Below are positions 1 through 64,000 of a DNA stretch of 64,000 nt, in pieces. The stretch is from positions 39,566,995 to 39,630,994 of the forward strand of contig CP141142.1 in the NCBI GenBank assembly GCA_035235625.1. Direction: 5' to 3'. Under the pieces are notes generated by a model. It did no database searches. It saw only the letters and a program-made list of their open reading frames with translations, and was not told the DNA's origin. The DNA is from Saururus chinensis. Its lineage: Eukaryota > Streptophyta > Magnoliopsida > Piperales > Saururaceae. Numbering within the stretch: position 1 is the stretch's first letter; each line of letters opens with the position of its first letter. The translations under genes and the position numbers were made by a program.

Positions 1-1729
1 GGCATACATCCTCCAATCAAAATCTAGGAAATAATTAAATATATATCTCAAAAATTAAATTTATACACTCTCCATCTTATAATAAGTGTCTAAATTAAAA
101 AAAATAAAATAAATTAATTTTAATATATTTTAATTTTATTTTCTAATCTAGACACTTATTAGCAAAAGGAGCGAAGTACAATGAATTTTCTTAACAAAAA
201 TTAATAAAAATAAAGTTAATATGTATCCAGGACATGTTGTGGACATTTGTCGTCTAATGTTTGGGCTGTATTCGAGGTGTCTGTTATTATGTAGCCGAAT
301 TTTTTGTCTATCAATTTTTAGATATGACTATGGTCAAAGATATTGGCTGGCCATTTGTCCAAAGTCTGATTAAATTTTTAATATAATTTATATACTTACT
401 TAAAAGACTTTTTTTCTCCCTCACTACATGTAAACATCTTATTCTTTTACTTGAATTCTGGACAATTTAACTACATGTTCCATTTGAGTTCTATGTAAGA
501 CTTAATTACTAAATATATGTGAGGCAAGTTAAATAGTAATATTAATATAAATAAAGAAAAGTGTGTACAAGTCTAATAAGTTACTTAACCTAGAGATCCT
601 ACCCCAATTTTTCTGGTTAGTTATATCTGTCAATATCTCTTTTGTTCTCTCCAACCACCTCATCCCTTCTACAATCAGCTAAGAGACTATGTCTAATGAC
701 CAATGATCTGGCAAATAAAAAGCTTCATCTATCAATAAAATTTTAACATACAAATTATTAGCAAACACGGACACATCCAAAACTAGCCCTATATGTACCC
801 TACACAACCGCGTTGGCGTGAACTGGGCACCATGAGATTTCAAATGGATAGTGTTAATACCATACAAGTCATCTGTCACTTTGTCTATGTCACTTTATAT
901 AGGCTTCAGACACTCTGATAAATTCAAATATGTTTCCACAAGTTCAACAATTTTTTTTTGGCTACAATAAAAGTTCAACAAGTTGTTCTTCCATGGATCA
1001 CGAGTTAGCATGCCTCAGAGGTGATAATCTGGATTGTTTTCCCAGCAGGCAACTAAAAAAAAAATATCTTCAGTGTTCCCTTACCACAAAAACTCAAGTT
1101 CAAAAACAGATTTAGTAAGTTTTTAAAACAACAAAAATTTAGCCAAAATGTTTTTCTTATAAAAAATAAACCATTCCAAATAAAAACCATGATGCAGCTA
1201 TTATTAACGGCTTTAAGTCACTCATTCGTTCACTTGTTCCATTCGTCTGACCTTAAAACCACGATCTCCAATTTAATAATAATAAGAACCAAGAAAGAAG
1301 TTAAAGACAAAAAAATACGGCTGTACACAAGAGAAAGCAGCAAAGTTATTATCATCATTTACAATATTAACAAATATGAACAATAATAATAACGATTATA
1401 ATTTTGGTATCTGAACAAAAACCTGAGGTCCAATAATTAGGCATTTTTCGATACAGGGACCCAAACTCACATGTATTGTACCCAAAAAGCAGCCTCACCA
1501 TGGCCGGCAAAGGCGCGCACTTGTTATCACCTGGTGACATAGAATCCCATAACTAGTACGCAATCAAGAAACGGCCAAACGAGCTCTAACCAATTAATAA
1601 TGCCACTGCATGCAGAACACTCCCCAAATAAATCTTCCAATGGCAGGTCTTTTTCCCATCTCGAATGGTTCCAAATTGCAGCTAGGTGGCAGAATCCATG
1701 AAGAAGACAGCCGTTTGTAGAATTTAATT
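1..1729. other. AT-rich intergenic DNA downstream of the kinase gene
   Basis: No coding region with family resemblance was found on either strand. The only recognisable structure is a small MITE near the left edge, listed separately. The short open frames here have no motif and no splice context. Confidence 0.6.
66..176. mobile_element. Stowaway-like MITE
   Basis: A compact foldback of about 110 bp. The arms AATAAGTGTCTAAATT and AATCTAGACACTTATT are near-perfect reverse complements around a T/A-rich centre. The outer ends (CTCTCCATCTTAT on the left, AAAGGAGCGAAG on the right) resemble the CTCCCTCCGT ends of Stowaway (Tc1/mariner) MITEs, and TA flanks the right end. It has no coding capacity. 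Confidence 0.65.
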
Positions 1730-4700
1730 TTATCTCTGTCCTCTAATCATGTCTCTCTCTGACCCACCATTTTGTCTTCTATCGTTGCTGTCTTTTCGTG
1801 TACGGGGAGGAGTTGCAGGGGCCAATCGCAAGCTTTGGACCGGTGGTTGGGAATCGGGGTCATGTTTCTGAGAAGCCAGGTAATTCAGAGCTGTGACAAC
1901 ATCAGCGATAAGAGGCCTCATTGTCGGTTGCTCTTGAACACACATGGCAGCAACAGCAAGCGCCTGATAAAGTCCCCTCATTGGATACTGACCTTGGAGT
2001 AGGGGGTCTGCCATTTGTGGGAACTTCCTCCTGTCTTTGAACAAAGGTCGAGCCTGCAAGGGTACAGGAGAAATTCAATGACAACAGGGTACAGATGATA
2101 CACTACTGTTTGTATAAATACGTCTTCAAAGACTTTCTCACTAAAACAAAAACAATTTAAGACCTCTCGGACAGTGGAAGCTAAGCTTAGTTCTTTAAAG
2201 CAAATAGAATCGGGGGAACAAATCCAGTAAAACCGAAATATCACTAGAAGCAGGAAAGAAGGCTTTGCAGCGACAGTGGAACTGTTCCAAAAAATAGAAG
2301 CAACAGGAGAAGTCGAATATCACTACAAGTAATAACAGAAAACCATATATGGGTCAATCAGATAGTGTAACGAAGAGATAAAGAGGTTCCAGTAAGCAAT
2401 GAAACACAAGATCATAAGCAAAAGGTTGCGCAGAAGGCCACAGTGCACACAAATAGATTCGTGTTTTTTATAGCAACCAGAAACAAATTCTTGTTGAGAA
2501 CATCTGCTACGAATTAATACACGAATTACTAAATGCACAACTGCAGAAAACAAGTACATTGAGAGAAATTACAAACGTTCAAATTCTTTGCATGCAAGGA
2601 GTAGAAGAAAAAAGAACATCAAACCAGCAGGAGCAAATTTTCTTACCCATGCAACTAGATTGTTCTCTCCACCGCCTTTAGAATTATCAATCGCCTTCCT
2701 TCCTGTGATAATCTCCAAAAGAACCACCCCAAAGCTATAAACATCTGATTTTAGAGTCAGCTGTCCTGTCATTGCATACTCTGGCGCACAATAACCATAT
2801 GTTCCCATCACCCTAGTCGATACATGGGTCTTATCTCCCACAGGCCCCAATTTTGCCAAGCCAAAATCCGATAATTTGGGATAATAACCCGCTCCAAGTA
2901 AAATGTTTGAGCACTTTAAATCACGATAAATGACGGGGGGGTTTGCCTTATCATGTAAATACTCCAAACCTCTTGCAGCACCTGCTGCGATCTTCATTCT
3001 AGTGTTCCAGTCAAGACTTTTCTTGTCAGGAGGTAGGTCTAGACAAATGAGATCATGATATAGGCAATCATCAGAAAGCAATGGAAGTTGCTAAAATATT
3101 AGAAAACAATTACAATTTACCATGTAAATGGTCTTCCAAAGAGCCTAAAGGCATGTATTCATACACCAGAAGCCTCTGGTCTCCATCAGCACAATATCCG
3201 ATCAGATTAACAAGATTGGGATGATGCAGTAAACTTAGCATCAAGACTTCAACAAGGAACTCTCGATTTCCTTGTAGCCCATTTCGATCAAGTTGTTTAA
3301 TTGCCACAACCTATTTCAAACATAATACATCACATATCACCACCTTGTATCCAATATCAGTTTAACTTAAAATATAAATAGGAGCCTCATTATTCAATAA
3401 TCGTACAGAAACATAGAACAAGCTGGTTGCCATTTGTTGGACAAGGCAATGGCAATAAGAAATCTAATCTATCTTGGAGTGACAGCTTAAATAAATGTCC
3501 GAAAAATGGCTGTAAATATTCTGCATTAAGTTGCATCATAATATTAATAATATTATGCAGCAAGAAACTACGTTTATGAGAACAACAGTTGTTTTTAAAG
3601 AATGAAAAGATAAACACATGTTACCCTTAAAAAGAACTAAAAGCTTAAGAAGCCCGTCAATTAAACATTGAACATTATTTATGTAAGTTTCTTATTCCTA
3701 AGAAGAACCTGCTCTCAACAAAAATCAATATAAGCAAAATGGAAAATTTTCCCTCACAGGACCTGGTTGGTTGTCTCCAATCTCCCCTTGTAAACTCGGC
3801 CAAACCCTCCCTCTCCCAGAAGACAATCAGCTCTAAAGTTCTTTGTCGCGGCAGCTAATTCACGAAATGTAAATGTTTGAGCTGCAATCGGTTCAGATTC
3901 ATCCTTCAAGATTTCTTTCTTTGTATCTGATAAGTGATTCTGCTTCAATTTATGGACTGATGCAATAAGACAGAACAACATTCAGCATTAATACACCGAG
4001 CAAAAAAAGTTAGCATTAATCTATCAAGTAAATAACTAACACGTTAAACTGATTATCTAACGAATACTTAAACTCAATTTCTAAAAGGGAAGAACAGGGC
4101 TTCCACCCCTAAGTGCTCAATCAAGTATAAACTGTAATTGAACTTTGAAACAGTGAAAAGCGTAGAAACCGAATGAAAAAGAAAAAAAAAGCTATGCAAG
4201 CAGGAAGCCTACAGGACCAGGGATCCCAAATACTGAGCATGCATTGGAAATGCAGGACTCCCTTATCAAATTGTTCAGGGTAGCCCTTACATTCTTCCCG
4301 CGGATAATGCTCCTAGGTTTAGCAATTCACCCGAGGAAAACTAAAAACCGCTTCAAAAAGGGTACTAGGAAATAATGCTTCCACACCATCAAATCTCGAC
4401 CAATAAAAAACATGGACCTCTTTGCCGATTGCCAGCCATACAGCCATTACAGATTGGACAATACAGTCAAAGCTTAATAAGAAAAACCGCAACACAACCT
4501 GCTTTACAATCCTTCAGTGAAAGATTAGTCAAACAGATGATATAAATAAATAAAATATGATATTAGCTTGTTACAACACAAAAAGTGATCAATAAACCGA
4601 ATTTGAATCACCAAAATTGGTCTTAAAAAAAGTTTTTCTCAAAGCAAAAACGGAAAATCATCCAGATAGTTCTCCACAGCTATATATATCAATCATCATC

Positions 4701-5164
4701 AAGCAGCTAAAACAACAAGCAGAACTGGACAGAAGTCTTAACGCCACTCCGAGTTGTGAAGGAACGAATGAAGTCAAATGAAAACCGATTCGATGACTAG
4801 AAATTCCGTCTTAATCCAAAGCAATCCATCACCACAAAAAGGCTCAAACTTCCTGCTCACCAAATTCCCACGACTCCTTTCTCCGATTCTATCAATACCA
4901 CAGATAGTCAAAATCCAAACCCCCGATTCAAAACATCAAAAACAGCGCCTCCTCCTCCAATCCAGAAACGACCCAGATGACGAGCTGCCCGATTCAGCCC
5001 GACCCAGATGCACTTTCGGCCAAGCAAGTAGAATATAGAACCGGAGCCGACGACAGGGGAGGGGGGACATGAGGCTCACCTGACGAAGGGGCAATCTGGG
5101 GATCGGATACCGGCTTCTTCTCGTCGTTTTTGCCAGATTTTCGAGCGCATGGAAAGCAACCCAT
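1730..5164 (-). CDS. CDL1: Receptor-like cytoplasmic kinase, subfamily VII (CDL1/PBL7-like)
   Basis: Five exons run right to left: 5164-5080, 3956-3763, 3310-3121, 3038-2647 and 2053-1730. Together they give 1185 nt, encoding 394 aa and a stop. The protein starts MGCFPC, a typical N-myristoylation/palmitoylation signal that places it at the plasma membrane. Visible kinase motifs are the glycine loop GEGGFGRV (about residues 76-83), catalytic Lys98 in VVAIK, YRDLK with Asp196, DFG at 214-216 and GTYGYCAPE in the activation segment. A GDK motif at 224-226 matches the site where the AvrPphB protease cuts PBS1-family kinases. Residues such as [18 protein letters not shown] and the short tail ending in ATPPR favour the CDL1/PBL7 branch over PBS1 or PBL27, which have longer tails. 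The family relays brassinosteroid and immune receptor signals. All splice sites are GT-AG, but the exon 2 donor (CAG|GTCCTG) is weak. Confidence 0.93.
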
Positions 5165-5262
5165 GTCGGAATTTCGGCAGGAGAGAAGAGCAGAGGCCGA
5201 TGATCCTCACTAACTCCCCAAGCACAAATGACTGCCTCCTCTCTTTCTCTCTCTAAATACGC

Positions 5263-5271
5263 CCTTATATA
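5263..5271 (-). promoter_or_regulatory. TATA box of the kinase gene
   Basis: Read on the minus strand, the sequence is CTATATAAGG about 100 nt upstream of the kinase start codon at 5164. It is followed by CT/GA-rich leader sequence with short GA and TTC runs, as is common in plant 5' leaders. Position and sequence fit a TATA box; the transcription start itself is inferred. Confidence 0.6.
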
Positions 5272-5399
5272 GTGAGGAGACTTGAGAGAGAGAGAGACTG
5301 AGCTGCGGCTTCTTCTTCTTCTTCTTCGCTTTCGCTCCCTCTTTGTCTGTATTGTGCTCGGACGGACCGCCACCTCCTAATTTGCCGCTTCCGGACGCG

Positions 5400-6029
5400 G
5401 CTCCGGCAAATCCATTCCTTTCGTCAACGACCAGATTCTCCGCCCCTTCCTTTCTTTATTATTTCCATAATTCCATTTTTTATGGTCGCCGAGTGGGTCC
5501 CACCCCAGCCATGCTAATCACCCTCTTAATTGCAAGTCTAATTAAGAGATTTGTCAGAAAAAAATGGAAATTTCATTGGCCAAATAGTCAACATTGTAAA
5601 ATATTCTTCTTCAGCGTGTGATCTTCTGCACCACAATCGTTAACATTTCTTATCAAAAAATAAAAAAAACTCGTTAACATTTCATCAGACTTTGTTTTTA
5701 ATGGCCATTTAATCAGACTTAGTTAAGCTTGGGGACACAAGTTCTTTTTTAATAAGAAAAGGTTTATATATTCCTCTATGTGCTTGTACGTAGGCGTGGG
5801 ATGCAGGTAAAACTGACCCAGGTTAAGTTTAAATTTTTAAATTTAATTATAAATAACAATATAACTCAGGTTTGGTCAATTAAAGTTATAAATATAATTT
5901 TTTAAAATTATATTTTTTATATTTTAATAAATTTTAACTTGACTCAACCTTAATGAGTGAGGTTTAAGTTTCTAAATCTAACTTAAATAACTATTTAAGT
6001 TAAATTTAAATTTATTATTTCTTAAATAA
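5400..6029. other. Intergenic DNA upstream of the kinase gene
   Basis: The right part (5810-6029) is T/A-rich and repetitive, with many TTAAGTTTAAATTT-like words, probably a decayed transposon. No gene was recognised. Confidence 0.45.
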
Positions 6030-6101
6030 CATTAGGTTCAAGTTTGATAAAACTCCTCCCAATGGCATTAGGTTCAAGTTTGATAAAACTCCTCCCAATG
6101 G
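6030..6101. repeat. Two perfect tandem copies of a 36-bp unit
   Basis: A 36-bp unit beginning CATTAGGTTCAAG is present twice head to tail (6030-6065 and 6066-6101) with no difference that I can see. It is a recent local duplication with no apparent coding role. Confidence 0.85.
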
Positions 6102-6255
6102 CATCCTACACTGGTGTCTACCGCAAGCCTTCGGATTTTAATATGGCACAAGTGTCAAATGAGAGGGGCTTTTAACGCCCATCTCAAATCAAATCAAGGC
6201 AAACAAACCCAAAGTTGTATGCACATACTAGAGAGAGAGAGTTCATATCCGGTAG

Positions 6256-7226
6256 TAGGGTTCTCAATGGGTAGTTATTTACCTATCTTACCCACTCACC
6301 TGATTCAAAATTCTTAGGTGAGTAATTAATAAATAGGTAAAGAGTAAACTAAGTGGGTAATTTTATCCACCTATTTATTATGTGGGTAGGGTATGGATAA
6401 TCTTTTATCCATACCCGTTACCCATTACCTGTTACCTAATTTAATATAATATATAATACCTATTACCATAAAGACCCCTGTTTAATTGTTCATATATACC
6501 TATAATTTGCCCACTACCCTAGCCCAATAACCCACTCAGTCTAATTCAATGCACAAAGCAAATACCCTGCCCCAGGCCAAAAAAACTCTAAATCCTAATT
6601 GACTTATTTTCTTTTGATCAACCAGGGGATTGGCGAACAGGGGCCGAAGGCAAGGACGCAACACTTCTCCTTTTTGTACTTTCATTGGAATATTTTGTAA
6701 TTTTATTGTGATATATTATATAGTAAGCTTTTAATAAATATGTATAAATTTATAATGCAAACATCTTATAGAGAAAATGGAAGAGAACTTGGTAAATCTT
6801 TTTGTGTCTTTACTTTTTATATAAAGAAAGTGTATCTTGTAGCATTTTGGAATGATGAGCTAGAGAATTTGGAGTAATGGAAACATCTTTAAGTCTTAAT
6901 TTTTTTAAAATTTAAGTTTATATAAGGTGTTAGATTTTTATTATGTTTTATTTCTTTACATGAATTGTGAGGTCCTTATGAGTTTATATTAGATTGATTT
7001 TTTTGTACATTAGATAGACTTTTAACATATATATTTGTTATTATTTTTATTTATTGACTCGTTGGTCGTTTACCCGTTACCTGCCCATTTACCAATAGGT
7101 AATAGGTAAGGTATGAGTAATGAATGTAAAATGGGTAATGGGTAGGGTATGGGTAAACTTTCTGGAAGCGGGTATGGATATGGGTAAAGTCTTACCCGAC
7201 CCATACCCTACCCATTGACAGCCCTA
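6256..7226. mobile_element. Non-autonomous hAT-type DNA transposon
   Basis: The left end TAGGGTTCTCAATGGGTAG and the reverse complement of the right end, TAGGGCTGTCAATGGGTAG, form terminal inverted repeats. The flanks TCCGGTAG and TCCATTAG look like an 8-bp target duplication with two changes. Length is about 970 bp. The subterminal regions are packed with GGGTA/TACCC words, typical of hAT subterminal repeats. No transposase remains. Confidence 0.75.
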
Positions 7227-7437
7227 TCCATTAGCTCTTGGATTTAAATACAATGACACAGATTTTAAACAAAGCTGGCTGGTGTGAAAAAACCCGCCTG
7301 CCAACATGATTTTGATATGCACCCTACTCATGCCATGCACATGAGCTCGTGCAAATATAAATGGGTCTCAAATATGAACGAACACTGCAAAATAACATAA
7401 ACCCTGAACAAATAACATTTGTATTGCATATAAAATC

Positions 7438-7563
7438 TCAATCCTTTTCAGATTGATGTCCATCCTTCTTCTGTTCCACTCTTTTCTTCACTGGGGATTT
7501 GATAGCTTTCACCTTGACCCTCTTTGTTTTGGCGTCATGGCCACTGCATGTTGATGTCCTCAT
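7438..7563 (-). CDS. Lysine-rich small open frame, possible gene fragment
   Basis: A 41-codon minus-strand frame runs from ATG (7563) to TGA (7438). It is strongly basic, with KTKRVKVKAIKSPVKKR in the middle and an acidic/lysine tail, and it has balanced codon use unlike the AT-rich surroundings. It could be the last exon of a decayed nuclear-protein gene or a chance frame. I do not recognise a family, and no upstream exon was found. Confidence 0.2.
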   Translation of the reverse strand: MRTSTCSGHDAKTKRVKVKAIKSPVKKRVEQKKDGHQSEKD

Positions 7564-7850
7564 CCTACTTCAAATTGATCAACTACAGAGAAAGGAAGGA
7601 AGCGTATATTGATTATCAAAGTAATAGTTCTATTATTGTTAATGCAAATCTTCTTGTATTAAATTTAGCTGTTAGATCGATCTTCTTGTTCCATATCTGT
7701 TGATCGATCAGCAAACACTAGTCACCATCTACTGATTGATTAACCGATACCATTCTCTACCTGTTGATCTACTTACCCATATCTGCAGATCTTAGGATTA
7801 ATGATACTATATTTCTACCCACCTGCTAACCTATCCATCAAAAAATATTA

Positions 7851-7953
7851 CTCCTTCTGTCTTAAATTAATAGTTACATTAAATTTTTTAAAATGAACTA
7901 AAATCAATTCATTTTAAAAAATAAATGGAGCTATCAATACAGGACAAAATGAG
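7851..7953. mobile_element. Stowaway-like MITE
   Basis: Begins CTCCTTCTGTCTTAAATTAA after TA and ends GGACAAAATGAG before TA. It is a short relative of the MITEs at 28298 and 35434, which share the CTAAATTAATAgCTCC word. About 103 bp, noncoding. Confidence 0.6.
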
Positions 7954-10060
7954 TATATGTGTTATCGATTTGTCATCATAATTATGTATTAGACACTTTT
8001 ACTGTGCAAATGCTACTCAGCATCTGCTGATTTGTTTTGATACAATCAGTAGATTGATACGCAATCCCTTGTTAGCTACTTTGAACATCCTTTTATAAAT
8101 CAACATAAATTCTCTTATGCTTCTTATATTTTTCAGCACTTCAATACTCTTAATGCTTGCCAATGGAGGATTTTGACAATGTTATCTAAAGACTGGAAGA
8201 GGTCAAATAATGTTTGGTGATGGGAGAGAGACCATGGCTGAGGAAGAAGGATGTGGTTGCTGTGTAATTTTCGTACCTTTGCAAATATTATGATGATAAA
8301 TCTTGTTGGAATGATTATGATCGAATCAAGCAAGTCAATTTATCTTTCAGACAGAATTCGCCCTCCTTAACGGTGCTTAGGATTCTTGGGCGTCTGCCTC
8401 CCAGGATAAAACGATCAACCACGTAATGTAGGAGAACCTCCAACATAGTACATGCAGCAAACTACAGTATATATGCTCTCACAAAAAAGGGAATGAACAA
8501 AAATCCATAATCAGATTTTTCCAGAAATTATTTTCCATGATTTTATAAGAAATCTTGTTGAAGACAACTTTTCCTGTTCTAACAAATGTGTTCATCAGTT
8601 AACGGACACATTCTTTAGTAAAAATAAAACTAGACTCATTTTGGTTAATAAAAAACTAAACTAAATATATAGAAAACCAAACCAAATAAAATTTTTTCAA
8701 ATTTAATTATCTTGTTGACCCAACCCAACCCAACCCAAATGAATTTGTCCCAAACTTGTGCCTTACATACCAACAATATCACCTTCTTCTAAGCGATGTG
8801 GGACTATTCACTTATTCAACCAATTCACATGTATGATTCTCATTTAACACAAAGTGGGCTTTAGCTCTCTCTACCATATGGACTTGACCCACATAAATAT
8901 TATGGGCTTAACCCATGTAAATATTATACCCACCTTAATAATATGGGTTTAACCCATTAAATATAATGCTCACTTCTAACAATCCCCCACATGAATGAGG
9001 ATTAACTAGATAACTATGCAAAACAATGCAAATAAACCGTGAAAGCAAATATAGAAAAGATCACGCATTGGGGAAATGTAGTTTTTGGCTTTGAACCTTC
9101 CCTTGTTAAAACTATTGGGTTTACTGGCTAATCAGTGAACGTGGTGATGTCTTCAACTGTTTAGCCGTTTATGTAAACCAAGACAATAGAATTCACACAA
9201 TCACTTCTTAGACACACTATGATTCTCATGATTATGTTCATTTCGCCCCTGAACAAACCTGATTTTTATTAGTGCTTTAGAAGATTTAGCCTTAAAATCC
9301 TTGTAGAAGCGGCCCATTCACACTCATATAAGTGATTCTCTTTAGAAATATCCTGCAATGCCCCACCCGAACGAATTTAAACTATAAGAACCATTAAAAG
9401 CAAAGCTTATCCTGATTCACTCTACATGCATCACTATCTCATCGTAAGAATATGGACAAAATTTTATCTCAATAGTGATTCCCCTTGAATCCCTCATAAT
9501 TCGGTTGTCCCTTTGAACCTAGATTATGAGATCTCTAGTTAAATAGGTTGGGTTGTCATTATGGTGACTCTTAATATATAAACTTCAAGCCCATTCCCCT
9601 CGATAAACTGCTCACTTATTTTTTGGTCAAACCCTTAGTAAACAGATCTGCAATATTTTCTTTTGACTTAACATACTTAATGAAAATTATTCCACTAGAG
9701 AGCAACTGTTTTATGGTATTGTGCCTCTGACATATATGTCAAAACTTACCATTATACAAGTTACTTGGTGCCCTTCTTATAGTCGATTGACTATCACAAT
9801 ATATGCAAATAAGTGGCACAAGTTTCCCCCACATTGGAATATCCTCTAAAAAATTATGAAGCCACTTAGCCTCTTCGTCTGCTCTATAAAGCGCAATGAA
9901 TTCAGATTTCATTGTGGATCTTGCTATGCACGTCTATTTCGAGGATTTCTAAAACACTGCTGCACCTCAAAGAGTAAAGACATATCCACTTATGGATTTT
10001 GAATCTTTTGTATCAGATATCCAGTTTGCATCATAGTAACCCTCTAGTACTGTTGGATAC

Positions 10061-11690
10061 TGTTAGAAGTGGGCATTACATTTAATGGGTTAAGTCTATA
10101 TCATTAAGGTGGGCATGATATTTATGTGGGTCAAGCCCATATTACTTAAGTGGGTAAGGCCCATATGGTAGAGAGCCCAAGCCTACTTTGTATTAAATGA
10201 GAATCGCACATGTGAATTGGTTGAAGAAGTGAATAGTCTCACATTGCCTAGAAGAAGGTGATGTTATTGGTATATAAGGCATTAGTTTGGCCTTTCAAGT
10301 TAGGCCCTTGGGCCAACCCACTTTTGTGGGGGAGAAAGATGTTGGACCAATACACCCAGGTAGGCTAACCCATGCATGCGTCACCCCTGCCATCCGGCCA
10401 GCTCAGTTCGGTTCACACGCACGGCCTACTAGGCTAGGTCGGGTTGGGTTGGGTTAACAAGATAATATTTTTGGGACAAATTCATTTGGTTTGGTTTTAG
10501 TTTGATTTTCTTTTAACCAAAATGGGTCCGGTTTTTTATCACTAAAAAATGTGTCCGTTAATAGATGGACTCATCCGTTTGAACAGGAAAGGGTGTCTTC
10601 AACAGGATTTCCTATAAAATTATTGAAAACAATTTTTGCACCAATGTGAATGACATCAACCTTTCCGCTGTGATTTCAGAAGTGAACATGGTCATGAACG
10701 CTAGAGAATGGTGGGTGGACACTAGGGCTACTTGTTATGTTTGCTCAAATAGGAAGATGTTCTCCACTTATCAACAACTCGTGGAGAATGGTAAATAGCT
10801 ATTTATGGGCAACTCTTCTACTGCAAAGGTTGAAGGAATTGGAAAGGTTGTGCTCAAGATGACTTCAGGCAAAGAGCTCACTCTCAACAATGTGCTGCAT
10901 GTGCTAGAAATTTGAAAGAGTTTAGTATCTAGATTATTGCTGAGCAAGAATGGGTTGAAGTTGGTTTTAAGTCAAATAAATTTGTCTTGACCAAAGGTAG
11001 GATGTATGTGGGCAAAGAGTACCTAAATGAGAGGCTTTTCAAGCTCAATGAACTCACAATTGTACCTATTTCTGTTATTAAGAATGTGAATATTTTTTCC
11101 TCCTATATGATTGAGTTATGTGATGTGTGGCATGGTAGATTATGACATGTTAATTATGATGCTTTACGAAGATTGATTAATATGGAATATCTGTCTAAGC
11201 TTAATATTGACTCTAATCATAAAAATGAAACTTGTGTAAAATCAAAATTAACAAGGAAATATTTCCAAAGTATTGAAAGATGTACTGAACCTCTTGAGTT
11301 AATTTATAGTAATGTATGTGACTTAAAACTTGTTCAAACAATAGGAGGTAAAAAGTACTTTATTGCATTTATCGACGATTGCACTCGTTATTGTTATGTT
11401 TACTTACTGAGAAGTAAAGATGAGGCTATTGACATGTTTATATTATATAAAACAAAGGTAAGAATTAACTTGGCAAGAAAATTAAAGTTCTAAGAAGTGA
11501 TAGAGGTGGGGAATATGAATCACCTTTTGGTGATTTCTGTTTACAACATGATATAATATACCAAACTATGGCACCCTATTCACCTCAGCAAAATGGAATT
11601 GTTGAACGGAAAAATAAAACTTTAAAAGAAATGATAAATATCATGTTAATAAGTTATGGGTTACCCCAGAACATGTGGGGGGAAGCAGGA
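10061..11690 (+). mobile_element. Second Copia fragment, opposite orientation (partial LTR, protease to integrase)
   Basis: It starts with the same TGTTAGAAGTG LTR tip as the enclosing element but on the plus strand. The partial LTR (to about 10630) runs directly into protease, GAG-pre-integrase and integrase-core remains (to about 11690). Family signs include the integrase-core word MAPYSPQQNGIVERKN. Reverse transcriptase and the 3' LTR are missing. It is a broken fossil with several breaks. The shared LTR makes it the same family as the host copy, either an inverted segment or a truncated nested insertion. Confidence 0.75.
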
Positions 11691-12499
11691 TGCTTCCTCT
11701 TCTTGTTGTTGAAGCTATTGCTTTTATGCCCTTGTTCCACAATGTTGATTTTGGCTTCAATGCCACGACCTTTGGTTTTCTATTCAAAAGCACAGTTGTC
11801 CTCTTTAATCCCTAACCTTATGATCAAGTCTTCCATGTTCATCTCCTTACACTTATGCTTTAAGTAGTTCTTAAAGTCCTTCTAGGAATGTAGTAATTTC
11901 TCTATTATTGCAGCCACCTGGAAAGACTCACTTAAAGTCATACCTTCTACATGAATATTATGTAGGATAACTTAGAGTTCTTGAACTTGACTGATCACAG
12001 TTTTAGAATCCACCATTTTAAAGTCCAAAAATTTGCCTACCATGAATTTCTTCGTTCCATCATCTTCAGTCTTGTACTTTTTGTCTAATGACTCCCATAA
12101 TGCCTTAACACTTTTTATAGAACTGTACACATTATATAATGTGTTGTCCAACCTGTTAAGAAAGTAATTATGACATAAGAAATCTGCATGTTTCCATGCA
12201 TCTACTGCGACAATAACCGTTTTATCTTTTCGTTTCTCCTCAATGAGAACGAGTACTTCCTCTTGAAGGAATCAGACCAAATTCAGTGTGATAAGATAAA
12301 ACAACATTTTTTGTTGCTATCTTTTGAAATCCCCACCACTGAACTTTTCTAATTTTTCCCTTTCATTTGAACAGGTGTATTCATCAGTGTGGATTATAAC
12401 TGAAGTCAAGTTGGTACTTTCTGCATCCATTTCTGTTCTAATGAACAAAAGATTATCTCAGTTAAAATATATATATATATATAAATTAATTTTTTTAAC

Positions 12500-13150
12500 A
12501 AAAATTCATGCAACCGAGTAAAGTTCGAGAAATTACAGATAGCTCAAGAAATTGCAAAAAATTTCACCCAGTCGAGTTCCAGGAAATTACACATACAATA
12601 CTGTAAAGTTCAAAAAATTACACAAAATAAAGTTCAAAATTTACATAACACAATGAAATTCAAAAATTACATATAACACAGTAATTGATTCAAAACTTAT
12701 AAACAAGACAATAATATTTCAAAAATTTCGCAGAGCATTATATTTTCGAAAAACAATTGCACATAGAACAGTAAACTGTGAAAAATTTACATCCAAAACA
12801 ATAAAGTTTCCAAATTTTACGCACATAACATGAATATTCCAAAAATTTCGCATAGAATAGTAAATTTCTGAAAAAATTTCACACAGAAGAGTAACTTGCA
12901 AGAAATTTACATATTGAACAGTAATCTTTCAAAAATGTACACCTAGAATAGTAAAATTTCATAAATTTAATTAAGCATAGAACAATAAAAATTCAGAAAT
13001 TTATGCATAGAACTATCAAATTTTGAAAATTTACATACAAAATTGTTAAATTTTGAAAATTTTCAAATAGTAAAAAATTCAATTTTTTTAAAATGAACAG
13101 TAAAATTTTGAAATTCACATAATATAACTTATAAATTTGCTATTATACAT
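12500..13150. repeat. Degenerate tandem repeat in the Copia leader
   Basis: About 650 bp built from a loosely repeated word of roughly 30-36 bp that resembles AACAGTAAATTTCAAAAATT followed by TACACATAG. Some 18-20 diverged units can be followed. It lies between the 5' LTR and gag of the minus-strand Copia fossil, where some plant LTR elements carry tandem repeats. Confidence 0.7.
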
Positions 13151-14289
13151 GTAAAATAGTAAAATACGAAAATATGTAAAGAATCATGTCTTAAGATTAT
13201 AATTTTAGTACCTTTGTAAATATTGTGATGAAAAATGTTACTGGAATGACTATGATTGAATCAAGTAAGTCGTTTTGTTCTTAAGAGAGAATTCACCCTC
13301 CTTAATAGTGCTTAGGACTCTTAGGAGTCTGCCTTGCAAGATAAGATGATTAACCACATATTGTAGGAGCACCTCCAACACAATAAATGCAGCGAACCAC
13401 AATATGTATGCTCTTACAGAAAAGGGAATGAAAGGAAATCCAGAATCAAATTTTTTCAGAAATCATTTTATATGATTTTATAGGAAATCCCGTTGAAGAC
13501 AATCTTTCCCGTTCAAACAAATGCGTCCATCCATTAACGAACACATTCTTTAGTAAAAAGAAAATTGGACCCATTTTGGTTAATAGAAAGCCAAACGAAA
13601 TGAATTTTTCTTAAAATTAATTATCTTGTTGACCCAACCCAACTTAGCCCGACCCGGCCGACCACGGTGGTGCGCGTGTGGGTTAGCCCACCTAGGTGCA
13701 TGGGTCCAACACGTTTCTTCCCTACAAAAGTGGGTTAGCCGAAGGGCCTAACTTGAAAGACCAAACATGTACTTTATATACTAACAATATCACATTCTTC
13801 TAGGCGATATGAGACTATTTACTTATTTTAACCAATTCACATATGTGATTCTCATTTAACATAAAGTGGGCTTCGATTCTTTCTACCATATAGGCTTGAC
13901 CCACATAAATATTATAGGCTTAACCAATATAAATATTATACTCACCTTAATGATATAGGCTTAACCCATTAAATATAATGCCCACTTCTAACATGTTAAC
14001 AGTCTGAATGCCAGTAGTTCCAAGGGGCAATGACAACAAGGTGAGCGGACATTGGTGGCAGTTGGAGATGTCAACAGGGGCCAAATGGCTTCTTCAACAA
14101 CAGTCACTCGAGAGGATGGTAACAAATGCAGGGGAGGCAACATGATAGACAACATATAGAGAGGAAGTAATGGGAGGGCAAGGTGGGTGGGCACCTTGCT
14201 CTCCAAGGCGTCTAGACTCAAGAGTGCATAAGGAACCGAAGGCGTGAGGGTGAAGGTCAAGGGCCAGGAAAATATATTTAGAGTGCAAC

Positions 14290-14481
14290 AATGTTTTAAA
14301 AACCGACCTAGCCCAACCGGTTAAACTTGATTCGATCAGATGCAGTTGGCTTTCTGGGTGGAGACATTTCTCGATTAAACCCGGGTTTTATCAGTTAAAC
14401 CGAACTTATGCCCTGTTGAACTTAAAAAACCTGGACCCAGCCACCTATCCAGGTTGGTCGCCAGGTCAATTTTAAAAACAC
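14290..14481. mobile_element. Foldback MITE
   Basis: The left end AATGTTTTAAAAACCGACCT and the reverse complement of the right end, AGTGTTTTTAAAATTGACCT, are matching terminal inverted repeats around about 150 bp. The flanks share GTGCRA, a possible target duplication. Superfamily uncertain (hAT or Mutator). Confidence 0.6.
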
Positions 14482-14529
14482 TGGTGCGAAAGGCCTGCGT
14501 AGGGTCAATTGGGCGAAACGTGATTCTGA

Positions 14530-14660
14530 GTACTTAACCGTCTAGCCTATGGTGGACTGGTTGGATCTCTCCATGATGTGGGAGAGGTCCCAGGTCGAAT
14601 CCCTCAGTCTGAGGATGCGTGCATCTTTACCCATAAAAAAAAAAAAGAAAAAAAAACTCA
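14530..14660 (+). mobile_element. tRNA-derived SINE
   Basis: Contains an A-box-like TAGCCTATGGTGG (14543-14555) and a B-box GGTCGAATCCC (14593-14603) about 40 nt apart. A short body and a poly(A) tail (about 14635-14660) follow. This is the layout of plant Pol III SINEs. It does not fold as a functional tRNA by eye. Confidence 0.6.
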
Positions 14661-15246
14661 CTTTCCACTAATGTACCTAACAAAAGACCCTTGCTCATGA
14701 AAATATTACATCTACTCCCATTTTCCATGTAAATTTCACATAACTAACTTTTCTATCAAAAAAAAGGAAGAGGTGGTTTGTGTAACCAAACACATCTTTG
14801 TGTATACGCCCTGCTTTTGCACAGGGCACAAGGTAACACCGAAACAAAATGACTTAACGAGAATGTTTGGCCCCTGTTTTCCGATTCAAGCAGAGCAGCT
14901 TCCTTAATTAGGGTTAAGGCCAAAACGTCCCATCAAGCTTTCCGCCCACTTTCCCGTTAACCTTCCTCCTTAGGAGCTAAGGGAATAGCTTTTTCATAAT
15001 TGAAGAGTCCAAATTTCATAAAATCCTAGCATCATTCTTTTACACGTTTTCAGGAGGAATTTCCTACATAAAAAAGCCTACACTATCCATTCAAATTCCA
15101 AGCTGCCACGAGCAACAAACACAAAACACATCCTTCCTGAATGAATGTGAACTATTATGAAGCGGCAGGTGACTAAAAAAAGAGACATTGAAACAGAAAA
15201 TGGAGCTGAGCCAATGATGTTTCGAACTTACATCTTGCTTTTAAAA

Positions 15247-17542
15247 TCATTTCACAACAGCTCCATGAAGAAAAAATTCAACACCATTTTCCTTCACTTT
15301 AAAGTGGAAGGAGCGTATCTTGTTAACCGGCTGCCCCTGATCATCCACAATTTTCTTGTTCAAAATAGTCAACTGCAATGCAGAGCATCAAATCAAGAAA
15401 AAAGTACAAAAGAGAACCAAAAAAGCATTATTTGAGTCAAATAATACAACAATCAATACAATGCAGAATTTAGCAAAACAATTTTAAGATTTACAATATC
15501 ATGATCTAGTGAAATCATAAGCAATTGTCCTAAAAACTTTCACAAAATTCAGAGACAAAATCACAAAAATGTCATTACATTGGTAAGATTTCTTGTGTCT
15601 TGTTATTTCAACATTAATCATTAAATGGAGATCCCTTTAGCACATCCAGATCGAACAAGACAGCATGTCCCCTGAAGCTATTAAGTATCCCATATTAACC
15701 CACTTGTCCACAATACCAACATTGCTATCCAAAGAAAAAATCCATAAAAAAGACAGTCTGATGTACCAAACTACGATATGCAAAATGAAAAAGCAGGCGA
15801 AATACCTTTCCATGCACATCACTAGCTAAACCAGTTGCTAAAGGATCTGCCTTTATCACAATGTCTGCCAGGTATTTTAGCTGTGAAATAAATCTTTGAT
15901 CCGATAAACTTGAATATATATCCTCATGATTCAACATAATCAATGAGCCACCCTGAGCTACATGCAAAGGTAAATATATAAGCATGTAGGAGAGCCAACA
16001 TAATCAACAATACTAAAAAAGAAAAGGTAAGAGAAAAGCGTGCTACAAAGTTTGTCATAATCTAACCTGTTCCAAAGTTAAGGTATGGCAGTAATGTAAA
16101 AAATCCAACACATGATCAGTAATGCCATGAGCAGCTACTTCCAAAAGAGAAACATCGTCTAACATAATTGTGATGCAAACTTGGTCGCATTCAGCAGAAG
16201 CATTATGTTTTGCAGTTTGAAGGAGGTTCCCATACAAATCCACAAGTCCACCTGTAGCGCCTATACCATAATTTATTTCTAACATTCAAAAAATCAAAGG
16301 TACATCATATTTTTAGAATAGAATTAAGTTATTAACTGTACTATCAGAACAATAAAAAAGTGAAAGCGTTACTACTCAAAATGGTTCTCTAGACTTCTCA
16401 AATTGACCATATAAGTAGTTGAACATAGATGGTCTGGTTCACCATAGTAGCCTCCAACGAAACAATAATTTTTTTTCACAAAGCACTAGCTATAATTTAT
16501 AATAGGAAAAATACATGCTGCCACTAATATTACAGTCAATCTAACTTTGCATTTGGTGAGTCCTTCAGTGCAAGCTACTGAGTCGTTGTTTCAGAAACCA
16601 AAGAACGTGGTCAACCACAACATGTAAAGAATTAATAATTAGAAGAATTTATTATCATGGTAGACAATGCACATCCAAGGAATGTGTGGCATCTAAGCAG
16701 TGAAAAATGGTACAACTACAAAATTTAAAGCAAATTTCATTACCTTTTCTCACCTGGGCACTCCATTTTCAACATGTCAAAGAAAAAGAATTTATTTTTC
16801 TCCTTTTGTGCCGTTAAGTTGCAGCCCTGTCTCAAGAAGATCGACAACCTTGTCATTCTGGGTGCAATAAATCAAAGTTTATCAATTGAAAAAAATTATA
16901 CTCTGCGGAAAACCATCTACAATCCATGACTGTCAGTTAAAATTTATAATATACAATTCAGTGCCACTGAAAAAATCAATTTTTTCAACTGAAAAAATCA
17001 ATTTTTTCAACAGAAAAAATAGAACAATGAGAAGTAGCTCATAAACACATGATAAATTAAACCTAGAGAAAATTATCGATAATAGACCCAATCCAAATCC
17101 TCCTATGACAAAGTAGTAAAACACCGTAGCAGAAAATAAATGAAGAGAAAAGAAATAGTATTAGTTCGCTCATGCCCATTAAGCAACATTTCATCAGTAA
17201 TAAATTTCATTCAATTTTCTCCGCATCTTCAACACTGACAATTTCTTCATGACCTCCCAGATACAATGCGACATAGGGTCCAAGTATTGAAAAAAGGAAG
17301 CAGGGAAAGGAATGAGAGGTTACGAGTTTCTTTAAGATCCGGTCATAGTGAGAGAAAGGCTGCGCCAGGGCAACGAAGAGGACAACGCCGTCGCCGGCGG
17401 TGATGGCGTGCTTGAGGAGGTGGTGGAGGACGAAGGCACCGCTCGCCTCCACGCAGTCCTCCACGAGAACCACCCGGCCGCAGCCGATGGAGCCAACGGC
17501 TTCGTCGAGCAGATTGGCCGCCTCGGGCAGGTGTAGGTCCAT
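15247..17542 (-). CDS. ELP6: Elongator complex protein 6 (ELP6)
   Basis: Five exons run right to left: 17542-17324, 16826-16754, 16251-16067, 15952-15806 and 15372-15247. They give 750 nt, encoding 249 aa and a stop, close to the roughly 260 aa of Arabidopsis ELP6. Family signatures are [77 protein letters not shown] and [14 protein letters not shown]6 is a RecA-like subunit without Walker motifs. It forms the ELP4-5-6 ring of Elongator, which supports tRNA wobble-uridine modification and transcription. I chose [15 protein letters not shown] as the start; the frame is open further upstream to 17689, but that part has no family resemblance. Exon 3 has a second acceptor 9 nt upstream (16260), also in frame. 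The long introns are AT-rich and hold no gene. Confidence 0.93.
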
Positions 17543-17699
17543 CCTCCGTTTCAGTTTGATTCCGTCAGGATCTTCCGGCAAACGAGATCTTCCGGCAACC
17601 GAGCGTGGAATAGAGGGTTTTGGAGGGAAGAGCTTTTGGTGCTCACTCTGAGCCGACAGCCAAATGTAAGGAACAGAGGGATGGAGCATAGAAGCCTCG

Positions 17700-19676
17700 T
17701 GTCTTTTTTAACCATCGAGTCGCGTAAATTGGAACTTAGAATCGCTTATTTTCATCTATTTAAGTATTTACTTAATTATTTAATTATTTAGGTCTCTTTA
17801 TATCGTCTTAATAAATAACTTAACTGCTAATTTATGATTCAAAGAATATCTCATAACCATTGTCAGCTTTTTAACTAGGTAAAATTTTATGTAAGGGTTT
17901 TGATTTACTCTATAAACTAGTCTCAACCCTAATAAGAATATTTTAGTCTTTATATTACTTAGGTATTCTTCCTTAATTTAATAATAATCAAAATTTTTTG
18001 ATTAATTTTTATTAATTTTAAGTTATTGATATAAATTAACGCATCAATAACAAAAGTATACATTAGAATAATTAACATGAATAATATAAAGTCATAAAAA
18101 TATATAAATAAAAAATAAATGCGCATTACACTCATTTGCAAGGCTACGGCTTAACGAATTCAAGCCCAATAGTGTAAATAAATCTAATTTATCACGCGAG
18201 TTACATATTTAATACTCTAGCTGATCAATGTATTAGGTTGCAGACATGTATAATTTGTTGCCTTAAACGCTAAAAATTCGGGTTATTCCCTTTGTTTCTC
18301 ATGACATTGTGACCTATAAAAGTCTTCGTGTCACCTACTAGTCACACTCATTCCTTTCGAAGTCATTTAACATCACTATAGCATACCTTAACGCTTGATT
18401 ATTAGGTTATTAGTTTGGCATAAATGGAACATACTGCCCTTAAGGGCATTAGGGTATTTTTACTACCTAGGGTATGCTACCCTCCCTTGGGTCATTTAGT
18501 TATTTCACTACCTTTTTATTTATTTTAAGTTATAATCCTCTCAGGATGCTCCACTCTCAAATTTACCCGCGCTTCCATTCACATGAATATGGGCAGGTCC
18601 ACTCAAATGAGTATTTATGTTATTTTGTTTAAAGCCTTATTGACATCTAATGTGTCCAAAATTAGGCTAAGGGTACTACATGACTTCATGAACCCCTTGA
18701 ATATGGTGAATAGTCATCGGTGTAATTTTTCTAGCATGCGATAGGGTCATAAACCCCTTGAATATGGTGAATAGTCATGATACATGCACATGCTATGCAA
18801 TCGTCCCATGATGAATGAGTGTGTTATACATGATGGGTCGTGTGTGAAATATCTATAATAATTTTTAAATTTATTCTCTTGAAATACAAAACTTTGTTGA
18901 ATTTTTTTCTCACCATACTTTCTCGTGTGTTTTCTATTTTGGGGTTGCATGGTGCGACATGTAGACGGCTAATATTCCCTCTACGATGAATAATTGGTGG
19001 GTTGTCTGGAGTAGGAGAGGGTGCTTAGAGGCCTTTACGTATCTTGCTTGTCTATGTAGCTTATTGTTTCGAGTTTTATGTCTTAATGATTATGTTGTGT
19101 ACTTTGTTTGTTATTTTGGCCTTAGACTCATGTTGACTTTTAAGATAAGCCGTGAGGGCTGAGTGACTTATGGATGTGAGTACTTGTTGAGAACTAATTA
19201 TAATTATGTTGTCCCTATTTCTCCTTATTTCCTCTTGTACAAAATAATTAGGTGCGCGACTTCGTGTTGTTTCACCCGTTTAAGGGGTTAAGTCTTCTGC
19301 TAGTTCAATCTTTCGTCGCTCCCGTGCGCACCGACTATCCCTTGGACCGGGTTCAACTCGGGTTGGGTGGGTATCAAGGTGTGATAGGAAGGCTAGGCGG
19401 CTTCATGAAATCAGCAGAGATTGTGGACTAGAGCAGCTAGTGAAGGGAGACACAGTGGGAGGAGAGGAAATGGTCGGATGGGGTGAATTAAGGTTAAGAG
19501 GGGAGGCAGGTTAACAAGGGAAGCGAGAAAAAAAAAGCCGTGCATTCATTTGTTGATAGCATCTAATATTTATTCTGTTGATGGCTACCCCAAACTACTT
19601 TTTTACTCCAATTTTGATTAGTGTTAGACAAGTCACTTTGGTGCCGTATCTGCACCTAATATTTTCTTAGACATTA
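17700..19676. other. Intergenic DNA, probably old transposon debris
   Basis: No gene was recognised. A 31-bp word beginning CATGAACCCCTTGAATATGG occurs at 18687-18717 and again, nearly unchanged, at 18748-18778. 18960-19390 has LTR-like composition, but I could not pair its ends. Confidence 0.45.
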
Positions 19677-19831
19677 AGGGCGTGTTTGTATGTAATATTT
19701 AAAAATAAAAGACATTTCACGATAGAGAATAATCTTCTTTCATCATCAACCTTCCTCGCGAGGATGAAAGTAGATTTTATGGGGCCTTAAATAACCTTTT
19801 CTTTCTTTTCAAATTGGCATCCAAACATACC
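19677..19831. mobile_element. Tourist/PIF-type MITE
   Basis: The left end AGGGCGTGTTTGTATG and the reverse complement of the right end, AAGGTATGTTTGGATGCC, are related inverted termini. TTA lies immediately outside both ends, the PIF/Harbinger target duplication. 155 bp, noncoding. Confidence 0.7.
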
Positions 19832-19834
19832 TTA

Positions 19835-21759
19835 AAAGTGAGTCTCGTATAACTAACCTTTATATTTTCCAACAAAAATGTGCATAAGTATATAAATTTG
19901 TTATATATTTTTCTCATAATAAAAATTATGTAAATTATAAATATAAAATAATATTCGTACTCTACTTTTCCCCTTATTATCGTGAGACTTATATTTTTAA
20001 GGTGAGACCTACTTTTTGAGTTCAATTAATAGCTGAAGTGAGGTTTTAACATAGAAAAAACAGAATAGGGATACCACAACCCTTAAAAAAAAATTGTTAA
20101 CTTTAATCCGGTAAATTACTCGGTCGTAGTAAAAATAAGTTAACCCGGATCACTTGTCGACTAGGAGGCACCTTGTCTTACACTTTTTGTCCGCATCGTT
20201 GCCGATTCTCACTAGGTCCCTAAAGCCCCGACTCACTGTGTACTAGCGGTGGCAGGCTCTGGGAGTGGGTTGGATGGGCCTTGCCTGTTGCCCTACAAGG
20301 AAGGCCCAACACAGCTATGGGCCAATAAACCTTAATTTTTATTTTTAAAAATAGTTTGACAGTAGCCTGCCAACCTGGCCGCCAAGGGTAGAGCCAAGAT
20401 CTTTGCCCATGGGCAAAGAATTTTGTCAATATAAATTATAAAGAGCTGTGTTCATATGTGCACATCGGTGCATTTTAGTTACGTAATTTTGATTATGGTA
20501 TTTGTAAAGGCAGATAAAGTAACAGTTCTCAACTTGGCGCATGGATTGGGATCAATATTGTCTAGGCGCATGTTAACTTTTTTCAATTATTAAAATTTAA
20601 TATAATAATAAATATCCTTTTATAATTATTCACCATTGGATAATAGGATGTTTGTACTTTAGGCATATTTAGTCTAAATGAAATAAATCAAGGGCAACAA
20701 TCTAACTTAGAGTGTTAAAAAAAAGATTAGTGATTATATCTGGTTTTATTTGTATAGTGTAATACTAAGAAAATTTTAAATAAGATTTCCCAATAATAAC
20801 AGAAAAGTTGTTAAAAAATGAGCAATTAACATTCATTACTACAAATACATATGAACTATGAACTAGTTGGACTTTTAAGGAAAAATTAACTTGGTATTTT
20901 TAGCATTGATTTGCAGTCTACATAAAAGGATAATTTTGACTTTTTCTAGATTACTAACCTCATGCCTTTTAAAAATTGATCTGGAAGGATAATATAATAA
21001 TATGATAAAAGTTTATAAGAGCATGGGTGCGTGAGCCCAGGCTGCCGTGGGATCCAAATCTAATGGCCTATATTAATAAGAGATTAATACTCATCGGATT
21101 TAAATCTGATGGTTCTAAACCCTAAGCCTATATAAACAAGTCTCTAATAATATACCTATATAATACAAAAAATTTAGTCTATTAAAATAGGGCAATTGCC
21201 CTAAAGTTGCCCAGCTTGGCTCCACCCATGTTAGCACGACTACGGTTAAAATAGCCTGGCCACAGGGCGAGATGGACAGACAACCTGGCCGCGGGTAGAT
21301 GGATGTGACGGTGGCCTACTAATAGTTGGTTGTGACAAAAAAGTCTGGCAGGGCTGGGCCAGGCCGGGGCCATCAGCCTGGGGGTACCGGGCCGGCCATC
21401 CCAAGGGCCTGGATAATTAGGCCCGGCACAGTGGGCGGCTGGCCGGCCCACCGACCCATTTACACCCCTCTCGTGTTCATGAGAGCTCAAATCCTGTATA
21501 CGTACGTATGTATCAACAACCCATCTCAAATTCTCAACCGACACAAAAAACTCACGTAAAAACCATGTAAATGGCTCTCTTCCACTTTCTTCAGTTCAGT
21601 GGCTGCCTGCCATTATAATTATACACTATACTCGCTTCCAAGATAGAGATTCCTTGTACAATTTGTTGTTGCGTAAAGTGGTTCCGGGTTTTGCGGCAAG
21701 CCTGCTCCCCCATCCGTTCCCATTGGATCCCGCCCCAGGCCCAGACTAGCCCACCATCG
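19835..21759. other. Intergenic DNA with hAT-like end remnants; promoter side of PGP synthase
   Basis: TAGCGGTGGCAGGCTCTGGG near 20245 and the reverse complement of the sequence near 21468 (GAGGGGTGTAAATGGG) resemble ends of non-autonomous hAT elements. I cannot prove that they belong to one copy. 20440-21180 shows nothing recognisable. TATAATTATA at about 21614 is a possible TATA element for the gene starting at 21760. Confidence 0.35.
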
Positions 21760-24700
21760 ATGCCGACCCCGAGGGCGGGCGCGGTGGTCGTGGCCGCCTC
21801 CTCCTCTCCTATTTATGGCAAGAAGCCCCCTTGGCCTCACACGGGCAGGGGAACCCGCAGCTTCAGCCCCTCCAGACCACCCCGACCCCTCTACTGCCCC
21901 CTTTTCGCCCTTAGGATGGGGGGAGCGGGAGCGACGGCATCGGCCCCGGGATTTGGCGCCAGAGTTGACAGGAAGTCCTGGGCTCTCGCCTGGTGGAGGC
22001 CGTTTTCGTTTTCGGGTTCTGGCCCGGCGTCGTCTTTCTCGTTTTCGTCGGAGAAGGAGAGAGGAGCACGCAGGAGGGGGAGGGTCGCTGGGTTGCGTAC
22101 TGATTCCGGGGGCGGAAGAGGTGTGATGGGCGCCTCCCATCAGAACAAGGAGGGGGAGGCTTCCCCCGCCACTGCTGCCGCGAGATTTATCACGTTGCCA
22201 ACCGTTCTCACGCTTGGCCGGGTCGCCGCCGTTCCGCTTCTCGTTGGCAGTATGCTCTCTCTCTCTCTCTCTCTCTCTCTGCACACATTTTGGGCAGATT
22301 TAGGGAACCCTTTGAAAGGAAAGGCATTTATCTCTTGAGTGTAAAATTTCACATAGGAGGGAAATCTCAACCCTCCTCCTCGTAAGGAGGGTCAAGAACT
22401 TTTTGAAAGGGCATCCAAACACGCCCTTAATGGCGACTCGATTTTGATGGGAGAGAGCGCTGGTTTTTTGGCCTTTCCTTGCGTGAACATCGTACCTTTT
22501 TCTGAGAATTTTTTTGTCTAGCTGGATAAGTTTCGGCCTTTCAGATCGTTATGTTCAATTGGCCCATTGGATCATTGAAGGAAGAACGTGGTGAATGTCC
22601 GGTTAATAGGTCTAGATCATTCTATTAATGAAATAGAAACGCCGATTTTTTTGCTTTTGAAGTTGCTTTCTTTTTGGGTATACTTGGATTTTCCATTTTG
22701 ATAGATTCAATTTATGTTCTTAAGACTAAATTGTTTAATTTATTGCTATTCCGAAATTTAGTCCATTTGCTACATGGAGCGAGTGAATACTCTTGGACTT
22801 GGTGCTCGACTTTTCTCTCTTGCTTTGGATGCCTCAGGAATGTTGTTATGGTCATTTATCTTTTCATTTTCTTCCTCTTGGATACTTTCTGCCTGCACAT
22901 GTAATTCTTTTTTTTTTTTGCACTTTTCCGCCTTTTCTTTCCGTAGTTTGTCTATTGAATGTTTAGGATGCTAATTTATTTTTTTCTTTTTAGCTTTTTA
23001 CCTGGATAGTTGGTGGGGAACAACAGCAACAACGGGTCTATTTATTGCTGCGGCAATTACAGATTGGCTTGATGGATATATTGCACGAAAGGTATGCGGT
23101 CATAAAATTTGGAAGGAATTGTTACATTTGATTCCTGTCTCTGTCCCATAGACACATATCTTAATTTGCAATTCATACCCAGATGCGGTTAGGAACGCCT
23201 TTTGGTGCATTTCTGGATCCTGTAGCTGACAAGGTTGGTTCATTTTAATATATAAGATATTTAAATCTTTTCTAATAGCTAGTGGTTCTCTGTATGTATT
23301 TTGTTATTTGCTGAAGAGGTGCTCTGTATGTATGAAGGTTTCAGTTTGTTCCTCTTATATGAAAGCATTTTGAAGTTTCTTTTGCTTTGCTGTATTCTGT
23401 GGTTGAATCAGCTTATGGTCGCTGCCACACTGGTGCTGCTGTGTACAAAACCCTTGGAAGTTGCAATTTTCTCGCACTCCCCGTGGTTACTTACTGTGCC
23501 TGCAATTGCAATTATTGGTAGAGAGGTGATCCTATGGACCATATTGCTTGTAGTCATTAGTATTCTGGTTCATTAAGTTGTTGTGTGTATCATTTTGCTC
23601 CTTTGACATTGAAATGCAGCACTTTTTCTTTTCTTTTCTGGCTGACATATTTTTGGTGCTAGAGAGCACTGAAAATGTCAAGTGTGACTTTGTGACGTAT
23701 CATTCTGTTGTAGCTCCTTACGGAGATACGAGGCAAGTAAGGGAAATTGAGGATTTTGAGAGAAGTTGGATGAAAGGGGAGAAGATGAGAGGAGAAGTAA
23801 GACGAAGGGGAGAGAAAGGAGAATTGGGAACTCATAAATACTGCTATTCAATTAATCAGAAAATCATGTACATAGCAATGGGCTGTAGAGCCTTTTATAT
23901 AGTGTTAGACAACGGCCTCTTGATTACTATAAGGAAATCCGAATGGAAGTAACTTAAGCAAAACCTTATTAAACTAGAAAATAAAATCAATGGCTGCAAT
24001 TGAACTAGGCGTAAAGCCGTAAACTAAGCTAGGAAAACTAGGAACCATGAAAATCTACTCAAAATAGAACTAGGTCAAGGCAGTCCTAATAGACAAATGC
24101 GCAGCCCAAGTCCTCTGTCAGAAAATGGCCATAACGCATACATGAGTTGAACATACATATTCATGTGATACTAAATAAGTCATATCAAGGTCTTGAGTAA
24201 ATCCATGTAACCTCCTTTTCTTGTGGAACCCGCAGGGAGTCCATCACAACTGTAGATTGGTGATCGGGATTATAGTATTTATATGGGAAACCTGCAAACT
24301 TTTCCCTACTTCTTGGTTGGGCAATTTTTCGTAGTGCTTGATACCTGTCGAACTGAACTTGAATACGAGGAGGGAAACGGAGATTGAACTATGATATTGC
24401 CTGGTCTTGAGCAACCCAGTAATAATTAATTTGCAGATTTTGGACATGTTACTCACGTTCAATGTTAAAAACTTAAAATCATATCATTGTCCTCTGGGCA
24501 ATGATGCATCCACTGAGGTTTTACTGAGGCTTATCTATTGCTGGGTGAAAACCATTGTCAAACCCCTGTAGGCTTTTGGAGGGAATTACGAAAATTTCTT
24601 AGGCTTATATACCGGTGGTAAAGCTTAAAAAACGTATTTTGTTGAGGTATACAATAAAAACAGGTTATGCTCATCTAGCAATAGGAGAAGGTGATTTTAC

Positions 24701-25902
24701 TGCTAGCATGACATATTATGTTTTAGTATCCTAAGGATCAGCAAACATTTATGCACTAAATGTCGGGTTTTAAATTCAAGCTCACTAGATGAAATTACAA
24801 AAGTAAAAATAAGAGCATCCCCTGTTTAGCCACTAGTGGAGTAGGAAGATGAGCAAGAAGAAGTTCTTTCGTTCAGTTCAAAAACTGTTCAAATTCTTTC
24901 CTGGATAGAAAATCTTGGATAGTTTGATGTTATCATCACTGAATTATCCAAAGAACTATTGTTTGTGATGTTCAACCGGGAGATTTTATAGGACCCAATC
25001 AAGTTGGTGAACTTTATGGAGCATGTGTTTTGAACTCTATTTAAGGTTGGAAATTGAAAAAGGTGGAGATGCTCATTGAAGGAGGAGGACGATGGTGATA
25101 ATTGAAGATAATAGAATGAGTTGGTCAGTTCTACAAGTCCATAGAGAATAAGACTTGCTGCCAATTCTCTTACATTTGCCTCTTTTTTATTTATATTTCA
25201 GACTGGATGCCGAAGATGCAAAATATATCATAAGTATCCTTGTCTTAATGACACAAATGCCGCCTTCAACATCTGCACTTTTTTTTGTTGTCTTAAAAAT
25301 GTGTTTATAGAATTTACTAAACAGTTGTGGGACTTATACAGCCAAATCAATTAGGGAGGGAAGTTCTTGCATATAATGAGCTTAAGATAGATGAGCATGT
25401 TATTTATATAGAGTTTACTTCTGCCTGTAAAGACTGATCTTAGAATTGTTGGACTTTATGTAGATTACAATGTCGGCAGTTAGAGAGTGGGCTGCTTCTC
25501 AAAATACCAAAGTTCTTGAGGTGCCCTTTCACATTTTTTCTCTTTTTTTAATTTTAATGCAAAATATCATTATATTTATAGGGGGCAATGTTTGGCAGGC
25601 TGTTGCTGTAAATAATCTGGGGAAATGGAAAACTGCAACACAGATGACTGCGTTGACTATCCTTCTGGCTGCCAGAGACAACAGGTAAATATCTGTACAT
25701 TATTTTTATTCTTACATTTTCTGCTCTTATTTTTTTATTGTGAGACTTAATACGAGCATAATTCCTTGACATGACCTACAGTTTATCAGGCTCTGGTGTT
25801 TTAATTGCTTCTGGTGCTGTATTGCTCTATATCTCCGCTGGGCTTGCCATCTGGTCATTGGCTGTATACATGAGGAAGATATGGAGAGTACTTCTGAAGT
25901 AG
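21760..25902 (+). CDS. PGPS1: Phosphatidylglycerophosphate synthase (CDP-diacylglycerol--glycerol-3-phosphate 3-phosphatidyltransferase)
   Basis: Seven exons: 21760-22249, 22994-23091, 23183-23233, 23412-23525, 25464-25520, 25599-25684 and 25782-25902. They give 1017 nt, encoding 338 aa and a stop. It makes phosphatidylglycerol phosphate, the committed step to phosphatidylglycerol (plastid) and cardiolipin (mitochondria). The CDP-alcohol phosphotransferase motif is complete across exons 2-3: Asp190, Gly191, Ala194, Arg195, Gly204, Asp208 and Asp212, within DGYIARK and GAFLDPVADK. Family words TLPTVLTLGRVAAVP, REWAASQN, GKWKTATQM and VYMRKIWRVLLK confirm it. The chosen start (MPTPRAGAVVVAASSSP) gives a Ser/Arg/Pro-rich transit peptide of about 120 aa. 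A second in-frame ATG at 22126 (MGASHQNKEG) would give a 216-aa form without it. Intron 4 is large (1.9 kb). Confidence 0.92.
22251..22281 (+). repeat. CT microsatellite directly after the exon 1 donor
   Basis: About ten CT units begin within six bases of the 5' splice site (GGCA|GTATGCTCTCT) of PGP synthase intron 1. Length variation here would change the pyrimidine content beside the donor without touching coding sequence. Confidence 0.8.
22290..22432. mobile_element. Probable Tourist-like MITE remnant in intron 1
   Basis: The right end (GGCATCCAAACACGCCCTTA) matches the inverted terminus of the MITE at 19677-19831. A clear matching left end was not found, so it is probably truncated. Confidence 0.4.
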
Positions 25903-28297
25903 TGTACTTTGATTGCATATAAGAGGGGAAAAGGAAGAAGGATTTCTGCTCTGATTCTAAGTGAGTGTCATATATATTTGACCTGAGATTATGCGGTAGC
26001 AATTTTCAACGTTCATGGGAATCTTAATTTAAATTGGCTGATTCCTAGTGCCAGCTGTGAAAGATCTCTGGCCCCTTTGGGTGGTAATTTCAACAAATGA
26101 AAACTTCTGCAACGTGGAAAGAGAAGACCTTGTACATTGACTTAGACAGCTCTGACAGCGAGGTAGTATTTCCATTTTTTCTGTTGCCTTATAGAGTTAT
26201 TATAGAAGTTCTCCACTATCGGTGTTTAGTTCAGAAGACTTGATGTGTAGGTGAGTGCATCTTATTTATTCCAGACACTGCTGTTACCAGCTTTCCAAGA
26301 TGGAGGTAAATTTTGAGAGGTTCAGAAACATGTATTGGGAAACAATATATGGAGAATTTTTATTATAGAAATGTAAACCATTGATTTTTTTTTACCAGGA
26401 ATACTAAAATAATTAGAGAAATTATATATAGTAGACACTGATTAACTCTTGAAGCCACTCTTTCACTTTACCGAGCAGCAAATGAGTTTTGACTTTGTAT
26501 ATTTTCCGAAATGCTGTATTTGTTATTAAAATACCTCTGCAATGATGAGCTTTACGTTAACCCCTCGTCACTGCCTTTATGTACTGGTATTGAGGCCGGA
26601 ACACCAGGAAGATGTGGTCAGGAATAATGAAGAATCCAAAAAATTCCTGGACGTGTTCTTTGGACAAGCACTTTCTTACCATGCAGCCCATAACTCTTTT
26701 CTCAAATAAGCTAGTTAAATGTGAGCCTGGTCAAATTTTAAGCCGGGGCATCTGCGTGATATTTAGCAAAGTTGGAACTTCTGGCTCTAGATCTGACTAC
26801 CGCTGTTGCGCCATTTACAAAATGGATAAATTTGGGGTGTTGTGTTAGTGTATAGGAGTTACTAAAGGGATAATAACAAATGTTTTGTTTGTGAGGTTGT
26901 ATCTCAACTTACTAAAATAGATAAAATTGTCTTTTCACACTTAAAATGTCTTGATGTGATCCCCAAATCATGTTGCCAGTGGTTGTTTGCTTGATGACTG
27001 TATCACTATCCCTGTTTTTAGCATGTTTTGCCAATGGAAGAACTTTTCTACCCAAGCGCAAGTGTATCTTTCTGGATTTTTGGTAAGAAGACAAATGGGT
27101 CTTACTTCGCCTTGTTTTTAAGTTCTATTCGACTAGTCCATATTAAGCTCCCGTTACTGTGTTGCTCAAGGCACGAGACAGAGTAATGAGTCCCAAAGGT
27201 CGACTTTCTGAAGGCGTTCTGTTGTGGTGGATAACATGGGTATGTTTGTTATTTCTATCATTTGCATATGCCTTCTAACAGTCATTCTAATGTCGTGCAA
27301 GTGAAGTTTTTTCAACGCAAGGGGTGTATATAAGCGCAATCTACCCTACCAAAAATGAACTTTTAATTGGAAGTGCTTGACACTAGCCCATAGCATTGCT
27401 ACTGAGTCTTAGGCTCTTAGCCAAAAAGCTCTGGCAGCTAGTGTGAAGGAATATCATCATCTAATACCTTATTGGTCATTAGTACAGCCGTCGACGTACA
27501 CTCCGTTTGCTTGCTGCAATGCCCTTCTTGAACTGAGAAAGTGGAACCGCTTCGTTCTAGCACATAACATTGCTCTTAGCTGATACATGGGGACTGTTTA
27601 GATAAAAATTGTTCAAACAATATCCATATTATCTTAAAAAGGATTGTTCCACTAATAGGAACCCAAACCTACCAAGAATTTTCAAATAATTCACTATCTA
27701 GAAAAGTAGTAGCAACAACATCAACACTTATCTCATTAGCTTAAATTAATGACACATACTCCATCAGTCCCACGTCAGTAGTTTCATTTAAAAAAATAGT
27801 AATTTTTATTGGATGGTGGGACTCACTAGCTAGAAAACGGAAATTAAGTTTTTGAGATGTTTTTTGAGTATTAACTACTTAAATTGGGCCAAACGAAACA
27901 TGGAACAATCTTTTTGTTCTAATTGAGCTATTAATATGGGATAGAAAGAATATTATATACATAGAGAAAAGGTATTAATGAATCTGGATTCAGAAAAAGA
28001 CAATATTTCAAGGTACATGGAAAAGAGTTCACTTCATGTATTCTAGGACCTTTAATTATGTTAGTGAGTCATATAATTTCACCCAACAACCTTAATTAAA
28101 TTCTTTTAGCAATCTATTACCAAAGAGGGCCTTAATATCCCCCTAATCCAAACCCAAATTTGTATTCACAAGTAAAATAAAACAAGGAAGAAAGAAAGTG
28201 GTTAACCCAAACCAAACTCTCATCAAGCAAAAATTGCTTCATATTTGTAAAAACAATCAAGCTTCCCAAGGAGAGCATAGATGGAGGAAGAAATCAA
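25903..28297. other. 3' flank of PGP synthase and intergenic DNA
   Basis: The first few hundred bases are probably PGP synthase 3' UTR. At 26098-26163 an exon-like stretch (ATG to a GAG|GTAGTA donor, reading MKTSATWKEKTLYIDLDSS) has no partner exon that I could find. 27759-27950 looks like a diverged Stowaway-like MITE (ACTCCATCAGTCCCA at the left, TAATATGGGATAGAAAG at the right). Nothing else was recognised. Confidence 0.4.
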
Positions 28298-28498
28298 CTC
28301 CCTGTGTCCTAAATTAATAGCTCCATTTGATAAATTTTTTTTTTATATTAATAACTTTATTTTATTATATTTAAGTAGTTAGGTACTTAAAAAAGAGTAT
28401 TATAAATTCATTTTTTCTTCTTTTGCACGTGGGTTTTACAATTAAATAAAAATTACTATTTTCTACATGTAACTATTATTAACATGAAAAGGAGGGAG
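28298..28498. mobile_element. Stowaway-like MITE
   Basis: It begins CTCCCTGTGTCCTAAATTAA and ends GAAAAGGAGGGAG followed by TA. Internal sequence, including GTACTTAAAAAAGAGTATTA, is shared with the copy at 35434-35638, so the two belong to one subfamily. 201 bp, noncoding. Confidence 0.75.
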
Positions 28499-29631
28499 TA
28501 TAATTTTGCTATGCATGCTCATGCATCGAATTCCATGCGGAGATCCCTCTTGTCGACTGAACATATAAAAAAAAAGTACAACATGAACCTACTGTACACA
28601 TAGATCAAAAGGTTGCAGGAAGGCTCAGCCTCAGCGCTGGTGTTGAGAACAGTGAATTAAACGCACCACCGGCACCACAATGGGATGACTTAGAGCAGTC
28701 CTCAATGGTTATCTCCAAAGGATCGGCTAAATGTCGATTACCAATCCAACCACTCCTCCCCAAGCTAAGAGGAGAGAATGCCCACAACCAGAACTAATAG
28801 CCAGTGAACGGAAAGGCAGAGATCACTATGAAGCGCTTCCCTATCGGCGACCATGGATGACAGCCCACAACATGGACCTCAATCATCCGCTGAACAAGAA
28901 GATGAGGCACACCCTGGAGGTGGAGGAGGTTCATCCATTAAGCCCTATTTGAACCTCTACTCAGCAACTAAGAAATGACACATTGGGGCTAGCGTCGAGA
29001 AAACGATGCACCAATATTTTCGTCAACGTAAACCCAAGCAAAATGGGTGGGGACTGAGGTTTCACAAGCAAACAAGCGGTGAAGAAGTGTGGGAGAAGGG
29101 AGACGAAACAATGCGAAGAATTGCATTACTAACGGTAAGAATAGAAGTCCTCATGCTTCGTCTATCACTTTCCTCTACTTCCTTAAGATATATATACCCC
29201 ACTTCTTTTTCCAAAACAATAATTTTTAACTTTGGCAACTATCCTCCTCTTTGTCTTTTTTTTCTTTTTTAGATTTTAAGACGGTCATAGGCTTGGCTGC
29301 TTGTGGCTGGCTGATGCCCGCTTGGTGGTGTTTGTAGTCTAGCCTAGCCCTAGCCACGGCCTTTGGGCCTTGGCCAGCTGCAACTAAATCTTCGCGGGCT
29401 ACTGCCAGGACTAGGCTGGCTACGACCAGACAATCTTACAGTGTCCATGTTATGGCCATTAGCTAGGCCACGAGCTTGCGGCCAAGGAGGGGGCAAGCAA
29501 GTAGGTGGGCAAGCTGAGGAGGAAGAGTATCGAGATCAGGTCTTTGGCAGCTATGGTGGCATTGGCCGGTGCCAAAGAAGGGGATGTGAAGATGGAGATA
29601 GAATTATTAATTTTAGATGTAGGGCTCGTTT
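28499..29631. other. Intergenic DNA, no gene recognised
   Basis: 29282-29490 is rich in GGCTNGGCC words resembling hAT MITE interiors. Open frames at 28731, 29006 and 29363 have no motif, splice context or family resemblance. Confidence 0.4.
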
Positions 29632-30066
29632 GGGAGGTAGATTTTTAAGGTGAAAAGTAATTTGTTTAGAGTGGAAAGTGATTTCTAAAGTGAAAACCGT
29701 TTGGAAGGCTTATTTAAAGCTAAAATCGCTTCCTTGGTGGAAGTTAATTTTTAGGTCAATTTAAAACGAATTGACTTAAAATTTACTTTTTTCAAGAACT
29801 CGCCTCCCGAGTTCTTGAAGAAAGTTATTTCTTTTTTGAAATGATATGAAATGACGTTTTACTCATTCAAAAAAGATATTTTACTTATTAGAGGGCATTT
29901 TTATTATTTTTACATGAAAATAAAAAATAAACTAAAATCTAATTACTTTTTAAAATTATTTATAAAAACCCTATCCAAATATCATTGTGTTTGACTTTTT
30001 TTACCAAAAATTAATTCTCTTATAAATTAATTTTCTTTCTACTTCAAAATGCCTCTCAAATGCCCC
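29632..30066. mobile_element. PIF/Harbinger-like MITE
   Basis: The left end GGGCTCGTTTGGGAGG and the reverse complement of the right end, GGGGCATTTGAGAGGC, form imperfect inverted repeats. TTA follows the right end and GTA precedes the left. About 435 bp. The subterminal AAGTTAATTTT-type words occur in both orientations. Confidence 0.55.
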
Positions 30067-30680
30067 TTAAGTAAGAGATTTTCAAGATAAGGTTAAAATA
30101 AATAAAAAATGAGGAACACAAGAAGTTAACAGGTACAAATACCTACATTCTTTTTACCAAAAAGGTGAAGTAAAACAAATTGAGAGAGGAGGAAGGGGCC
30201 ATCAACGTTGTGAACAAGCCCGTTGACAACACCATCACAACCCAAAAATCAATCTATAAATGCTCCTGGGAGACCACAACACAACCAGCTGGGGCAGACC
30301 ACTCCCATCGAGGGTTCATCAAATAATTACATTGAGCTTCCACTCCACCTTCCCTTTCCCCTCCCTACGCACAGTCGAAGAATGATCTTCCTAACGAAAA
30401 TATTGTATTTACCGACACATTTGCATAGTATGTACCCTTAGAATAACGTGCAATGTCGGATCGAAATCTAACGGCCGTGATGCCGTTCGTGAAAACTAGA
30501 CTCATGTTCGAATCTCACTTGCGTCTGACCATGTATGACTCTCACAGTTAAAACTACTGGCCCTAAATGAAAAGGCTTACAGTCGCGCCGAGCGGTGCGC
30601 AGCAAATGCTCCAAACCCCCGCAGGTGACAGGGCTGCATCGTCGGCGGTCGTTGATTCGAACTTGGAGCGTTCAATTCCG

Positions 30681-33600
30681 ATGGCGACGGAGCTGCAGAA
30701 GCCCAATGAGCCCGCTCCTCAGCTCAAAGCCCTAGTCCAGCCCCCGAAGGATGACCCTCCCTCCGTTCCCACGGCCACCGCCGCCGCCGGTGGCGGTGCC
30801 CAGGCGGGCGCCGAGCAAGAGTCCAAGGAGATCGAAGGCGGTGCCACGCCGCATCCGGCGTCGGAAATGCAGAAGAAGTTCCTCCGCGCCGAGCGCTTCG
30901 GCATGCCCGTTCAGCTCTCCGAGGCGGAGAAGCGCAACTCCCGCGCCCAGAGGTACGGTTCGGTTCCGTTCTTCCGAACTTTGTCCCACATTTTTTGCCG
31001 TTAATGCTCTCCTGCTCTTCTCTTGTCTCGTTGTTTTGTTATAATCTGTTTATGTTCATTATCATAATACTTTGTGTGCTCAAGACTGACGAACATTAGG
31101 GTTTCTGTAGCTGTTAAAATTTCGTATAGGAAGAAACAACGAGCTTTACGGTTTCTGTAGCTCTTTGTTCCTTTTAAAATGTTGTATTTGTGGCTTTTCT
31201 TTTTGTACTCGTGTTTCTGTAGGCTTGGTGGCTGTGTTAGTGGGGGCATGCGGACCGATGTTAGGGTTTGCATCTTGAATTTCAGTGTTGATGTTCGGAT
31301 TTTTTTGCTACAACTTTTTTACACATTTTGGAATCGATCTTTAAGTCAATTAGATAGACTTTTTCCTGCAGCGCCGGGTTTATAGCAAAATAGTCACTTC
31401 GTGTACGAAAGTGCCAATTTTAATGCCTAGTTGAAGGGGATGGATGATCTTTCAGGTCTTCACCTTCTCGTCCATGCATATAGGTATAGTGCATATGTAC
31501 ATATCCTTAGCGTGAGGAGAACAAAGTTAGATGACAAGGGTGTAGTTTTGATATTGTGGAGAAGATTGAAGCTTTACAAGATACGTTGCCCTGTTACTAA
31601 GTTATTGTGAAAAGGGTGCCATTAGAGTAAGTATCGCGGGGATAAACTCTTGGCTGAGAATTTGCCCAATGATGGCCTGGCAGGGCCGCACGACCAGTAG
31701 CCTATGCGATCTACTTTTACCCAATTTTTGCAACACAACTTGTAGTAAAACGAGGCTCCACCCCAAAACTTTTTTTTCTGGCAATACTATGCTCAAATTA
31801 TAATGAACAAGACCCTTTACCTTGCCCCCAAACCCAAGGAACAACCATGCACTTGTAAGGGACTGCACCCTTGGTGAATCAGGCCCTTGCCCAACTTGTC
31901 TTTCAACTCTCAGCCCACTCTTGCTGATTTACAACTTGTTGAATACCTTCTCATTTAGTCATCCACCCTATTATTGAGGAGATGGTCTAACAAAGACTAG
32001 AACTACTAGGTTTCTACTATCCTTTTAAAAATTTGTCATAAAAATGTCTCATCTCGAGTACAACTAGGAAACCTGCTACAACCTCTATCTGGAGTCCTAG
32101 CCTTGCTAGGATTCAACATGTGCCTTCCTTCTAGAGTCTTTCCGGAGCTCGAAGTCCTTAGCATGCATGTTCTTGCCTCGACAAAGTTTGCCTTGTGTCC
32201 ACCTCTTGTATGGAGTTTGAATGCCACTAGGATTTGGCTATCTTGAGTAGCTTATTCGCATACAACCACTGCCATTGGGTTTCCCACTTACACTTGACTT
32301 CCGTGCACACTCTAGTCATGCTGGGATCTTTGCCAAAAATCAATTAACCAGCCTTCATCCTGCACACACTCAACCAATTGTCTGGCATAAGCATGTTGTC
32401 TACACGTTCGAGCATGGCTACCCGCATGTGCCCCATGACCCAACCTCCAAAATCCGTCAAGCGTGCATAGGATCCCCTCCTTTTCTGACGGCGCCTGCAC
32501 CTGCACCTGCATCATCACCCAACCATTATCAAGTCATACTAGGAATAGGACTTCCACAAACCTGTCCACCCAGCACACAACACTGCTGCCAACTCACACA
32601 CTTGGCCTATAATGTGCTTGCCTTGGCTTCTTGCACGCCAAAGCTGAGGGGCTGACCAGCCCCTATGCCTATCAAGAGGTTGAGGGTCTAACAGTAACAC
32701 ACATACCAAGATGAACATGGTGTTTTATCTTTACAAGATTAGCATTATGCAGTATAACTTGTTCTTTATTCTTTGTCATATTATTTTATGAAAGACTGAC
32801 TGTAGTTTATTTTGTTCAATGTTTAAAGTTAAAGTATCTACACTAGAACAAATGGCATCATCATTTGAGGATCAAGTTTTGTATCACTCGTGTGAATATG
32901 TGAGAAGAAATAACTTTTGAAGAATTGATTAAATTATTTAGTTGTGCTACCTATTACTAACCAAAATTAGTTTATCAAGTTCTTTTATTTTTTTATTTGT
33001 TGTTGTAGTAAAATTTTTGTTTCTTCCTTGTGCTGGGTAATGTTACTGCTTCAATTACTGGAAACTTGTATATAAACTAAATTTCACCATCACACTTTTG
33101 CCTTTTGAAGGTATTAAATGGGCATGTGGTTATCCTCTTTCACTCCATTGTTACCTAATTCAATTCGTTATGGTTTTTAAGGTTTGGCACCGTGCCATCT
33201 GTGGATAAACCAGATGAGATGAAGAAATCTGAAGAACTGAAGAGAAAAGCGAGGGCTGAGAGGTTTGGCTGTAGATGTTGCTTTAATTGTGTTCATTTTC
33301 ATACAATAATCTTTGAGAATTTATTGCATTGGTGAAGTCCTCTGGAACAGTCTATGAAGGCTGCCTTTTGCTGTGGCGTTTTTTTAGGTTTGGCCTAAAT
33401 GTACAAGCTCCTGTTGTTGATGAGGCAAAAAAGAAAGCTCGGTCGGAGAGATTTGGACAAGGATCTAAGGCTGACCCTTTGGAAGAAGAAAAAAGAAAAG
33501 CTAGGGCTATCAGGTTAGCTAAAATATCAGTTTAATTTTCATGTTTGCATATCCTGATACTAGGGGGATCCAAGTTTTTGGCATTTATCTCTTATTGGCG

Positions 33601-34016
33601 GTTGAATTTTGAGATCAAAATCAAAACTCACAGTTACCTGTAAGGCTTCACCTCCCAGTGTAAGTTACATGGTTTTGCATTTACAGCTCCCTTTTAGCTT
33701 GGTCCCCCAAGGGGCTAATAATAATTTAGTAGTTGAACTGATATTATCAAATGAATTCCAGAATTTTTCATTCCTTTATTATCAATGTAAGTCTTATGTG
33801 CGTGAGCTTGTGGAATTAACCTTTTTCAGGTTTGCACAGACAACATCAACCAAGGAATCACATGAAAACGGTGGGGCTAATAAAGCGGGGGTAAGTTTCT
33901 CTTAGACAAAAGGTGGCCGGTTAAGGGTATGGAACAACCTTTGAAACTAACCAGCCCTTTTACTGTGATTTTTACAGAAGGAAAGTGTTGCCGGTGAAGA
34001 TGATGGTGTTGCCTGA
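30681..34016 (+). CDS. MOS11: MOS11 (CIP29/SARNP-like mRNA export factor)
   Basis: Five exons: 30681-30952, 33182-33262, 33388-33513, 33830-33890 and 33978-34016. They give 579 nt, encoding 192 aa and a stop. The protein resembles Arabidopsis MOS11 and human CIP29/SARNP, nuclear proteins that work with the TREX complex and the UAP56 helicase in mRNA export; MOS11 is also needed for some immune-receptor signalling. An acidic, Ala/Pro/Gly-rich N-terminus (about residues 1-60) is followed by a basic region with repeated modules ending in [48 protein letters not shown] and [11 protein letters not shown], then [11 protein letters not shown]. The start at 30681 ([11 protein letters not shown]) matches the family; the frame is open upstream to 30567 but without resemblance. 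Intron 1 is 2.2 kb and contains unassigned, probably transposon-derived sequence. The gene is convergent with the PP2C at 34827. Confidence 0.9.
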
Positions 34017-34826
34017 GCAACAATGCCTGCCAACTCTGGGAGTAAGATGCTATTTCTTTTCTTTTTTTAAAATCGTCCGTTTTCACCTACTTTCTTAGGG
34101 CTTTTCCATCATAACTTTTGTTTTTCCTCTGATTTATGGTTTCTGCAGATGGCTTCCAGAGTTTGTACTATCCCAAGGATCACCTGGGCACTCGGCTGAT
34201 GGCTGGCTCTACGAAGCATGAAGTTCAACATAGTATTAGCAGCATCAGAGGAAGTATTTTGTCTCCAGATTGCATTTAGAGATTTTTTGTGCATAGGAAG
34301 CCTGATACACAGATTGCATTCGAAAATTGGGCCAAATCTTTTGCTCAGAAGATAATATAATCTCAATGCTTTTTGGCTTGTATGTAACATCTCTGTTCTT
34401 CCGAGTAGTGTCAAGCTTTTGATTAGATGTCACGCTAGGATGACTGTGGGTTGTTTCCTGCCTGCTCCTCAATGCCTTTTAAACTGACGTTAATGCTCAG
34501 AGATAGTACACCGTGGAAAAATGTTCCATTGTTACTGATGCAAAACACGACGATACTACTCGTTATAAGATTGTTAATGTTTTCTGGTGCCTACAAAGTC
34601 ACGGGCATTTTTAACAACGGATTTCCTCTCAGAATGACACAAACAACTGTGCTGGTATCATGGCCATGATCTATCAACTCTGCCTAGTTTCTCATGAACG
34701 CTGGAAGAATTCTTGTGGCGCCCAGATGTCGTAAATGGTTAAAAATGAAGTAAAAAGGAAGATAAATGGATGATGAGAATTTAAAAGAACGAATTTATGG
34801 GGTTAACAAGACGAGTACTAGAATTT

Positions 34827-36824
34827 TTAGGTTGCCGATCCAGCATCTGTGGGGATGCCACCACCTCTAATTGAAAGCGTATGACCACGAGAAGAGCTTT
34901 TACTGATAAAGTGAGGGTCTAGGAACAAAACTACTACTGTGATATCATCATGAAAATGTCTCCTCACGCCTCGATCAATCTTCTTCAGGTCTGAGTACCT
35001 CATCTCTCTCTTCTTTGCTGCCTCTTGCAATGCTACTTTAATGAGTCTCCTAGCGACTCCCTACCAAAACAGAAAATCACTGTGCTAATTAATCACCCTG
35101 CATCTTGGCGTGACCTGTCAATTAGCATTCAATATGCAACTGTCATTTTAGGGATGAGGAATCTCACATTACGTGGGTTGTGGTAAACAATGTCAATAGC
35201 TTCTTGATTAGTAAGGTGCTCCCACAGGCCGTCGGAAGCAAATATGAGGAACTGATCATTGTGGCCGAATTTGTGCACTATTATTGATGGCTCAGCACTG
35301 AGGATAGGCTTGAAGAATGGTTCGGGCAACCGGAACCTAGGAATGAGAGGCTCCCTGTTGAACTCTGCATCCTTCAAGTAAGCATCACCAAGTGATCTGG
35401 AAACCTGCATTACCATGATAGGATTAGAATATATTCCCTCCGTCCTAAATTAATAACTCCATTTGATAAAAAAGTTTTCTCCACATTAATAGCTCCATTT
35501 TGTTAAATTTAAGTGGTTGGGTACTTAAAAAAGAGTATCACAAGCTTATTTTTCCTTCTCTTGGACGACGTGGGTTTCACCATTCAATAGAAACTACCAT
35601 TTTTTCAAATGAAGCTATTTAATATAGGATGGAGGGAGTATTTTTGTATAATAGAATAAAATGCAATGTGTTTTGCTACCATACATATGCAAAATCAGGA
35701 AAGTTGAACAAACTCAATCAGCACTCAATATAGGTAAAATTTACCTGTATAATACCCTTGACACGCCAAACTTTGTGCTTTAAGACTACAATTTGTGGAT
35801 CATTGGGATGCAACCGACGTAGCTCGTCTCTTACAGATTCAATTCCTGCATTATGCTCTGATGATAACTGGATAGGCAAGACCTGCTTAATGGCTCTCTC
35901 CAGTTTTGCTAAAACCACGCGAGAGTCCCCAAGGTTTGCAATGTACAGTGTACCACTACATACTATCCCAACTAAGACACAAGATCCAACTGAAGCTATC
36001 TGCGGTTTTTTGTGCCACTGTTTTCTTACAAGAGAGATAAAACCCTCTTCAGTAGCTGAAAATGCTTTCTGGATAACAGCAGGTGATATGTTTTGATGCT
36101 CTGAAGCAAATCCTGTATAAACAAATACTGACAACTATTAACATCAAACCAGTTCAAAATAACATAAGGTAAAAGTACACCATCATAATACAGATAACAC
36201 CCAAGGAAATAGAGCACAACTCCTGTTTTTTACTATAATGGGGTAACAAGTTTGTGCAAGCAAAAAAAGTAGCACCAGCAATCCAAAAGATAGAATTCAG
36301 GTAGAACTAAGTTCTATATTCATCAGTAAAAAGAAAATACCAGACAGTGACAAAGTAGGAATACCAGACAACAAAAAATCTAGTAGAAGTAAGGAAAACT
36401 GTAGAAGACAAAATGTAATCATGAAAATCCAAAAAAGACATGATAAATAGAAACAAATTGCATGAGCAGGTTAATAACTCAGAAACAATGCAATATAGAA
36501 CTCACTCTGAAGATGTTTGAAGAGATGATCATTTATGTACCGCGAGGTCTCCGGTCCTCCATGGCCATCATAGATCCCAACAAATGTTCCACAGGGTCCT
36601 GTTTCAAGGCAACTAAGTGGACCTGATTCAACCTGACTTTGATCCTCCACCACATTGTTGGCTTGAATAACCGCCATTGAGAATTCTCCATTAACATGAT
36701 ACCCTAAGTCCTTATGCCAAAGTAGCCCATTTGACTTCCCACTTGAGTCACTGCTACTATTATCACCTTCTCTTGAAGGTCGCCAACAAGGAGTAACAAT
36801 CTTCATCAAACCAGAAGAGACCAT
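34827..36824 (-). CDS. Protein phosphatase 2C, clade D
   Basis: Four exons run right to left: 36824-36506, 36112-35745, 35404-35168 and 35060-34827. They give 1158 nt, encoding 385 aa and a stop. PP2C metal-binding motifs are present: YDGHGG (residues 85-90), GDSR in exon 2, SDGLWE (Asp287) and HDDITVVV (Asp346/Asp347). Clade D signatures include [47 protein letters not shown] and LSIRGGG near the C-terminus. Clade D phosphatases act at the plasma membrane and cytosol. They dephosphorylate plasma-membrane H+-ATPase, opposing SAUR/auxin growth signals, and some act on receptor kinases. The start is the ATG at 36824 ([14 protein letters not shown]). A Stowaway-like MITE lies inside intron 2. 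The only good TATA-like site is 1.2 kb upstream, which implies a 5' UTR intron. Confidence 0.93.
35434..35638. mobile_element. Stowaway-like MITE inside PP2C intron 2
   Basis: The left end TTCCCTCCGTCCTAAATTAA and right end TAGGATGGAGGGAG are flanked by TA on both sides. The body matches the MITE at 28298. It sits wholly within the intron between PP2C exons 2 and 3 and leaves both splice sites intact. Confidence 0.85.
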
Positions 36825-38025
36825 CACTTAGACTCATCCAAGATCCAATAGATTCATCCAAATTAATCCGTGATAATTTACCCCATTGTATTCTAATTTT
36901 CACTTGTAGACGCTATATCAACCAAACTGCTCAACAATCAAACGAAGAAACAAAAAATTAGAGGCACGACACTCAAAGAGTAAGATAATCAATTCACTAA
37001 CACATAACCCACTGGATGAAACCAAAATCAAGCAAAGTTGTAAACAAAACAATAGACAGGACAAAGTTTTTGCAAAAGCTTCAGTTCAAAACATCTCTCT
37101 TGTTTAAACAAAACAACCTTCAAAACGTTCACAGAAAACGTCCATATAGTTTTACAGAAAATGGAGATAGAGATCTACATAACAGACGATGGAGTATTAT
37201 TCAAACTACTCTAGTTGAAATACTGCAGATGTTGTCAAACAAATAATATTAGTCTTGGAAATTTCCCCGACAAGTACCTGATATGAATTCAACCAAACCA
37301 TCCTATGCCGAGAAGCACAAATACCCCAAAGGACAAAATTTTCTAGAATTTCCAAAAGACTAACGAGGGAAAGGGGGATGGTCAAAAGCAACAGATTAGA
37401 GTCCTCAGAAGAGCGACAGAACTTTGTATTAAACTTTGAAAAGCTTTAAAACTCTTTCACCCATGACATTAAAAACGGATTCGATAGAAAAAGTGAAGAA
37501 CGTGATTTTTACAGGGTAGCAGCATATGGAAAAAAACAAGTGAAAGATGAGGATTTTTTTTACTTTTTTTTAAAAAAATTAATCTCCTATGATCAAACCA
37601 GTACAAGTAGAGATGAGCAGGCGTGGGTAAATATATATATGAATGGATAAGATTCTAAAAGAAACAAGTATTGAAAGCTGAGAAGACTTCCAGAGAATTA
37701 TAGAGTATAGACAAGAATTAACAGGACTCTCTGTCAGATACCTTGCATCTGGCTTCTGGGTCTTTACAGCCCATGTTAGCTATGAACCCCCCATTAAGAA
37801 CTTGGGCAGCTTCTGCTCAGAGACATTGCAAAACAGATAAGAGGATGTTGGAGTTTTATGCCAGAAGATCTCCAGAATAATTGTCAGAACAGAGATCTGA
37901 ATGCTAGATATAAACAAATAAAATAAACCAATAATAAACAACCCACAACCAAACAACCCTCTCTTGACCCAAATTCTGAACTAATCTCACCAGTACCTGT
38001 GTTCAAGAGACTCCTCAACTGGGGT

Positions 38026-38032
38026 GTTTATA
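38026..38032 (-). promoter_or_regulatory. Candidate TATA box for the PP2C gene
   Basis: On the minus strand the sequence is CTTCTATAAACACCCC, about 1.2 kb upstream of the PP2C start codon. A plausible donor (ACAG|GTACTGG) lies about 30-40 nt further down. This suggests a 5' UTR exon and a long leader intron running to just before 36824. Inference only. Confidence 0.4.
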
Positions 38033-38409
38033 GAAGTGCTTAGAATCGATTGGCTGAGGATCAAAAGAGGGTAACAGAGGGCAAAAAAACCATTAACCAC
38101 CCACTTCTTCAGGCAGGTTTTGCTCACCCCTTTCTCTCCTAACTTTATGTTTCCCCGGTTGGTTTCATGGATCAGATGTCCCGAAACTTGCCGCGGTTTT
38201 CGAGCTGGGCCCCTCCCCACTGACCAGGAGGACCCAGACAAATCACCCTCGTTTGCCCCCCTCTCCTTCCACCCTTTTTGCTTCACCCAAACCAATTCCT
38301 GTGTCCCACGCAGATTAATTTGGCAGCTTTGGGACCCGGTCTGCCTTATGCCCGCCTCCCTTAAATATGCACGGGTAGATTTCCATAGTCCCTTGCAATG
38401 TGACTAGTC

Positions 38410-40860
38410 TTTCGTATATTTAGATGCGCCGACGTGTAATGAGCCTAAAATAAGCCTACTAAGTTTGGCATGTCGTAGTGAAAACCACCTACATCTGCTT
38501 ATCTCCGCAGTTTAACATGCTACAATTGATTTTTGTGGACATATGTTCCTACCTAATAGGGGCTCACTTTGGGCTCGTTATATAAGGCGTATTTAAATAT
38601 CTTTCCATCAACTCATATAACCTCCTCCTATTTCACACACTTATAACTTTTTACCATATAGTGTCTTCTATAAATTAAATTTGAGCCTCATGCGGACATT
38701 AATTATGTATGTGGATTTGAATTATCTGCCTACTTTGTATATTAATATGCACCATTAGATCTTGATTTAAATTTATGGCATGGGTGCCCCAATCCACGTT
38801 AACATGCGTGACTCAGGGATGTGTGTAAGCTAGGATGTATATTAATTTTTTTTATTAAAATTTATTATAAAAATTATATATTTTTTATAATATCAAGGAA
38901 TTTTTTAATTTTATAATAGTAGACATGTGGAAATTTGAGAGTTTATACCTTATGATCTTCTTAGTTAAATAACTTACTAAATATATATAACTAAGATTAA
39001 TATGGTTACAAAGTAAATAGAAAGTAATTCAAAATACTACCATAATAAAGGCATAATTAATTATAATTTCATAGTAGATTCTCCATATGTGTGTGTATTC
39101 ATACATATCTAATCACATGACTAATGCTTGACATAAACTTATAAGACAATTTACATATACTTGAATATATTCAAAATAATGATTCCTAACTGAAATCAAA
39201 ACAAAATCCACCATAAAGCTTAAATTCATCTATATGAAATCGAACATTCACTCCTACAAATATGATTTTTTCACACATTAAGCCAAACATGATCATATTC
39301 ATTACCCATAAACCATCATCATTATAAAAGAACACATTTCACTATTTTTTATATAATATCCTTTCTGGAAACATATTCTAATCATAATAATTCCAACATT
39401 CATAAATTCCAGGTACTTCAATATCAACGTGCATAATTATCAATATAATATGATACCACATGACAACACTTAAACGTAATTCATAAACTTTCATCATCAA
39501 TTCTACACCTCTAGTAGCCTAATTTCAACATAACACACTTCTCATAACTATTAGAAATCATTAAATAGAGTAAAACATTGAAATGAGCATAAGTTTCAAA
39601 AATTAAAAAACTGTCATGTAGCTATTCGATCACCCTAGTAGGTCGTTTGATCGCCAAGAAAGCAGTTTTGACCTTCTTTTTCATTTCAAAAATCAAAATC
39701 GAAACACCATAAAAACACCTTCAAATCTTCATCCATTGTATCAAACATTATCAAAAACTCATCAAACTTTTCAGAACACTAATCTAAAATATTTTAAGAC
39801 AAAATCCTAAGAAATCGAAGTAAAAGATTAACATTTATAAAACTCACTATTATAGCCTAAATCAAACAAAATCCACTTCAAATAACATCATAAAAACTGA
39901 GATTTTTACTACCCAAAGTTGAGATTGAAGAACCTATTACCTTTCCTTGTTGATTTGGGCTGGAGTGAACCTTCAATCTCCTCCAACACCTTCTAAAAAC
40001 ACAATTTTAAGTTAACATAGAACTAATCTCAATTTAGTTTTGAAAAAAGTAAACATTAGATCTAGGGTTTTAGAAGCCTAAAAATGAGATTTTGAAGATT
40101 AAGGCTTAGAGAAGAGAGGTAAATCAGTAGTTTTATGTTTTCAAAACGGATAAAAACCATGATTGAAGTCAAGATTAAGAGAAAACCTAGGGTTTGGGCT
40201 TGATTAAAGGAGAACATACTTTAATTTCACTGAATTTAATTATAAAATGCTTAAACCACACGATAACTAATAAATAACATTAAAATAAACAGGTTCAAAA
40301 TGAGAGTCCTTACAACGGACGTCCATGAACACCCCTATTTATAGGTAGCCATTTTTATGTGAAAATTTGCCCTAGAGTAGCTATTAATTAATTGTTTCTT
40401 CTATCTCTAAAGGTGATTCGGATATTATTAAGAGCATACCTGGAGATTAGTGAGGGAAAGCTAAGAGTATGTAGTGATAGCAGGTTATCATGTGACATCC
40501 TGCAATGGCTGTAGGTCTTCATATATTGCTTTGTTCTAGGCTCCATAGGGTTAAAATTTTATTTTAAATTTTGCAAGATTTTTTAAGCCTTCGGGTGAGG
40601 AGACAATTGTTGATCAATTATATTAGGAATAGTTCCGTGCTTGTACTCATATTATATGAGTACTTTCATCTTTTATTAACTAATACGTTGTTGCATCCAA
40701 ATTTGATCCTTGGTATTGACATTGTCGAGATCTGCCTTCGATGTTTGGAGTCTGGGTGGGCCTTTTGGACTCCAATGTCGACAGGAACAAGTGGGAGTGC
40801 ATCCTGCAAAGTTAAACTATGGCATATGATCTATCGATAAAGGCTTGTTTATCCTATGTA
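38410..40860. other. Intergenic DNA, probably LTR-derived
   Basis: No gene was recognised. 38860-40370 is A/T-rich with CATCATAAAAAC-type words. On the minus strand it carries a TATA-like CCTATAAATAGGGGTG near 40332-40347, which resembles the U3/R part of a plant LTR. I could not pair its ends. Confidence 0.35.
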
Positions 40861-42390
40861 GGGGTGGCCACGAGCCTACTTGTCGCCTAGAGATGGAAGA
40901 GAGTCAGGCCTTGGGGGGTCAAGGGTAGGCTTGGCCTAAATATGAATGACAAATAAAAGGCCCGATTTGGCCTAACCTCCCAAATAAAAAATTGGACCGA
41001 CTTACCCTGATATGTGGGATAGGCTGGGCCACAAGCTTTCTTCACTGACACTGCTAATGGGAGAAGAAGTGGTCATCGAATGTAAAAATCAATCTTGTTC
41101 TTTTTTGTTGACCACTCAATTTTGTCATCTACTTTACTTGGACACCATAATTGACAACTTTGGTGTCTTATCAAAAATTGAAAGTGTTAGACAATGGATT
41201 GGTCAATGGAGTTGATTTTCTCCTCCTCTTTGTCCAAGTCAATAATGAAACAAGATAGAGCAAGCTAGCAAGAATCCCCGTAAAACTATGCCAAAACAAC
41301 AACGCAAGTCTAGCATTAACAAACAAGCCTCTTTTCACAGATTTTTAAATTATCTTGGGCTAATCTCTTGGAGGTGAATAATTCAATTTTTTGATGTCAA
41401 GGATCGAAACTGTGCCGCATTGATAGAGCATACTAATCAAAATTATCTCAATTGAAGACAATGGATAGAGGCAAAAATTAAATTAAGAGATACACAAAAG
41501 AAGGAAAATACTCTTTTTTTATTGAAACAAACTATTACAAACACTCGAGAGATTATTAAAAAAAGGAAGAACACTCAAAGAGGAAACTAGGTAAGAAGCT
41601 ATGGAAGACTTCTCTCTTTCTTCAATGTCCCTCAAATGTGAAATGAGTTACCTATTTATAGAAAGGTATGAGAGGTGCCTTGGTGATTTGGTGGAGTTGG
41701 TAGCTGGCTTCATCACCATGTGTTAGGTAGAGAAGAGTTTAGTGGGGGTCTACCTAATTGATAGAATCAACCTTTCCCCGTTATTCACGTGTTTTATTTT
41801 GAACATCATACACATGCATTATCTAGAACTGTCCATGTCAAAGTTTATGGACAAGTAGTAGGGATTAGGATCCTGTGAATCCCAGTCACAGGTTGGAGTG
41901 AGGCGGTATGTGTTGATAAAAGCATCCAATCCTCACAAATGAAGGTCTCAATCAATGCTAGCAAATGGATACGCCAAGATATATGACATAGTAATAATTT
42001 CTAAGACTTAAAGGGTAGAGATAGGCATTTTGGGGATGAGAGATTTGGGAAAAAAATATAAATTGGACTAGGTGAATATCAAGATAGGTAGTGATGGAGG
42101 TGATAGTCCGTAGGGAAAAAGTGAAAGTAGCCAGTAATTCGAGAATTTATAGAAGGAGGTTTTCACATTCCTCAAGAGGGAGAAGGCTGAGGAATTGCAG
42201 GTAGTGATGGAGGTGATAGTCCGTAGGGTAAAAGTGAAAGTAGCTAGTAATTCGAGAATTTATAGAAGGAGGTTTTCACATTCCTCAAGAGGGAGAAGGT
42301 TGAGGAATAGATTTTGTGGTGAAGGAGGCAGTGGTTGAGAAGTCCTTTCATTTAATCTTTTTCACTTGGATCTTCTATTGGGAAAACCAA
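40859..42390. repeat. Repeat-rich stretch with a 113-bp tandem duplication
   Basis: TAGGGGTGGCCACGAGCC at 40859 looks like the left end of a hAT-type MITE; the right end was not found. At 42086-42198 and 42199-42310 a 113-bp segment beginning AGGTAGTGATGGAGG is duplicated head to tail with only a few differences. Nothing else was recognised. Confidence 0.6.
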
Positions 42391-42399
42391 TTATGCCAT

Positions 42400-44660
42400 C
42401 ATAGAAGTTGTGCATTAGGCAACTGCTTTTGCTTGAAGTGCAACATATAAGGGAAAGTAGATTAGTTGCCAAAGGGTTCACCCAGGTGTATGAGAATGAC
42501 TTTAAAGAGACATACTCTCATGTGTCAAGATTTGACTCAATTAGATGTCTTTTAGCATGCGTTGCTTACTATGATTCAGAGTTGCACTAGATGGATGTAA
42601 AGACTGCCTTCCTAAATGGATATTTAGAGGATGAGATTTACATAGAACAACATGAGGGTTTTATAGTTCTTAAAGAGGAACACAAGGCGTGCAAGTTCAT
42701 AAAGTCATTGTATGGCTTTAAACAATCTACGAGGCAATAGTACTGTTGTTAAATTTTAATTGTTTATTCGCAAGCGCATGAATCTATAGTAGTTAAGTGG
42801 CTAAATTGAGGTCGATCCAACAGAGACTTGAAATTGAAAAACTAAATTTAATTTAACTTAAGTAAACTCTAATTAAGTTAACAACTTATAACAAAAATAA
42901 ACAATCTAACTAAGAAGAATTAAAGTAAATAATAAACAAAAATAAACTTAAATTACTAAAGCTAGCTAAATCACAAAATCAAGAAAAATTCAAATATAAT
43001 ATAAAAGCTGAAATTTAATTAAACTAAGAAAGCAATTAAAAGTGTAAATAATATTAATTAAAAATTAACTAAGGTTTAAGAACCCTTTATTAACTTGTAA
43101 ATTATCATATCTATGATCATCAATTTACTTCCCAAATATAACTCACAATAAATTAGAATTTAATTCTATTTATCATTGACTAGACTTCTTCTCTTTCACA
43201 ACCCAGTTTCTAGCTTCTTCACGTCTCAATCTTTCCTAAACTTCCATTCCTTCATGTTTCTTTATTACCATCTTCAACTCAAGCTTCTTCATACCTCTTC
43301 CATCATGAACCAGAAGGAACTTGCATCTTCAATTTACTGTTTCGGGTTTAACACAAACCACCGAAAAAAACTAATTTATCCTACCAAATTAGTCGCCACT
43401 TCTCAATCCATAATTTGAATAAACTTCAACACCATAAAAGCTAAAATAGATTTTAGTTTCATATCAATCAAACCTCTCTCAAGCAATATGAAAGTTTCAC
43501 AATTTCATTAATGACATCTGCTACAGTAACCCAAGTCGACTCTTCACTATGCAATCATGAATTCAACCCTTTTTGGCCTAAAAATCTGAGTTTGAGATCA
43601 CCCTCTTCTTTATCTTTGAGTTGGGAACAAAAAAACCTAAGTTAATTGATGTGGTTACAACCCATACGATGGTCAATTATGGTTTTTGAAGCTTATGGGT
43701 ACGTTTTCCGTAATATGGACATTTCTATCCAATTAAGTGTCCAAAATGTGTTCAGGAAGGTGACTGTTGTTCACTAGACAATTCATTTTCTTGTTTAATA
43801 CTATTCTCTATTCATTAAGCTCTTCTATTCATGTCCAAATATATTTCTAACTTGTTTGTAACTCCAAAAAGTTGTCCAAATCACTTGTAAGCATTCTAGA
43901 ATAGTGTAAAATTTTTTGAACATTCTCTACATGCATCAAGAAGAGTGCATTACCTAAAACACATAAACAATCATATTTCAAACGTGTAAGACATATGCAG
44001 AACACTGATTTTATTTAAATGTACTCCTAAATAATTAATATCGCCTAAATTAACTAATAATTAAATCACATTACTAATATCTATCTTAGTATAAATAAAC
44101 TCTAATTAACCTAATCATACACTAGTAAATAAGGTAAATAGCCATAAAAACTATATAAAAATCATACACATCAAGTACTTCACTTTTCACAAGGTTATTA
44201 GTGAGTATGAGTTCATAGTGAACGAATAAGATCATTGTGTTTATACCTTCCAGGATGGGGCTAGGTTTATGATATTGTCATTACATGTAGATAGCATACT
44301 TTTGATGGGGAATGACCTAAGTATGATAGTCAGTTTAAAGGAATGACTCAAACTCAGTTTGAGATGAAGACATGGGTAAGGCATCCTACATCCATATGAT
44401 AAAAATTAACAGAGATAGAAAGGCTAGAAAGTTGAGTATATCTTAAGAGTCATACATAGAGAATGGTCTCAATTGCTTCAATGTCATTAGTTGAAAAACC
44501 ATTGAGTCCCCTATTTACAAGGGTATAGTGTTGTGTAAGAGTATAACTCCTCCGACTGAGGAAGACAAACTTTGAATGAAGTGGCATATACACAGACTAT
44601 TGGCAGCTTGATGTATGTCATGACATGTACGAGGCCTGATTTGAGTTTTGTGGTTGGCTA
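42400..44660 (+). mobile_element. Copia reverse-transcriptase/RNase H fossil, split by a solo LTR
   Basis: A plus-strand Copia pol remnant. The left part (42415-42738) reads RESRLVAKGFTQ and MDVKTAFLNGYLEDEI, standard Copia reverse-transcriptase words. The right part (44179-44660) continues with the later RT and RNase H region. The two are separated by a 1.43-kb inserted LTR. No LTR of its own was found. It is badly broken and old. Confidence 0.75.
42744..44173 (+). mobile_element. Solo LTR with 5-bp target site duplication
   Basis: A 1430-bp element beginning TGTTGTTAAATTTTAATTG and ending TACACATCA, thus with TG...CA termini. It is flanked on both sides by AGTAC (42739-42743 and 44174-44178). 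There is no internal region. The terminal sequence, with GCAAGCGCATGAATC and GGTCGATCCAACAGAGAC near the start, resembles LTRs of Ty3-type Tat/Athila/Ogre relatives. It looks whole as an LTR and was left by recombination between two LTRs. Confidence 0.85.
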
Positions 44661-44669
44661 ACTAACAAA

Positions 44670-45185
44670 TGTCTTTCTAGTTTTTCAAAATATGAGCACA
44701 ATAAACCAATATGATGTAATCAGAACTCAAAATCATTAAATCTATCAAGTCATATAAGCATGTTTTAAAGAGTTTGATATCATTAAATAAAATCACATAT
44801 CTAAAAGGAACATCAATATAAATAAGTAAAATCATAAAATAAAATTTTTTCCAATTTTTTTTACTAAAACTAAAATATTTATCTAAAATAAAATTAAAAT
44901 CCCCCAAACCTAAACTAAACATTGTCCTCAATATATAAAAGAAAATAAATACAATGTTTGAGATAAGTAAAGAGGAAAAAGAAGAGATAGTACCTCTATT
45001 GACGTGCTCATGGACATAGCTATAAAAAAATGGTAAATAAAGCACATAGTCACATAAGAGTAAATCAATAATGAATCATATAAGCACATCCTAATAATAA
45101 TTAGAACAATCATCAAAAATAAAAATAAAAACTAACTGAATAAAATAAAACACTAACTGCTAAAAAAAATAAAATAACTATCAAA
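44670..45185. other. AT-rich linker between Copia and Athila/Tat fossils
   Basis: No coding or repeat structure was recognised. It is probably internal noncoding sequence of the neighbouring Ty3-type fossil. Confidence 0.35.
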
Positions 45186-45189
45186 ACCT

Positions 45190-47540
45190 AAAATTGGGTT
45201 GCCTCCCAAGAGCGCTAAGTTTATTGTCTTTAGCCATATACACATCTATCTAAACTAATCCAGGGTCCTTTAAAGCAATTATATTTTCTTTATCAATTCT
45301 CCTTATCAAATGAAATTGAGCTAAACAAATATTTAGTGGATCATCAGAATGAATGAAAGGAAAACATCATCTACTAGACTCTCAATCATGTCAACCTCAA
45401 AAGTATCATCGCAGTATGAAGGTTGTCTATTTATATCAAAGATATTTAACTCACATGTCAAGTTCCCAAATGAAAGCTTCTTCACTCCATTTCAATAATT
45501 TATTAAAGGATTAGATGTAGCAAGGAAAGGACAACCCAAAATAACAGGAATTCGCCCATGACTATTTTGAACAGGCTGAGTATCAAGGACTACAAAGTAT
45601 ATTGAAAAGTAAAATATGTCAACCTTAATTAAAACATCTTCAACAACACCTGTAGAAATTTTTACAGATCTATCAGCTAATTGAAGTTCATTGATGTGAG
45701 TTTTAACTCTCCCAATCCCAATTGCACATACACAGAATATGACAATAAATTCACACTAGCCTGTAAATCTAATAAAGCCTGCTCAATGTGATATTCCCCT
45801 ATCTTGCATAAAATTGTGGGACAACCTGGGACTTTATATTTGATAGGGAATTTGCATTGAATAATAGAGTTGACTTACACTGTCAGGATTGCCTTTCTAG
45901 GAATATTTGTTTTCCTCTTCACTATGACTAAATCTTTTAAGAAGTTAGCATAGGAGGGCACTTGTTGGATAACATCAAGGAATGGATGTTTATCTGTACT
46001 TCTTAAACACCTCTAAAATATCTTTAAACTGTGCATTTTTCTTAGGATTGACTAGTCTTTGAGGAAATGGGGCTTTATGCATAAAATTCATAACTGGGGT
46101 CAACTAAAATAGGTGGGGAGTCATTGGGTTTCTGCTTCTCACTTTTTGACTCTGTATTCTCAGTTTTCTCTTCTTCAGATATTTTTACATGATTATCAAT
46201 CTGTCGCCCAAATATAAGAGTGGTGATTGACTGTACATGCCCCTGGTCATGTGATGAATTTGAAGTATTACTAACAACATATTGACCTTTAGGGTTGGGT
46301 ATAGGCTGACTGGGAAACTTACCTTTCTCTCTCTCCCCTACATGAGTTGCTAACTGGCCAATTTGAGTTTCTAGTTTAGCTATGACTTGAGTGCTCATTT
46401 GACTAGAATTTTTATGTGCTAATATGGCTTAGTTAGTAGATTGCATGAATATTTTAAGAGACTCTTTAAGTGATGATTGTTGAGGTGGTGGTGCAACAAC
46501 TTGAGGAGCTAATTGGGGAAAAAAGTGTAGGGGGGGTGGGCTGCCTTAAATTAGTTGACATCTGCTGCATTGGTGGCCCTACTCCATTCATGGGAGGTTG
46601 GTTTTGCCTTCAAGAAAAAATTGGATGATTTTGCCAATTTGGATTTTATGTCTCAGAGAAGGGACTGCCAAACGGTTTCCCATAATTATTTAGTATATTT
46701 TCTTGTCAGCAAAGCTCTCAGAATAGCCTAACATAGAAGAACACATTTAAGCAGTATGCATTGGACTTGCACAAAGAGAACACACTTCATTTTGAATATG
46801 GTTGGCAAAATTCATATTTCTATCAAAGGTCATGGCTTCTACTTTTCTAGTTAGCTGGTCCAACCTAGCTTTTATGTCAATATCTTCCCTTACTTCATAT
46901 AAGCTTCCTTTCCTGGGGTTTTGGGTTGGTTTTTTTTTTATGGCTCAAAAAGTTTCATTGCTGGGAACTCTAAGACAAACTCTTGAGGAACTTATATGTT
47001 GCATCATCATTAAGACTCAAGATACACCCACTGTACATGGATTCAATTATATTGCGGTGTGTTTGAGTCAAACCACTGTAAAAGTATTGCACAAGCCTCC
47101 ATGTTTCAAAACCATGATGGGGACACTTCAAAAGAAAATCCTTAAACCTCTCCCAACTCTCATAAAATTTTTCATGCTCCTCTTGACAAAAGTAAGCTAT
47201 CTCTCCTTAAGGCATTGGTTTTAGACATTGGGAAATTTTTTGAAAGGAACTTGGTAAAAGTTCCTCCCATGAATTAATAGACCCTGTTGGAAGAGAATTT
47301 AACCATGCCTTAGCTTTATCTGTTAATGAGAAAGGAAACAAGCATAGACGGACTGACTCATAAAAAAAAATTAAAATTTAAATGTAGCTTATATTTCAAG
47401 AAAATCATTTACATATATATAAGGATCCTCTCTGTCAAGACTCCAGAAGGTGGGGAGAAGTTGAATGACTTGAGCTTTCAACTCAAAGTGTTTGGCAATG
47501 ATAGCATGCAATACTATGCATGAGGGAGGACTGATAGAAA
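45190..47540 (-). mobile_element. Ty3-type (Athila/Tat lineage) gag-protease fossil
   Basis: Read on the minus strand, gag remains lie at the right (about 46700-47540, with words such as GFETWRLVQYFYSGL) and protease-region remains at the left (about 45300-45900, with ILGCPFLATSN and KKLSFGNLTCELNIF). Reverse transcriptase and integrase were not found. It is broken, with many breaks. It may or may not be related to the solo LTR at 42744. Confidence 0.7.
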
Positions 47541-47569
47541 TTGATGAAAATAACTCCCTAAGGGGTTTG

Positions 47570-48766
47570 TGTCACACCCCGGCACAGCTAGACCTTAGCC
47601 GAACCCAGTCTAAGGGCCGGTTAACACATGTGGGTGACATAAATTCGTAAGGGGTGAAAGGTTGGGTTGAAAATCTATTACTTATGTCATATATTTGATT
47701 GATTGGTGTGAACAAAACTAAATGAAATTCTGGTCTCAATCTAAGAAGAATTTTTTCTTACTCCTCACCTCACTAATAATGAGTATAGCGTAAGCCACAC
47801 ATAGGATTGCTTAATATTTAAGATCGACAATACATACATTAGTGTCAGTTAGCATAAGTGATATTAATACTAATATATACTAGAATATTTACTATTAATC
47901 TTGTGGATGAAGGGCTCCTATACATAACTTCCATCAGACTCATTATAAAATAAAGAGTAAGGAAAACTATTCCTTCAATCTCTATTTTTGTGGACAATCA
48001 GCTCTGACAACCAGCTTCATTTCAGGTAAAAAAAAAAGAGATAAAAATAAAATAAGGTTTGGAGTATGCCTCTCCATATTTTGGGTTGGCCGGATGTAAC
48101 TTTGGGTTGGAAATATATGATACGTTTTGATATGATATATCATGATATGTTCCGATTGAATATGTTTTGATCTATTCTGTTGTGATCCAATATGTTCTGA
48201 AATGCTCTGTTGTGATCTAATATGATATGATCGATACGGTCAGATGAAATATGATAGGATCTGATATGATCCCATTTACTTTGTGGTGTGTTTTGCTTTA
48301 CTTGTGATAGAGTGAGGGGTGTGATTTCGCTGATTTATTGGATTTCATTTGACTTCGATGATTTATAAGATTTCTATTTGATTCTGAATGATTTATTTAG
48401 ATATAAGGATATATAAAATTTTAATGTATATGATTTTTGATGTGTCATGCATGTATTAACTATTAGGCAGAACTACGTTCATATCCAATTATATTGGAAT
48501 AATATTGTGGATGTTATCCAAAATGTACAAAGCAACCAATGGCAAAGTGATGTTGGTCCGATCTAAATTAGTTATAAAATTAGGTTTGTTCTGATTTATG
48601 CACAAGGGAATGTTAAAGCTCCGTAGTGTGTGGAAGAACGTTATGACTTTCACACACAAAGTTTGCCACTCATAGTTGGTCTTGTTTTAGTTTCTCTAAT
48701 TTTCTGAATTTTTGTTTTCTGAATAACCCCTGGTCCGGGTCGACTTATTTGGGTTAGGGTGTTACA
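47570..48766 (+). mobile_element. LTR of a Ty3-type element
   Basis: Begins TGTCACACCCCGGC and ends GGGTTAGGGTGTTACA, the common TGTNACACCC...GGGTGTTACA termini of plant Ty3-type LTRs. Length is about 1.2 kb. No clear target duplication was seen, so it may be one LTR of a larger decayed element rather than solo. A truncated relative lies at 50322-51500 in the same orientation. Confidence 0.75.
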
Positions 48767-50321
48767 CATTGGCGATGACCGTGTTCATCTATCATCGCTA
48801 TTTTAGTTCCTAAGTGGGTCCATCTATCCAATGGACATGGATTGTCTAGTTGTTAGTTTTTTTGTTTACAATTTATACAATCTTACTCATAACGTTCTTG
48901 AGTAACCGACGTAACCTTGTATTTCATATATAATCCTACTCATCAAAAATATATAAAAAAAATATAGTCTTGGTCTCTCTTGCCTTGCTTGGGATGTATG
49001 CTCATTAAAACCTTGGCCGAACTTACCTCCTAGATAAACTATACATGTATTTAACTAGTCATATGACTAGAACACCTACTCTAGTTGTACGCCCAATGAA
49101 AATTACGTCTTTCATTATTGACCGGCATGACTGAAACAATATGTTCCATTTCGTCATTTATGGGATCCACTCATCTCCCATGCAGTATGTCATTTTTCCT
49201 AATAATATGACTAGAGTAGGGTACTCTACTATGCTCATACAACCAGACAACCAATCATCTAGGGAAGCCTAAGTCTTGGAAATTAATTGAATGCATACAT
49301 CCTAACCCATGCTTTTGTATTCATTGTTTGCGAAACCCTCACCTCGCTAGTGGTTTTCTTATAGAAAAAATAGTTTAAATCAATAATTGCATATTGCACA
49401 ACTTCTTAGAAATAAAAAAAAATAAAAAAATGCAATACTCTCAAAGAGAAAAATGTGCTTGCAGAAACCAATGAAAACATGTATTTATTGGCATAATACA
49501 TGGACTTATATAGGCTTTCAAACTCATGCTCTTAGCAAAAGCAAAACATATGGATCTTTTAGAAATGCCTTTGTATGAATTTAAGTATAATCTATTGACC
49601 AAGTATATCTTATGTATTGGTTATTATATATATGATGAAAATAACTATACTTTTTTGGAAGTATTCAAAGTATAAGGATGAACTACACATTTTCCCCTTT
49701 AATAACTCTATTTTAGTCCCCTTAGAAAGCTGTAGCTACTCATATGACTATTGTAAAATATTAAAAAAACTTTTTGTGTCCTATTTATACTAGGATTTCA
49801 ATAAACTCTAAGTACCCTATTTATACTATAATTTTAAATCAAATTCTTCCCCTCACTAGCTCAACATAAGTGATTTCATTTACTCAATTCATGCTTGGGG
49901 GCTTGTAGTTTGGCTTACTCTAGTCATTATGTACTTTAGGCATCACAAAATTTAGAAAGCATAATAAGCTTTTAAAATTAAACACAAAAAATGTAAAAAA
50001 AATCTTTGTTCCCTAATAAATTTTATTTAGTCTTATGAGATAATGCATAAATTTTCTAAAGTCATTTACCATGTTATGTACAAATTCCACATTTAAAATT
50101 GATTATTTAATATACCCAATTTATGCTTGGAGACTTAGACTTTGATCTTTGAAGACTATAGGCCAATAGAACCTAAAAAGAGAAATAATTATCATAGTAA
50201 AGAAAATGACATGATAAGAAGATGAAGCCCCAAATCAAATCTTATGCATGAGCTACCTCATAAATAACAAGAAAAAAGAGGATAAAAAATAAAACTTTGA
50301 TTTTGGGGAGACAACAAAACT
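48767..50321. other. Sequence between the two related LTR copies
   Basis: No gene was recognised. Because it lies between two same-orientation copies of one LTR family, it may be the noncoding interior of a non-autonomous LTR element. I saw no clear primer-binding site. Confidence 0.35.
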
Positions 50322-51500
50322 TTGTAAGGGGTGAAAGGTTGGGTTGAAAATCTATTACTTATCTTGTATATTTGATCGATTGGTGTGAACAAAACTAAAT
50401 CGAATTGAGGTCTCAATCTGAGAATTTTTTTTTTCATACTTCTCACTAATGATGAGTATAGCGTAAACTATACGCATGGACGGCCGTATCGATATGCATA
50501 AGAGTATCGATGATCATGGATATGGGTACGCGCCGATAATATGCTTCGTACTCACCGAAACGGGCATAAACCCTTTTATAAACATAAAAAAATATTATAA
50601 CTAATAATATATTATTATAATACTTCTTTTAGAGCATAATAAGACCATATAATACTGTATTAACCGATACGAGTATTCTAAAATTAATTTATTTAGAACT
50701 ATATACTATTATGCTCTCCGTCCCATATTAATATTGGTCATTCTTTCCCATAATTAATACTTTAAAATTAATTTATTTTAAAATAAATAATATGTTTAAT
50801 ATGAGTCTAAATTACATGTTTAAATAAATGTATATTTGTGGAACACTATATGTAAAAAAATAATTATGTAAATTATATGAACCTACCCGTATTAATCTCA
50901 TATAATTTTAAAAATATTATTTTTAATATAACTAAAATTTTAACTTTTGAAAAAGTTGGGTTTGAATTGTATTTTTATTTTAAAAAAATAAATTTTTTTA
51001 TTTATTTAAAAAAATAATTTTTTTATTTATTTTAATAAAATAAAATTTTTTATTTAAAAAAATTATTTTTATTTTTTTTAATTTAAAAATTAATTTTAAA
51101 TATTATATTTATATATATCAACCGTATCAATATAGTATGACTGATACAACCGATATGTACTAGAAAAAGGTATGGGGGGCATATCGCCCCTATATCATAT
51201 AAGTATCAACTAATATAGGTACATATCGACCGATACAGACCCATATCGATTGATACATCTTTTTATAACTACATATAAGAATCCTTAATATTTAAGATCA
51301 ACAATACATACATTAATATAAGTTACTATAAGTAATATTAATGTTAAAGAATAAAAAAAACTATTACTTCAATCTCTATTTTTGTAGGCAATAAGCTCAC
51401 GACCAGTTTCATCTCAAGCAATGTGAAGCCCTCACCCTAAACCTAAAGGGAATAAATTTTTTTTTTAAAAAATAAAATAAAGTTTAGAGTATGCCTCATT
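50322..51500 (+). mobile_element. Truncated second copy of the 47570 LTR, with an insertion
   Basis: Starting at GTAAGGGGTGAAAGGTTGG it matches the LTR at 47570 from about 80 bp inside, and again from about 51275 (GAATCCTTAATATTTAAGATC) to about 51480. It lacks both outer ends. An unrelated block at about 50478-51270 interrupts it. The block carries repeated GTATCGAT/ATCGATAC-type words at both ends and a Stowaway-like CTCTCCGTCCCATATTAAT at 50714. It is an old fossil. Confidence 0.65.
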
Positions 51501-51708
51501 TCCCATCCTAAACTTATCTATAATAAAATCAATTAAAATTAAAATTAAAATTAAAAAAATATTAAAAATAAAGAGACTTCTTCAAATCAAAACTAAGAAA
51601 TAAATCTTAACGCTTTTAAGTACAGTAAAGGCTTTCTTCTTCAAATCCAATCCTGCAACGCTGATGGAAGGAAGGGTAGAGGGGTTTCTTTGATCCCCTC
51701 GCGCAGCC

Positions 51709-51825
51709 ATGGCTAAGTCCCTACGAGGGCGGCCGGCCTTCCCGTCCGATTCGAGATCCGCTACTTCTTTGCCATCCCGCTCGTCTTCCAGCTCCGAGCT
51801 CTCTCCCGTCCACGAAAAGGAAAAG
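51709..51825 (+). CDS. Serine-rich first exon, possible 5' end of the RabGAP locus
   Basis: An ATG in a good context (GCGCAGCCATGGCTAAG) opens a 39-codon exon, MAKSLRGRPAFPSDSR then Ser-rich, ending HEKEK at a GT donor (AAAAG|GTTAGC) in phase 0. Base composition rises sharply against the flanks, as at other plant first exons. The next exon is not obvious. It may belong to the TBC RabGAP remains downstream on the same strand, but the N-terminus does not match RabGAP N-termini that I know, so the assignment is open. Confidence 0.4.
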
Positions 51826-53519
51826 GTTAGCGCTTTCTTTGCTCTTTCTCTCCTCTACTGTTTTCTTTAGGGTTTGAGCTTCTCTTCCTTTCTTTGCTCC
51901 CTTTTAATCCTACCAAGCCGAGCTCAGAAACCGAAAAGATTTCAATTTTTGTATTGCTTTGGACAGGGCCACTCCATGAAAGCGATTTCGACCTTGTCGT
52001 TTCCCTGATCCGAGACGACGACGTCGCAATCGAACTGCACTTGGAACTCTCTCTCACTGTCTGAATTTAGTTTGCCTAGTTGATGGGTCGAGTTCTTTTG
52101 TATCTATTACGCAGCTGCTATGTGAGTTTCCAAAAGGTTTGATATACATAATTTTTTTCACAGTTAGTGAATGACTCAACGTCTTGATCATGTTTTACTT
52201 AGTACCAGTAATTAGTCAAGCTTGAGTTTGATCTTTAAGCTCATATGATGATGTGCGTGTTGTTGTCTGGTTTTGAATTTGAGACAGTGGCTTTTAGTTT
52301 GTTGTGGAGGTGCTTTTGTTTTGCTGTTTTAGTTTGATTTTCCTCTTCCAAGTTGTAAAATAGTTTTCTTTCAATTAGTGGACTATTTAGCTTCGGCCAG
52401 GCTTTCTATTTTGTCTTGAAACAATTCAACAAGTAATTGAACAATGGATGCGATTTTACTTTGTGTTTTCTGTTATGTCTGTAAGCCTTTTTATTAAAGA
52501 GATTATGCAGAGTATGGCTTGTTTTTTAATTGATAAGGAAAATATGATTTTTGATTTTTTTGTGTGTTCAATATGAACTGAAGAGTAATTTTTTTACAAG
52601 TTGTCTGTCTCTAGACATATATGCAGTTTTTGACCTCAAAATTTTTCTGTCCCTCCTACCTAATGATCTTCTCTCTTCTTCTGACCGAGCTTTATTTAGT
52701 TCAACGAGCATAGACCCGTCATATATTGTACATATTCAGTATTATATGCTCTAAATGACTGTTTTCCTATTATCTAATGAATATCAGCTTAGATCGTCTT
52801 ATACTTTTAATTCGAAGGAATTGGCTTGGTGGAGAACCTTAGTAAACTATTGCAGAGTGCTTTGCTTGTGCGGAATAGCTATGAATGCAGCCTTCATGGA
52901 TTTCAGTGTTTATCTGGTCACTCTTAGCACTTGTGTGTGATTACAACAATGTTGGAAGTGGTTTTATGTTTTTAGAACTCAGCTTTTGGATCACGTAATA
53001 ACTGAAGCTGGTTGAGTTGGCCATGCCATTGATCATGTCTTAAGAGTTTTTTGTCATAAATAAGGTAGTACTGATTCATTTTGTGGGTGTTTTTGTCATC
53101 TTGGTCTGATGTAAGATACAGTTTTTTAAATATTGGATGCATTTTTTATTTATGCACTTATTTAATTATGCATTCTTAAACTGTTAAAAAGGGCTTCTCT
53201 TGTTCCTGAGTCCTTGGTCCTTTATGTTGAGAAATTGACAAGAAATGTCTGATAGAAATAATTTTTTTGTTTATTATTTGGTGTGCTGATTTTCTATGTA
53301 AATTTATGTGTTTTGTGGTAGTTTTATTTAAGTAAATTTATTCAATTTCATGTTAATCTTCCAAAGAGGTTATAGATTAGTGTTAGAGTTCAAAACAAGA
53401 GGCGATGCTCTATGTCTAATGATAGGCTATGTATACATCTTTAGTATGATTTGATACATATTTATTCTATTACTTACAGGCCCAATTTGATGGGAATGGA
53501 AGCATGGAAGCCTAGCCTT
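51826..53519. other. Intron-like T-rich sequence before the minisatellite
   Basis: The plus strand is T-rich, as in plant introns, with no recognised exon. A good acceptor (TATTACTTACAG) at 53479 is followed by GCCCAATTTGATGGGAATGG and then, within 40 bp, by the minisatellite. Confidence 0.45.
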
Positions 53520-55462
53520 AGAAAAAAAAATGGCAAACAAGCTGAGCCTGAGGAAAAAAAGAAAAAAAAGGCAAACAAGCTGAGCTTGAGAAAAAAAGAA
53601 AAAAAAAGGCAAACAAGCTGAGCCTGAGAAAAAAAGGAAAAAAAAGGCAAATAAGCTGAGCTTGAGAAAAAAAGAAAAAAAAAGGCAAACAAGCTGAGCC
53701 TGAGAAAAAAAGAAAAAAAGAAGGCAAATAAGCTGAGCCTGAGAAAAAAAGAAAAGAAAAAGGCAAATAAGCTGAGCCTGAGAAAAAAAGAAAAAAGAAG
53801 GCAAATAAGCTGAGCCTAAGAAAAAAAGAAAGAAAAAGGCAAACAAGCTGAGCCTGAGAAAAAAAGAAAAGAAAAAGGCAAACAAGCTGAGCCTGAGAAA
53901 AAAAGAAAAGAAAAAGGCAAACAAGCTGAGCCTGAGAAAAAAAGAAAAGAAAAAGGCAAACAAGCTGAGCCTGAGATAAAAAGAAAAGAAAATGGCAAAC
54001 AAGCTGAGCCTGAGAAAAAAAGAAAAAAGGCCAACAAGCTGAGCTTGAGAAAAAATAGAAAAAAAAAGGCCAATAAGGTGAGCCCGAGAAAAAAAGAAAA
54101 GAAAAGGCAAACAAGCTGAAACAGAGAAAAAAAGAAAAAAAAAGGCACAATATGAGCCTGAGAAAAAAAGAAAAAAAAAGGCAAACAAGCTGAGCCTGAG
54201 ATAAAAAGAAAAAAAAGGGGCAAACAAGCTGAGCCTGAGAAAAAAAGAAAAAAAAAGGCAAATAAGCTGGGCCTTAGAAAAAAAGAAAAAAAAGGTAAAC
54301 AAGCTGAGCCCGAGAAAAAAAGGCACAATATGAGCATGAGAAAAAGAGAAAAAAAAGGCTAACAGGCTGAGCCTGAGAAAAAAAGAAAAAAAAGGCACAA
54401 GCTGAGCATGAGAAAAATAGAAAAAAAAGGTAAACAAGCTGAGCCTGAAAAAAAAAAGAAAAAAAAACGCAAACAAGCTTAGCCTGAGAAAAAAAGAAAA
54501 AAAAGCAAATAAGCTGAGCTTGAGAAAAAAAGAAAAAAAAAGGCAAAGAAACTAAGCCTGAGAAAAAAAAGAGGCAAATATGCTGAGCCTGAGAAAAAAA
54601 GAAAAAAAAAAAGCAAACAAGCTGAGCTTGAGAAAAAAGAAAAAAAGAGGCAAACAAGTTGAGCCTGAGAAAAAAAGAAAAAAAAAGGCAAAGAAGCTGA
54701 GCTTGAGAGAAAAAAAAAAGCAAACAAGCTGAGCCTGAGAAAAAAGAAAAAAAAAGGCAAATAAGTTGAGCCTGAAAAAAAAAAAAAAGGCAAACAAGCT
54801 GAGCCTGAGAGAAAAAGAAAAAAAAAGGCAAACAAACTGAGCCTGAGAAAAAAAGAAAAAAAAAGGCAAACAAGTTGAGCCTAACAAAAAAAGAAAAAAA
54901 AAAAGGCAAACAAGCTAGCCCGAGAAAAAAAGAAAAAGGTAAACAAGTTGAGCCTAAGAAAAAAAGAAAAAAAAAGGCAAACAAGCTAAGCCTCAGAAAA
55001 AAAAAAAAAAAGGCAAACATGCTGAGCCTAAGAAAAAAAGAAAAAAAAAGGCAAACAAGCTGAGCTTCAGAAAAAAAAAAAAAGGCAAACATGCTGAGCC
55101 TAAGAAAAAAAGAAAAAAAAAAGGCAAACATGTTGAGCCTGAGAAAAAAAAAAAAGGCAAACAAGCTGAGCCTAAGAAAAAACGAAAAAAAAAGGCAAAC
55201 AAGCTAAGCCTCAGAAAAAACGAAAAAAAACAGCAAACAAGCTGAGCCTGATGAAAAAAGAAAAATAAAGGCAAACATGCTGAGCCTGAGAAAAAAAGAA
55301 AAATAAAGGCAAACAAGCTGAGCCTGAGAAAAAAAGAAAAAAAAAGGCAAACAAGCTGAGCCTGAAAAAATAAAAAAAAGGCAAACAAGCTGATCCTGAG
55401 AAAAAAAGAAAAAAAAAGGCAAACAAGCTGAGTTTGAGAAAAAAAAAGGGAAACAAGCTAGG
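53520..55462 (+). repeat. Purine-rich minisatellite, unit about 37-43 bp
   Basis: About 50 head-to-tail copies over 1.94 kb. Each unit has a core GGCAAACAAGCTGAGCCTGA (variants AATAAGCTGAGC, GAGCTTGAG) followed by an A-run with an internal G (A7GA8, A7GA4GA5 and similar). Units differ mainly in A-run length and in single core changes. Some stretches (53860-53960) contain nearly identical 43-bp units, which suggests recent local amplification. The plus strand is almost all A/G outside the core. The minus strand is open for hundreds of codons in all three frames only because T-rich DNA lacks stops. This is not a gene. It lies upstream of the first recognisable RabGAP exon. Confidence 0.95.
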
Positions 55463-56163
55463 CCGGATAAAAAATGAAATCTTGTTCATTCAAGTTTGAC
55501 TACACACAATTATGCCTTTTTTTCTTTTTTTCTTAAGATTTTATTGTACATTTATAATTTAACTGAACAATTAAATATTACTAATAAACAAATATTCACT
55601 TGACTGTTGTTTTGGCATGCATTTGCATTTTGTCAAATTATTAGTCCTTGTTGCTATATTTTGATGAATTCTTACTCCTGGAAGTCAAGCATCTTTAAGG
55701 CGCATTCTTGCTGGATACTCTTTTCGAGATTCAAATGTTGGGTACTGTCAGGTACTCTACTGCTATTATATGTATAGAAAGTGTTGGTGTATTCTTTTCA
55801 TTATATGTAATAGGCATAGCATTAGACCTTGCCCTATAGGAATTTAAGGATTTGCTTGTTAGGAAGTGCCCGAGGTATTGTTTCCATTATGCTCTGGTTT
55901 TGTAATCTAATTCAATGTGGGTTAATTGGGATGGCCTATATTCTTTTCCTTTTTTTTACTTGCATAATAGCTTTTCATCTTAAAGCTTTGGGGTTTGATG
56001 TTTCTCTTGTTACTACTGAGTGGTTCTTGTGTCTCTTCTCCAAGACCTTGCTTCCTGAGGTAAGATACTCTTTTAGTAGTAATTGAAAATTTGAATATAG
56101 TTTTAATGGAGACTGAGCAAGTACAATTGGAAAACTTCAGCTGCTCTTTATCAGATCTATAGT

Positions 56164-56293
56164 GCTTGTGTAGCCAGAAAGAACTGTGATGAAAATGCCC
56201 CACACAATCTTTTGGATTTGACTTTTTACTTGTGTAGTCAGAAAGTACGTGATGAAAATGCCCCACACAATCTTTTGGGTTTTATTTTTTACT
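56164..56293. repeat. Local tandem duplication in a RabGAP intron
   Basis: A unit of about 65 bp (core GATGAAAATGCCCCACACAA) occurs twice in succession with several differences. A second similar duplication of about 65 bp lies at 57159-57285 (core CAATTTTATGATRRAAA). Both are intronic and noncoding. Confidence 0.7.
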
Positions 56294-57761
56294 GTTGTCT
56301 CATCTCAGCTTTTGTCGAATTGTACGAGGTGTAAGTATTATGTAACGTATAGTTGATTTTATTGTAAGGATGCCTTTCAATAGTCAATTTTACATTTTGA
56401 GATCATATTTTTGATTAGTTAGAAATTTTTCTAGCAGGGAAGATAGGCGTAGGAAAAGAAGGATAGGGCTTATAAGAAAAGATAAACATGAACTTGCAGA
56501 TTAGAACTTTTTGTGGAGTAGAATAAAACAGACTCTACAGGTAGAAAATAGTTGGGTTGTTGGTACTAATGATGATGAAGGGCTCCCATTGATCTTTGTT
56601 ATTTTTAGATCCCTGATTCTAGTCCAATAAGTTGACTTTTTTTTTCCGTGTGGATGTTCAATTTTTTTTTCTCAATTTTTTTGTAAAATAACTGTACATT
56701 TTGGGGACATCTGGGTGAGCAAGTTTTGAAAAAAAAAAACTCATCCTTTTCTTTTGCCAGTCTCTTGCTTCAAAATTTCATGCAAGCTATCAATATTGGT
56801 AACCTGGCTCAAAGCGTTCTTTTCTTCTAAGCGCAATATACATCATTGTTAATTTTTAAGATGTTTTCTATATAGCATTGTCTATACTTCAGAGTTCATT
56901 GTTACCTTTAACTTCTCACAGCTATCTTTTCAAGTAGCACCTTTTAGTTGCACCACTGTAAAATTGATTCTTTTTTAGTGTTTTAAGTCAATGTTATTAT
57001 TTTGTCATTTAGAGATATGCTTTGATTTAAGTAGCAAGCATCACACTGTGGACACTGTATTTAACTAAAATATTTTTCCATAATTGATGGTAGAAGATTT
57101 TAAAGAGTTTGGTACAAGCATGATTTGGATACTTGGGATCCAATGGTGATACTGATCTGAACTATCTAATTTTATGATGGAAAATCATATGCTACTATCT
57201 GAACTAGAGAGGCAAAAGTAAAACTAACCAATTTTATGATAAAAATCCATCTACATATGCTACTACGTGAACCAGAGAGGTGAAGGGCAAATCTGTACTT
57301 CAAATTATATATATATGGAGAAAGGTTCAACATGAATTGATATTATTGAGATTTAGGGTGAAAGTACAAGTAGAACCTCAGGGAGCAAAGTGATAGGTGC
57401 TGTATTCTGTTACATAGAACCAGAATACTTGTGTTCGCTTGTTTCTATGTTTGGTAAAAAATAACTTGACTTCTGTGCAATTTGTTTATCTTGTTCTGTG
57501 ACTAATATTCTGGTTCTATTAACATATCTTTAGACAACCCTGAGTGTTTTGGATGTTCTTTTCAATGAGGGGGCCCAAATTTTGTTTCAGGGTTGCCTTG
57601 GCAATTTTCAAGGTTAGTAGTTCATATATCATCTAATACCTTTCTTCTTTCTTGTAGTATATAGGATTTTGTCCGAACTGAAATTGCCTATTTTCTGAAG
57701 AAAGATAAGCTTTAGTATCCATAATTGCAGACGAAGGAAGAACAGTTGCTAGTTACTCAGT

Positions 57762-58808
57762 AGATTGGCGGAATGGTCTCTGTCATCAAAAGAATGGAAG
57801 ATTGTTGCTCGTCAATTATTCAAATTAGGAATGGTTGAGGAAGTGTTGAAGCTTTTCAAGCTTATGGATAAGGACTGGCGCAAGATTACTGATATGTGAT
57901 CATTCCTTGTCAAAGAGTTCTGCATTGCGGTACTGACAAGTGTTGGACGTGTTCTTCTTACTGAGATCTACAGTAGGGGCTTGGAGTTGGAACGGTATGC
58001 TTTCAACCATCTTATTTGGGGGTTTTGTAGGGAGAAAAAGTTTTATAAGGCTCTGGAAGTTTTTGAATTGGTTCTTGAAAAGAGGATAATACCATCTATG
58101 GATGCGTTCCAACTTCTAATTGCTCACCTATGTTGTTCCCATGAACTTCAGAAGGCACTGGCTTTAAAGGAGGTCATGTTAACTAGGCAAGGCAAAATTT
58201 TTGGATCGCATAGTGGTAAAAAGTATTATTCCAGACAATTCAGTTATGATGTGTTGATCAGACGCTTGTGTAGGTACGGAAGGTTGAATAAGGCAATTGA
58301 ACTACTAAACGTGATGTTGAAAAAAGGTACTCTTCCAGTTTATGTCTGTTACAATTCAATCGTTTGTGGGTTATGTCTCCATGGAACATTAGATCAAGCT
58401 CTTGATTTCCATGCTGATATGCTTCATAAGAACCTTATACCAAGCATAAAATGTGCCAAGGTGCTTATCCACATGCTTTGTAATAAAAGGCGGGCTTCAG
58501 AGGCAGAAAAGCTTTTGGTATCCATGTGTAGGTCAGGCCAAACGCCAAACCATGACACGTTCCAGATGGTGATAAATTGTTACTTGTTGGATAAGAACAT
58601 AAATAAAGCATCAGAAAATTTGGAGTTGATGCAACAAAAGGGGTACCAGGCAGATTTTAGAACTCAGTGGTCTCTGATAAGCAATTTAAACAGAGGAGAT
58701 GAGGGAGGCAATAGAAACAGCAAGGGATTTTTGTCTCGACTTCTTTCCGGGAGTGGGTTTCACATGAAGGATAGAAAAGCGAAGGATGATGAACAACTTC
58801 ATAATTAG
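57762..58808 (+). pseudogene. Truncated P-class pentatricopeptide repeat gene
   Basis: An intronless reading frame with about five and a half PPR motifs. Examples are YAFNHLIWGFCREKKFYKAL, FSYDVLIRRLCRYGRLNKAI, CYNSIVCGLCLHGTLDQALD and KVLIHMLCNKRRASEAEKLL. It ends in a lysine/aspartate-rich tail and a TAG at 58806-58808. The same frame continues upstream through KEWKIVARQLFKLGMVEEVL to about 57762, but with an in-frame TGA at 57897-57899. The N-terminal part and organelle-targeting peptide that such proteins need are missing. After the TGA the frame is open for over 300 codons, so the loss may be recent. Intact relatives bind organellar RNA. It starts right where the RabGAP exon at 57731 breaks off. 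Confidence 0.8.
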
Positions 58809-59536
58809 TGTCCGTATCTTTTGTTTTTGATTGTTACCAATTCATGTATTGATATTATGAGGACATTTGGTTCTCTGATCTTAAGAATCTTGGTGGATTC
58901 TTGAAATATAGGTTAAATCAGTTCAGTGAGAATGCCATACTGATACCTACATTGTAGAGGTAATTTGTTGCATTAAGCCTGTAACTGTGTTATCTATTTC
59001 TTGTCAGCCAAAAAAAAAAAATTTGTGCTATCAATTTCTTAACTCAGCTGGGTGCATCTTTTTCCTTGAGCTGTTCTTTTATACCTATCAAACATACACT
59101 CTCGCTCTGGACCCATATCCTTTTGCTCTTGCATAAATAAGGAACGATGTAAATATACTAATGTACCTGCTGCGAGGTTGTCAACTTTTCACGTGATTGA
59201 CTGCTGTCAACACAAAATCTCTTGGAAGGATTCCTTCACTGTTTGTAGCAAAAACCCCGTGGCAAACCTGAAGGCATAATTCCAATTGTAGGACCTCTTA
59301 TCCTATTCAGTGCCTCAAGCGTGTCAATACCGAGGAATAGCACGAACTCTTGTAACATTGGTGTCTGTTGTGAAGATATTGACAAACCCGAGGATGTGCA
59401 TGGTTTGAAGACGTTCAGGCCATACCCAGATTTTCAGGGAATATTCAAGATATTCAGATTCAGATACGATGTAGATTCAAATTCAGTGTAAGATTAGATT
59501 GTGAGCTTTTCAGAATATTTTTTAGATTCAGATTTA
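58809..59536. other. 3' flank of the PPR fragment
   Basis: Probably former PPR 3' UTR and flank. No further gene was recognised. 59445-59530 has ATTCAGATT words that also occur in the following MITE. Confidence 0.4.
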
Positions 59537-60078
59537 GGGGTCGTTTGGGTACTGAATTAATTCAGTAGCAATTTAATTTATTAAATTCACCACTGATTAT
59601 GAATTACGTTTGGTTATAGATTTTGTTAAAATAAATTCAGATGTCACGTCAAACCCAGTCTTAAAACTTTAAACATCTCTAATTTTCTCTTTCGAACTCA
59701 GATATGCACGTTCTTGGTACCGTTACATTTCTAAAGTCAAGCTTTATCAAACAAGATCTCACAAGGGTAGGTAATTTTAAACTTTTAAAGTGGGCCCTAC
59801 TTATATGACACATTTTTCGAAGCTCAAATCAATATGAACGATAACCATTAAAAAATAATAAAATTTGTAACTTTTAAAACGGTGATCAGAAGATTGAATC
59901 AACTAAATCACCTCATGAGGTGATTCAGTAATTCAGGCTAAAATGACCTGAATCTAACTACAGTGCTGAATTTTTAATTTAGTGCAGTTTCAGTACACAA
60001 ACAAGATTCTAATAATTCAGTGCTAAATTGACATTGAATCGGCTGAATCTTCTTACGATTCAGTACCCAAATAGTCCC
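59537..60078. mobile_element. Tourist/PIF-type MITE
   Basis: Left end GGGGTCGTTTGGGTACTGAA and reverse complement of right end GGGACTATTTGGGTACTGAA are matching inverted repeats. TTA lies on both sides (59534-59536 and 60079-60081). 542 bp, noncoding, rich in AATTCAGT words in both orientations. Confidence 0.85.
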
Positions 60079-60245
60079 TTAGAGTCCGTTTATTTCGGCT
60101 AAATCTGAATTTGAAAAGTTATCTTAATTAACTGAAAAGCTAATTATCTAGTTTAGCTGAATTTAAAACCGAATTAGATGAATGTGAAACTGAATCTCAA
60201 GCTAAATTAGTTGAATCTAAAGCTGAATGAGTTAAATCTAATCTA

Positions 60246-61000
60246 AATCTCACTATCATCAATCAGGTTCAATACAAATATCACAAAAAATTATAAAAAA
60301 GTCAACTAAAATTTTACTAGACCCTCACATATCATATTAGGATTCCTTAAACATATACTTTCTTGAACCTTATCAACTCCTATTATGTCCTATCATATTT
60401 CTCCTTTATTAAGTTAGGCTAGACGAGTTTGTTTTTTTGGGAAAAAAACCAAGGTGAAGCAGTCACTAGCCAAGCTTTTAATTAGAATAATGATAATCTT
60501 CATCAATTAAAAGCAATAAGAATGCTTCGATCTTAAGCAAGTATTTGGCACTCTTTCTAAGCAGAATTTGTTTTAATCTACTTCAACCATGGCCTAATGT
60601 AGATTAGAATTTGTTCTAATCGAAATCTCACTATCATCAATCAGGTTCAATACAAATATCACAAAAAATTATAAAAAAGCCAACTAAAATTTTACTAGAC
60701 CCTCACAAGACATACTATGGGGTCACATATCATATTAGGATTCCTGAAATATATACTTTCTTGAACCTTATCAACTACTATTATGTCCTATCATATTTCT
60801 CCTTTATTAAGTTAGGCTAGACGAGTTTGTTTTTTTTGGGAAAAAAACCAAGGCGAAGCCGTCACTAGCCAAGCTTTTAATTTAGAATAATGATAATCTT
60901 CATCAATTAAAAACAATAAGAATGCTTCGATCTTAAGCAAGTATTTGGCACTCTTTCCGAGCAGGATTTGTTTTAATCTACTCCAGCCATGGCCTAATGT
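60246..61000. repeat. Tandem duplication, unit about 360 bp
   Basis: 60246-60601 and 60625-61000 are nearly identical, beginning at ATCTCACTATCATCAATCAG. The second copy has about 20 extra bases near 60708. It is a recent duplication without coding content. Confidence 0.85.
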
Positions 61001-61549
61001 TTGTTCTTTTGGACATTTGCTTGGATCAATGTGGCCCAATTTGCCAGACATATGCTGGGCATAATATGTGCAGGTTCAGGCTTGTCAAAACCAAATTCCT
61101 TGAGAGATCCTTGTGTATTCTTATAGATGGTAATGGACACAACAATTCAATAGCTGGTTCAAGCAATCGACAAATGATGGAATGTAAACTCATTCAATTG
61201 TATTTTCTTCCTTTTCTTACAATCAACAAATTTTGTAACAAACAGAACAGTATGTGAGTTGCCATTGACAGACTATCCGAATAAGGCATAGTACATAAAA
61301 ATAGTCGAAGGGATCCTCCCAAGTGGGGATGTGGGGGAAACATCATGCCACATAAGACCAAAAGAATTGCCACAATCAACAATTTAGAAGCTTTGGTTAG
61401 GAAGGATCGTATGGTCTAGTGTTGTATGCTACTCTAAAAATTGGCAAGCTACTGCAACAAAGAAGTTGGATCATAGCTCTTCCAAGGAGTCTTGATTATG
61501 ACTTTGCTACTTATATATATGATGCAGGCAAAATTCAGACAAATTGTAC

Positions 61550-62250
61550 TGACTTCACTTTTATTGTAATTTGAGCTTTTATCTACTAAAGTGTAATCGA
61601 CAAATGATGGAATGGAAACTCATTCAATTGTATTTTCTTCCTTTTCTTACATCCTGAGCCAATACACAAAATCAATAACAAGCTATTACAACCAGAAACA
61701 AAAACAGATAACTACCAACAATCCACCATCTTCTCCATTTCTACTCATTCTCCCTATCTACCTAGTTCAACCCCTCTTCCCCTCATCTTCTCTGGTTGTA
61801 TCACAACTTCCCTGGCTTGAAAAATATTGAGCTCTAAACCTATTTATGTGTTTATGTTATTCTAACAAATTACTTTCTCCACATATTAATCTAAATAGAT
61901 TGACTTCACTTTTATTGTAATTTGAGCTTTTAGCTACTAAAGTGTAATTGACAAATGATGGAATGGAAACTCATTCAATTGTATTTTCTTCCTTTTCTTA
62001 CATCCCGAGCCAATACACAAAATCAATAACAAGCTATTACAACCAGAAACAAAAACAGATAACTACCAGCAATCCACCATCTTCTCCATTTCTACTCATT
62101 CTCCCTATCTGCTCAGTTCAACCCCTCTTCCCCTCATCTTCTTTGGTTGTATCACAACTTCCCTGGCTTGAAAAATATTGAGCTCTAAACCTATTTATGT
62201 ATCTATGTTATTCTAACAAATTACTTTATGCACATATTAATCTAAACAGA
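61550..62250. repeat. Tandem duplication, unit about 350 bp
   Basis: 61550-61899 and 61901-62250 are nearly identical, beginning GACTTCACTTTTATTGTAAT. A shorter third piece at about 61163-61220 shares CGACAAATGATGGAATG and the following 50 bases. The sequence resembles an LTR or UTR rather than coding DNA. Confidence 0.85.
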
Positions 62251-63169
62251 TTGCTATATAAACTCAAGTTTAAGTAAACATACTCTTATGTACTCTTAAA
62301 AATAAATATTGACCACTAAAACAATATTTAAATGTTCAATACGTGATGCAGATGTCAATCGGTGGAGAGAAAAATTAGGGCTTTCGAATGTTGAGTGACA
62401 AAAGCGGTAGATTTGAGATCCAAAGGTGAGACAGACGAACCTGGGGAGATGCCTCAGAGATAGTTTCTCTAGGAGTGATAGAGGATGGAGAGCAGATGAG
62501 GAGGGGCAACAACAGGAGATGACGGAGGCAGGAGATGATGAGGAGGGTCTCGGTGAGTGGTGGAGGTGCAGTGGCAACCTTGGAGAGGAGAGGAATGGAG
62601 AGTGTGAGAGCAGGTAGAGAGGAGAGCCGGAGGCGGCGAAATGGAACAACCACTGCTTTAGCTGACAGTAGCAACATTGGGCAGTTGACCTCCCCGGTCA
62701 CTATTTGAGGGAGGGATAGGCTTCAAACTTCAAATTCAGCAAATCAGCCGGGCAAATACATTTGATCCTCGGGTTATAAAATTACACGTAATTTGATTCC
62801 TTTGCTTAATCAGCCCAAAATTTAGCTCATAACAAACAGCCGAAAAAGTAGGCCTTTGGCTGGCTTTTAAGTGAGTTAATCAGCTAAGACCTGATTAAGG
62901 TAAACAAAAAGACCCTTAGACCAAACAAAGGGACCCTAAGTCAAACATGTACATGATATATATTTTTTTAATCCTCAAGGTAGCCATGACTATGTAAAGT
63001 GGACTATAACCCATTATTTTACTAAAATCGCAGGTGGCATTTGATAAGATTGGTTCCATCCCGACCAATGCTATTGCCAAGAAGAGAAGAAAGTAGGAAT
63101 CCTCAGTGATAAAAGAGCTAGTTCAGCAATTGCAACGACTTAATTTTTTTAGATTCATTGATTAATATA

Positions 63170-64000
63170 AGCCACTGGGATGCCTTCTGGGATGGTGCAA
63201 AATCACTAGTGCAAAAAGGAAAAGAATAGTTTGGTACTGGTTCTAAGCTGAATGTAGATTCGAATTAGTAAGCTACAAAAACTAGTTCCGGAAAAGTCTT
63301 AGGGGTTGTTTGGATGAAGATTCATCAACAAGATTCTTTTAAGATTAAGGGGAAATCCTGTAAATTAGGTTTAGTTGCAAAAATTCTTAAATATATCAAA
63401 TTCACAATGAATCATTGGATTCATCAAGATTTGTGATTAATTTTTATTTTCTTAAGTAATCTCCTCAGAATACGTAAATTAAAGTTTGGAGAAGGGAATT
63501 ATGACCGTTCAACATTAAACATCATGCAAGGCCCGCTTACCCAAACTAGATGTGCAAATGGGTCGTTTCATGCACTCTATGGTCCTAATTAAGTGGCGGA
63601 AATGAATTTAGGAGGCCTAATTGGGCTCCCGAATGGAACATTAGTTTGCCCAAAGTTTTGGGAGGATTACCGGTGAGTCCGGCCGGTGAATGATGTAAGG
63701 AGGGCATGCGAGAAGACTGAAGTATTGACTAGGGGTGGCAAAAGTGTGGCCCGGCCCATGGAGGGGAGAGATCCGCTCCAAGCTTGGGTTCCTAGGCCCA
63801 TGGGTTGAGAAGCCCACTCCCATCAGAGCCTAGGCCGACCAGGCCTACCTAGTCACCCACCACCACCCTAGCCTTGCACCACCAGCCCACCCCGCCTAGA
63901 GAGAGGCTGCTGCCAAGCTCTTTGGACGAGGCCTCTCTTGGCCACAACCATAGAGACCATGACCATAATCTTTGGCTTGTTGCCATTTTAAAAAAAATGG
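63170..64000. other. Flank after the RabGAP remains, MITE starts
   Basis: TTAGGGGTTGTTTGGATGAA at 63299 looks like a Tourist-type left end without a found partner. TAGGGGTGGCAAAAGTGTGG at 63731 looks like a hAT-type left end that runs off the window. No gene was recognised. Confidence 0.4.

Follow-up and report, generated by a model that had tools for sequence, protein, structure and literature searches.

A purine-rich minisatellite family in copies of a broken SR45/RNPS1-like gene of Saururus chinensis

Introduction

According to its published account, the minisatellite BvMSat07 of sugar beet has a unit of ~30 bp that combines a microsatellite motif with further short motifs; it was enlarged by slippage and recombination, and it is dispersed on the chromosomes (PMC2820488). 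As for how such arrays begin, a second account presents the model of Haber and Louis, in which short repeats flank a segment and slippage or unequal exchange between them founds the minisatellite; it also describes minisatellites as often embedded in mobile elements, with examples from rice, soybean and Alu (PMC6947457). Arguments about how minisatellites are born usually rest on finished arrays.

Here we analyzed a stretch of 64,000 nucleotides from Saururus chinensis (contig CP141142.1, positions 39,566,995 to 39,630,994; hereafter the window) and the family to which its one large array belongs. We searched a genome of 516 Mb in 11 contigs; the window array lies on C3 and the other copies are named by chromosome. 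The array is probably a non-coding minisatellite within a duplicated and dead copy of an RRM gene resembling SR45/RNPS1, amplified from a composite seed and spread by duplication of blocks. It is a natural example of minisatellite origin and spread, and it belongs to a known kind of element.

With BvMSat07 the family shares a composite unit that includes a microsatellite motif, and its dispersal (PMC2820488). Unlike BvMSat07 as that account presents it, the family has a duplicated splicing-factor pseudogene as host, has unexpanded relatives in the same genome, and has an A/G run as the second half of its unit. As in the model of Haber and Louis, the future unit is flanked by short direct repeats; the seed differs in being two adjacent simple tracts, and the first duplication itself is not seen. 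The dispersed tandem array with shared flanks also recalls minisatellites carried by mobile elements as that source portrays them, but the flanks here consist of gene exons and introns, and the blocks that contain them vary in extent. Unexpanded, few-unit and fully expanded states with common flanks appear to coexist in one genome, so a comparison of the copies can test in what order the steps took place.

The array and its dispersal

The array and the sequence that directly follows it were delimited as follows.

53520-55478, plus strand: minisatellite of ~52-54 units, mostly 37-39 bp (Tandem Repeats Finder [TRF], composition and core-matching scripts)
55479-55596, plus strand: 3' flank, hereafter the 3' module, common to 6 of the 16 other arrays in the fetched stretches and to the C9 relative
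55592-55662, unstranded: short dispersed repeat at the joint with a RabGAP remnant (genome search rows 113-183 match many other places)

A preliminary description, made from the letters of the window, had proposed an array of about 50 copies, and TRF confirmed it (period 38, 52.0 copies, 84% matches, score 2590, at 53520-55445). In 30 dinucleotide-preserving shuffles of the stretch the top score was 168 (periods 25-80). The core-matching script found 54 units at 53503-55467 with a median period of 38, the first of them a loose match in the lead-in; spacings of 38 (21 times) and 39 (11 times) were the commonest. With 52 copies over ~1.9 kb, the array falls within the usual size of minisatellites, which have head-to-tail units of ~10-100 bp in arrays of ~0.5 kb to several kb. 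Much of the variation among units lies in the length of their A-runs, largely as had been proposed. The extent first given, 53480-55690, reaches past the end of the array: the array stops at ~55478, and 55479-55690 comprises the 3' module, the dispersed repeat and the first bases of the RabGAP remnant.

One strand had also been called nearly pure A/G, a class prone to triplex formation and slippage. Nearly pure it is not: the plus strand of the array is 80% purine (59% A, 21% G, 12% C and 8% T), its longest purine run has 23 bases, and runs of at least 12 hold 51% of the bases. At that purine content and run length, the array lacks the long, near-pure purine strand of a triplex-forming polypurine mirror repeat.

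Nor is the array tied to one locus, and it had been said beforehand that finding it as a dispersed satellite would speak against its growth from the exon. The genome search with 53400-53700 gave 266 matches, among which, by hand count of the matches listed, those reaching the array fall at at least 20 places on C1-C6. A 28-base core, allowed up to 2 mismatches, occurs 209 times in the whole genome (134 forward, 75 reverse), and the reversed control occurs 0 times. Among these paralogous stretches of one assembly, the number of units per array ranges from 6 to 82. We found no publication title that names this minisatellite family, which does not prove that the family is unpublished.

The host: a dead SR45/RNPS1-like gene

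Five remnants of the host gene precede the array in the window.

51694-51825, plus strand: SR45-like exon 1 remnant with an ATG at 51709 (MAKSLRGRP...) and a donor at 51826; 51694-51808 is 83% identical to C2:48158812-48158927 (presumed exon 1)
51826-53188, plus strand: pseudogene intron 1, the best-conserved part among the copies
53189-53248, plus strand: broken RRM exon 2 remnant, 88% identical to positions 7-66 of the relative at C2:48.16 Mb
53352-53407, plus strand: truncated RRM exon 4 remnant, with its 3' part and donor deleted (MAFFT alignment with the same relative)
53480-53503, plus strand: start of SR45-like exon 5 after the acceptor at 53479 (AQFDGNGS), with a frame that stops after 11 codons (MAFFT alignment with the same relative, and frame scan)

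The relative at C2:48.16 Mb (L047) has RRM exons that are open in the pieces RKASPVPESLVLYVEQLTRNVNEGHLKEIFS, NFGEVVHVELVMDRN, VNLPRGYGYVEFKTRADADKALLYMDG and AQIDGNVIHARFTLPPRQK, and its joined RRM exons match Pfam RRM_1 with an E-value of 1.6e-19. The name SR45 is provisional and comes from a comparison with the Arabidopsis SR45 sequence. The matches of that sequence to the C2:48.16 Mb relative cover 31 residues with 74% identity (E 5.5e-8) and 29 residues with 62% identity (E 0.0066); most of the other RRM genes listed match it at 28-37%. When the joined RRM was compared with solved structures and ranked by whole-chain E-value, nucleolin came first and RNPS1 (4a8x) sixth; for a 35-residue piece of one copy, 4a8x came first with a weak match (E 0.013). 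The host resembles SR45/RNPS1 in its exon order and in the AQIDG start of an exon, but the window copy is broken: exon 3 is missing, exon 4 is truncated, and the array replaces the rest of exon 5.

The window pseudogene is homologous, exon by exon, to this RRM gene with open exons, and the lesions that disable it recur in other copies. Exon 3 is missing from all seven aligned array copies, the window included (MAFFT with L047). The deleted form of exon 4 was found in 11 of 11 array-bearing stretches (at 16 places, of which one matched weakly, with 8 edits); in the same scan for both forms, the intact form was found only in the C2:48.16 Mb relative and in a relative on C9 (L046). The frame of exon 5 stops within 9-29 codons in all 11 stretches. 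In exon 1, length differences break the frame in an alignment of 11 copies, and exon 2 has a 13-nt gap in the window and in copies c3a, c4 and c6b (MAFFT with L047, the window and six copies). Because the exon 4 deletion is common to all 11 stretches and absent from the C9 and C2:48.16 Mb relatives, the array copies descend from one gene that was already broken when its spread began.

The splice acceptor proposed at 53479 is present as TTACTTACAG followed by GCC, and it is conserved in the aligned copies together with the first ~20 bp of exon 5. The short lead-in after it, suspected from the start to be exonic, is thereby borne out as a true exon start, that of SR45-like exon 5.

Two observations concern the C2 copies. 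In the C2:17.25 Mb copy (L033, exon 1, ~5900-6250), as in some other C2 copies, exon 1 has a repeat of its own of ~74 bp, so a second exon of the dead gene has expanded as well. Further along this copy (joined stretch L033-L034, 11102-11314), a frame, EGKPIPTKPRNEEAALRKEIDFEDE, lies downstream of the array as a piece of another gene joined to the family. It has a putative likeness to the ribosome-biogenesis factor IMP4; we rejected IMP4 as the host of the C2 copies, since the frame has no Pfam family and a search with a different piece gave nothing convincing.

Origin of the unit

Three relatives hold the region in an unexpanded or little-expanded state. The C9 relative has the SR45-like intron, then ~190 bp of degenerate GCCTGAAG-like sequence, four GAGCCN, one A/G run and the 3' module; it thus has a single unit-like stretch where the array would be, and lacks the exon 4 deletion. 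In a relative on C7 (L049), seven GAGCCT and a single A/G run are followed by the 3' module seen in C9 and the window. No SR45 exon 1 match was found in this C7 stretch, and its tract is therefore linked to the family by the 3' module only. At C5:15.205 Mb (L048) there are a few degenerate units, with an exon 1 match 3 kb upstream. The likeness of these stretches to the unit was reached by 2 of 1000 shuffles for C9, 7 of 1000 for C7 and 4 of 1000 for C5:15.205 Mb, values that are uncorrected and apply to stretches picked by eye.

The preliminary description held that the array had expanded from the exon adjoining the acceptor at 53480. One half of that proposal agrees with the C9 relative, where the upstream intron and the 3' flank are those of the window copy and enclose just one unit-like stretch, so that the unexpanded state is preserved at the equivalent place; the array does start ~20-40 bp inside exon 5, and a GAGCCTGA-like stretch follows that exon in the intact gene. 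The other half fails: SR45 exon 5 scores 17 against the unit, a score equalled by 364 of 1000 shuffles, so we found no homology between unit and exon and rejected exon 5 as the source. The A/G run and the GAGCCT tract instead occur together with the 3' module, and we regard growth of the unit from the exon itself as unlikely. The stretch past exon 5 in the intact C2:48.16 Mb gene, GAGTCTGAGCCTGATGCCTGA (L047 ~850-875), scores intermediately (22 of 1000 shuffles reach its score), and for this reason a home-grown seed in the parent gene is possible.

The composite seed favored here would have been a short (GAGCCN)n tract beside an A/G run in an ancestral copy, the two having been duplicated as one unit, presumably through unequal exchange or slippage during replication. 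From there the array would have grown and drifted into at least two unit types, of ~38 bp (C3, C4, C6 and part of C5) and ~32 bp (C2 and part of C5), and would have reached its other sites as blocks several kilobases long were duplicated. Its existence can be explained without any function.

These two types were seen in a comparison of unit distances, which covered 581 units of 16 arrays (arrays with <9 units and units >60 bp were left out). A 38-bp group (C3, C4, C6 and C5:1.4 Mb) and a ~32-bp group (C2 and C5:11.7 Mb) differ by 0.24-0.31. Inside the 38-bp group, the distance within the window array is 0.16, and that between the window and c3a.0 or c4.0 is also 0.16. Since the distance between arrays equals that within the array, the array predates the spread within this group. 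Neighboring units of the window array are slightly more alike than expected by chance (0.152 at lags 1-3 vs 0.164; 3 of 2000 permutations were as low).

At C2:36.155 Mb, 67 uninterrupted GAGCCT adjoin 9 short (~30-bp) units. We offer tentatively, as less than probable, that the exon 5 end of the dead gene family may be a repeat-making site, at which two adjacent simple tracts gave rise to different minisatellites in different copies (the 67 GAGCCT of C2:36.155 Mb, the ~32-bp units of C2/C5 and the 38-bp units of C3/C4/C5/C6), with C9 and C7 in the starting state. If that were true, one genome would document minisatellite birth at its starting, intermediate and final stages, and would do so more than once.

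Spread of the array

The copies share long blocks. The 1.4 kb upstream of the array (52000-53420) have counterparts with 85-96% identity, over most of their length, at no fewer than 20 other places, and two C6 copies, c6a and c6b, are 96-98% identical over nearly 20 kb. The blocks common to copies end at different places and extend beyond 7-20 kb, and breaks between copies also fall in intron 1. Among 17 arrays in the fetched stretches, 7 end in the 3' module and 10 run into other sequence; for 7 of the 17, the 300 bp upstream contain no SR45 sequence, and in some C2 and C5 copies the array lies ~1 kb or more beyond exon 5.

A transposable element might carry the array around, given some 20 dispersed places among the matches listed and the well-known occurrence of minisatellites in mobile elements (PMC6947457). 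The conserved parts, however, are gene exons and an intron, not the ends or proteins of an element, and duplication is favored over a mobile element because the shared blocks are long and end at different places. We therefore consider transposition improbable.

Between the same neighbors, ~800 bp of the window (50467-51270) are missing from several copies, either as an insertion in the window or as a loss elsewhere.

The RabGAP remnant next to the array

Parts of a gene other than the host of the array lie downstream of it.

55682-56333, plus strand: RabGAP/TBC remnant that begins inside an exon, 80-96% identical to C10:18.20 Mb
57424-57778, plus strand: RabGAP remnant, continued, 92% identical to C10
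62937-63302, plus strand: further 3' part of the RabGAP remnant, 95% identical to C10

A TBC domain was found in pieces of the C10 RabGAP relative. Over the 8,449 bases compared, this intact-looking relative lacks any match to 51630-55680, and the RabGAP was rejected as the host gene of the array on that ground.

It had been suggested that expansion of the array contributed to the damage of the RabGAP gene. The array does adjoin the remnant, and in c6a and c6b it runs straight into later RabGAP sequence (a later part that is present in C6 and C5 copies). Because the sequence after the arrays changes abruptly in other copies, with the 3' module absent from 10 of the 17, some role of the array in rearrangement is possible. 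In the window, however, the RabGAP break at 55682 lies ~200 bp past the array and beside the dispersed repeat; the joint recurs at three further C3 places, in two other fetched C3 stretches; and breaks fall in intron 1 too. The damage is thus not plainly due to the expansion, and breakage of the RabGAP gene by the array seems to us quite improbable; breakage inside arrays is possible, alongside the breaks in intron 1. Since the joint is common to the three other C3 places, the fusion of array and RabGAP is older than the window copy. The joining of the window copy to a truncated RabGAP piece would predate the separation of the C3 copies.

Within the RabGAP remnant, 56335-57409 is 93% like C6:38249440-38250529. 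An open frame of 302 residues with PPR repeats (57900-58808, plus strand; PPR_2 E 4.6e-34) lies between two of the remnant parts.

Open frames in the array and other features of the window

A coding role for the arrays, with a basic low-complexity product (EKKRKEKGKQAEP-like) maintained by selection, is hardly credible and was rejected: two of the three plus-strand frames of the unit lack stops, and plus-strand frames reach 99 residues in the window array, but the frames break often, the unit spacing is not in multiples of 3, the exon 5 frame stops ahead of the array in 11 of 11 stretches, and the array frames have no Pfam match.

On the minus strand, an open frame of 374 residues (53427-54551) runs through the window array, and longer ones occur in other copies. 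We do not take these frames for genes, since they are long simply because the T/C-rich strand of the units has no stop codons. Where an array with open minus-strand frames adjoins a splice acceptor, it can pass for a coding exon, and such cases call for caution.

Elsewhere in the window, frames at 45492-47206 (minus strand) look by eye like a decayed, putative gag/protease region of a retrotransposon, and 61550-62253 holds two copies of a 351-bp tandem repeat with 96% matches.
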